From positions 1 to 40,096 of the forward strand of contig JAICKU010000029.1 in the NCBI GenBank assembly GCA_025927765.1: a stretch of 40,096 nucleotides of DNA, written 5' to 3'. Made by a program: the position numbers and the translations under genes. The stretch is from Burkholderiales bacterium. Its GTDB lineage: Bacteria > Pseudomonadota > Gammaproteobacteria > Burkholderiales > Casimicrobiaceae. The notes under the pieces were generated by a model that was given only the letters and a program-made list of their open reading frames with translations, was not told where the DNA came from and ran no database searches. Positions 1 to 40,096 of the stretch are shown piece by piece (the first letter of the stretch is position 1; every line of letters begins with the position of its first letter).

Positions 1-59
1 CGCTTCGCTTCCGAATCGCGGCCGTTCCTCGAACTGCCGCCTGCCTTCTTGTGTGCCAT
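1..59 (-). CDS. rpmA: Large ribosomal subunit protein bL27, N-terminal part (partial)
   Basis: The reverse strand from 59 reads MAHKKAGGSSRNGRDSEAK, the conserved N-terminus of ribosomal protein L27, which reaches towards the peptidyl transferase centre. The gene runs off the left edge, so only about 19 of the usual 85 or so residues are present. It starts 11 bases after the rplU stop on the same strand, the normal rplU-rpmA operon arrangement, and should share the rplU promoter. The N-terminus begins directly with MAHKK and lacks the extra leader peptide found in Firmicutes. The identification is firm despite the truncation. Confidence 0.95.
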   Translation of the reverse strand, partial: MAHKKAGGSSRNGRDSEAK

Positions 60-70
60 GAGCTACTCCT

Positions 71-382
71 TCAGCCGACGATCGCTTCGATGCGAAGCTC
101 GGTGAAATTCTGCCGATGCCCCTGATGCTTCTGATAGTGCTTGCGGCGGCGCATCTTGAAGATCCGGATCTTCTCGCCGCGGCCATGGGCGACCACCGTC
201 GCCTTCACCGTGGCGCCCGACACCGTGGGCTGGCCGACGCGAACCGCTTCACCGTCGCCCACCATCAGCACCTGATCCAGGATCACTTCCGCGCCCACGT
301 CCGCCGGTATCTGTTCGACCTTGAGTTTTTCGCCGGGGGCAACCTTGTATTGCTTGCCGCCGGTTTTTACGACCGCGTACAT
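71..382 (-). CDS. rplU: Large ribosomal subunit protein bL21
   Basis: This encodes 103 residues beginning [14 protein letters not shown], the classic L21 start, with the basic 23S rRNA-binding stretch [17 protein letters not shown] near residues 75-91 and the C-terminus [10 protein letters not shown]. The length is exactly that usual for the family. The reading frame stays open a further hundred codons upstream, but the conserved MYAVVKTGG start, a GGGAG ribosome binding site just before it, and a perfect TATAAT hexamer about 35 bases upstream fix the start at 382. It is the first gene of the rplU-rpmA operon and is divergent from ispB. Confidence 0.97.
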
Positions 383-416
383 GAGTGGAACTCCCGTGAT
401 TGGGGAAAAGCCTTGC

Positions 417-445
417 ATTATAGCGCGTTTTTCGCCCCAGATGAA
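417..445 (-). promoter_or_regulatory. Probable sigma-70 promoter of rplU-rpmA
   Basis: On the minus strand a perfect -10 hexamer TATAAT (417-422) is preceded, after 17 bases, by TTCATC (440-445), a weak -35 match. The predicted transcript would start near 410 and have a leader of about 28 bases before the rplU ATG at 382. The surrounding 383-551 region is the divergent spacer to ispB; I found no comparably clear promoter for ispB within it. Confidence 0.65.
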
Positions 446-551
446 TCCTGCGCGTGATCTCCGGTAGAATCGTCGGGCGTCACGCAAAGCTTCGCCTGCG
501 ACGCGCCACACATCAGGATTTCCGCATCGACGCGCGCTGTTCACGTCCCTC

Positions 552-1520
552 GTGACCCTCGAATTCCTCCGCCCCGTCATTGGCGACGACATGGCCGGCG
601 TCGACCAGGTGCTGCGCGAAAGCCTGGACTCCGACGTGGTGCTGATCCGCGAGGTGGCAAGCCACATCATCGCGGGCGGCGGCAAGCGCCTGCGTCCGGC
701 GCTGCTGCTGCTGGCCGCGCGCGCCTGCGGCTACGAAGGCACCGATCACCGCACGCTCGCCGCGACGATCGAGATGATCCACACCGCAACGCTGCTCCAC
801 GACGACGTCGTCGACGAGTCGCAGCTTCGCCGGGGGCACGCCACCGCGAACGCGCGCTTCGGCAATGCCGCGTCGGTGCTCGTCGGCGATTACCTCTATA
901 CGCGCGCGTTTCAGCTCATGGTCAGCGTGAACCGGATGCGCGTGATGTCGATCATCGCCGACGCGACGAACCTGATCTCCGAAGGCGAGGTGCTGCAACT
1001 GCTGCACATGCGCGATGCGGCGCTCGACGAGCGCGCGTACTTCGACGTGATCGAACGCAAGACGGCGAAGCTGTTCGAAGCCGCCGGACGGATCGGCGCC
1101 GTACTCGGGGGTGCCGGTCGAAACGTCGAGGACGCGCTTGCGCGCTACAGCATGCATCTCGGCACCGCGTTCCAGATCATGGACGACGTGCTCGACTACT
1201 CGGGCGACGCGGGTGAGATCGGCAAGAACGTGGGCGACGACCTCGAAGAAGGCAAGATGACCTTGCCGCTGATTCGCGCCGTCGCCGTCGGTACTCCCGA
1301 CGAAGCCGACACGATCCGCCACGCGATCACCGAAGGTGGATTGACCGATTTCGCACCGGTGGTGCGCGCGCTCCACCGCACCGGCGCGCTCGAGTACGCG
1401 CGCGAACGCGCGCAGGCAGAAAGCGACGCAGCGGCCGAGTGTCTCGGCGTGCTTGCACCCTCGCCGGCGGCATCGAGTCTGCTACAATTATCGACTTTCG
1501 CGTGCCGGCGCAGCTATTGA
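552..1520 (+). CDS. ispB: Octaprenyl diphosphate synthase (trans-polyprenyl synthase)
   Basis: This 322-residue protein belongs to the all-trans isoprenyl diphosphate synthases that build the ubiquinone side chain by condensing isopentenyl diphosphate onto farnesyl diphosphate. GKRLRP (44-49) binds substrate. The first aspartate-rich motif is DDVVD (84-88), followed by the RRGH loop, and the second is DDVLD (211-215) in [13 protein letters not shown]; both chelate magnesium. The start is a GTG at 552. Length and motif order match IspB. The exact chain length (octa or nona) cannot be read from sequence alone. Divergence from rplU and a tRNA-Pro gene directly downstream fit a layout common in betaproteobacteria. 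Confidence 0.93.
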
Positions 1521-1558
1521 TTTCCCGAGCGCCGCGAGCCGCGACTCAAGCAGGAAAA

Positions 1559-1637
<79 letters not shown>

Positions 1638-1655
1638 CTTCGCACTTCCCGCCAT

Positions 1656-2309
1656 CTACACCGGCCGGCGCCCCACCAGATCCACGAGTGCGGACATCCC
1701 GCGATGCGCGGTGCCTTCGTCGAGCATGTCGTCGCGCTCGACGAGATGCACGATCTCGAGCGGCGCGAAACTCTCACGCAACAGCTCCGGTGTATAGAGG
1801 TGGTCCGCATCCTTCGGCCCGCCCGTCCGGTACTCGAGCTGCTTCAACCCGTAGCCTTCGAGGATAAGCAGGCCGCCGGGCGTGAGCGCCTGCATCATGC
1901 CGTCGAACATCGTCGCGCGCAGCGCGGGCGGTGCGAACTGCACGAAGATCGCGACGACCGCGTCGTATTGCGCCGCGCTCCAAGCGAAGCGCGCGGCTTC
2001 GCACTGGCGATAGTCGACGCGCACGCCGGCCGAGGCGGCGAGCGCGCGCGCCTTCGCGAGGCCGGCCGGCGAGAAGTCGAACGCCGTCACGGCAAGCCCC
2101 TGCTGCGCGAGCCACACGCTGTTGCGGCCTTCGCCGTCGGCGACGCAGAGCGCGGTCATCCCCGGTCGCAAGCGTTGCGCCTGCGCCGCGAGAAACGCGT
2201 TCGGCGCCGTACCGAACGCGTATTCGCGCGCCGCGAAACGCGTGTTCCAGCGTGCAACATCCGGATGCTCCTCGCCGTTCTCCATCGTCGGTCGCTCCGC
2301 CTGTGTCAT
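1656..2309 (-). CDS. Class I SAM-dependent methyltransferase (TehB/thiopurine methyltransferase-like)
   Basis: A 217-residue protein with the Rossmann methyltransferase core. The SAM-binding motif I is LCVADGEGRNSVWLA around residues 54-68. It is followed by the acidic strand end VTAFDFSPAGLAKA, motif II near YDAVVAIFVQF and a GGLLILEGYG strand. This resembles the methyltransferase_11/TehB group; the substrate is not predictable. The chosen ATG overlaps the stop of the upstream hybrid kinase (TGATG, one shared base), which implies translational coupling and makes this the last gene of the receptor-YfiR-kinase operon. A second in-frame Met at codon 9 is an alternative start. It ends 20 bases from the convergent tRNA-Pro. 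Confidence 0.8.
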   Translation of the reverse strand: MTQAERPTMENGEEHPDVARWNTRFAAREYAFGTAPNAFLAAQAQRLRPGMTALCVADGEGRNSVWLAQQGLAVTAFDFSPAGLAKARALAASAGVRVDYRQCEAARFAWSAAQYDAVVAIFVQFAPPALRATMFDGMMQALTPGGLLILEGYGLKQLEYRTGGPKDADHLYTPELLRESFAPLEIVHLVERDDMLDEGTAHRGMSALVDLVGRRPV

Positions 2310-4114
2310 CAGGGTTGCGGCGCCTCGCGCGCCGTGACTTCGCAGCGCTCGAACATCGCGTGCACCTTGTTCGCAAGCGCCGCGAACGTGAAGGGCTTGG
2401 TGATCAGGTCGACGCCCGGATCGAGGCGGCCGTGGTGCACGATCGCGTTGCGCGCGTAGCCTGTGGTGAAGAGCACCGCAAGCTCGGGGTTGCGGCGTCG
2501 CAACGCGTCGGCAAGCTCGCGGCCGTTGCGCCCGCCCGGCAAGCCGACGTCGGTGAACAACAGGCGTACATCCGGGTGCGCGTCGAACAGGCGCAGCGCG
2601 GACTCGGCGTCGGCGGCCTCGAGCACCGTATAGCCGAGTTCCTTCAGCATCGTCACCGCGTGCGTGCGCACGTCCTCGTCGTCCTCGACCACGAGAATGC
2701 GGCGATCCTCGCGTCCGGCGGGCAACGCCGGCGCGCCCACCGCAACGCGCTCGCCGCTAGCGGCCCCGGCAAGCCGCGGCAGGTACAGCTTGACCGTCGT
2801 GCCGTCGCCGGGCTCGCTGTAGATCTTCGCGTGCCCCTCCGACTGCTTGATGAAGCCGTAGACCTGCGACAGCCCGAGGCCCGAGCCCTTGCCGACGTCC
2901 TTCGTCGTGAAGAACGGCTCGAACGCCTTCGCCGTCACCTCCGGCGTCATGCCCGATCCGCTGTCGCTCACGGCGATCATCACGTACTGCCCGGGCCGCA
3001 CTTCGTTCGCCTGCGCATACGGCTCGTCGAGATGCACGTTCGCCGTTTCGATCGTGAGCTTGCCTGTCCCCGCCATCGCGTCGCGCGCATTGACGGCGAG
3101 ATTGAGCAGCGCGTTCTCGAGCTGGTTCGCGTCGACGGCCACGCGCCAGATGCCGCCGGCCAGCACCGTTTCGACGCGGATCGCTTCCCCGAGCGAGCGA
3201 TGCAGCAGGTCCGACATGCCCTGCACGAGCTTGTTGACGTCGAGCGGACGCGGGTCGAGCGGCTGCCGGCGCGCGAACGCGAGCAGGCGCTGCGTCAGCG
3301 TCGCCGCGCGTTCGGCGCCCCGCACCGCGGAGGCGACCATGCGATTCGCCTCGTCGTCCGCCACGAGCTTGCGCCGTTGCAGGAGCTCGAGGTTGCCGAG
3401 GATCACCTGCAGCAGGTTGTTGAAGTCGTGCGCGATGCCGCCCGTCAGCTGCCCCATCGCCTCCATCTTCTGCGCCTGCCGCAGCGCGCCCTCCACGCTT
3501 TCGCGTTGCGCGATCTGCGCGAGCAGGTTCTCGTTGGCTTCCGCAAGGTCGATGCCCTGCCGGCGCAATCGCTCGTTGGCCTCGGCGAGACGCCGCTGCG
3601 CAAGGCCCAGCAGCACGAAGATGAGCGACGCCATCGACACGAGCAACGCGATGATCGCGTATCGCTCGAGGCGGCGCGAGATCGGATCGATGGCGGTTTC
3701 GAGATACACGCTCCCCAGCGTGTTGCGTCCCTGTGCGACGGGAACCGTCACTTTCAGGACATCGCCGTCGAGGCGCGGATCCGAAACCGCGGTCGCCGCA
3801 GGCAACGCGTGCTCGCCGTCGCGTGCGTACGCGGCAAACAAATGGCCCCTCGCGTCGTACACCGCCACCGCCTGGATCTGCGGATCGACGGCGAGCGCGT
3901 TCACGTACTCGCGCGCGGCCTTGCGGTCGTCGAACGCGAGCGCGGCCGTGACGGTGGACGCGAGCACGCGGCTTTGCGCCTCGACCTGCTGCGCCTTCGC
4001 CTCCTTGTACGACACTTCGTTGTACATCACGATGCCGGCGCCGGCGAGCAGGAGCAGCAGCACGCCGGCCGCGGCGATCGCGGTCATCACGTTGGCACGG
4101 TCGAAACGGAGCAT
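2309..4114 (-). CDS. Hybrid sensor histidine kinase with periplasmic CHASE8-like domain and C-terminal receiver
   Basis: This 601-residue inner-membrane kinase has TM1 at about residues 11-31 and a periplasmic segment at 32-150 containing LASTVTAALAFDDRKAAREY and AVAVYDARGHLFAAY, which resembles the CHASE8 domain of YfiN/TpbB. TM2 is at about 152-172, followed by a coiled-coil linker. The dimerisation helix is GGIAHDFNNLL with phosphoacceptor His229. The ATPase domain has an N-box at NLAVNARDAM (343 region), G1 DSGSGM and G2 GKGSGLGLSQVYG. The receiver domain from about 472 has the acidic pair EDD, Asp522 in LLFTDVGLP and a later Lys in TKPF. There is no output domain, so a phosphotransfer partner elsewhere is expected. 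It begins 10 bases after the YfiR gene, and the assigned partnership with YfiR is inference. Confidence 0.9.
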   Translation of the reverse strand: MLRFDRANVMTAIAAAGVLLLLLAGAGIVMYNEVSYKEAKAQQVEAQSRVLASTVTAALAFDDRKAAREYVNALAVDPQIQAVAVYDARGHLFAAYARDGEHALPAATAVSDPRLDGDVLKVTVPVAQGRNTLGSVYLETAIDPISRRLERYAIIALLVSMASLIFVLLGLAQRRLAEANERLRRQGIDLAEANENLLAQIAQRESVEGALRQAQKMEAMGQLTGGIAHDFNNLLQVILGNLELLQRRKLVADDEANRMVASAVRGAERAATLTQRLLAFARRQPLDPRPLDVNKLVQGMSDLLHRSLGEAIRVETVLAGGIWRVAVDANQLENALLNLAVNARDAMAGTGKLTIETANVHLDEPYAQANEVRPGQYVMIAVSDSGSGMTPEVTAKAFEPFFTTKDVGKGSGLGLSQVYGFIKQSEGHAKIYSEPGDGTTVKLYLPRLAGAASGERVAVGAPALPAGREDRRILVVEDDEDVRTHAVTMLKELGYTVLEAADAESALRLFDAHPDVRLLFTDVGLPGGRNGRELADALRRRNPELAVLFTTGYARNAIVHHGRLDPGVDLITKPFTFAALANKVHAMFERCEVTAREAPQP

Positions 4115-4124
4115 CGGTGATGAA

Positions 4125-4655
4125 TCAGGGTCTCGGAAGCACGCGAGCGGCGAGGTTCAGGAGCTTCGAGCTGATCGTAAGGTGATTGGCGGCGGCGGCA
4201 TTGAGGTCGATCTCGAAGCGCACGCGATTGTCCTGCACCACGAAGTTGACGATGCCGTGAGCGGCGGCAGCGTTGTCGGTCACGGTGAGCACGGGCATGC
4301 CGCGGAAGCGTTCGAGCATCGCTGCCCGGGCATTGCCGCGCTCCGCGAGATACAGGATATTGCACGGCGTGGTCGCGCCGGCCGCGAGATGAACCACGGC
4401 AATCGGATGGCTGCCCACGCTCTGTCCCTTCACCGCCTCGTCGACGAGATCCGCGACCTCATCCTCGCCTGCCACGCAGATCACGAGCGGGTCGGCCGGC
4501 CCCGTGAACGTTCCCGCCGGCCAATCGACGAACGGCGCGAGCTTGTAGAGGTACGTCGCCTTCACCGCGTACTCGACATTCGGCGCCTGCGCAGCGAGCG
4601 GCGGCGCGAGCATGCCGCAGAGCGCGGCGAAGAACGCGACGCAACGCCTGCGCAT
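4125..4655 (-). CDS. YfiR-family periplasmic protein (DUF4154)
   Basis: This encodes 176 residues with a signal peptide at about 1-23 (MRRRCVAFFAALCGMLAPPLAAQA). The mature part starts EYAVKATYLYKLAPFVDWP, the hallmark opening of YfiR/DUF4154 proteins, and ends with the family-typical NAAAANHLTISSKLLNLAARVL. In Pseudomonas, YfiR is a periplasmic repressor that binds the CHASE8 domain of the diguanylate cyclase YfiN. Cys60 and Cys98 are spaced like one of the YfiR disulfides; no second pair is present. The frame is open far upstream, but the signal peptide and the start just after the receptor stop (23-base gap) fix the ATG at 4655. The neighbouring CHASE8 kinase is the obvious partner. Confidence 0.88.
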   Translation of the reverse strand: MRRRCVAFFAALCGMLAPPLAAQAPNVEYAVKATYLYKLAPFVDWPAGTFTGPADPLVICVAGEDEVADLVDEAVKGQSVGSHPIAVVHLAAGATTPCNILYLAERGNARAAMLERFRGMPVLTVTDNAAAAHGIVNFVVQDNRVRFEIDLNAAAANHLTISSKLLNLAARVLPRP

Positions 4656-4678
4656 GCTCGCCCGCGGGTCGCGTGACG

Positions 4679-6604
4679 TCAGAACGTCCACCGCACGCCG
4701 GCGTAGACGCTGCGCGGGATCTGGTCGACCGATCCGTCCGCGAACGCCTCGGCATGGTAACGATGCACGAGGTTGCGGCCGGTGAGCGACAGCTCGACGC
4801 GCGGCGTCACGTGCCACGCGATACGCATGTCGGCTTCGACGTAGCTCGGCACACCGACGTCGGACAGCGCACCGATTTGCCGCAGGCCGATGTAGAGATC
4901 GACGTTCGGACCGAGGTCCATGAACGAGCGCAGGAACACCTGATGACCGGGATCGTGGCCGAGCACGGTCTGCGTGCCCGCAATGTCCTGCTCGCCCGGC
5001 TTCAGGTGGAAGTCCTTGCGCAGCAGCTCGAGGCCGGCGTCGATCCGCCACCACGGTGCCGGGCTCATGCTGCCCCAAAGGTCGGCGCCGTACGTGTGCC
5101 CTTCCCAGCCGTTGCCGAACGTGACCGGAAACATGGTTGCCGGGTTGGGCTTCGTGGTGCGGAGGTCGTCATAATCGTTGTAGAAAAGCGATGCCGACAA
5201 CGACACGCGCCGCGACCATTGCCCGCGCCAGCCCGCCTCGTACGCGACGAGCTTCTCCGCGACGAAATCCGGCGACGGATTGACGATGCCCGGCGCGCTC
5301 AAGTCGCGCTCGAGCCGCGATGGCGGGCGAACCGCGCGCGAGATGGCGGCCCACACGAAATGATCGTCGCTCACGCGCCAGCCCGCACGCACGTTCGGCA
5401 TCACCTGCCAGCCGCTGAACGTGCTGTACTCGAACTTGCTGCCGACCGTCACCTTGACCGCGTTCGACACCGCGACCGTATCCTGCGCGAACACATTCGT
5501 GATGCTGAGGTTCTCGGACGGCGGCATCAGCACGAACGGATTCGCCGTGTTGGTGAAGCGGTCGTTCCAGTTGCGTTGTCCGGCGCCCCATACGATGCGG
5601 TGCGCGCCGAGGTTCATCAGGTGCTCGGCTTCGATGTCGAACGTGCGCGTGCGCTCGAACGAGCCGCCGGTATCCACCTCTGAGATGCGATCCTGCTGGT
5701 CGTAGTACGCCTGCACGGTGAGCGACCCGGTTGCAAGCGTCTTCGTCCAGCGTCCGAGCACGTTGCCGCCGCTGCGCCGCCCGCCGGGATCGTCGATCAG
5801 GTTCTCGTAGATGTCGCCCTGGAACGTGAACGCGTTGCCGAGCGTCGCGAGATCGGTGCGAAAGCCGCCCTGTTTGCCGCGCCAGCTGTCCATGGCGCTG
5901 CTGCCGTTCGGGGACCGGGTGCTCCCTTCGCCGAAGCCGAGGCCGTAGACGCGATACGTGCCCACGTCGCCGATCTTGCCGCCGTAGCGGCCTTCGCCGC
6001 GGCGCGTGAAATCGCCGACCTTCGCGTCGACAAGGCCGCCCTGCGTGTCGGCCGAGCTCTTCGTGATCACGTTGATCACGCCGTTCATCGCGTTGGAGCC
6101 CCACAGGGTGCCGCCCGGCCCGCTGATCACCTCGATGCGGTCGACGTCGGCGAGCATCAGGTCCTGCTGGTCCCAAAACACGCTCGAGAAGAGCGGCGTG
6201 TAAACGCTGCGCCCGTCGACCAGCACGAGCAGCTTGTTCGACGCGTTGACCGAGTTCATGCCGCGCGAGCTGATGTTGTACGTCTGCGAATTGACGCGCG
6301 CGACTTCGAGGTTCGGCGCGAGCCGCAGGGCCTCGGCGAGCGACGTAACGCCCGAACGGTCGATGTCGTCGCTGGTGATCACGTACACGGCCGAAGGCGC
6401 CTGCGACAGCGGCTCGGGCCGCTTCGACACCGAGGTGATCTCCACCTGCGACAGTTCCTCGAGCGACAGGTCGCCCAATTCGCGCAGCGATTGTGCAGAG
6501 GCGCGGCCGCCGGCCGCGAGGATCGCGAGCGCGCACGCCGCCGCCGCGCTCACACGCCACGCGCGGGGCGACGTGTGCATCGCATGCTTGAATGTCGTGG
6601 CCAT
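4679..6604 (-). CDS. TonB-dependent outer-membrane receptor
   Basis: A 641-residue outer-membrane barrel protein with a signal peptide ending near ASA-Q (residue 37). After it come a short DLSLEELSQVEITSVSKR segment containing a TonB-box-like EITSVS, then a plug domain of about 60-185 with AEALRLAPNLEV, LVLVDGRSVYTP, VDRIEVISGPGGTLWGSNAMNGVINVITK. The rest is a beta-barrel ending in a terminal Phe (YAGVRWTF), as expected for BAM recognition. The DLSLEEL-type N-terminus is often found in receptors encoded beside YfiR-like proteins. The ligand is unknown; nothing identifies it as siderophore, cobalamin or sugar specific. It is the first gene of a four-gene operon. An alternative Met lies at codon 9. 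Confidence 0.92.
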   Translation of the reverse strand: MATTFKHAMHTSPRAWRVSAAAACALAILAAGGRASAQSLRELGDLSLEELSQVEITSVSKRPEPLSQAPSAVYVITSDDIDRSGVTSLAEALRLAPNLEVARVNSQTYNISSRGMNSVNASNKLLVLVDGRSVYTPLFSSVFWDQQDLMLADVDRIEVISGPGGTLWGSNAMNGVINVITKSSADTQGGLVDAKVGDFTRRGEGRYGGKIGDVGTYRVYGLGFGEGSTRSPNGSSAMDSWRGKQGGFRTDLATLGNAFTFQGDIYENLIDDPGGRRSGGNVLGRWTKTLATGSLTVQAYYDQQDRISEVDTGGSFERTRTFDIEAEHLMNLGAHRIVWGAGQRNWNDRFTNTANPFVLMPPSENLSITNVFAQDTVAVSNAVKVTVGSKFEYSTFSGWQVMPNVRAGWRVSDDHFVWAAISRAVRPPSRLERDLSAPGIVNPSPDFVAEKLVAYEAGWRGQWSRRVSLSASLFYNDYDDLRTTKPNPATMFPVTFGNGWEGHTYGADLWGSMSPAPWWRIDAGLELLRKDFHLKPGEQDIAGTQTVLGHDPGHQVFLRSFMDLGPNVDLYIGLRQIGALSDVGVPSYVEADMRIAWHVTPRVELSLTGRNLVHRYHAEAFADGSVDQIPRSVYAGVRWTF

Positions 6605-6639
6605 GCGGGCGTCCTGTCTCCGTCGGGGAAAATAGGTCG

Positions 6640-6741
6640 CGGTGCGCGAAAGGCACCGGTTCGTCGAGCGCGTGAATGATCGCTGATCGGCCTCGGATTG
6701 AACAGGTCATTGCACGAGGTGCCGACGAGCGACCTCGTGCA
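6640..6741. promoter_or_regulatory. Divergent spacer with a leader hairpin and a 10-bp inverted repeat
   Basis: The 224-base gap between the receptor (minus) and the ArsB-like gene (plus) holds two symmetric elements. One is a hairpin with CGGTGC (6640-6645) and GCACCG (6653-6658) around a 7-base loop, within the presumed receptor leader. The other is a longer inverted repeat, TGCACGAGGT (6711-6720) and ACCTCGTGCA (6732-6741), 11 bases apart, which could be a dimeric repressor site. I do not see a cobalamin riboswitch or other known leader, and promoter hexamers are not clear enough to call. Confidence 0.4.
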
Positions 6742-6828
6742 TGCGCGATTCGCGCAACGCGTGAAAGAATTACAACGGGCGAAGACGATGGATAGGCGCA
6801 TGGGTGATGACGACCACGACGGTGCCGC

Positions 6829-8091
6829 GTGACGGGCGGCACGAACCTCGCGCACGTCGCCATCTGGTTCATTACGCTCGCCGCCCTCGCCGGCGTCATC
6901 GTGCGGCCCTGGCGGGTGCCGGAAGCCGCGTGGGCGGGGGCAGGCGCCGTGGCGCTCGTCGTGTTCTCGCTCCTGCCGTGGCAGCAGGCGCTAGCGGGCG
7001 TGGCCAAGGGCCGCGACGTCTACCTGTTCCTCGCCGGGATGATGCTGCTGTCCGAGATGGCGCGAAACGAGCGCCTTTTCGACTGGCTGGCGGCGCGCGC
7101 CGCGCGCTTCGCCCAAGGCTCGGCAACGCGGCTCTTCGCGCTCGTGTACGGCGTGGGCGTCGTGGTGACCGTGTTCCTGTCGAACGATGCGACGGCGGTG
7201 GTGATGACGCCCGCGGTGCACGCCGCGGCGCGCGCGGCGAATGCAGTCGCGCTGCCGTACCTTTTCGCGTGCGCGTTCGTCGCCAATGCCGCGAGCTTCG
7301 TGCTGCCGATTTCGAATCCGGCGAATTTCGTCGTGTTCGGCAGCGACCTGCCGCCGCTCGGCGCCTGGCTCGCGCGCTTCGCGCTGCCGTCGCTCGCCGC
7401 GATCGTCGCCACGTACGTCGCGCTGCGCGTCGTGCTGCGCCGCGCGCTCCAGGCACCGCTCGCGCGCGACGTGCCGCTGCCGGCGTTGACGCGCGGCGGA
7501 CGCGTGGCTGCGGCAGGCATCACGGTGGCCGGCGTCGCGCTCGTGCTCGCGTCGGCGTATGGATTCGACCTCGGCATGGCGACCTTTACCGTGGCGATCG
7601 TCACGCTCGCCGTGGTGCTCACGGTCGAGCGTGCCTCGCCGTGGCCCATCGTGCGCCAGGTGTCGTGGGGCATCCTGCCGCTCGTCGCCGGGCTGTTCGT
7701 GCTCGTGGAAGGCTTGCGTGCGAGCGGGGCCATCGATCTGCTGCGTCAGGCGCTCACACAACTCGCCGCGCATTCGACGCACGGCGCAGCGTTCGTCGTC
7801 GGCATCGTCGTCGCACTCGCGTGCAACGTGCTGAACAACCTGCCTGCAGCCTTCATCGCGGGCTCGACGGCAGCGGGCGCGCACGTCGATCCACGGATCG
7901 GCGACGCGATCCTGATCGGCATCGACCTTGGCCCCAATCTCTCGGTGACGGGGTCGCTCGCGACCCTCCTGTGGCTCGCGGCGCTGCGCCACGATGGCGT
8001 GGCGATGCGCGGCCGCGATTTCCTGCGCGTGGGTGCCTGCGTGATGCCGCCGGCGCTGCTGTTGGCGCTCGCCGCCGCCGTCTGGCACTGA
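6829..8091 (+). CDS. ArsB/SLC13-like anion permease (arsenite-efflux family)
   Basis: This 420-residue, strongly hydrophobic protein has the two-fold repeat architecture of the ArsB/NhaD ion-transporter superfamily. The first re-entrant motif is VFLSNDATAVVMTPAV near 116-131 and the matching second-half motif is LACNVLNNLPAAFIAGS, followed by DLGPNLSVTGSLATLLWLAALR, typical of ArsB. SFVLPISNPANFVVFG also matches ArsB. The start is GTG at 6829. There is no arsR, arsC or ATPase gene beside it, so an arsenic role is unproven; other anions are possible. It appears to lead an operon with the DUF3182 gene (51-base gap) and the hydrolase. Confidence 0.82.
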   Translation: MTGGTNLAHVAIWFITLAALAGVIVRPWRVPEAAWAGAGAVALVVFSLLPWQQALAGVAKGRDVYLFLAGMMLLSEMARNERLFDWLAARAARFAQGSATRLFALVYGVGVVVTVFLSNDATAVVMTPAVHAAARAANAVALPYLFACAFVANAASFVLPISNPANFVVFGSDLPPLGAWLARFALPSLAAIVATYVALRVVLRRALQAPLARDVPLPALTRGGRVAAAGITVAGVALVLASAYGFDLGMATFTVAIVTLAVVLTVERASPWPIVRQVSWGILPLVAGLFVLVEGLRASGAIDLLRQALTQLAAHSTHGAAFVVGIVVALACNVLNNLPAAFIAGSTAAGAHVDPRIGDAILIGIDLGPNLSVTGSLATLLWLAALRHDGVAMRGRDFLRVGACVMPPALLLALAAAVWH

Positions 8092-8142
8092 AGCGGGCAC
8101 TCCGGCACGCCCGACGAGGTCGAACGCCGGGGAGGATCGAGC

Positions 8143-9261
8143 ATGTCGAATGCGCAAGCGGCGCGCGGCGGCCGCGTGGTGGTCGTGTACGGGCAGGCGT
8201 CGGTGCATCGCGCGGCGCACGATCATGAAACGACGGCGGCGCTCGCGCGGCTGCTGGCCGACATCAAGGGCCTGCCGTTCGCGGGAGAATACGACGCCGA
8301 TGCCGGGTATCCGTGCACGCCCTACTTCGTGCCGACCGATACGCTGATCGGGGTCGACCGCGCGCAATCGCTGGGCATCGCGGGCGAGGACGACCTCTTC
8401 GGCGGCGTCGTCCGCTATCCGTTCGTCGCCACGAAGTCGATCAGCCATCCGCTCGTCGACGAACGCGCGCGCGCGCCCGAGGGGTGGTCGCAGGCGTTCG
8501 CCGGCGCAGTGGAGGCAGTCGTGCTTCGCGGCTACACGGCGTTCGATCTCGACGACGGGCATCGAGCCGGCATCGAGCTGCTGCGAACCGGGCGCCTACG
8601 CATCAAGCGCGCGCTCGGCATCGGCGGCCATGGCCAGGACATCGTGCACGACCAACGCGAGCTCGAGGCCGCCCTCGAGGGCACCGACGCCGACGAAGTG
8701 TGGCGCTACGGCATCGCGCTCGAGGCGGATCTCGACGACGTGACGACGTACAGCGTCGGCTATGCGCACGTCGACGACCTCGTGCTCGCGTACTGCGGCA
8801 CGCAGCGGACGACGCGCAATCTGCGCGGCCACGACGTGTACGGCGGTTCCGACCTCGTCGTCGCGCGAGGCGACTTCGATGCGCTTGCCGGCTTGGATCT
8901 TGCCGACGATGCGAGGCGCGCCATCGCTCACGCGCGCACCTACGACGACGCAGCGCTGCGCTGCTTCGACGGACTGGTCGCCTCGCGGCGCAACTACGAC
9001 GTGGTGTCGGGCAACGATCCGGCGGGGCGGCTGCGCTTCGGCGTACTCGAGCAGTCGTGGCGCGTCGGCGGCGCGAGCGGCGCGGAAGTGGCCGCGTTCC
9101 GCGCGTTTCGCGACGACCCGAACGTGCGCATCGTTTGCGCCTCGTCGGTGGAAGCGTACGGAGACGCGGCGCCTCCCGACGGCGCGCTCGTGTATTACCG
9201 CGGTGCCGACAAGCACGGCGACACGCTGACGAAGTACGCGCGCATCGAGCGCGTGCGATGA
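8143..9261 (+). CDS. DUF3182 family protein, ATP-grasp-like
   Basis: A 372-residue soluble protein that I recognise as DUF3182, a family of unknown function frequent in Burkholderiales. The middle holds IKRALGIGGHGQDIV (about 154-168), a basic/glycine-rich loop like the ATP-binding lid of ATP-grasp enzymes. It is followed by an acidic segment EADLDDVTTYSVGY and, near 285-312, RRNYDVVSGNDPAGRLRFGVLEQSWRVGG, whose Asn/Asp/Arg pattern resembles an ATP-grasp metal and substrate region. No membrane segments or signal peptide are seen. The spacing to the next gene is 36 bases, suggesting cotranscription with the hydrolase. The ATP-grasp relationship is inference from motif shape. Confidence 0.75.
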   Translation: MSNAQAARGGRVVVVYGQASVHRAAHDHETTAALARLLADIKGLPFAGEYDADAGYPCTPYFVPTDTLIGVDRAQSLGIAGEDDLFGGVVRYPFVATKSISHPLVDERARAPEGWSQAFAGAVEAVVLRGYTAFDLDDGHRAGIELLRTGRLRIKRALGIGGHGQDIVHDQRELEAALEGTDADEVWRYGIALEADLDDVTTYSVGYAHVDDLVLAYCGTQRTTRNLRGHDVYGGSDLVVARGDFDALAGLDLADDARRAIAHARTYDDAALRCFDGLVASRRNYDVVSGNDPAGRLRFGVLEQSWRVGGASGAEVAAFRAFRDDPNVRIVCASSVEAYGDAAPPDGALVYYRGADKHGDTLTKYARIERVR

Positions 9262-9297
9262 GGGACTCGCCGTCGCACACAACCACCGGAGCCTGCC

Positions 9298-10122
9298 TTG
9301 CCCATACGTGACGAACTCCTGGAGATCCCCGTCGACGGCCGCGCGATCGCGGGCACGCTGATCGTTCCCGACGCGCGGATGCCGGGCGTGCTGTTCCTGC
9401 ATGGCTGGGGCGGCAACCAGAAGCAACACGGGCCGCGTGCGCGCGAGGTCGCCGCACTGGGCTGCGCGTGTCTCACCGTCGACATGCGTGGGCACGCGAT
9501 GACCGAGCCCGACCGCCCGTCGGTGACGCGCGAGGACAACCTGCAGGACGCGCTCGCCGCGTACGATCGCCTCGTGCGGGAGTTCGTCGTGAACGACGAC
9601 GAGGTTGCGGTCGTCGGCAGCAGCTACGGCGGCTACCTCGCAACGCTTCTCACGACGCTGCGGCCCGTCAAGTGGCTCGCGCTGCGCGCGCCGGCGTTGT
9701 ACCGCGACAGCGATTGGAATGCGCCGAAGCAGAAGCTGCGCAAGCTGCAGGACCTTCCGGCGTACCGCCGCGAGCGCATCGCCGCGACCGACAACCGGGC
9801 GCTATGCGCCGCGAACGCGTATCGCGGCGACGTGCTGATCGTCGAGAGCGGTCGCGACGACACGATTCCGCATCCGGTGATCGAGAACTATCGCGACGCG
9901 TTCGGCAACGCGCGCTCGCTCACGTACCGGGTGCTCGACGATGCCGATCATGCTCTTTCCGATCCGTCGTGGCGGCACGCGTACACGACGATCCTCGTCA
10001 ACTGGATCACCGAGATGATCGCCGGCAAGCGGACCGGCGATGCCACGTCGCAAAGGCGCCGCCAGGATGCGATGAAGACGCAGCAGGCGGCCGCGAGCCC
10101 GGAATCGGTCGCTGCACGGTAA
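9298..10122 (+). CDS. Alpha/beta hydrolase
   Basis: A 274-residue protein of the alpha/beta hydrolase fold (dienelactone hydrolase/BAAT-like). It has an oxyanion-hole motif VLFLHGWGGN (31-40) and a nucleophile elbow VVGSSYGGYLA with Ser109. A likely catalytic Asp lies in VESGRDDTIPH (187 or 188), and His218 is in DDADHALSD. No signal peptide is present, so it is cytoplasmic. The start appears to be TTG at 9298, because no ATG or GTG fits before the conserved N-terminal strand. The C-terminal 30 residues are polar and low in structure. It is the last gene before a hairpin terminator, and its substrate is unknown. Pairing with DUF3182 suggests a shared pathway. Confidence 0.85.
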   Translation: MPIRDELLEIPVDGRAIAGTLIVPDARMPGVLFLHGWGGNQKQHGPRAREVAALGCACLTVDMRGHAMTEPDRPSVTREDNLQDALAAYDRLVREFVVNDDEVAVVGSSYGGYLATLLTTLRPVKWLALRAPALYRDSDWNAPKQKLRKLQDLPAYRRERIAATDNRALCAANAYRGDVLIVESGRDDTIPHPVIENYRDAFGNARSLTYRVLDDADHALSDPSWRHAYTTILVNWITEMIAGKRTGDATSQRRRQDAMKTQQAAASPESVAAR

Positions 10123-10152
10123 GCGCGACGAGCGTTCACGGCGCTCGAGAAA

Positions 10153-10178
10153 AAGGGCAGCCGTTGCCGGCTGCCCTT
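10153..10178. terminator. Bidirectional intrinsic terminator between convergent genes
   Basis: A perfect 11-bp stem AAGGGCAGCCG (10153-10163) pairs with CGGCTGCCCTT (10168-10178) around a TTGC loop. On the minus strand it is followed by a T run (from the A tract at 10150-10154), giving a textbook rho-independent terminator for the EF-hand-like gene. In the plus direction the T tract is poor, but the hairpin lies 30 bases after the hydrolase stop and may serve that side as well. Confidence 0.85.
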
Positions 10179-10219
10179 CGCTTCGTGCGTCGACGTCGTC
10201 GACGGGTAATGCGGAGCCG

Positions 10220-10642
10220 CTATTTGCCGCGCACGCTTCCCGGTCCCATGTAACCCGGCGTCACGTCCGAACCGGTGCTCGGCAGACCCGGCGCGTAGAT
10301 GCGGTGCGCTTGCTCCGGCGTCAGGTAGCCCTGCCGCTGCGTGTCGTACATGTCCCACCGCCGTCCCATCTGGTCCATGAACTCGTCGCGCGTAATTTGT
10401 CCCTTGTGCGTAGCCGCGTAGTCGTTCATCCACGCGTCCAAATTCGGAATCCGTTCGGTCTGGTTGTTGGCACCGACCGAACCCGGCGTCTTGCCGAGCG
10501 GCGCCGTCTCGGTACTGGGCGTCATTCCCGTCGAACCGCTGCGGTCCGTTCCCATCGCCGCGTTGTCGGCTGCGAACGCGCCGCCCGCCAAGCCCAATGC
10601 TGACGTCATCGCGGCAACCTGCATCCACTTGCTTGCATTCAT
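10220..10642 (-). CDS. Small secreted protein with degenerate EF-hand-like motifs
   Basis: A 140-residue protein with a signal peptide MNASKWMQVAAMTSALGLAGGAFAA (cleavage near residue 24), then a Gly/Thr/Pro-rich low-complexity linker and a C-terminal pair of helix-loop-helix segments: THKGQITRDEFMDQM and MYDTQRQGYLTPEQAHRIY. These have the glycine and hydrophobic positions of EF-hands, but several calcium ligand positions are Gln or missing. The start is set by the signal peptide and an AGGAG site just upstream, although the frame extends 19 codons further. It is a periplasmic or exported protein of unknown function, similar in layout to EF-hand proteins common in Burkholderiales. Confidence 0.75.
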   Translation of the reverse strand: MNASKWMQVAAMTSALGLAGGAFAADNAAMGTDRSGSTGMTPSTETAPLGKTPGSVGANNQTERIPNLDAWMNDYAATHKGQITRDEFMDQMGRRWDMYDTQRQGYLTPEQAHRIYAPGLPSTGSDVTPGYMGPGSVRGK

Positions 10643-10803
10643 GTGCGGCTCCTCATCTTGTTGGTCAAGCAGCCGATTATCCAGAGTCCGTCGTCCCATT
10701 CACCTCGGCCATCGCCCGATACGGTTGTAAGCGGATGGGCAACGACAGGCCGCACCTGTGAGCGCGAGGCCGACCCCGACGCGTTGCGCTCGCACACGCC
10801 TCG

Positions 10804-11967
10804 CTAAAACGACCGCGGCAACCCGAGCACGTGCTCGGCCACGTACGCGAAGATCATGTTGGTCGAGATCGGCGCCACCTGGTAGAGGCGCGTCTCGCGA
10901 AACTTGCGCTCGATGTCGTATTCGGCGGCGAACCCGAAGCCGCCGTGCGTCTGCATGCACACGTTCGCCGCTTCCCACGACGCCTTCGCGGCGAGGTATT
11001 TCGCCATGTTCGCCTCGCCGCCGCACGGCCTACCCGCGTCGAACAGGTCGCAGGCGCGGTAGCGCATCAGATTCGCGGCCTCGATCTCGATGTACGCGTC
11101 CGCGATCGGGAACTGGACGCCCTGGTTCTTCCCGATCGGCCGGTCGAACACGATGCGCTCGTTCGCATACTTGACCGACCGGTCGACGAACCAGTAACCG
11201 TCGCCGATGCACTCGGCGGCTATGAGCGTGCGCTCGGCGTTGAGGCCGTCGAGGATGTAGCGAAAGCCACTGCCTTCCTCGCCGATCAGGTTGTCCGCGG
11301 GGATCTCGAGGTTGTCGAAGAACAATTCGTTCGTCTCGTGGTTGACGAGATTCGCGATCGGCCGCACCGCAAGCCCGTGGCCGACGGCGTCGCGCAGGTC
11401 GACGATGAAGATGGACAGGCCTTCCGAGCGCTTCTTCACCTCGGCGACGGGCGTCGTGCGCGCGAGCAGGATCATGAGATCGGAGTGCCGCACGCGCGAG
11501 ATGAACACCTTCTGCCCGTTGACGACGTAGCGATCGCCACGGCGCGTGGCGGTCGTGCGGATCTTCGTGGTGTCCGTGCCGGCCGACGGCTCGGTCACCG
11601 CCATCGACTGGATGCGCAACTCGCCTTTCGCGATCGGCGGCAGGTACGCGCACTTCTGCGCCTCGCTGCCGTGGCGGAGCAGCGTGCCCATGTTGTACAT
11701 CTGGCCGTGCACCGCCCCCGCATTGCCACCGCAGCGATTGATCTCCTCGAGGATCACCGACGCTTCCGACAGGCCGAGGCCCGCGCCGCCATACGCGTCG
11801 GGAATCATCGCGGCGAGCCAGCCGGCGCCGATCAGCGCATCGACGAACGCATCGGGATACGCGCGTTCCGCGTCGACGTGCCGGAAGTACTCGTCGGGAT
11901 AGTCGGCGCAAAGCGCGCGGATCGCGTCGCGGATCTCGGGGTGGCGGTCGTCGACGGTCTTCATCAT
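10804..11967 (-). CDS. Acyl-CoA dehydrogenase family protein
   Basis: A 387-residue flavoprotein of the acyl-CoA dehydrogenase fold, which would introduce a 2,3-double bond into an acyl-CoA and pass electrons to ETF. Signature parts are IPDAYGGAGLGLSEASVILEEI, the FAD/substrate stretch SMAVTEPSAGTDTTKIRTTA (121-140), GQKVFIS and the C-terminal MQTHGGFGFAAEYDIERKFRE. The MCAD-type catalytic Glu position (YEGT) reads VAPIST. However, Glu245 in GLNAERTLIAAE sits where isovaleryl- and long-chain dehydrogenases carry their base, so activity is plausible. The start overlaps the upstream dehydratase stop (ATGA). The exact substrate is unknown. Confidence 0.88.
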   Translation of the reverse strand: MMKTVDDRHPEIRDAIRALCADYPDEYFRHVDAERAYPDAFVDALIGAGWLAAMIPDAYGGAGLGLSEASVILEEINRCGGNAGAVHGQMYNMGTLLRHGSEAQKCAYLPPIAKGELRIQSMAVTEPSAGTDTTKIRTTATRRGDRYVVNGQKVFISRVRHSDLMILLARTTPVAEVKKRSEGLSIFIVDLRDAVGHGLAVRPIANLVNHETNELFFDNLEIPADNLIGEEGSGFRYILDGLNAERTLIAAECIGDGYWFVDRSVKYANERIVFDRPIGKNQGVQFPIADAYIEIEAANLMRYRACDLFDAGRPCGGEANMAKYLAAKASWEAANVCMQTHGGFGFAAEYDIERKFRETRLYQVAPISTNMIFAYVAEHVLGLPRSF

Positions 11968-12809
11968 GACAGCGTCGCTTCGGCATCCATCGCGAGGGCG
12001 CCGTGGACGTTGGCCGCCCACAGGTGCACGCGCCGCCCGTCGTGCATGGGTTGTCCGCGCACGAAGAACGAGGCGGTATCGAAGAGCGGGCTCACCGCGC
12101 GAAACGCGAATTGCGCCACTGCTGCGTCGGGCATCGCATGTCGCAAGAGGTCGACGAGCAGCGTCGCGATCAGCGGGCCATGCACGACGAGGCCGGGATA
12201 GCCTTCGACGTCGGTGACGTAACGGCGATCGTAGTGGATGCGGTGACCGTTGAACGTCAGCGCCGAATAGCGGAAGAGCAGGACGGGATCGGGATCGATC
12301 TCGCGCGTCCACGCCGCGTCGACGGGTGCGCGCGGCGGCTCGGCGGCCGGCGCCTGCGGCGTCGGTGCGGCGCGATACACGATGTCGTGCTCCTCGACGA
12401 GCGCGACGCCCGTGCCGACGCTGATCGTGTGGCGGACGACGACGAACGCGAGCCGGCCGCTGCGTCCTTCCTTCTCGTCGATCGCGACGATCTCCGAGGC
12501 ACGCACGGCGACATCGCCCACGCGCAGCGGCGTCTCGAACCGGATGCGCCCGCCCGCCCACATCCGGCGCGGCAGTGCAATCGGCGGCAGGAATTCGCCC
12601 CGCGTCGCATGGCCGTCGGGGCCCACCGCCGATTGGCGATACGCAGGCAAGAAATACAGCCAATGCGCAAGCGGCGGCAGCGGGTCACCGGTCGTCGGCG
12701 CCGCCTCGTCCCGGTCGAGCGTGGCCGCGAGCCGCGCGAGCGGCGCGGCCGTGATCGTGTCGGTGCACGCCTCCGCGCGGCCGATCCAATCGTTCCACTG
12801 CCCGTCCAT
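11964..12809 (-). CDS. MaoC/FAS1-like dehydratase (mesaconyl-C4-CoA hydratase-like)
   Basis: A 281-residue protein with a double hot-dog layout. The N-terminal half contains LPPLAHWLYFLP and MWAGGRIRFETPLRVGD, typical of FAS1-type dehydratase/MaoC N-domains. The C-terminal half contains YSALTFNGHRIHYDRRYVTDVEGYPGLVVHGPL, the hydratase motif with conserved Asn, His and Tyr-Asp. Such proteins hydrate or dehydrate short acyl-CoAs. The frame continues 30 codons upstream, but the strong GGGAGGAAAGG ribosome site places the start at 12809. It is translationally coupled to the acyl-CoA dehydrogenase, suggesting a two-step acyl-CoA oxidation-hydration route, perhaps of a branched or dicarboxylic acyl-CoA. 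Confidence 0.82.
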   Translation of the reverse strand: MDGQWNDWIGRAEACTDTITAAPLARLAATLDRDEAAPTTGDPLPPLAHWLYFLPAYRQSAVGPDGHATRGEFLPPIALPRRMWAGGRIRFETPLRVGDVAVRASEIVAIDEKEGRSGRLAFVVVRHTISVGTGVALVEEHDIVYRAAPTPQAPAAEPPRAPVDAAWTREIDPDPVLLFRYSALTFNGHRIHYDRRYVTDVEGYPGLVVHGPLIATLLVDLLRHAMPDAAVAQFAFRAVSPLFDTASFFVRGQPMHDGRRVHLWAANVHGALAMDAEATLS

Positions 12810-12923
12810 CCTTTCCTCCCGAAGTGCAGCATAGAATAGCGTTCCGACCGGCCCCCGGTTCGTGCATCGCGTCCGCGGGGCCCGCGCCCGACTCATCAAA
12901 GTTCAACCACCCAGGAGGTTCGG

Positions 12924-14024
12924 ATGTCGCCACGCCCGTTGCTGCTTGCACTTGCGCTTGCCGCCGCACCTGTTGTCGCGCAGACCGTTCCGGCCGGCTA
13001 TCCGGCCGATTATGCGCAAACGATCGCGGCGGCGAAGAAGGAAGGTCGCGTGGTGATCTACAGCGCGCTCGATACGAAGGCCGCGCAGCCGCTGATCAAG
13101 GACTTCAACGCGCTCTACCCGGACATCAAGGTCGAGTACAACGACATGAACTCGACCGAGATGTACAACCGCTTCATCGCCGAATCGGCGGCCGGCCAGG
13201 GCGGCGCCGACGTGATGTGGAGCTCGGCGATGGACCTGCAGGTGAAGCTCGTCGACGACGGCAAGGCGATGGCGTACATGTCGCCCGAAGCTTCGAAGCT
13301 CCCGAAGTGGGCGGTGTACAAGAACGAGGCGTACGGCACCACGTACGAGCCGGCGGCGATCATCTACAACAAGCGCCTCATCACGGGCAACGAGATTCCG
13401 CACGATCACGCGTCGTTCGCGAAGCTGCTCGAGACGCAGACCGCGAAGCTCAAGGGCAAGGTCACGACGTACGACATCGAGAAGAGCGGCGTCGGCTTCA
13501 TGTTCGTCGTGCAGGACACGAAGTACTTCCCGGGCATGAAGGAGCTCGAGAAGGGCTTCGGTGCGACGAACTACCGCGTGTACGCGAGCACCGGCAATAT
13601 GCTGGAGAAGGTGAGCTCGGGCGAGCACCTGCTGGGCTACAACGTGCTGGGCTCGTACGCGCTCGTGCGCTCGAAGAAGGATCCGAACCTCGGCGTCGTG
13701 CTGCCGAAGGACTACACGCTGGTGCTGTCGCGCGTCATGTTCATCGCGAAGGGCGCGAAGAACCCGAACGCCGCGAAGGTGTGGACCGACTACATCCTGT
13801 CGCAGCGCGGTCAGAAGATGATCGGCGGCCCCGTCGAGCTCTTCTCCGTCCGCGACGACGTCGACGCCGAGTACACGGCGGCATCGCTGACGAAGGAGCT
13901 CGGCCCGAACGTCGCGAAGCCGATTCCGGTCAGCTCGGAAATCACGCAGTACCTCGACCCGAAGAAGCGGCTCGAATTCCTCGCCGACTGGAAGAAGAAC
14001 GTCGCGGCGGGGAGCGGGAAGTAG
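12924..14024 (+). CDS. Periplasmic substrate-binding protein of iron(III)-type ABC importer
   Basis: A 366-residue protein with a signal peptide MSPRPLLLALALAAAPVVA and a type II periplasmic binding fold (FbpA/AfuA family). It has KKEGRVVIYSALDTKAAQPLIKDF, the family's N-terminal lobe motif, then STEMYNRFIAESAAGQGGADVMWSS and TTYEPAAIIYNKRLI. The strong AGGAGG at 12913-12918 fixes the start. It is the first gene of a transporter operon with the fused permease and ATPase. The family binds ferric ion, but also aminoethylphosphonate or phosphorylated sugars in some members. I cannot identify a clear paired-tyrosine iron site, so the ligand remains open. The divergent 12810-12923 spacer should contain its promoter. 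Confidence 0.88.
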   Translation: MSPRPLLLALALAAAPVVAQTVPAGYPADYAQTIAAAKKEGRVVIYSALDTKAAQPLIKDFNALYPDIKVEYNDMNSTEMYNRFIAESAAGQGGADVMWSSAMDLQVKLVDDGKAMAYMSPEASKLPKWAVYKNEAYGTTYEPAAIIYNKRLITGNEIPHDHASFAKLLETQTAKLKGKVTTYDIEKSGVGFMFVVQDTKYFPGMKELEKGFGATNYRVYASTGNMLEKVSSGEHLLGYNVLGSYALVRSKKDPNLGVVLPKDYTLVLSRVMFIAKGAKNPNAAKVWTDYILSQRGQKMIGGPVELFSVRDDVDAEYTAASLTKELGPNVAKPIPVSSEITQYLDPKKRLEFLADWKKNVAAGSGK

Positions 14025-14026
14025 TT

Positions 14027-14057
14027 CGGGAATCAGGGATCGGGTATCGGGGATCGG
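14027..14057 (+). repeat. Degenerate 7-bp tandem repeat, CGGGAAT type
   Basis: Immediately after the binding-protein stop four heptads follow one another: CGGGAAT, CAGGGAT, CGGGTAT, CGGGGAT, then CGG. The array is non-coding and lies inside the transporter operon, between binding protein and permease genes. Short GGGAAT-rich heptad arrays like this are, to my recollection, frequent in intergenic regions of some proteobacteria; their role is not established. Confidence 0.7.
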
Positions 14058-14080
14058 CACCGCTGACAGGTGCGCTTTCG

Positions 14081-14115
14081 GCTGATAGCTGATGCCCGAT
14101 GCGTGATACCTGACG
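14081..14115 (+). repeat. Second degenerate 7-bp tandem repeat, GCTGATA type, abutting the permease start
   Basis: Five heptads GCTGATA, GCTGATG, CCCGATG, CGTGATA, CCTGACG run directly into the ATG of the permease at 14116. They keep the same 7-bp period as the array at 14027-14057 but have a different consensus. No convincing Shine-Dalgarno sequence exists in this stretch, so the repeat occupies the place where a ribosome site would be expected. Confidence 0.6.
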
Positions 14116-15837
14116 ATGGCAACGATCGCGAAGCCTTCCATTCCGGCGTTGCCTGGCGCGCGCCTGCCGTTCACGAGCGGCCTGCCGCGCTTTCTCACGA
14201 TCCTGATCACGGCCGCGGCGGTGCTCGCGCCGCTGTCGCTGATCATCTACCAGAGCCTGCTCGACGCGCCGTTCTTCGACAAGCATCACGCCGGGATCGC
14301 GGCCTATCAGTTCATCTTCGCCGATCCGGATTTCTGGAGCGCGCTCGAGAATTCGCTGCTGATCGCCACCGGCATGACGATCATCGCCGTGCCGCTCGGC
14401 GGCGTGCTCGCGTTCGTGATGGAGCGCACCGACTTTCCCGGCAAGCGCTGGCTCGAGCCGATGCTGCTCGTGCCGAGCTTCGTGTCACCGATGGTGCTGT
14501 CGTTCGGCTACATCGTCGCCGCCGGTCCCGTCGGCTTCTATTCGATCTGGGCGACGGACGTCTTCGGCGTCGTGCCGTGGGGCCTCTATTCGCTGCTCGC
14601 GATGTCGGTGATCGCGGGCCTCACGCACGTGCCGAACGTGTACGTCTACGCGTCGTCGGCGCTGAAGAACCTCGGATCCGACGTCGAGGAAGCGGCACGC
14701 GTCGCCGGCGCGTCGCCGTTCCGCGTCGCGGTTTCGGTGAGCCTGCCGCTCATCATGCCCGCGATGTTGTTCTCCGCGGTGCTGATCTTCTTCCTGGGCC
14801 TCGAGCTCTTCGGCCTGCCGCTGGTGCTCGGCGACCCGGAGGGACACCTCGTGTTGTCGACGTACCTGTACAAGCTTACGAACAAGCTCGGCACGCCGTC
14901 GTATCACCTGATGGCCGCGGTGGCCGTATGCATCGTCGCGCTGACCATTCCGCTCGTGCTGCTGCAGCGGCGCCTGCTGCAGAACGTGCGCAAATACGCC
15001 ACGATCAAGGGCAAGGCGGGCCGCATCCGTGAGCTGCCGCTCGGCAAGTGGCGCTGGCTCGCCGTGGCGCTCGTCTATGCATGGCTCATCGTCGCGGTGA
15101 TCGTGCCGCTCACCGGCATTGCGCTGCGCGCGTTCGTCACGAACTGGGGCTTCGGCGTGAAGCTCGCCGACGCGCTCACGCTCGACACGTTCCGCACGAT
15201 CTGGAACGAGCCCACCGACGTGCGGGCGATCATCAACACCATTTTGCTCGGCGTGATCGGCGGCGCCATCACGGTCGCCTGCTACACCGCCATCGGCTTC
15301 GCGACCCACCGACGCAACGACGGCTGGTCGCGCGTGATCGACTACCTCGTGCTCTTGCCGCGCGCGGTGCCGGGCCTTTTGATCGGCCTCGCGTTCCTGT
15401 GGGTGTTCCTGTTCTTCCCGCCGCTGCAGCCGCTGCGCGCGACGATGTTCAGCATGTGGCTCGCGTACACCGTCGTGTGGCTCGCATACGGCATGCGGCT
15501 CGTGTCGTCGTCGCTCTTGCAGGTGAGCAACGAGCTCGAGGAAGCGGCGCGCACGGTTGGCGCGAGCCGCGGCCGCATCTCGCGCGAAATCACGCTGCCG
15601 CTGATCCGCCACGGCCTGCTCGGCTCGTGGCTGCTCGTGTTCATGATCTTCGAGCGCGAATACTCGACCGGCGTGTACCTGCTCGCGCCCGGCAACGAAG
15701 TGATCGGCGCATCGCTCGTATCGCTGTGGCAGGGCGGCGCGATCGACATCGTGGCCGCGCTGTCGCTCGTCAACATCGTGCTGGTCGCGATCGGCCTCGC
15801 GTTCGCGCTGCGCTTCGGCGTGCGGCTGCGCGACTAG
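14116..15837 (+). CDS. ABC importer permease, two fused transmembrane domains (FbpB-type)
   Basis: A 573-residue integral membrane protein with two BPD-transporter inner-membrane domains fused in one chain, typical of ferric iron importers of the FbpB/SfuB group. Each half carries an EAA coupling loop that docks on the ATPase: EEAARVAGASPFRVAVSVSL around residue 192 and EEAARTVGASRGRISREITL around residue 475. About twelve hydrophobic segments are visible, with a basic cytoplasmic linker near 290-310 (RRLLQNVRKYATIKGKAGR). It lies between the binding protein (91-base repeat-rich gap) and the ATPase (38-base gap). Family assignment is firm; iron specificity is inferred. Confidence 0.92.
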   Translation: MATIAKPSIPALPGARLPFTSGLPRFLTILITAAAVLAPLSLIIYQSLLDAPFFDKHHAGIAAYQFIFADPDFWSALENSLLIATGMTIIAVPLGGVLAFVMERTDFPGKRWLEPMLLVPSFVSPMVLSFGYIVAAGPVGFYSIWATDVFGVVPWGLYSLLAMSVIAGLTHVPNVYVYASSALKNLGSDVEEAARVAGASPFRVAVSVSLPLIMPAMLFSAVLIFFLGLELFGLPLVLGDPEGHLVLSTYLYKLTNKLGTPSYHLMAAVAVCIVALTIPLVLLQRRLLQNVRKYATIKGKAGRIRELPLGKWRWLAVALVYAWLIVAVIVPLTGIALRAFVTNWGFGVKLADALTLDTFRTIWNEPTDVRAIINTILLGVIGGAITVACYTAIGFATHRRNDGWSRVIDYLVLLPRAVPGLLIGLAFLWVFLFFPPLQPLRATMFSMWLAYTVVWLAYGMRLVSSSLLQVSNELEEAARTVGASRGRISREITLPLIRHGLLGSWLLVFMIFEREYSTGVYLLAPGNEVIGASLVSLWQGGAIDIVAALSLVNIVLVAIGLAFALRFGVRLRD

Positions 15838-15875
15838 GAAATCGAATTCCATCTCTGACCCGCATCGACCGTCTC

Positions 15876-16931
15876 ATGTCCGAACTCACTGTCGAGAACC
15901 TCCACCTCGCCTACGGCGACAACCCGATCCTGAAGGGCGTCGACATGAAGCTCGAGCGCGGCGAAGTGGTGTCGCTGCTCGGGCCGTCGGGCAGCGGCAA
16001 GACCACGCTGCTGCGCGCCGTCGCGGGCCTCGAAGTGCCGTCGCAGGGGCGCATCCTGATCGGCGACAAGGTCGTGTTCGACGGCAGCCGCGGCGTCGAC
16101 GTGCCGGCGGAGGGACGCAATCTCGGGCTCGTGTTCCAGTCGTACGCGCTGTGGCCGCACAAGACGGTGTTCGACAACGTCGCGTACGGCTTGAAGCTCC
16201 GCCATGCGAACCGCGGCGACATCGGCGAGCGCGTGAGATCGGCGCTCGAGCAACTGTCGCTCGGGCCGCTCGCGCAGCGCCTGCCGCACCAGCTTTCCGG
16301 CGGCCAGCAGCAGCGCGTCGCGCTCGCCCGTGCCCTCGTCTACAACCCGCCCGTCATCCTGCTCGACGAGCCGCTGTCGAACCTCGACGCGAAGCTCCGC
16401 GAAGAGGCGCGCGCGTGGCTGCGCGAACTGATCGTGCGCCTGCAACTGTCCGCGCTTTGCGTCACGCACGACCAGGCCGAGGCACTGGCGATCTCCGATC
16501 GCATCCTGCTCCTGAACGGCGGACGCATCGAGCAGCAGGGCACGCCGCAGGAGATGTACAGCTCGCCGCAGACGCTCTTCACCGCCGATTTCATGGGCAG
16601 CAACAACCGGCTGCCGGGACGCGTCGCCGAAGTGCGCGACGGCATGGCGCTGCTCGAAGGCCACGGCTGGCGGCTGCGCGGCACGGCCAAGCCCAGTGCG
16701 GCGCCCGGCGGCGAAGGGGTGGGCATGATCCGGCTCGAGAACATTCGGATCGCCGAAGGCCCGGGCGAGAATCGCCTCCCGGCGAAGCTTTCCACGTCGA
16801 TGTACCTCGGCGACCGCTGGGAGCATCTTTTCCACGTTGGCGAAGCGCGCGTGCGAGCGTATGGCAACGCGCAACTCGCAGGCGATTCGCACTGGCTCGA
16901 AGTGCCGCCCCAGGCGTTGTGGGTGTTCTGA
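15876..16931 (+). CDS. ABC importer ATP-binding protein (FbpC/PotA-type)
   Basis: A 351-residue ATPase with all nucleotide-binding motifs: Walker A GPSGSGKT (36-43), Q-loop Gln88, signature LSGGQQQR (140-147), Walker B ILLDEP (161-166) and H-loop His198 in VTHDQAEA. The C-terminal part from about 245 is a TOBE/OB-fold regulatory domain (SNNRLPGRVAEV, GMIRLENIRI), as in FbpC and PotA. It energises import through the preceding permease. The ATG at 15876 begins the conserved MSELTVENLHLAYGD. The last 13 bases overlap the start chosen for the following sensor kinase, suggesting coupled expression of transport and sensing. Confidence 0.94.
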   Translation: MSELTVENLHLAYGDNPILKGVDMKLERGEVVSLLGPSGSGKTTLLRAVAGLEVPSQGRILIGDKVVFDGSRGVDVPAEGRNLGLVFQSYALWPHKTVFDNVAYGLKLRHANRGDIGERVRSALEQLSLGPLAQRLPHQLSGGQQQRVALARALVYNPPVILLDEPLSNLDAKLREEARAWLRELIVRLQLSALCVTHDQAEALAISDRILLLNGGRIEQQGTPQEMYSSPQTLFTADFMGSNNRLPGRVAEVRDGMALLEGHGWRLRGTAKPSAAPGGEGVGMIRLENIRIAEGPGENRLPAKLSTSMYLGDRWEHLFHVGEARVRAYGNAQLAGDSHWLEVPPQALWVF

Positions 16932-18430
16932 AGTCCTCGCTCGCGTTCCTGATCGACCTCGAGGCGGCACTTTCGGGCGTCGTCGAAGGCGAACCCGCCG
17001 TCGCGACCGCGTTGCGCATCCTCGCGGGGCGCCTCGACGCCGACGACTGCGCGTACGACGAGATGGACGACCCGCAGGGCAACGCTGCGCTCTCCACGCA
17101 TCACCCGGCCTCGGCCGGCGGCGTCGCGATTCCGGTGCTCCGCAACGACCGCGTGGAGGCGGTGCTCACGCTCGACCGGCGCGGCGAACACGCGTGGCAG
17201 CGCGAAGAGATCGAACTCGCGACGCTCGTCGCGCATCGCTGCCACGAATCGCTCGCGCGCGCCCGCGCCGTGCGTGAAGCGAAGGAACGCGCCGCACACA
17301 TCCGGCTCGTCGCCGACAACCTGCCGGCGAAGATCGGCTACGTCGACTGCGATCTACGCTATCGCTTCAACAATGCCGCCTACGCGGACTGGTACGGCAT
17401 GCCGCTCTCGGCAATCGTCGGGCGTCACGTGAAGGAGATTCTCGGCGACGAAACGTACGACGAGCGGCTGCCGTACATGGAGCGCGCGCTCGCGGGCGAG
17501 ACGGTCACGTTCGAAAGCCGCAGCGAGCACAGCCGGCTCGGCGTGCGGATGACCGACATCACCTGCGTGCCCGATGTGGATGCAAGCGGCGACGTGCAGG
17601 GCTTCTTCGTGATGAGCGTCGACACGACGGAGCGCAAGCGTGCCGAGGAGCAGTTGCGCGAGAACGACCGGCGCAAGGACGAATTCCTCGCGATGCTCGC
17701 GCACGAGTTGCGCAATCCGCTGGCGCCGCTCGCGAACGCGCTGTACCTGTGGCCCCGGGTCGAGCACGACGCCGCGAAGCTCGCCGAGCTGCGGCACATG
17801 ATGGAACGGCAGATTGGACAGTTGCGACGCCTGATCGACGATCTGCTCGACGTGTCGCGCATCAGTCGCGGCCGGATCGAGCTGCGACGTGCGGCGATTT
17901 CGCTCGGCGACGTGCTGCACGACGCCGTCGACGCGATCCGCCCGCAGGTCGAGCAGCACGGCCAGCAGCTGGTCGTCGACGACGAAACCTTGATGAACGT
18001 TTCCGGCGATGCCGCGCGGCTGACGCAGGTGTTCGGCAACGTGCTGAACAACGCGTCGAAGTACACGCAGGACGGGGGCACGATCCGGGTCGTGGCGAGG
18101 CGGGAAGGCGCAGAGGCGGTCGTGCAGGTGATCGACAACGGCCGCGGCATCCCGCCGCAGATGCTCGACCACGTGTTCGACATGTTCGTGCAGGTCGAGC
18201 CGACGCTCGAGTCGCGCGAAGGCGGCCTCGGCATCGGCCTCGCGTTGTCGCGCCGGCTGACCGAGCTGCACGGCGGGCGCATCGAGGCGCGAAGCGCCGG
18301 TACCGGGTGCGGCACCGAAGTCGTCGTGCGGTTGCCGATCATCGACGAGGGTGACGCTCCGGTCGCCGATACGCCGCGCCGCATCCTCATCGTGGACCAG
18401 CTGGAGCCGCGCGACGAACGGCTGCAGTAG
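16919..18430 (+). CDS. PAS-domain sensor histidine kinase with a vestigial receiver stub
   Basis: About 503 residues from a GTG at 16919 (a CTG at 16928 is an alternative; the start is uncertain). No membrane segment is seen, so it is probably cytosolic. A short GAF-like region (about 10-118) is followed by a PAS_4 domain (about 127-240, LVADNLPAKIGYVDCDLRYRF to VDTTERKRAEE). The HisKA domain has His262 in FLAMLAHELRNP. The ATPase domain follows, with NVLNNASKYT, DNGRGIP (406-412) and GGLGIGLALSRRL. The chain ends PRRILIVDQLEPRDERLQ: RRILIVD is the first strand of a receiver domain, and the rest is missing. It overlaps the ABC ATPase gene, and no response regulator is adjacent. Confidence 0.85.
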   Translation: MGVLKSSLAFLIDLEAALSGVVEGEPAVATALRILAGRLDADDCAYDEMDDPQGNAALSTHHPASAGGVAIPVLRNDRVEAVLTLDRRGEHAWQREEIELATLVAHRCHESLARARAVREAKERAAHIRLVADNLPAKIGYVDCDLRYRFNNAAYADWYGMPLSAIVGRHVKEILGDETYDERLPYMERALAGETVTFESRSEHSRLGVRMTDITCVPDVDASGDVQGFFVMSVDTTERKRAEEQLRENDRRKDEFLAMLAHELRNPLAPLANALYLWPRVEHDAAKLAELRHMMERQIGQLRRLIDDLLDVSRISRGRIELRRAAISLGDVLHDAVDAIRPQVEQHGQQLVVDDETLMNVSGDAARLTQVFGNVLNNASKYTQDGGTIRVVARREGAEAVVQVIDNGRGIPPQMLDHVFDMFVQVEPTLESREGGLGIGLALSRRLTELHGGRIEARSAGTGCGTEVVVRLPIIDEGDAPVADTPRRILIVDQLEPRDERLQ

Positions 18431-18490
18431 CAGTGGCCGAAGGGCCGCGCCTCCCAAGAAAATCGAAGCAACCCGCACGAGAAGCGTGAC

Positions 18491-21139
18491 GTGAACGACG
18501 TTGGCCCCCGGCAGCACACGCCGATGATGCAGCAGTACCTGCGCGTCAAGGACGAGCATCCCGACCGGCTCGTCTTCTATCGCATGGGCGACTTCTACGA
18601 GCTCTTCTACGACGACGCGGAGCGCGCTGCGCGCCTGCTCGACATCACGCTGACCGCGCGCGGGCAATCCGCGGGAGCGCCGATTCCGATGGCCGGCGTG
18701 CCGTTCCACGCGCTCGAGCAGCACCTCGTGCGCCTGATCGCGCGCGGCGAAAGCGCGGTGATCGTCGACCAGATCGGCGATTCCGCGACGAGCAAGGGCC
18801 TGGTCGAGCGCAAGGTCACCCGCATTGTCACGCCGGGCACGCTGACCGACGCGAACCTGCTCGACGCGAAGCGCGAAGCGCCGCTCGCCGCGGTGGTGCG
18901 CGACGGCGCGCGTGCCGGTGTCGCCTGGCTTGCACTCGCGTCCGGGAAGATGACGCTCACCGACGTCGCGGAGGGCGAACTCGCGGCGACGCTCGAGCGC
19001 ATCGAGCCGGCCGAACTGCTCGTCGCCGAGGATGCGGCACCGATCGCGATGCGTGGCTCGCGCATGCCGGTGCGCGGCATGCCCGCGTGGCATTTCGATC
19101 CCACGCACGCGGCGCGCGCGCTCGCGCGCCAGCTCGGCACCGCGGACCTGCGCGGCTTCGGCGCCGACGCCGTGCCGCTCGCGGTGGGTGCCGCCGGCGC
19201 GCTGCTGACCTACGCGAGCGCCACGCAACAGGGCGGCCTCGAGCACGTGCGCCTGCTGCATGTCGAAACCGACGACGAATTCGTCGCGCTCGATGCGGCG
19301 ACCCGGCGCAACCTCGAGATCACGCAGACCCTGTCCGGCGAGCGCGATCCGACGCTCCATTCGCTGCTCGATGCGTGCGCGACGGCCGCGGGCAGCCGTC
19401 TGCTGCGTCATTGGCTGACGCATCCGCTGCGCGACGTGACGCGCGCCGGCGCGCGTCACGACGCGATCGAAGCGCTCATCGGGAACAGCGCGCGTGCCGC
19501 GACGATCGTGTCGCTGCTTGCGCGAAGCGTCGACGTCGAGCGCATCGTCTCGCGCATCGCGCTCGGCAGTGCGCGGCCACGCGATCTTTCCGGCCTGCGC
19601 GATACGCTGGCGCTGCTGCCGGCGCTGCACGGAGCGGTCGCGGCGTTCACGCCGTCATTGCTGGTCGACATCGCACGCGTTCTCGCGCCCGACCCCGCGT
19701 GGCACACATTGCTCGTCCGCGCGATTGCACCCGAGCCGGCGGCGCAACTGCGCGAAGGCGGCGTGATCGCCGGGGGCTACGACGCCGAGCTCGACGAGCT
19801 GCGGCACATCGACGCGGGATGCGGCGAATTCCTGCTCGAGCTCGAGCGCCGCGAGCGCGAGCGCAGCGGCATCGCGTCGCTTAAGGTCGAGTACAACCGC
19901 GTGCACGGCTTCTACATCGAGGTGACGCGCGCGAATGCCGAGCGCGTGCCCGACGATTATCGGCGGCGCCAGACGCTCAAGAACGCCGAGCGCTACACGA
20001 CGCCGGAGCTCGCGGCGTTCGAAGCCAAGGCCTTGTCGGCGCAGGAGCGCGCGCTCGCCTGCGAGCGGCGCCTTTACGACGCGCTGCTGTCCGAGCTCGC
20101 GCCGGCGATTCCGGCGTTGCAGGGCGTTGCGGAAGCGCTCGCGACGCTCGACGTCGTGGCCACACTCGCCGAACGGTCAGCGACGCTGCGCCTGGTGCGT
20201 CCGCAGTTCACGAGCGAGACCGGCGTCACGATCGCCGGCGGACGGCACCCGGTGGTCGAGCGGCAGGTCGAATCGTTCATCCCCAACGACCTCGTACTCG
20301 ACGCGTCGCGGCGGCTGCTCGTGGTCACCGGGCCGAACATGGGCGGCAAGTCGACGTACATGCGCCAGACGGCCGTGATCGCGCTCCTCGCCCACTGCGG
20401 GATGTTCGTGCCGGCCGCGCGCGCCACGCTCGGGCCGATCGACGCGATCTTCACGCGCATCGGCTCGGCCGACGACCTCGCGGGCGGCCGCTCGACGTTC
20501 ATGGTCGAGATGACCGAAGCCGCGTACATCCTCAATCGCGCGACATCGAAGAGCCTGGTGCTGATCGACGAGATCGGGCGCGGAACGTCGACGTTCGACG
20601 GCCTCGCGCTCGCATGGGCGATCGCGCATCGGCTGGCGTCGCAAAACCGCAGCCTCGCGCTCTTCGCGACGCACTACTTCGAGCTGACCGCCCTGCCGTC
20701 GGAATTGCCCGACTGCGCGAACATTCATTTCGATGCGATCGAAACACGCAGCAAGCAGGGGCCGGGCATCGTGTTCCTGCACAAGGTCGAGGACGGGCCG
20801 GCGAACCGCAGCTACGGCCTGCAGGTCGCGCGGCTCGCGGGCGTGCCCCAGGACGCGCTGAAGCTTGCACAGCGCTATTTCGCGCGGCTCGACAAGTTCC
20901 ACGTACGCGACGACGCGCAGCACGACCTGTTCGCTTCCACTTCGGGGTCAGAGCGACAAGTCGTTCCGGCACCCACTTCGGGGTCAGAGCGACAAGTCGG
21001 AACGACTTGTCGCTCTGACCCCGAAGTGGGTGCCGAAGCCATTGCAGCGCGACTGCGCGCGCTCGACCCCGACGCGCTGTCGCCGCGCGACGCGCTCGCT
21101 GCACTCTACGAGTTGAAGCGTCTCATCGCGGACGGCTGA
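18491..21139 (+). CDS. mutS: DNA mismatch repair protein MutS
   Basis: An 882-residue MutS with the mismatch-reading motif MGDFYELF (Phe35, Glu37), connector and lever domains, clamp region, and the ATPase with Walker A GPNMGGKS (614-621), STFMVEMTE, Walker [17 protein letters not shown] and ATHYFEL. The C-terminal dimer/tetramer helices ([29 protein letters not shown]) are intact. Between ATPase and C-terminal helices, residues 816-848 are encoded by a palindromic repeat element ([13 protein letters not shown] then [12 protein letters not shown]), which is not part of normal MutS but preserves the frame. The start is GTG at 18491, giving [19 protein letters not shown] as in other MutS proteins. 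It follows the sensor kinase by 60 bases. Confidence 0.97.
20937..21034. repeat. Palindromic TCGGGGTCAGAG repeat element inserted in frame in mutS
   Basis: A 27-bp unit occurs twice in direct orientation (20937-20963 and 20973-20999), with a period of exactly 36 bp (12 codons). It is followed by its inverted copy. The second unit forms a perfect inverted repeat of 32 bp (20968-20999 with 21003-21034) around a 3-base GAA centre. The first unit can alternatively pair over 32 bp with 20998-21029. The core TCGGGGTCAGAG recurs in the element at 33185-33284. It resembles REP/BIME-type elements moved by RAYT transposases, though no such transposase is in the window. Confidence 0.9.
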
Positions 21140-21160
21140 TCGCCGCCCGCGTGGACGCTG

Positions 21161-22387
21161 CTAAGCCGGCGCCGCGGCCACTGCGCGACGCTTTGCAGCC
21201 ACCTCATCAGGGGAACCGACGAGCGACCCCATCGCCGCGTCGACGCCCCCCTTGCGATGCGGCACCTTCGCGAGCGCGAGGCCCATCTCGACGCCGGCGA
21301 GCGTGCCCATCAGCGTGAGGTCGTTGAAGTCGCCGAGATGGCCGATGCGAAACACCTTGCCGGCGAGCTTCGAAAGCCCTGTGCCGAGCGACATGTCGAA
21401 ACGTTCGAGCACGAGCTTGCGGAACGCGTCGGCGTCGTGCCCCTCGGGCATCAGCACGGCGGTGAGCGAGTTGCTGTATTCGTCGGGATTCGCGCACAGG
21501 ATCTCGAGGCCCCACGCGCGTACCGCGGCGCGCGTCGCGTTGCCGTGACGCGCGTGGCGCGCGAACACGTTCGGCATGCCCTCCTCCAGCAACTGATCGA
21601 GCGCCGCATCGAGGCCGTACAGCAGATTCGTCGCCGGCGTCCACGGCCAGTAGCCCTTCCTGTTCGACTCGATGATCTCGTCCCAGCCCCAGTAGGCGCG
21701 CGGCAGCTTCGACTGCTTCGACGCCGCGCGCGCCTTCGCGCTCACCGCGTTGAACGACAATCCGGGCGGCAGCATCAACCCCTTCTGCGAGCCGGCGACG
21801 GTCACGTCGACGCCCCACGCATCGTGCCGATACTCGATCGAGCCGAGCGACGAGATCGTGTCGACCATCAGCAATGCCGGATGCGACGCACGGTCGATCG
21901 CCTGGCGCACGCCGGGAATGTTGCTGACCACGCCCGTCGACGTCTCGTTGTGCACGACGCACACCGCCTTGATCGCGTGCTCGCGATCGTCGGCAAGGCG
22001 CGCGTGGATCGCGTCGACGTTCGCGCCATGTCGCCAGTCACCCGGCAGGAATTCAGGTTGCAGCCCGAGGCGCTCCGCGAGCCGCTTCCACAACAGCGCG
22101 AAATGCCCGGTTTCGGCCATCAGCACGCGATCGCCGGGCGACAGCGTGTTGACGAGCGCGGCTTCCCAGGCGCCGGTCCCCGACGCGGTGTAGATGACGA
22201 CGGGCTCGCGCGTATCGAAGATCGAGCCGATGCGTCCGAGGATCGACAGGCCGAGTTGCGCGAACTCCGGTCCGCGATGGTCGATCGTCGGATGGTCGAT
22301 CGCGCGCAGCACGCGATCGGGCACGTTCGTCGGCCCCGGAATCTGCAGGAAATGGCGTCCGGCGGAGTGATTGTCGTAGCGGATCAT
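21161..22387 (-). CDS. Class V aminotransferase, serine-glyoxylate aminotransferase-like
   Basis: A 408-residue PLP enzyme of the alanine/serine-glyoxylate aminotransferase family. Its N-terminus has the family motif FLQIPGPTNVPDRVLRAI, then HRGPEF (38-43), TASGTGAWEAAL, VHNETSTGV and LMVDTISSLGS. The PLP Schiff-base lysine is Lys202 in VAGSQKGLMLPPGL. C-terminal GLSKLAGKVFRIGHLGDFN supplies the substrate carboxylate-binding Arg. Such enzymes convert serine plus glyoxylate to hydroxypyruvate plus glycine in C1 or photorespiratory-type metabolism. Its stop lies 21 bases from the convergent mutS stop, and it starts 9 bases after slyD on the same strand, so the two are probably cotranscribed. 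Confidence 0.88.
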   Translation of the reverse strand: MIRYDNHSAGRHFLQIPGPTNVPDRVLRAIDHPTIDHRGPEFAQLGLSILGRIGSIFDTREPVVIYTASGTGAWEAALVNTLSPGDRVLMAETGHFALLWKRLAERLGLQPEFLPGDWRHGANVDAIHARLADDREHAIKAVCVVHNETSTGVVSNIPGVRQAIDRASHPALLMVDTISSLGSIEYRHDAWGVDVTVAGSQKGLMLPPGLSFNAVSAKARAASKQSKLPRAYWGWDEIIESNRKGYWPWTPATNLLYGLDAALDQLLEEGMPNVFARHARHGNATRAAVRAWGLEILCANPDEYSNSLTAVLMPEGHDADAFRKLVLERFDMSLGTGLSKLAGKVFRIGHLGDFNDLTLMGTLAGVEMGLALAKVPHRKGGVDAAMGSLVGSPDEVAAKRRAVAAAPA

Positions 22388-22396
22388 GGACGTGGA

Positions 22397-22870
22397 TCAG
22401 TGATGATGGCCGTGGGCGCCGTGCACGTGGCCGTGCGTGATTTCCTCCTGCGTCGCCGGCCGGATGTCGAGCACCTTGCAGTCGAAGCGCAGCCGCTGCC
22501 CCGCGAGCTCGTGGTTGCCGTCGAGCACCGCCTTGCCGTCGGCGATGTCGGTGATCCGCCACACGACCTCGTTGCCGTCCTGATCGGAGACGAGATGTCC
22601 GCCCACAGCGATGTCGGGGGGCAGCTGATCGACGGGCTCGATGCGCATCAGCTTCGTGTCGTAATCGCCGAAGGCGTCGTCGGGCTCGAGCGTCACCGAC
22701 ACGCTGTCGCCCACCGTCTTGTTCGCGAGCGCGGCTTCCACCTTGGGGAAAATGCCCGAGTGGCCGCCGTGCAGGTACGCGATCGGCTCGTCGGTTTCCT
22801 CGATCAGCTGATTGCCCGCGTCGAACAGCTTGAACGACAACGTGACGACGGTGTTGGCGAAAACGTTCAT
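22397..22870 (-). CDS. slyD: FKBP-type peptidyl-prolyl isomerase, SlyD-like
   Basis: A 157-residue SlyD-type protein: an FKBP domain split by the insert-in-flap chaperone domain. Features are IAYLHGGHSGIFPKVEAAL (30-48), VTLEPDDAFGDYD (59-71), LPPDIAVGG, then VLDGNHELAGQRLRFDCKVLDIRPAT (116-140), and a metal-binding His-rich tail HGHVHGAHGHHH (147 onward). SlyD proteins catalyse prolyl isomerisation and, in species with Ni enzymes, help deliver nickel. The start MNVFANTVVTLSF is conserved. The leader contains a GC-rich hairpin followed by a T run. It is divergent from roxA. Confidence 0.93.
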   Translation of the reverse strand: MNVFANTVVTLSFKLFDAGNQLIEETDEPIAYLHGGHSGIFPKVEAALANKTVGDSVSVTLEPDDAFGDYDTKLMRIEPVDQLPPDIAVGGHLVSDQDGNEVVWRITDIADGKAVLDGNHELAGQRLRFDCKVLDIRPATQEEITHGHVHGAHGHHH

Positions 22871-22885
22871 GAGTGCATAACCGGA

Positions 22886-22920
22886 AGAAAAAAGAAACGC
22901 CGCGCCGATTCGTGCGCGGC
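22886..22920 (-). promoter_or_regulatory. Terminator-like hairpin in the slyD leader
   Basis: On the minus strand GCCGCGC (complement of 22914-22920) pairs with GCGCGGC (complement of 22899-22905) around an 8-base loop and runs into GTTTCTTTTTTC. This has the form of an intrinsic terminator, yet it lies between the likely slyD promoter (possible -10 TACAAT at 22928-22933) and the slyD start at 22870. It could be an attenuator, a 5' stabilising stem, or a block on transcription arriving from beyond. Confidence 0.5.
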
Positions 22921-22987
22921 GCAGCCGATTGTACGCCCCGCACCACGCTCGTCCGGCTCCGCGTTCGACGCTGGCTATACTCGATGC

Positions 22988-24130
22988 ATGAAGCACGGCT
23001 CGCGCGTCGACGACCGTCGCCTGCTCGGCGGCCACAGCGTGCCGGCATTCCTGCGCGGCTACTGGCACAAGCAGGCGTTGCTCGTGGCGAAGGCGATTCC
23101 CGACTTCCCTCCGCTGCTGTCGCGCGACGCGTTGTTCGCGCTCGCCGCCCGCGACGACGTCGAGGCGCGGCTCGTGCAACGCGTGCGCCGCCGCTACACG
23201 TTGCGCGAAGGACCGTTCACACGGGCGCAGTTGCGAAGGATGCCGCCACGCGACTGGACGCTGCTGGTGCAGGGCGTGAACCTGCACGACGATCGCGTGG
23301 ATGCGCTGCTGCGCCGCTTTGCGTTCATCCCGTACGCGCGGCTGGACGACCTGATGGTGAGCTATGCGGCGCCGGGCGGCGGCGTCGGGCCGCACTTCGA
23401 TTCGTACGACGTGTTTCTGCTGCAGGCGTTCGGGCAGCGACGCTGGCGCTACGGCCGGCAGGAGGACCTGACGCTCGACGCGAAGGCGCCCGTCAAGATC
23501 CTCGCGCGCTTCACGCCCGAGCACGACGCGACGCTCGACGCGGGCGACATGCTGTACCTGCCGCCCGATTGCGCGCACGACGGCATCGCGCTCGGCGAAT
23601 GCATCACGTATTCGATCGGCTTTCGCGCGGCCGCGTGGCAGGAACTGGCTGAAGCGTTTCTCGATCATCTGCGCGACAACCTCGACATCCCCGGCCGCTA
23701 TGCCGACCCCGATCTTCGCGCGCATCGCGGTGCGGCGCACATCGGCGCGGCGATGCAGCGCCAGGTCGCGCGTGCGCTGACCGCGATCCGTTTCGATCGC
23801 GCCGAGATCGAGCGCTTCCTCGGCCGCTACCTGAGCGAGCCGAAACCCGGCGTGGTGTTCGCGCCCAATCAGCGCATGCCGCGCGAGCGCTTCGCGCGCC
23901 GAATCGCGCGCGACGGCGTGCGCCTCGACCGGCGCACGCAACTGCTCTACGACGACGCCCGCTATTACCTCAACGGCGACGATGAGCCACTGCCGCAGAC
24001 GGATCGCGACGCCGTGGCCGCGCTCGCGAACGAACGCACGCTCGACGCATCGGCGTGCGCAGCGCTCGCCGCGGAAACGATCGACCTCCTCCACGACTGG
24101 CATCGCCATGGATTCCTCGCCGATCATTGA
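22988..24130 (+). CDS. roxA: Ribosomal protein uL16 3-hydroxylase, RoxA/YcfD-type JmjC cupin
   Basis: A 380-residue 2-oxoglutarate/Fe(II) oxygenase of the cupin_4/JmjC group. The start region SVPAFLRGYWHKQALLVAKAIPDF matches the YcfD opening. The Fe(II) ligands are His136 and Asp138 in GVGPHFDSYDVF and His197 in LPPDCAHDG; the neighbouring GQRRWRYG and FTPEHDATLDAGDMLYLPP are also typical. The C-terminal winged-helix/dimer region extends from about 220. E. coli YcfD hydroxylates Arg81 of ribosomal protein L16. An ATG at 22988 follows a TATACT hexamer at 22976-22981 so closely that a very short leader is possible. The next gene overlaps its end by 23 bases. Confidence 0.9.
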   Translation: MKHGSRVDDRRLLGGHSVPAFLRGYWHKQALLVAKAIPDFPPLLSRDALFALAARDDVEARLVQRVRRRYTLREGPFTRAQLRRMPPRDWTLLVQGVNLHDDRVDALLRRFAFIPYARLDDLMVSYAAPGGGVGPHFDSYDVFLLQAFGQRRWRYGRQEDLTLDAKAPVKILARFTPEHDATLDAGDMLYLPPDCAHDGIALGECITYSIGFRAAAWQELAEAFLDHLRDNLDIPGRYADPDLRAHRGAAHIGAAMQRQVARALTAIRFDRAEIERFLGRYLSEPKPGVVFAPNQRMPRERFARRIARDGVRLDRRTQLLYDDARYYLNGDDEPLPQTDRDAVAALANERTLDASACAALAAETIDLLHDWHRHGFLADH

Positions 24131-24632
24131 CCCGCTGCCCGCGCCCCCCGGCCTGCCGCGCGAAGCGCGCCTCGATTCCATCGGCGCACTTGCCGCCGCG
24201 CAGGACGACGTGCTTGCGCTTGCCAAACGTCACGTCAAGGTGTTCGACGTCGACCTTTCGTGGGGCGGCTGGCATACGGCCGCGCGCTGCGACGCGCTGT
24301 CCGCGTTCCTGCGCGGCGTGCCGGGGGCGCGCGTCGACATCATCGTGCGCGACACGCGCTGGATCGAAGCGACGGCCGCGCGCCTGACCGCGCTGCTCGG
24401 GCGCTATGCCGGCGCGATGACGATCTATCGCACCGGCGACGCCGCGCGCGCCGCGATGGATCCGCTGGTGATCGTCGACGACATCCACTTCGTGCATCGC
24501 CATCACATCGACTGGCCGCACGGCACGCTATCGATCGGCAGTCCCGAGCGCGCGAAGCCGTTCGTGGAGCGATTCAGCGAAATCTGGGCGACGGGAGAAC
24601 CGGGCGTGTCGGGGAGCGTGCTGGGGCTTTAG
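24108..24632 (+). CDS. Uncharacterised protein coupled to roxA (DUF7931-like)
   Basis: A 174-residue soluble protein from an ATG at 24108 that overlaps the last 23 bases of roxA. It contains ALAKRHVKVFDVDLSWGGWHTAARCDALSAFL, VDIIVRDTRWIEATAARL and PLVIVDDIHFVHRHHIDWPHGTLSIGSP, a layout I associate with small proteins found next to RoxA-type oxygenases in betaproteobacteria (DUF7931). The alternation of hydrophobic strands and helices hints at a phospholipase D-like or Rossmann-like half-domain without an intact HKD motif. Function is unknown. The overlap implies coupled translation with roxA. Confidence 0.7.
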   Translation: MDSSPIIDPLPAPPGLPREARLDSIGALAAAQDDVLALAKRHVKVFDVDLSWGGWHTAARCDALSAFLRGVPGARVDIIVRDTRWIEATAARLTALLGRYAGAMTIYRTGDAARAAMDPLVIVDDIHFVHRHHIDWPHGTLSIGSPERAKPFVERFSEIWATGEPGVSGSVLGL

Positions 24633-24831
24633 GTTGCGTGCAGGGAGAAGTCGCCTGCGTTCCGCCACCCGCCCGTCCTCGCGAAGCTGACTGAGGAGCG
24701 ACGCCGCACGCTCGTCGGGAACCTGCTCGATCGTGAACGTGACGGGCATGGTAGGCGACTGAATGCCATTCGGTTGCGTTATGGATTCGAACCGGATCCA
24801 GCGCACGCGCTCGGACGTTCACCGAAACGGA

Positions 24832-25554
24832 CTACAGCGGCGCGCCGATCCTTCGTCCCACCTCGCGGTAGTGCTCGATCACCTCGCCGAGATCGCGCCG
24901 AAACCGATCCTTGTCGAGTTTCTCGCCGGTCTTCGCGTCCCACAGACGGCAGCCGTCGGGGGTGAATTCGTCGCCGAGGATGAGCGGTCCGTTCGGATCG
25001 TCGATCGGATGGCCGAACTCGAGCTTGTAGTCGACGAGGTCGATGCCGGCTTCGGCGAAGAGCGGCTTCAGCACGCGGTTCACGCGATGCGTGAGCGATT
25101 TCATTTCCTCGATTTCGTGCTGCGTCGCCCAGCCGAGCACGCGGATGTGGTCGTCGTTGACGAGCGGATCGTGCAGTGCGTCGCTTTTCAGGAAGAACTC
25201 GAAGATCGGCTCGGGCAGGCGGTAACCCTCGTCGATGCCGTAGCGCTTCGCCATCGAGCCCGCGCAGATGTTGCGCACCACGCATTCGACCGGCACCATC
25301 TTCATCGCGCGCACCAGCGACTCGCGGTCGTTCAGCAAACGCACGAAGTGGCTCGCGATGCCGGCGTCGGCGAGCTTGCCCATCACGTATGCGTTGATGC
25401 GGTTGTTGGTCTCGCCCTTGCCTTCGAGCCTGGCGAGCTTCGCACCGTCGAACGCCGACACGTCGTCGCGGTAGTGCATCACGAGATAGCGTCGGTCGTC
25501 CGTCGCGTACACCGTCTTCGCCTTGCCGCGGTATTTCTCTTCGCGCTTCTCCAT
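24832..25554 (-). CDS. purC: Phosphoribosylaminoimidazole-succinocarboxamide synthase
   Basis: A 240-residue SAICAR synthetase, which joins aspartate to CAIR with ATP in purine synthesis. It begins MEKREEKYRGKAKTVYAT, with the nucleotide-binding YRGKAKTVY segment. It contains the KMVPVECVVRNICAGSMAKRYG signature (86-107) and DYKLEFG/LILGDEFTPDGCRLWD (191-223), the PurC signatures. The length is usual for bacterial PurC. The start follows the MBL hydrolase stop by 11 bases. It closes the dapA-bamC-MBL-purC run. The 199 bases downstream to the convergent DUF7931-like gene (24633-24831) contain no feature I can support. Confidence 0.96.
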   Translation of the reverse strand: MEKREEKYRGKAKTVYATDDRRYLVMHYRDDVSAFDGAKLARLEGKGETNNRINAYVMGKLADAGIASHFVRLLNDRESLVRAMKMVPVECVVRNICAGSMAKRYGIDEGYRLPEPIFEFFLKSDALHDPLVNDDHIRVLGWATQHEIEEMKSLTHRVNRVLKPLFAEAGIDLVDYKLEFGHPIDDPNGPLILGDEFTPDGCRLWDAKTGEKLDKDRFRRDLGEVIEHYREVGRRIGAPL

Positions 25555-25565
25555 CCGCTTCTCCG

Positions 25566-26330
25566 TTAGAGTTCCCGCCAGCCGAAGCCCTGGTGCTGGT
25601 CGGCGACGCCGATCCAGTCGGGCGTGCAGTTCAATGCCTTCGACAACGCGGCGCGCGCCTTGTCCGGCGTGTTGTTCTGCTGCGAAAGATGCGCGGCGAC
25701 GACGTGGCGCAGCCGCGACGTGTCGATCGCGGCGACGAGCTCGGCCGCCGCTTCGTTGTGCAGATGCCCGAAGCGGCCGGAGATGCGCTGCTTGAGCGGC
25801 CACGGATAGTCGCCTTCCGCGAGCATGTCGAGATCGTGGTTGCATTCGATCACGAGCGCTTCGCAGCCCGACAGGCTCGCCTCCACGTAGCGGGTCGTGG
25901 CGCCGATGTCGGTGAGGATGCCGAGCCGATGCATGCCGTCGCCCACGACGAACTGCACGGGCTCGCGCGCATCGTGCGGCACCGGGAACGGCCGGACCTC
26001 GATCATGCCCACTTCGAACACGTCGTGGCTGTCGAAGCCGCGAATGTCGAGGCGCTCGAGGAAGCGTTCGCCGGCGACCGTCAGCGTGCCGAACGTGAGC
26101 CATACCGGAATGCGATAGCGCGCAGCGAACGCGGCGACGCCGCCGATGTGATCGGCGTGCTCGTGCGTGACGAGGATCGCAGTGACGCTGTCGGGCGCGA
26201 TGCCGAGGCGCAGAAGGCGCGCGACGGTGTCGCGCAGGCGAAACCCGCAGTCGATCAGGATGCGGGTGTCGCCCACCTCGACGACAAGGCCGTTGCCCTC
26301 GCTGCCGCTGCCCAACGAAGCGAAGCGCAC
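25566..26330 (-). CDS. MBL-fold metallohydrolase (WalJ/YycJ-like)
   Basis: A 254-residue metallo-beta-lactamase-fold protein starting MRFASLGSGSEGNGLVVEVGDTRILIDCG, very like YycJ/WalJ and related nucleic-acid-acting hydrolases. It has the metal motif THEHADHIGG (55-64), His119 in FPVPHDAREP, LTDIGATT and a C-terminal VAAHLSQQNN. No CPSF-type helicase or RNase J domains follow, so it is a single-domain enzyme; a double-strand 5' exonuclease role is known for some relatives but unproven here. It begins 16 bases after bamC and precedes purC by 11, so it is cotranscribed with dapA-bamC. Confidence 0.9.
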   Translation of the reverse strand: MRFASLGSGSEGNGLVVEVGDTRILIDCGFRLRDTVARLLRLGIAPDSVTAILVTHEHADHIGGVAAFAARYRIPVWLTFGTLTVAGERFLERLDIRGFDSHDVFEVGMIEVRPFPVPHDAREPVQFVVGDGMHRLGILTDIGATTRYVEASLSGCEALVIECNHDLDMLAEGDYPWPLKQRISGRFGHLHNEAAAELVAAIDTSRLRHVVAAHLSQQNNTPDKARAALSKALNCTPDWIGVADQHQGFGWREL

Positions 26331-26346
26331 GCCCGCTCCGAAGCGC

Positions 26347-27495
26347 CTACTTCAGTTGATCGCGCAGCAGCGTCAGGATGCGCTCGCTCGCCTGCGTGCG
26401 GTCAGGATTGCCCGACGGATCCTGCACGCTCACCGCGGTCTGCGGCGACGAGCCTTCGGCCACCTTGATCCGATACTGCTCGGGCTTGTCCTTGTCGTCA
26501 TCCTTGCGAAACACGTTCATCAGCTTCGACAGGAAGCCCTTCTCGCGATCCTTGCGCGCCATGTCGGCATCGGGATCGGCATAGCGCACGAAGTACGTGC
26601 CGGTCGAGCGGTCGCGGTCGACCACCGTGAAGCCGGTGCGATCGAGTGCGAGGCCCACGCGGCGCCAGGCGCGATCGAACGGATCGTCGACGACCAGCGT
26701 CGCGACGCCGTCGGCCTTCTCGAGCCGCGCGTGCACGGGGGCGTTCGCAGCCGCGGCCGGCGACACGGCCGCCTCGGCCGTCGCTTCGGGAGCGCCGAAT
26801 TGCATCATCAGCCGCGTCAGCATCACGGCCTCGAGGCCGGGATCGGCGGGCATCAGCGCCCACGCGAAGCCCGCGGGTGTCGAGTTGTCGATTTTCGTCG
26901 TCGGCACCTGCTCCATGCCTCGATGCGAAATGTAGATCTCGACGGTGCCAGGCGCAGTACCCCGCTCGATCCGCGTGCGGAACTTGTCGCGCTTGTACGT
27001 CGTGTAGAACACGTCGATGTACTTGCCGATGTACTTGCGCAGAAGGTCCTGCGGAATCTCCGCGCGGTTCTCGGCCCAGTCGGTTTCCATCACGCCGACC
27101 TGCGGCTGCTCGGTCGCGATCACGAAGCCGGTGTCCGTCCAGAACTTGCGCACCGCCGACCACGCCTGTTCCGGCGTGGCCTTGACGACGAGCCAGCGCT
27201 CGGTGCCGGCGCGCACGATGTGCGCCTCGGGATTCGTGGGTAGCAGCTCGGAGCGATTCGGCTTCGCGGCATCGCGGGCGGCCACACCCGACGCGGTCGC
27301 GATCGAGAAACGATCGTCGTAGGTGGGCTGGGTGAGGTCGGGCGGCAGCTCGAGCGACGGCGCACTCGCGGCCGACTTGTAGTCGATGCGCTTGCCCATC
27401 GTGTTGAGACCCATCGACTCGCAGCCGGCGAGCGACACGAGGACGACAAGCAGGAGCGCGCACGTGCGTGCGCCGGGATTCGATCGTACGTTCAT
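26347..27495 (-). CDS. bamC: Outer-membrane assembly lipoprotein BamC
   Basis: A 382-residue lipoprotein with signal peptide and lipobox SLAGC (lipidated Cys25). The unstructured N-terminal stretch IDYKSAASAPSLELPPDLTQPTYDDRFSI is the BamD-binding lasso conserved in BamC. Two helix-grip domains follow: AHIVRAGTERWLVVKATPEQAWSAVRKFWTDTGF and ARLEKADGVATLVVDDPFDRAWRRVGLALDRTGF. It is a subunit of the BAM complex that inserts beta-barrels. The start overlaps the dapA stop by one base (TGATG), the classic dapA-bamC (dapX) coupling. An Ala/Pro-rich linker separates the two domains. Confidence 0.93.
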   Translation of the reverse strand: MNVRSNPGARTCALLLVVLVSLAGCESMGLNTMGKRIDYKSAASAPSLELPPDLTQPTYDDRFSIATASGVAARDAAKPNRSELLPTNPEAHIVRAGTERWLVVKATPEQAWSAVRKFWTDTGFVIATEQPQVGVMETDWAENRAEIPQDLLRKYIGKYIDVFYTTYKRDKFRTRIERGTAPGTVEIYISHRGMEQVPTTKIDNSTPAGFAWALMPADPGLEAVMLTRLMMQFGAPEATAEAAVSPAAAANAPVHARLEKADGVATLVVDDPFDRAWRRVGLALDRTGFTVVDRDRSTGTYFVRYADPDADMARKDREKGFLSKLMNVFRKDDDKDKPEQYRIKVAEGSSPQTAVSVQDPSGNPDRTQASERILTLLRDQLK

Positions 27496-28403
27496 CAGGA
27501 GTAAACCTTCGTTGCAGGTCGTGCGATGCAGCCCGCTTCGCGCAGCGCGCGGCGGACGGTGTCGCGGTGACGCGGCGAAAGCGGCGTGAGCGGCAACCGC
27601 AGTTCGTTGTGGATCCACCCGAGTTCGGCGAGGGCCCATTTGACGGGAATCGGGTTCGCCTCGACGAACAGGCTCGAGTGCAGGGGGATAAGCTTGGCGT
27701 TCAGGCGCCGCGCATTGGCGACGTCGCCGCGCAGCGCGGCGTCGCACACGTCCGCGACCTGGCGCGGCGCGACGTTGGCGGTGACCGAGATCACGCCGTG
27801 GCCGCCGAGCAGCATGAACGCGAGGGCGGTGTCGTCGTTGCCCGAGTAAAGCGCGAAATCACGATTCGCGGGCAGCCGATTGGTGAGGTCGACGAGGCGC
27901 ACGAGGTCGGACGTCGCGTCCTTCAATCCGACGACGTTCGGGATCTCGGTGAGCCGCACGATCGTGTCGTTCGCAAGATCCGCGACGGTGCGACTCGGGA
28001 CGTTGTACAGCACGATCGGCACGTCGACGGCTTCGGCGATCGTGCGGAAGTGCCGGTACAACCCTTCCTGCGTCGGCTTGTTGTAGTACGGCACCACGGA
28101 CAGGCACGCGTCGGCGCCCGCCTGCTTCGCGAAGCGCGTGAGCTCGATCGCTTCCCGCGTCGAATTGCCCCCGGTACCCGCGATCACCGGGACGCGGCCG
28201 GCGGTGTGCTCGATCGTAGACTGGATCAGCCGGCAATGCTCGTCGACGTCGACCGTCGGCGATTCACCGGTGGTCCCGACCACCACGATCGCAGCGGTGC
28301 CCTGATCGACGTGAAAGTCGATCAGGCGGTGAAGCGCGTCGAGATCGAGTGCGCCGCCTTCCTGCATCGGCGTCACGATCGCGACGAGACTGCCTGCGAT
28401 CAT
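27495..28403 (-). CDS. dapA: 4-hydroxy-tetrahydrodipicolinate synthase
   Basis: A 302-residue class I aldolase-fold enzyme condensing pyruvate with aspartate semialdehyde in lysine and diaminopimelate synthesis. It begins MIAGSLVAIVTPM. Active-site parts are GTTGES (43-48), PYYNKPTQEGLY (105-116, Tyr107 relay), Tyr133 in VLYNVPSRT and Schiff-base Lys161 in VGLKDAT. The length (302) fits, slightly longer than the E. coli enzyme at the C-terminus. It has an AGGAAGG ribosome site directly upstream and is translationally coupled to bamC. A TAGAAT hexamer at 28428-28433 may be its -10 element. Confidence 0.96.
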   Translation of the reverse strand: MIAGSLVAIVTPMQEGGALDLDALHRLIDFHVDQGTAAIVVVGTTGESPTVDVDEHCRLIQSTIEHTAGRVPVIAGTGGNSTREAIELTRFAKQAGADACLSVVPYYNKPTQEGLYRHFRTIAEAVDVPIVLYNVPSRTVADLANDTIVRLTEIPNVVGLKDATSDLVRLVDLTNRLPANRDFALYSGNDDTALAFMLLGGHGVISVTANVAPRQVADVCDAALRGDVANARRLNAKLIPLHSSLFVEANPIPVKWALAELGWIHNELRLPLTPLSPRHRDTVRRALREAGCIARPATKVYS

Positions 28404-28427
28404 TAGGGCCTTCCTGGAAAAACGCGG

Positions 28428-28433
28428 ATTCTA
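28428..28433 (-). promoter_or_regulatory. Possible -10 element of the dapA operon
   Basis: On the minus strand TAGAAT (five of six consensus bases) lies 25 bases before the dapA start, inside the 79-base gap to the upstream methyltransferase. I find no good -35 hexamer at 16-18 bases, so the call is weak. Read-through from the methyltransferase gene is an alternative source of dapA transcripts. Confidence 0.35.
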
Positions 28434-28482
28434 CCCGATTCCCCTCGCGAAGCATGCCATTGGAATGGACGCCACCGAGTCG

Positions 28483-29040
28483 TCAGCACGCCGGGAGGAG
28501 CAGCGACGGCCAGGAACGCCCGCGACCGACCGCCGCGATCCGTTGCACCACGCGGCTCCCGGCGTCGTCGTCGATCCGCCCCTGCTCGAAGGCGACCACC
28601 TCGAGCCGCGCCGCCACGCGCTCGAGAAGCTCGTTCTTGCCGAGCAGGAACGCCGGATTCGACGGGCGACCGAAGCGTTCGTTCCCGATCGCGAACGTGT
28701 CGTAGAGCAGCACGCCGTCGTCGGCGAGCGCATCGAGCAGCGACGCGAAGAGCGGCCGGTGCAGGTAATGCACGACGACGATCGCGTCGAAGCGAAGATC
28801 GCCGAACGGCCAGGGCGCTGCTTCGAGATCCGCAACCCGGGAGTCTACGTTCGCGAGATCGGCGAGATGCACGAGTGCATCCGCGTCGCGGTCGACCGCG
28901 ACCACGTGCATGCCACGCGAAGCGAGGAAGCGCGCATGGCGCCCGCGTCCCGCGGCGAGGTCGAGCACGCGGCCATGTTGCGCGATCAGCGGCGCGAAGC
29001 GCGCGATCCAGGGCGAAGGCGAGTCCGTGTGGTGGTTCAC
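28483..29040 (-). CDS. Class I SAM-dependent methyltransferase
   Basis: A 185-residue protein from a GTG at 29040, preceded by a GAGGGC ribosome site. It starts NHHTDSPSPWIARFAPLIAQHG, then the SAM-binding motif RVLDLAAGRGRHARFLA (24-40) and VVAVDRDADAL. Motif II is FDAIVVVHYLHRPLF and motif III GVLLYDTFAIGNERFGRPSNP. The short form with an N-terminal DSPSPW is typical of a methyltransferase found upstream of dapA in many betaproteobacteria. The frame extends another 44 codons upstream, but the Arg/Gly-rich text there does not look like protein. The substrate is unknown. LysR lies upstream on the same strand with an 83-base gap. Confidence 0.82.
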   Translation of the reverse strand: MNHHTDSPSPWIARFAPLIAQHGRVLDLAAGRGRHARFLASRGMHVVAVDRDADALVHLADLANVDSRVADLEAAPWPFGDLRFDAIVVVHYLHRPLFASLLDALADDGVLLYDTFAIGNERFGRPSNPAFLLGKNELLERVAARLEVVAFEQGRIDDDAGSRVVQRIAAVGRGRSWPSLLLPAC

Positions 29041-29123
29041 GTCGCCCTCGACGGTCGATTCCAACAAAAGGTTTTCATGCGCGCGCTCACACCACCCGCC
29101 CCTCGCCCTTCGCCCGTCACCTT

Positions 29124-30056
29124 TCACCCCTCGTCCCGATTTTCCGTCTCGCGCGCCTCCTCGCACAGCCACGCGCGGAACACCTTCACGTCGTCGCGCT
29201 CAGCGGCCCGCGGTGACGTAAGCGCGAAGTAGCCGCGTGCGATGACGTGCTTGCGGGCGAACGGCGCAACGAGCCGCCCGTCGCGCAAATGCTCGGCAAG
29301 CATCGGCAACCGCCCGAGCGCCACACCCTGCCCGCCAACGGCCGCCTGGGCGACCTGATCGTAGAGGCGAAAGCGCAGCGACCCCGCCGGCTTCAAACCC
29401 GGCTCGCCGTTCGACGCGAGCCAGCTTCGCCAGTCGAGCCAGGGCGTATGACCTTCGGGATCGTCGAGGTGCACGAGCACGTGGCGCGCGAGGTCGCGCG
29501 GTATGCGCAGTCGCATCGCGCCACGCAGCAGCTTCGGGCTCGCAACCGGCGTCATGCGTTCGCCGAAGAGCCGGATCGCGTGCGCGGGCGCCGCGTTGTC
29601 GGGCAGGTAGCGCACGGCAATGTCGACGTCGCCGCGCGCGAGATCGACCACGCGGTCGTCGGCCGACACGTACACCTCGACCTGTGGATGTCGTGCGCGA
29701 AATGCGGCGAGCCGCGGAATCACCCACAGCGACGCGAACGACACGGTCGTCGACAACGTGACGCCGGGGCTGCGGACGGCGCCTCGCAGGCGATCCGTCG
29801 CGTGGGCGAGCGCTTCGAGCAGTTCGGACACCTCGCGATGGAACGCCGCACCGGCCGCGGTGAGCGCCAGCGCACGATGACGACGCTCGAAGAGCGGAAC
29901 GCCAAGTGCGTCCTCGAGCGCCTTGATCTGGCGCGACAGCGCCGATTGCGTGAGGAACAGCTCCTGCGCGGCGAGCGTGAACGAGAGCCTGCGCCCGGCC
30001 GCCTCGAAGCCGCGGAGAAAGTCGAGCGACGGCAGCGCGCGAAGCGTCCTATGCAT
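29124..30056 (-). CDS. LysR-family transcriptional regulator (GcvA-like)
   Basis: A 310-residue LysR-type regulator. The winged HTH at about 10-68 reads SLDFLRGFEAAGRRLSFTLAAQELFLTQSALSRQIKALEDALGVPLFERRHRAL. The effector domain has VTLSTTVSFASLWVIPRLAAFRARHPQVEV and VDIAVRYLPDNAAP, characteristic of the GcvA subgroup. It is divergent from a DUF2917 gene (165-base spacer), so autoregulation and control of that gene are likely by family habit. The pair GCATGC at 30053-30058 and 30066-30071 brackets its start codon. The C-terminus is acidic and polar (EEARETENRDEG). The effector cannot be inferred. Confidence 0.92.
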   Translation of the reverse strand: MHRTLRALPSLDFLRGFEAAGRRLSFTLAAQELFLTQSALSRQIKALEDALGVPLFERRHRALALTAAGAAFHREVSELLEALAHATDRLRGAVRSPGVTLSTTVSFASLWVIPRLAAFRARHPQVEVYVSADDRVVDLARGDVDIAVRYLPDNAAPAHAIRLFGERMTPVASPKLLRGAMRLRIPRDLARHVLVHLDDPEGHTPWLDWRSWLASNGEPGLKPAGSLRFRLYDQVAQAAVGGQGVALGRLPMLAEHLRDGRLVAPFARKHVIARGYFALTSPRAAERDDVKVFRAWLCEEARETENRDEG

Positions 30057-30221
30057 GCGTTACGTGCATGCGAAGCATGAGAATCGATCGTTTGATATCC
30101 ACCAGCGCGAGGTCGAAAATTCGTTTCATCGAGAGCGTGGAAGCCGGCTTCGCCCGCGCGAAACCCGGCAAGCTTGCGTCGCACCTCGAATGCACCAAGC
30201 GCATTCTAACGGAGGTTCATC

Positions 30222-30575
30222 ATGGCCTGCTACCAAACCAGAACGCTCGTCAACCTCGCGACGAGAGAAGCGATCACGCTGCCCGACGTGCGCGGCGCAA
30301 CGCTGCACCTTCGCAGAGGAACCCTTTGGCTCACTCAGGAAGGCCGGCTGAACGACACCGTGCTGCGCGGAGGCGATACGTTCGTGGTCGAGTTCGACGG
30401 CGACACCGTGGTGGAGGCGCAGCAGGACAGCGCGTTCACGATCGTCGGGCCCCGCGGCCGCACGCTCGCCCTGCCCCGGTCGTCGTCGTCGCTCGCGCAC
30501 GTCGCGTCGTCGCTTTCGCGATTGGCAAGGAGCCTCGCCGCTTCGATGCCGCCCCGGCAGGTTCCTTACATGTAA
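30222..30575 (+). CDS. DUF2917 domain protein
   Basis: A 117-residue small protein with a single beta-rich DUF2917 domain: TRTLVNLATREAITLPDVRGATLHLRRGTLWLTQEGRLNDTVLRGGDTFVVEFDGDTVVEA, in which the alternating strands and the GTLWLTQEG motif are the family signature. The C-terminal tail is Ser/Arg-rich. A perfect GGAGG (30211-30215) precedes the ATG. DUF2917 genes often sit divergent from a GcvA-like LysR gene, as here, so that LysR protein is the probable regulator. The function is not known; a cupin-like fold is suggested by the strand pattern only. Confidence 0.82.
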   Translation: MACYQTRTLVNLATREAITLPDVRGATLHLRRGTLWLTQEGRLNDTVLRGGDTFVVEFDGDTVVEAQQDSAFTIVGPRGRTLALPRSSSSLAHVASSLSRLARSLAASMPPRQVPYM

Positions 30576-30649
30576 TCGCGACGGCGCGCGGCGCCGGCCG
30601 GCGCGCGCTTGCTAAAATCTGTCGTGGACTCGATGCGGCTTTCGGGAGC

Positions 30650-32419
30650 ATGAGCGCGCCCTCGACGAAGGGCGATTTCGCGCTCAACCGCAGGCTTCTC
30701 GGTGTCGCAGGGCTCGCCGCCGTCATCGGCGGCGTCGCGTCGCTCGGCGCGGCGGCGCTGCTCGACCTGATCCGCTTCTTCACGAACGTCTTCTTCTTCC
30801 AGAAGGCGTCGATCGCGTATACGTCGCCGGCCGACAATACCCTCGGCCCATGGGTGATCGTCGTGCCCGTGATCGGCGGGTTGATCGTCGGGCTGATGGC
30901 CCGCTATGGATCGGATCGGATCCGCGGGCACGGCATCCCGGAGGCGATCGAGGCGATCCTCTTCGGGAAGAGCCGCATGTCGGCGAAAGTGGCCGTGCTG
31001 AAACCCCTGTCCTCGGGCATCGTCATCGGCAGCGGCGGCCCCTTCGGCGCTGAGGGGCCCGTCATCATGACCGGCGCAGCCATCGGCTCGCTGATCGCGC
31101 AGTACATCCACCTGACGGCCGCCGAACGCAAGGCGCTCCTCGTCGCCGGTGCCACCGCGGGTATGACCGCGGTATTCGGCACACCGGTCGCTGCCGTGCT
31201 GCTGGCCGTCGAACTGCTGCTGTTCGAGTTGCGGCCGCGCAGCCTCCTGCCCGTTGCCGTCGCATGCACGGTCGCAGGATTCATCCGGCCGCTCCTCATG
31301 TCCTCCTCCGGTCCGCTCTTTCCGCTGGAAACCGCTGCGCCCGGCCTGCTCGCGCTCGCCTCGTGTGTGGTCGCGGGACTGCTGTGCGGCGCGCTGTCGG
31401 CGCTATTGTCCGCATCGCTCTACAAGGTCGAGGATCTGTTCGGTGCGCTGCCGTTTCATTGGAGCTGGTGGCCGGCGATCGGCGGACTCGCCGTCGGCAT
31501 CGGTGGCTATTTCGAGCCGCGCGCGCTCGGCGTAGGGTATGACGTCATCGGCGACCTGCTGCATGGACATCTCGCTCTGGAGGTCGCACTCGGGCTGCTG
31601 ATCGTAAAGGCGGTGATCTGGGTGATTGCGCTCGCCTCGGGCACGTCGGGCGGCATTCTCGCACCGCTCCTCATGATGGGCGCGGGCCTCGGCGTCATGC
31701 TCGCGCCGGTCCTGCCCGGTGCCGACCCGTTGCTGTGGCCGCTCGTCTGCATGTCGGCGACGCTCGCAGGCGTGATGCGCGCACCGCTGACGGCCACGAT
31801 CTTCGCCTTCGAGTTGACGCGCGACCCGAACGCGCTTCTGGCGCTGATCGCGACCTCGGCGATCTCGTACGGCTTCACCGTGCTGACGATGCGGCGCTCG
31901 ATCCTCACGGAGAAGATCGCGCGGCGCGGTTACCACATCTATCGCGAATATGGCGTCGATCCGCTCGAGCGGGTGTTCATCGAGGATGTCATGACGCGCG
32001 ACGTGCAGACGATCGACGCTGCGCTGCCCGTGAGCGTGGCGCTGGCCCGCTATTTCGGGCCCGATCAGGCGCACCGCGCGTTTCCCGTCGTGCGCGACGC
32101 TGCGGTCGTCGGCACCGTCGATCGGGCCACGCTGGCCGCGGCCGCGGAAGACGGCCTCCGTCGCACCGTCGGCGACCTTTTCGTCGCGGCGCAACCGGTC
32201 GTCGCCCTGCCCGACGACACGTGCCGCATGGTGGCATCGCGACTCGCCCTGCATCGGCTCGAACGCATGCCGGTGGTCGCCGACGAACAGTCGATGCGCC
32301 TCGTCGGACTTGTCGCAAGAAGCGACCTCGTGAAGCCACGACTCGGCCATATCGAAGAGGAAGAGACGCTCGAGCGCTTGCGGCGCGCGCCCTGGCACAC
32401 CGGCGATCGGGACGTTTAA
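30650..32419 (+). CDS. CLC-family chloride channel/antiporter with CBS domain pair
   Basis: A 589-residue protein: a CLC membrane domain of about 440 residues and a C-terminal CBS pair (VFIEDVMTRDVQTIDAALPVSVAL and VGDLFVAAQPVVALPDDTCRMVASRLALHRLERMPVV). Anion-selectivity motifs are GSGGP (127-131), GAEGP (133-137) with gating Glu135, and GTSGGILAPLLMMGAG. GAEGP in place of GREGP is seen in this CBS-bearing bacterial subgroup. Because the gating Glu is kept, it could be an H+/Cl- exchanger as well as a channel. The frame is open almost 200 codons upstream, but the hydrophobic start after an ATG at 30650 and the DUF2917 gene in the preceding stretch decide the start. Confidence 0.9.
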   Translation: MSAPSTKGDFALNRRLLGVAGLAAVIGGVASLGAAALLDLIRFFTNVFFFQKASIAYTSPADNTLGPWVIVVPVIGGLIVGLMARYGSDRIRGHGIPEAIEAILFGKSRMSAKVAVLKPLSSGIVIGSGGPFGAEGPVIMTGAAIGSLIAQYIHLTAAERKALLVAGATAGMTAVFGTPVAAVLLAVELLLFELRPRSLLPVAVACTVAGFIRPLLMSSSGPLFPLETAAPGLLALASCVVAGLLCGALSALLSASLYKVEDLFGALPFHWSWWPAIGGLAVGIGGYFEPRALGVGYDVIGDLLHGHLALEVALGLLIVKAVIWVIALASGTSGGILAPLLMMGAGLGVMLAPVLPGADPLLWPLVCMSATLAGVMRAPLTATIFAFELTRDPNALLALIATSAISYGFTVLTMRRSILTEKIARRGYHIYREYGVDPLERVFIEDVMTRDVQTIDAALPVSVALARYFGPDQAHRAFPVVRDAAVVGTVDRATLAAAAEDGLRRTVGDLFVAAQPVVALPDDTCRMVASRLALHRLERMPVVADEQSMRLVGLVARSDLVKPRLGHIEEEETLERLRRAPWHTGDRDV

Positions 32420-32471
32420 CCCAAGACCGCGCCTTCTACGCCGCTCCAGAAACGTGCAGACCCTGGTGCGT

Positions 32472-32521
32472 GGATTGCCCGCAATCCGGTCGGGCGCGCG
32501 CCGACAGCATTGACGCAATGC
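32472..32521. promoter_or_regulatory. Pair of short palindromes upstream of a membrane-protein gene
   Basis: In the 226-base gap after the CLC gene lie two palindromes. GGATTGCCCGCAATCC (32472-32487) is perfect with 7-base arms, and GCATTGACGCAATGC (32507-32521) is perfect with 6-base arms. Both share ATTG and CAAT half-sites and their centres are about 35 bases apart. They may be operator sites for one dimeric regulator, though chance symmetry is possible in such a small sample. No promoter could be called nearby. Confidence 0.35.
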
Positions 32522-32645
32522 CTCGTTCGTCTGCGCATTTGTTGCCGGGTCGCCTCCGGATCGGAAGCGGTCTCGCCTCTTGGCCCGTCCCGGTACGCGA
32601 TATGCGTCAGCCCAAGCACTTCACCGTCTTGTCGAGGAGCTTGCG

Positions 32646-33182
32646 ATGGCAACGCTTGTTGATCGGAACGACAGAAGCATTGCGTGGGGCCCCGCGCTCA
32701 TCGCCGGGATCATCGCGATGGTCGTGCTCGTGATCGTCGAGATCGCGTTTTCGTGGGCGATGCGCGGCCAGTCGCCGTGGCATCCGCTCGTCGTGTTCGG
32801 CACGGCGACGCTCGACGCGTTCATGCCGGGCACGCACGCGGGCGGCGGCCCGCGCACGATGGCGATCGGTTGCGCGCTGCTCATCGCGCTCGGTGCCCTG
32901 TCGGGGATTGTCCTCGCCTACATCGTGGATCGCTTAGGCGTGGTTTCCGCCGCGATCGCCGGCGTGGTGTTCGGCCTCGCGATGTTCGCGATCGACCTCT
33001 ACGCGCTCGCGCGAACGTTCCCGGTGCTCGCGGACCTGCGCGACTGGATGAGCGCGCTCGCGTACGCAATCCAGGGCGCGCTGGCAGCGGGGCTGTACAA
33101 GGCTTCGACGCATCACGAGCGCCCGCTCGCAATGCCGAAGGGCCCCGACCTGCGCGACCTGCGGCACGCTCCGCTCGTGTAA
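32646..33182 (+). CDS. Small integral membrane protein of unknown function
   Basis: A 178-residue protein with about four hydrophobic segments: GPALIAGIIAMVVLVIVEIAF (15-35), MAIGCALLIALGALSGIVLAYI (72-93), GVVSAAIAGVVFGLAMFAIDLYAL (98-121) and ALAYAIQGALAAGLY (137-151), with a soluble loop SPWHPLVVFGTATLDAFMPGTHAGGGPR (43-70). A GAGGAGC ribosome site decides the ATG at 32646. I do not recognise the family. It ends four bases before the palindromic repeat element that separates it from convergent clpB. No partner gene is adjacent on its strand other than the CLC channel. Confidence 0.78.
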   Translation: MATLVDRNDRSIAWGPALIAGIIAMVVLVIVEIAFSWAMRGQSPWHPLVVFGTATLDAFMPGTHAGGGPRTMAIGCALLIALGALSGIVLAYIVDRLGVVSAAIAGVVFGLAMFAIDLYALARTFPVLADLRDWMSALAYAIQGALAAGLYKASTHHERPLAMPKGPDLRDLRHAPLV

Positions 33183-33184
33183 AA

Positions 33185-33284
33185 GCCAAAATCGGGGTCA
33201 GAGATGCATTTCGGGGCGAGGCGCAGCGTTTCGTGCGCTTTCCCGGAAATGCATCTCTGACCCCGATTTTGACCCCGATTTTGG
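33185..33284. repeat. Palindromic TCGGGGTCAGAG repeat element between convergent genes
   Basis: A perfect 26-bp inverted repeat (33187-33212 with 33246-33271) encloses a 33-base loop that itself contains GCGCA/TGCGC arms (33221-33225, 33234-33238). An extra outer copy TGACCCCGATTTTG is repeated at 33258-33271 and 33270-33283. The arms share the 12-base core TCGGGGTCAGAG with the element inside mutS. It fills the whole gap between the stops of the membrane-protein gene (33182) and clpB (33286), and its long hairpin with A/T-rich ends could terminate transcription both ways. Confidence 0.88.
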
Positions 33285-33285
33285 T

Positions 33286-35901
<2,616 letters not shown>

Positions 35902-35930
35902 GATGGGTCCCGAATTGGACGAACGAGCAA

Positions 35931-35959
35931 GAAATGAGGCGGATTCGCTGCGTTTCAAG
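35931..35959 (-). promoter_or_regulatory. Heat-shock (sigma-32) promoter of clpB
   Basis: On the minus strand the -35 element CTTGAAA (35953-35959) is an exact match to the sigma-32 consensus, and 14 bases later GCCTCATTT (35932-35940) matches the CCCCATNT-type -10. The transcript would start about 25 bases before the clpB ATG. This fits the known heat-shock control of clpB in proteobacteria. It lies 170 bases from the divergent peptidase gene. Confidence 0.8.
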
Positions 35960-36129
35960 CGAGGGACCCGGCGGTTTCGACAGCGTTCCGCGATGCCGTC
36001 GCGGCCTTTGGCTTAGGATGCGCGCATGGCCGACACAGCCCGCCCCAGTCCCGGAGCGTCCACGGCGCGCGGCGTCAGGTTGTCGCAGATCGACAAGCCG
36101 CTCTTCCGGAGTTTCCCGACCTGATTCCC

Positions 36130-37608
36130 GTGCGCTCGTCCAAGGTCCGCGTGCACGCGCTTGCCGCCGTCGTCCTGTGCGCCGCCGCCCTCGCCGCCTG
36201 CAGCGAGCGTCCGGCGAACCCGCGACGCGTCGCCCTCGGCGAATGCCGGCTGCCGAAGGTCGCGCAGGCCGCCCAATGCGGGCACGTCGACGTGCCCGAG
36301 AACCGCAGCTCGCCGAATGGCCGCACGCTGTCGATCTTCGTCGCCGTGCTGCCGGCGAACACGCTGTCGCCGGCGCCCGACCCGCTGGTGATCGTCGCCG
36401 GCGGCCCCGGCCAGGCAGCGTCGAGCCTCGGCGCGTTCGCCCGCCAACTGACCGACGTTCGGCGCACCCGCGACATCGTGCTCGTCGACCAGCGCGGCAC
36501 CGGCCGTTCTTCGCCGCTCGACTGCGCGGCGTTCGCTCCCGACGAGCACGCGGAGTTCGACAGCGATCCGGTGCCGAAGGCAACGCTCTGCGCGGCGCAA
36601 CTCGCTGCCAAGGGCGTCGACGCGTCGCAATACACGACCAGCGCTTTCGTCGCCGACCTCGACGACGTGCGCGCAGCGCTTGGCTACGCGCGCTGGAACG
36701 TATGGGGCGGCAGCTACGGCACGCGCGTCGCGCAGGAATACCTGCGGCGCCATCCGGACCGCGTCCGCTCGATGGTGCTCGACGGCGTCGCCCCGCCGGC
36801 ACTGCGCATCGCGTTCGACGTGTGGCCAACGCGCGACCACGCGATCGATCGCGTGATCGCCGCCTGCCAGGGATCGCCGTCGTGCGCACAGGCGCATCCG
36901 GCGCTCGACACGATCTTCGACGATCTGCAACGGGACCTGGCCGGCGGCCGTACGGTCGCGCTGACCGATCCGCGTACCGGCGCTACGCGCGACATCCGCA
37001 TCGACTTCGACAACATCGTCGCGGCGCTGCAGCCGCTCACCTACGCGCCGGAAGTCGCGACGCTCGTTCCGGAACTCCTCGCGCTCGCGCGGCACCATGA
37101 ATATGCGCCGCTCCTCGCCGCCTCGCTGACCGTCGTGGGCGACCTGCCCTATGCATTCTCGCCCGCGCTCTATTACTCGGTGACCTGCGCCGAGGATATC
37201 CCGCGCGTCACGCCGGCCGAGCGCGCGAACGGCGTTGCCGATCCCCGCGTGCGCCATCTCGCTGCCCTGTCGATCGCCGTGTGCGACCACTGGCCCAAGG
37301 GCACGTACCCCGCCGATTTCGCGTCGCCGGTGCAAAGCGACGTGCCGGTGCTGCTGCTCTCCGGCGGTCTCGATCCCGTGACGCCACCCGAGTACGCGGC
37401 GGAGGTGGCGAAGCACCTGCCGAACAGCCGGCAAATCGTCGCGCGGGGCTTCGGCCATATCGTGTCGCCCAACGCGTGCGCGCCTCGGCTGATCGCCGCG
37501 TTCGTCGATGCGGCCGGCTTCGCCCAGCTCCCCGAGAGTTGCGTGAACTTCTTCGCGCAGTCGACGCCGCCGCCGCCATGGCCCGATCGTCTCGCGCCGC
37601 AGCCATGA
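36130..37608 (+). CDS. Alpha/beta-fold lipoprotein peptidase (prolyl/tripeptidyl aminopeptidase-like)
   Basis: A 492-residue protein from GTG at 36130. The signal peptide ends in the lipobox LAAC (lipidated Cys24), so it is probably an envelope lipoprotein. The hydrolase core has the oxyanion motif VIVAGGPGQAASS (GGPG at 91-94), IVLVDQRGTGRSSPLDC (116-132) and nucleophile Ser195 in WGGSYGTRVAQEYL. Asp lies in LLSGGLDPVTPP and His in ARGFGHIVSPNAC. A TAP-like C-terminal domain follows, as in tripeptidyl aminopeptidases and proline iminopeptidase relatives. Several Cys pairs suggest disulfides. It is divergent from clpB; the next gene, an ABC ATPase, begins 31 bases later. Confidence 0.87.
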   Translation: MRSSKVRVHALAAVVLCAAALAACSERPANPRRVALGECRLPKVAQAAQCGHVDVPENRSSPNGRTLSIFVAVLPANTLSPAPDPLVIVAGGPGQAASSLGAFARQLTDVRRTRDIVLVDQRGTGRSSPLDCAAFAPDEHAEFDSDPVPKATLCAAQLAAKGVDASQYTTSAFVADLDDVRAALGYARWNVWGGSYGTRVAQEYLRRHPDRVRSMVLDGVAPPALRIAFDVWPTRDHAIDRVIAACQGSPSCAQAHPALDTIFDDLQRDLAGGRTVALTDPRTGATRDIRIDFDNIVAALQPLTYAPEVATLVPELLALARHHEYAPLLAASLTVVGDLPYAFSPALYYSVTCAEDIPRVTPAERANGVADPRVRHLAALSIAVCDHWPKGTYPADFASPVQSDVPVLLLSGGLDPVTPPEYAAEVAKHLPNSRQIVARGFGHIVSPNACAPRLIAAFVDAAGFAQLPESCVNFFAQSTPPPPWPDRLAPQP

Positions 37609-37639
37609 ACGGCGTCGTGGACGAACGAGGCGCGCGGCC

Positions 37640-38383
37640 GTGATCGCGCTCGAACACCTCGCGAAGGCGTTCGGCAAGCGGCGCGAGGTGCAGGCCGTGC
37701 GCGACGTGTCGTTGGTCGCGCCCGACGGCGAAATCACCGGACTGCTCGGCCCGAACGGCGCGGGCAAGACCACCCTTTTGCGCATGATCGCGACACTCGT
37801 CGTCCCCGACGCGGGACGCGCCGAGGTCGACGGCCAGGACGTGGTCGCCGACCGCTACGACGTACGACGCCGCATCGGCGTGCTGTCGGATGCGCGCGGC
37901 CTCTATCCGCGCCTCACGGCGCGCGAGAACGTTCGCTACTACGGCGCGCTGCACGGCCTCGCCGGCGCTCCGCTCGAGCGACGGATCGACGCGCTCTTCG
38001 ACACGCTCGGCCTCGCCGGCATCGCGGATCGGCGCACCGCGGGTTTTTCGCAGGGCGAGAAGATGAAGGTCGCGATCGCGCGCGCGCTCGTGCACGACCC
38101 ACGCACGATCCTGCTCGACGAACCCACGAACGGCCTCGACATCATGAGCGTGCGCATGCTGCGCGACGAGTTACGCACGCTCCGCGCGCAGGGTCGCTGC
38201 CTGCTGTTCTCGTCGCACGTGATGCAGGAAGTGGTCGCCCTTTGCGATCGCATCGTCGTGCTGTCGCATGGGCGCGTCGTCGCCGAAGGGACCGCGGCCG
38301 ACCTCACGGCGCAGGCGGCGACGACGAATCTCGAGGATGCATTCGTAGCTCTGCTCGGGGCCGAGGAAGGCACGATCGCATGA
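37640..38383 (+). CDS. ABC exporter ATPase, NatA-type
   Basis: A 247-residue ATPase with Walker A GPNGAGKT (37-44), signature FSQGEKMK (136-143), Walker B ILLDEP (157-162) and H-loop SSHVMQEV. The Q-loop position reads IGVLSDARGLYPRLT with Ser in place of Gln, as in NatA-like ATPases. NatA/NatB of Bacillus extrudes sodium; the family has several other substrates. It uses a GTG start at 37640. Its last four bases overlap the permease start (ATGA), so the two are translationally coupled. The symbol is withheld because only the family is clear. Confidence 0.9.
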   Translation: MIALEHLAKAFGKRREVQAVRDVSLVAPDGEITGLLGPNGAGKTTLLRMIATLVVPDAGRAEVDGQDVVADRYDVRRRIGVLSDARGLYPRLTARENVRYYGALHGLAGAPLERRIDALFDTLGLAGIADRRTAGFSQGEKMKVAIARALVHDPRTILLDEPTNGLDIMSVRMLRDELRTLRAQGRCLLFSSHVMQEVVALCDRIVVLSHGRVVAEGTAADLTAQAATTNLEDAFVALLGAEEGTIA

Positions 38384-39552
38384 GCAGCGTGCAGCGCACG
38401 TTGGCGATCGTCCGCAAGGAACTCGTCGACACGTTCCGCGACCGCCGCACCGGCACGGTGACGCTGCTGTCGTCGATCCTCGCCGGGCCCATCCTGCTCA
38501 TGCTGATCTTCAACCTCATGGCGAGCCAGGCCGGCCGTGCGCGCGACCTCACGCTGCCCGTGCAGGGCGCCGAGCATGCGCCCGCCGTCGTCGCGTTCCT
38601 CGAGCGGCAGCAGGTGAAGGTGATGCCGGCGCCCGGCGATTACGAAGCGGCGATCCGCCGCGGCGACCTCGACGTCGTGCTCGTCGTCGACGACGGGTTC
38701 ATGCACGACGTCGCCGGTGGCCGGCCCGGTCGCGTTCGTCTCGTCTACGATCGGTCCCGCGATCGTGCACGCGCGTCGATCGACCAGGCCGAGACGCTGC
38801 TCGCCGCGTACAACCGCTTGTGGGGCGAGCAGCGGCTGATGCTGCGCGGCGTGACGGCGAGCGTCGCGAATCCGCTGCGCATCGAGAACGCCGATCTCGC
38901 CACCCCACAGCAATCGGGCGCGCTCGTGCTGTTTCTCGTCGCCTACTACGGCCTCTTCGCCGCGTTGATGGGCGGCATGGCGGTCGCGCTCGACACGACC
39001 GCGGGCGAACGCGAACGGCAATCGCTCGAGCCGCTGCTCACCACACCGGCCCGGCCGCTCGAGATCGTGGTCGGCAAATGGCTCGCGGTCGTCGCGTTCG
39101 ATGCGCTCGTCGTCGTGCTGACGCTCACCGGCTTCTACCTGACGCTCGCGTTCGCGCCGCTGCCGCCCGTCGGCGTCCCGTTCCTGTTCGGGTCGCGCGA
39201 ATTCGGCCGATTCCTGATCGTGCTCGTGCCGATGGTCCTGATGCTGCCGGCACTTCTGCTCTACATCGGCAGCCGGGCCAAGGCGTATCGCGAAGCGCAG
39301 GCGAACGTGTCCGTGCTGCTGTTCGTGGTGTCGCTGATTCCGCTCGTCCAGCTTTTCATGCAGCGCAAGGAGCCATCGTGGCTGATGCTCGTGCCTGTGT
39401 CCGCGCAGTATTCGCTGCTCAACACGTCGCTGCGCGGTGAAGCGCCTGCGCTCGCGCAACTCGCGCTGTCGTGGCTCGCGCCGCTCGTGCTGATCGCGCT
39501 CGCGCTCGGCGCCTTCGCGCGGCGGCTGTCGCGCGAGTCGATCCTGGCATGA
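38380..39552 (+). CDS. ABC-2 type permease, NatB-like
   Basis: A 390-residue integral membrane protein of the ABC-2/NatB family. It has an N-terminal RKELVDTFRDRRTGTVTLLSSILAGPILLMLIF with the first membrane segment and a large extracytoplasmic domain (about 52-180) with repeated acidic and beta-forming stretches. A C-terminal set of five or six membrane segments begins with SGALVLFLVAYYGLFAALMGGMAVALD and includes the family motif TTAGERERQSLEPLLTTPARPLEIVVGKWLA. It would form the membrane channel for the preceding ATPase. The start overlaps the NatA stop (ATGA), and its own stop overlaps the following regulator gene in the same way. Confidence 0.9.
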   Translation: MSSVQRTLAIVRKELVDTFRDRRTGTVTLLSSILAGPILLMLIFNLMASQAGRARDLTLPVQGAEHAPAVVAFLERQQVKVMPAPGDYEAAIRRGDLDVVLVVDDGFMHDVAGGRPGRVRLVYDRSRDRARASIDQAETLLAAYNRLWGEQRLMLRGVTASVANPLRIENADLATPQQSGALVLFLVAYYGLFAALMGGMAVALDTTAGERERQSLEPLLTTPARPLEIVVGKWLAVVAFDALVVVLTLTGFYLTLAFAPLPPVGVPFLFGSREFGRFLIVLVPMVLMLPALLLYIGSRAKAYREAQANVSVLLFVVSLIPLVQLFMQRKEPSWLMLVPVSAQYSLLNTSLRGEAPALAQLALSWLAPLVLIALALGAFARRLSRESILA

Positions 39553-40096
39553 GCGCGGCAGGCGAGGCGAAGCCGAGCGCCGGCGACGCCAGGCCGTCAC
39601 GTACCGCGGACGTGCGCGACGACGCGCCGGCGATGATGGACACGCGCGAAGTCGCCGCGTATCTGCGCCTGAAGGAGCGGCGGATCTACGACCTCGTGCG
39701 CGACGGCGCGATCCCGCATGTGCGCGCGACCGGCAAACTGCTCTTTCCGCGCGCGCAACTCGATGCGTGGTTGCGCTCGCGAAACGCATCGCCGGTGCCG
39801 GCAGCGGCGGCGCGACCGCCGATCGTCGCCGGCAGTCACGATCCGCTGCTCGAATGGTCGGTGCGCGAATCGCGTTCGGGCCTCGCGATCCTCGCGTGCG
39901 GCAGCCGTGCCGGCATCGAGGCGCTCGCACGCAACCAGGCCAGCGCCGCCCTCGTGCACTGGCTCGACGAGGCGAGCGGCGAATACAACGTGCCGCTGGT
40001 GCGCGCGATGCTCGATGCGTCCGACGCGGTCGTCATCGAATGGGCGCGCCGAATGCAGGGCCTGCTGCTGCCGGCGGGCAATCCGAAGCATGTGGA
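39549..40096 (+). CDS. HTH regulator with periplasmic-binding-like ligand domain (partial)
   Basis: The frame from ATG at 39549 stays open to the right edge (182 codons, incomplete). After a polar N-tail, residues about 29-78 (MMDTREVAAYLRLKERRIYDLVRDGAIPHVRATGKLLFPRAQLDAWL) form an excisionase/MerR-type HTH_17 domain. The segment from about 96 (HDPLLEWSVRESRSGLAILACGSRAGIEALARNQASAALVHWLDEASGEYNVPLVR) resembles the PBP_like substrate-binding domain fused to HTH regulators, some of which sense molybdate or tungstate. It overlaps the NatB-like permease stop by four bases (ATGA), so it is translated with the exporter. Its 3' part is outside the window. Confidence 0.8.
   Translation, partial: MSAAGEAKPSAGDARPSRTADVRDDAPAMMDTREVAAYLRLKERRIYDLVRDGAIPHVRATGKLLFPRAQLDAWLRSRNASPVPAAAARPPIVAGSHDPLLEWSVRESRSGLAILACGSRAGIEALARNQASAALVHWLDEASGEYNVPLVRAMLDASDAVVIEWARRMQGLLLPAGNPKHV

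Follow-up and report, generated by a model that had tools for sequence, protein, structure and literature searches.

How does a palindrome of a family with more than one hundred copies come to lie within mutS without breaking the frame of this mismatch-repair gene, and does it alter what the gene does? In the 40,096 nucleotides analyzed here (the window), mutS is a single intact frame of 882 codons (18491..21139, plus strand) with a GTG start. A profile search matched its product to TIGR01070 (mutS1) at 1014 bits over residues 9-876, and five Pfam MutS domains were matched as well. Between 20937 and 21035, where the first-pass annotation had placed a repeat element, we found a 27-nt repeat that occurs three times in identical form (+,+,-), each time within the mutS frame (Table 1). 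Copies 1 and 2 are 100% identical and are spaced by exactly 36 bp, as that annotation had stated, and gain or loss of one such unit does keep the frame. The perfect 32-bp inverted repeat it described (20937-20968 with 20998-21029) is also present and 100% complementary, alongside a second pair of 33 bp (20967-20999 with 21003-21035), again 100% complementary across a loop of 3 nt. Its description of the peptide was right about the 12-residue period, but the repeated peptide itself, TSGSERQV, has 8 residues and not 12.

Table 1. Features of the window, and recurrent sites of palindromic inserts in dnaE2
Feature	Position	Strand	Basis
tRNA gene	1559-1632	+	Rfam RF00005
QHDLF, beta-clamp-binding-like motif directly before the mutS insert	20918..20932	+	alignment of 21 sequences
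REP copy 1	20937..20963	+	sequence comparison within window
Spacer, 9 nt, TTCCGGCAC, within the 36-nt repeat unit; inferred native linker	20964..20972	+	
Perfect 33-bp hairpin, loop 21000-21002	20967..21035	.	repeat search and folding
REP copy 2	20973..20999	+	sequence comparison within window
REP copy 3, inverted; REPIN hairpin with copy 2	21003..21029	-	sequence comparison within window
C-terminal helices after the mutS insert	21020..21133	+	weak match to PDB 3zlj, 2ok2; model helices
Intergenic REPIN, second subfamily	33188..33270	.	core clusters, window comparison
dnaE2 site A	after GLAxRY		
dnaE2 site B	between SAIRR and MQDIP		
dnaE2 site C	after CLALWxP or nearby		
dnaE2 site D	after WDCTLE		

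Only mutS, among the 34 predicted genes of the window, contains an internal perfect inverted repeat of at least 14 bp, and among 30 mutS loci searched, this one included, it is likewise alone in having such a repeat. As RNA, a 131-nt stretch with the hairpin has a folding energy of -91.2 kcal/mol (z -11.1); as DNA its z-score is -12.0, and in neither case was any of 200 shuffled sequences equally stable. RNase III prefers long duplexes. Cleavage of such an mRNA hairpin by this enzyme, or slowing of ribosomes at it, might lower the amount of MutS and raise the mutation rate; the predicted stability of the perfect 33-bp RNA stem speaks for such damping, but translating ribosomes possibly hold the stem open, and we regard this explanation as unlikely.

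The insert encodes about 33 residues within a variable linker and outside any conserved domain, between the C-terminal helices and the motif QHDLF, which we take to be the C-terminal beta-clamp-binding site of MutS. Residues Q204, D206, L207 and F208 of the modeled fragment are nearly invariant among the 21 aligned sequences. Disruption of the C-terminal clamp motif of E. coli MutS leaves repair unaffected, according to the relevant section of a review (PMC11253446). The C-terminal region itself gave weak sequence matches to PDB entries 3zlj (E 0.012) and 2ok2 (E 0.092). A model of the last 276 MutS residues, built from a shallow alignment of 21 rows (mean pLDDT 69), places helices at fragment residues 238-251 and 259-275; pLDDT falls below 50 at residues 198-237 and lies at 77-86 in later blocks, and the insert region is predicted to be disordered.

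MutS was matched in 55 of 60 relatives, and the loci of 29 of these (19 from the genus, 9 from the family and 1 from the order) were read. The insert is not genus-wide, as the first-pass annotation had expected of a recent element: it is absent from all 29, and from the 20 named relatives in the alignment. Neither GGGGTC nor GACCCC occurs in the linker DNA of 22 relatives, where the longest inverted repeats span 5-11 bp, versus 33 bp here. The addition of some 33 residues proposed for this linker holds in that they are encoded, but the whole linker, at 43 residues, is not unusually long next to the 20-45 residues of the 22 relatives when cut in the same way. Since its length lies within their range, the insert may have replaced part of an older linker instead of interrupting it.

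The repeat in mutS belongs to a REP/REPIN-like family with the core GGGGTCAGAG. The 4.01-Mb draft genome contains 125 copies of the 11-mer CGGGGTCAGAG and 0 of the same 11-mer read backwards, and 21 genus-mates carry between 0 and 32 copies of it; these counts bear out the first-pass proposal of a mobile-type repeat. The stretches read contained 116 of the 125 copies, and in them we mapped 67 core clusters, 37 of which have both a plus and a minus copy. Two subfamilies can be recognized, with consensus sequences of about ACTTCGGGGTCAGAGCNNNAAGT and about AAATCGGGGTCAGAGATGNATTT, and the mutS copies belong to the first. The intergenic relative noted earlier within the window does share the core, but it belongs to the other subfamily, with 3 mismatches in 15. 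Among the 37 neighboring plus/minus pairs, exact complementarity outward from the core averages 7.1 bases, about 5 of which are family consensus, versus a mean of 3.5 in a flank-shuffled control (4.5 in the largest of 2000 shuffles). The mutS element extends this complementarity to 13 bases, so its palindrome reaches past the family consensus.

These data bear on two further explanations of the insert. Relatives differ in how long this linker is and in how it reads, and the present one is within their range of length, as would be expected if an ordinary MutS linker had drifted into a repeat; however, its DNA is identical to members of a family of more than 100 copies and forms a perfect palindrome seen in none of the 29 relatives read. 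The match to the repeat family refutes this reading, which together with the absence from relatives we consider ruled out. Joining of unrelated contigs at a repeat during assembly is highly improbable: the assembly is a draft of 148 contigs with many repeat copies at contig ends, and copy number in it could be wrong, but the same mutS gene continues in one frame on both sides of the insert, so that at most the number of copies in the array would be in error.

Members of the family are found mainly outside genes, and the mutS array is an exception. Only 3 of the 67 clusters lie wholly inside genes in this genome. Among 139 elements read in 12 genus-mates, which are part of all the elements in those genomes, 6 lie wholly inside genes, all of them in dnaE2; none was found in a further 60 loci, a count in which many places appear twice, once for each strand. 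Adjoining genes often end in a copy of the repeat, which provides their final codons and stop, with tails such as TSGSER*, NSGSEP* and TSGSEQ* (this genome, G000, at C57:12757 and C88:59; also L302, L303, L312, L315, L316 and L318). An Rfam scan matched only the tRNA gene at 1559-1632.

Two genes for Y1/HUH transposases scored above the Pfam cut-off (PF01797) in this genome, and each of them lies between inverted copies of repeats of this kind. The first, C111:23957-24652, has the 18-nt inverted repeat GACTTCGGGGTCAGAGCG on both sides, with GGGGTCAG on both sides as well; its best NCBIfam name is REP-associated tyrosine transposase (REP_Tyr_transpos, NF047646), at 67.5 bits, under the cut-off of 80. 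The 21-nt inverted repeat flanking the second, AAGAAATGCGGGTCAGAGATG, is of the second-subfamily type; the repeats there read GCGGGTCAG and do not strictly fit GGGGWSAS. Of 13 transposase matches in the genus, 10 loci were read, this genome included, and in 7 of them the core stands on either side of the gene. Across the draft genomes of the genus the presence of repeats does not follow that of the transposase, which counts against a simple link between the two: G014, G021, G004 and G017 have repeats with no transposase match, and G006 has a transposase match with 0 copies of CGGGGTCAGAG.

The family resembles REPINs and their RAYT transposases, as described in the relevant parts of Bertels and Rainey (2011, PMC3116915), in its short repeats, in the pairing of two close inverted copies as hairpin doublets, in its high copy number within one genome (125 versus 0 for the control), and in having a transposase gene flanked by its own repeat. 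It differs from those REPINs in that the tetranucleotide GTAG is absent from its core and from the consensus ACTTCGGGGTCAGAGCNNNAAGT. For the three most abundant 16-mers of SBW25, that account gives 1,067 occurrences, of which 14 overlap genes; here, in contrast, one array lies wholly inside mutS. The transposase-associated TIRYT/TIRtron repeats have the consensus GGGGWSAS, according to portions of a later survey (Di Nocera 2013, PMC3733652). GGGGTCAG fits that consensus, inverted copies of it surround the Y1 transposase gene C111:23957-24652, and dimers and clusters occur elsewhere in the genome, as they do for TIRtrons. We class the mutS element, which is in frame and unseen in the relatives read, as REPIN-like and of the GGGGWSAS type.

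We conclude that the mutS insert is very probably a species-specific REPIN that was locally expanded from a 36-nt unit and is tolerated in frame. The unit consists of the repeat and its spacer, TTCCGGCACC. Exact matches to a single tandem array of this unit cover 62 nt or more of the top strand (20938-20999) and 38 nt or more of the bottom one (20998-21035). A shared spacer in both orientations is not expected from independent insertions, from which we infer local templated amplification. The spacer encodes PAP, which resembles the Ala/Pro-rich linkers of relatives, and it may be native linker sequence.

The course of events might then have been as follows. A short, non-autonomous palindrome of this genome-abundant family would have been mobilized as single-stranded DNA, probably by a REP-type Y1/HUH transposase encoded in the same genome; in E. 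coli, TnpAREP cuts and joins single-stranded REPs (PMC8266576, in part). The element would have entered the disordered MutS linker that joins the clamp-binding-like motif to the C-terminal helices, where one 36-nt unit was presumably duplicated, direct and inverted, in an event of the template-switch type. Since the frame it occupied was open, its translation would yield some 33 disordered residues. MutS would most likely be little affected, the element being a tolerated and nearly neutral passenger.

Two features that might have singled out the mutS element carry little weight. It is open in 4 of 6 frames, but the same holds for 17 of 37 elements. Selection for frame, as a family trait, is not supported as the reason for the 36-bp spacing, since direct copies elsewhere lie 31, 30 or 39 bp apart; the spacing in mutS may be chance.

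As the first-pass annotation suggested, mutS could instead be a site of reversible instability: its direct repeats, perfect and spaced by 36 bp, and its perfect 33-bp hairpin would form a mutability switch, with slippage between the repeats or deletion at the palindrome reversibly altering MutS activity. Repeat-mediated switching has been proposed for Salmonella mutL, likewise a mismatch-repair gene with direct repeats (PMC2955026). There, in the sections of that work drawn on here, a 6-bp tandem repeat encodes part of the lid over the ATP pocket and loss of one copy yields a defective MutL, whereas the mutS repeat lies in a linker that is predicted to be disordered and that varies between 20 and 45 residues among relatives. 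Because changes by one 36-bp unit keep the frame, an on/off switch of MutS is not predicted, and we think such a role very unlikely. An effect of the mRNA hairpin is the more plausible of the two functional alternatives to a tolerated REPIN.

The other two clusters well inside genes in this genome lie in a gene for a dnaE2-type polymerase (C99:54909-57578, a gene piece; NF004225, 1163.6 bits) and in a fused metX-metW. At the level of the genus, dnaE2 contains perfect inverted repeats of at least 14 bp in 13 of 19 loci, at four recurrent sites (Table 1); one of the six negative loci, in G012, is a fragment. Outside the genus, one of 8 assessable loci has such a repeat, L214, L216 and L218 having been left out for want of a usable gene call. 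Including an element at site D in G009, dnaE2 inserts number 22; the GGGTCAGA or GGGGTCAG core is present in 15 of them and absent from 7. Inserts at one site may share descent, so that 22 is not a count of events, and the stretches G015 C7 and G009 C389 were chosen in the knowledge that they overlap dnaE2, with most of the other listed places there. The paralogue dnaE1 served as a control: such an inverted repeat was found in 2 of its 20 loci, both in what by eye resembles ordinary conserved sequence, and no recognizable insert was seen in the 20. Among 644 genes or gene pieces near repeats, predicted by a codon-usage script trained on 14 window genes and not by a standard gene finder, 18 rows have an inverted repeat of this length: 3 for mutS, 6 for dnaE2, 1 for metX-metW, and 8 for other genes, which we take for chance matches. 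The recurrence in dnaE2 is a stronger and more surprising pattern than the mutS insert; it may come from tolerance of loops, from targeting or from selection.

The in-frame palindromes of dnaE2 belong to several families (L192, which is G000 C99 of this genome; L193, L194, L196-L199, L201, L203, L207, L211, L212, L219 and L418). At L192, nt 1041-1220 of the gene hold a 21-nt unit in frame, encoding AGHRGQ five times, together with inverted copies of its flank, and nt 2776-2851 hold a second palindrome with the core, AGQRCISGNSVGNANAERGKCISDPH. Other peptide-coding repeats, PSPxxRxRGE and WVPAFAGTT..REGGDP, occur in dnaE2 of L207 and L219. At L418 (G009 C389, 814-5544, minus strand) dnaE2 also matches an intein (Intein_splicing, LAGLIDADG_3). 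The dnaE2 fragments of G012 C286 and G001 C137 break off near sites A and B, where their contigs end, as would be expected if the repeats broke the assembly.

A stop-free match across both metX and metW is found in 18 of the 22 genomes of the genus, and the palindrome lies only in the linker between them; fusion of the two genes by a REPIN is thereby ruled out. Palindromes of different families occupy this linker in 4 of 20 loci, that of this genome included (L151, 902-2755, minus strand; L223, L224 and L225), so dnaE2 is not the sole recurrent place.

Palindromes that enter genes in frame have precedents. The original accounts of the Rickettsia palindromic elements are reportedly those of Ogata. 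These elements, 100-150 bp long and found in Rickettsia and Wolbachia, are in-frame palindromes within ORFs and lie there in solvent-exposed regions (from excerpts of PMC3767692); by this description the mutS insert is like them. REPs wholly inside genes are known from a number of species, and in many cases the host is a gene of replication or repair, such as uvrA, uvrB, recB, DNA polymerase I or DnaE2; dimers or groups make up over half of these REPs, and they encode 20-30 residues (Di Nocera 2013, PMC3733652, in the portions drawn on). The first-pass view that repeats within a repair gene are rare is weakened by these published cases and by the two further cases in this genome, and the mutS REPIN is a further case of a known phenomenon. 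It departs from the published ones, as far as those portions go, in its host, mutS, and in being of the TIR type where they are of the GTAG and CGTC types. A further difference is that recurrence in dnaE2 is here counted against a dnaE1 control. The main text of PMC3733652 does not mention mutS. Searches of openly available main texts, under the wordings used, found no earlier REP or RPE insert in mutS, although one may exist. Among the matches listed for the letters of the core, all were on other subjects, and among those for DnaE2 with palindromic insertion or REP only PMC3733652 bears, by title, on the matter.

A bias of intragenic REPs toward replication and repair genes was thus reported in 2013, in the parts of PMC3733652 considered here with no tested cause, and the present genus supplies a case that can be counted: dnaE2 with inserts at four sites in 13 of 19 loci, versus dnaE1 with 0 of 20 recognizable inserts. 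One reading, to which we give only a small chance, is that, in this genus, mobile palindromes landing in genes persist preferentially where the host gene sets the mutation rate, at four loop sites in dnaE2 and once in mutS. Its cause might be targeting, for example to single-stranded, damage-induced genes, or a mutability tuned through the protein or the mRNA. The mutS insert is a fresh and perfectly paired case in which effects through protein and through mRNA are separable by assay. If this reading is true, the insert would be part of a feedback between mobile elements and mutation rate, and not a neutral passenger.
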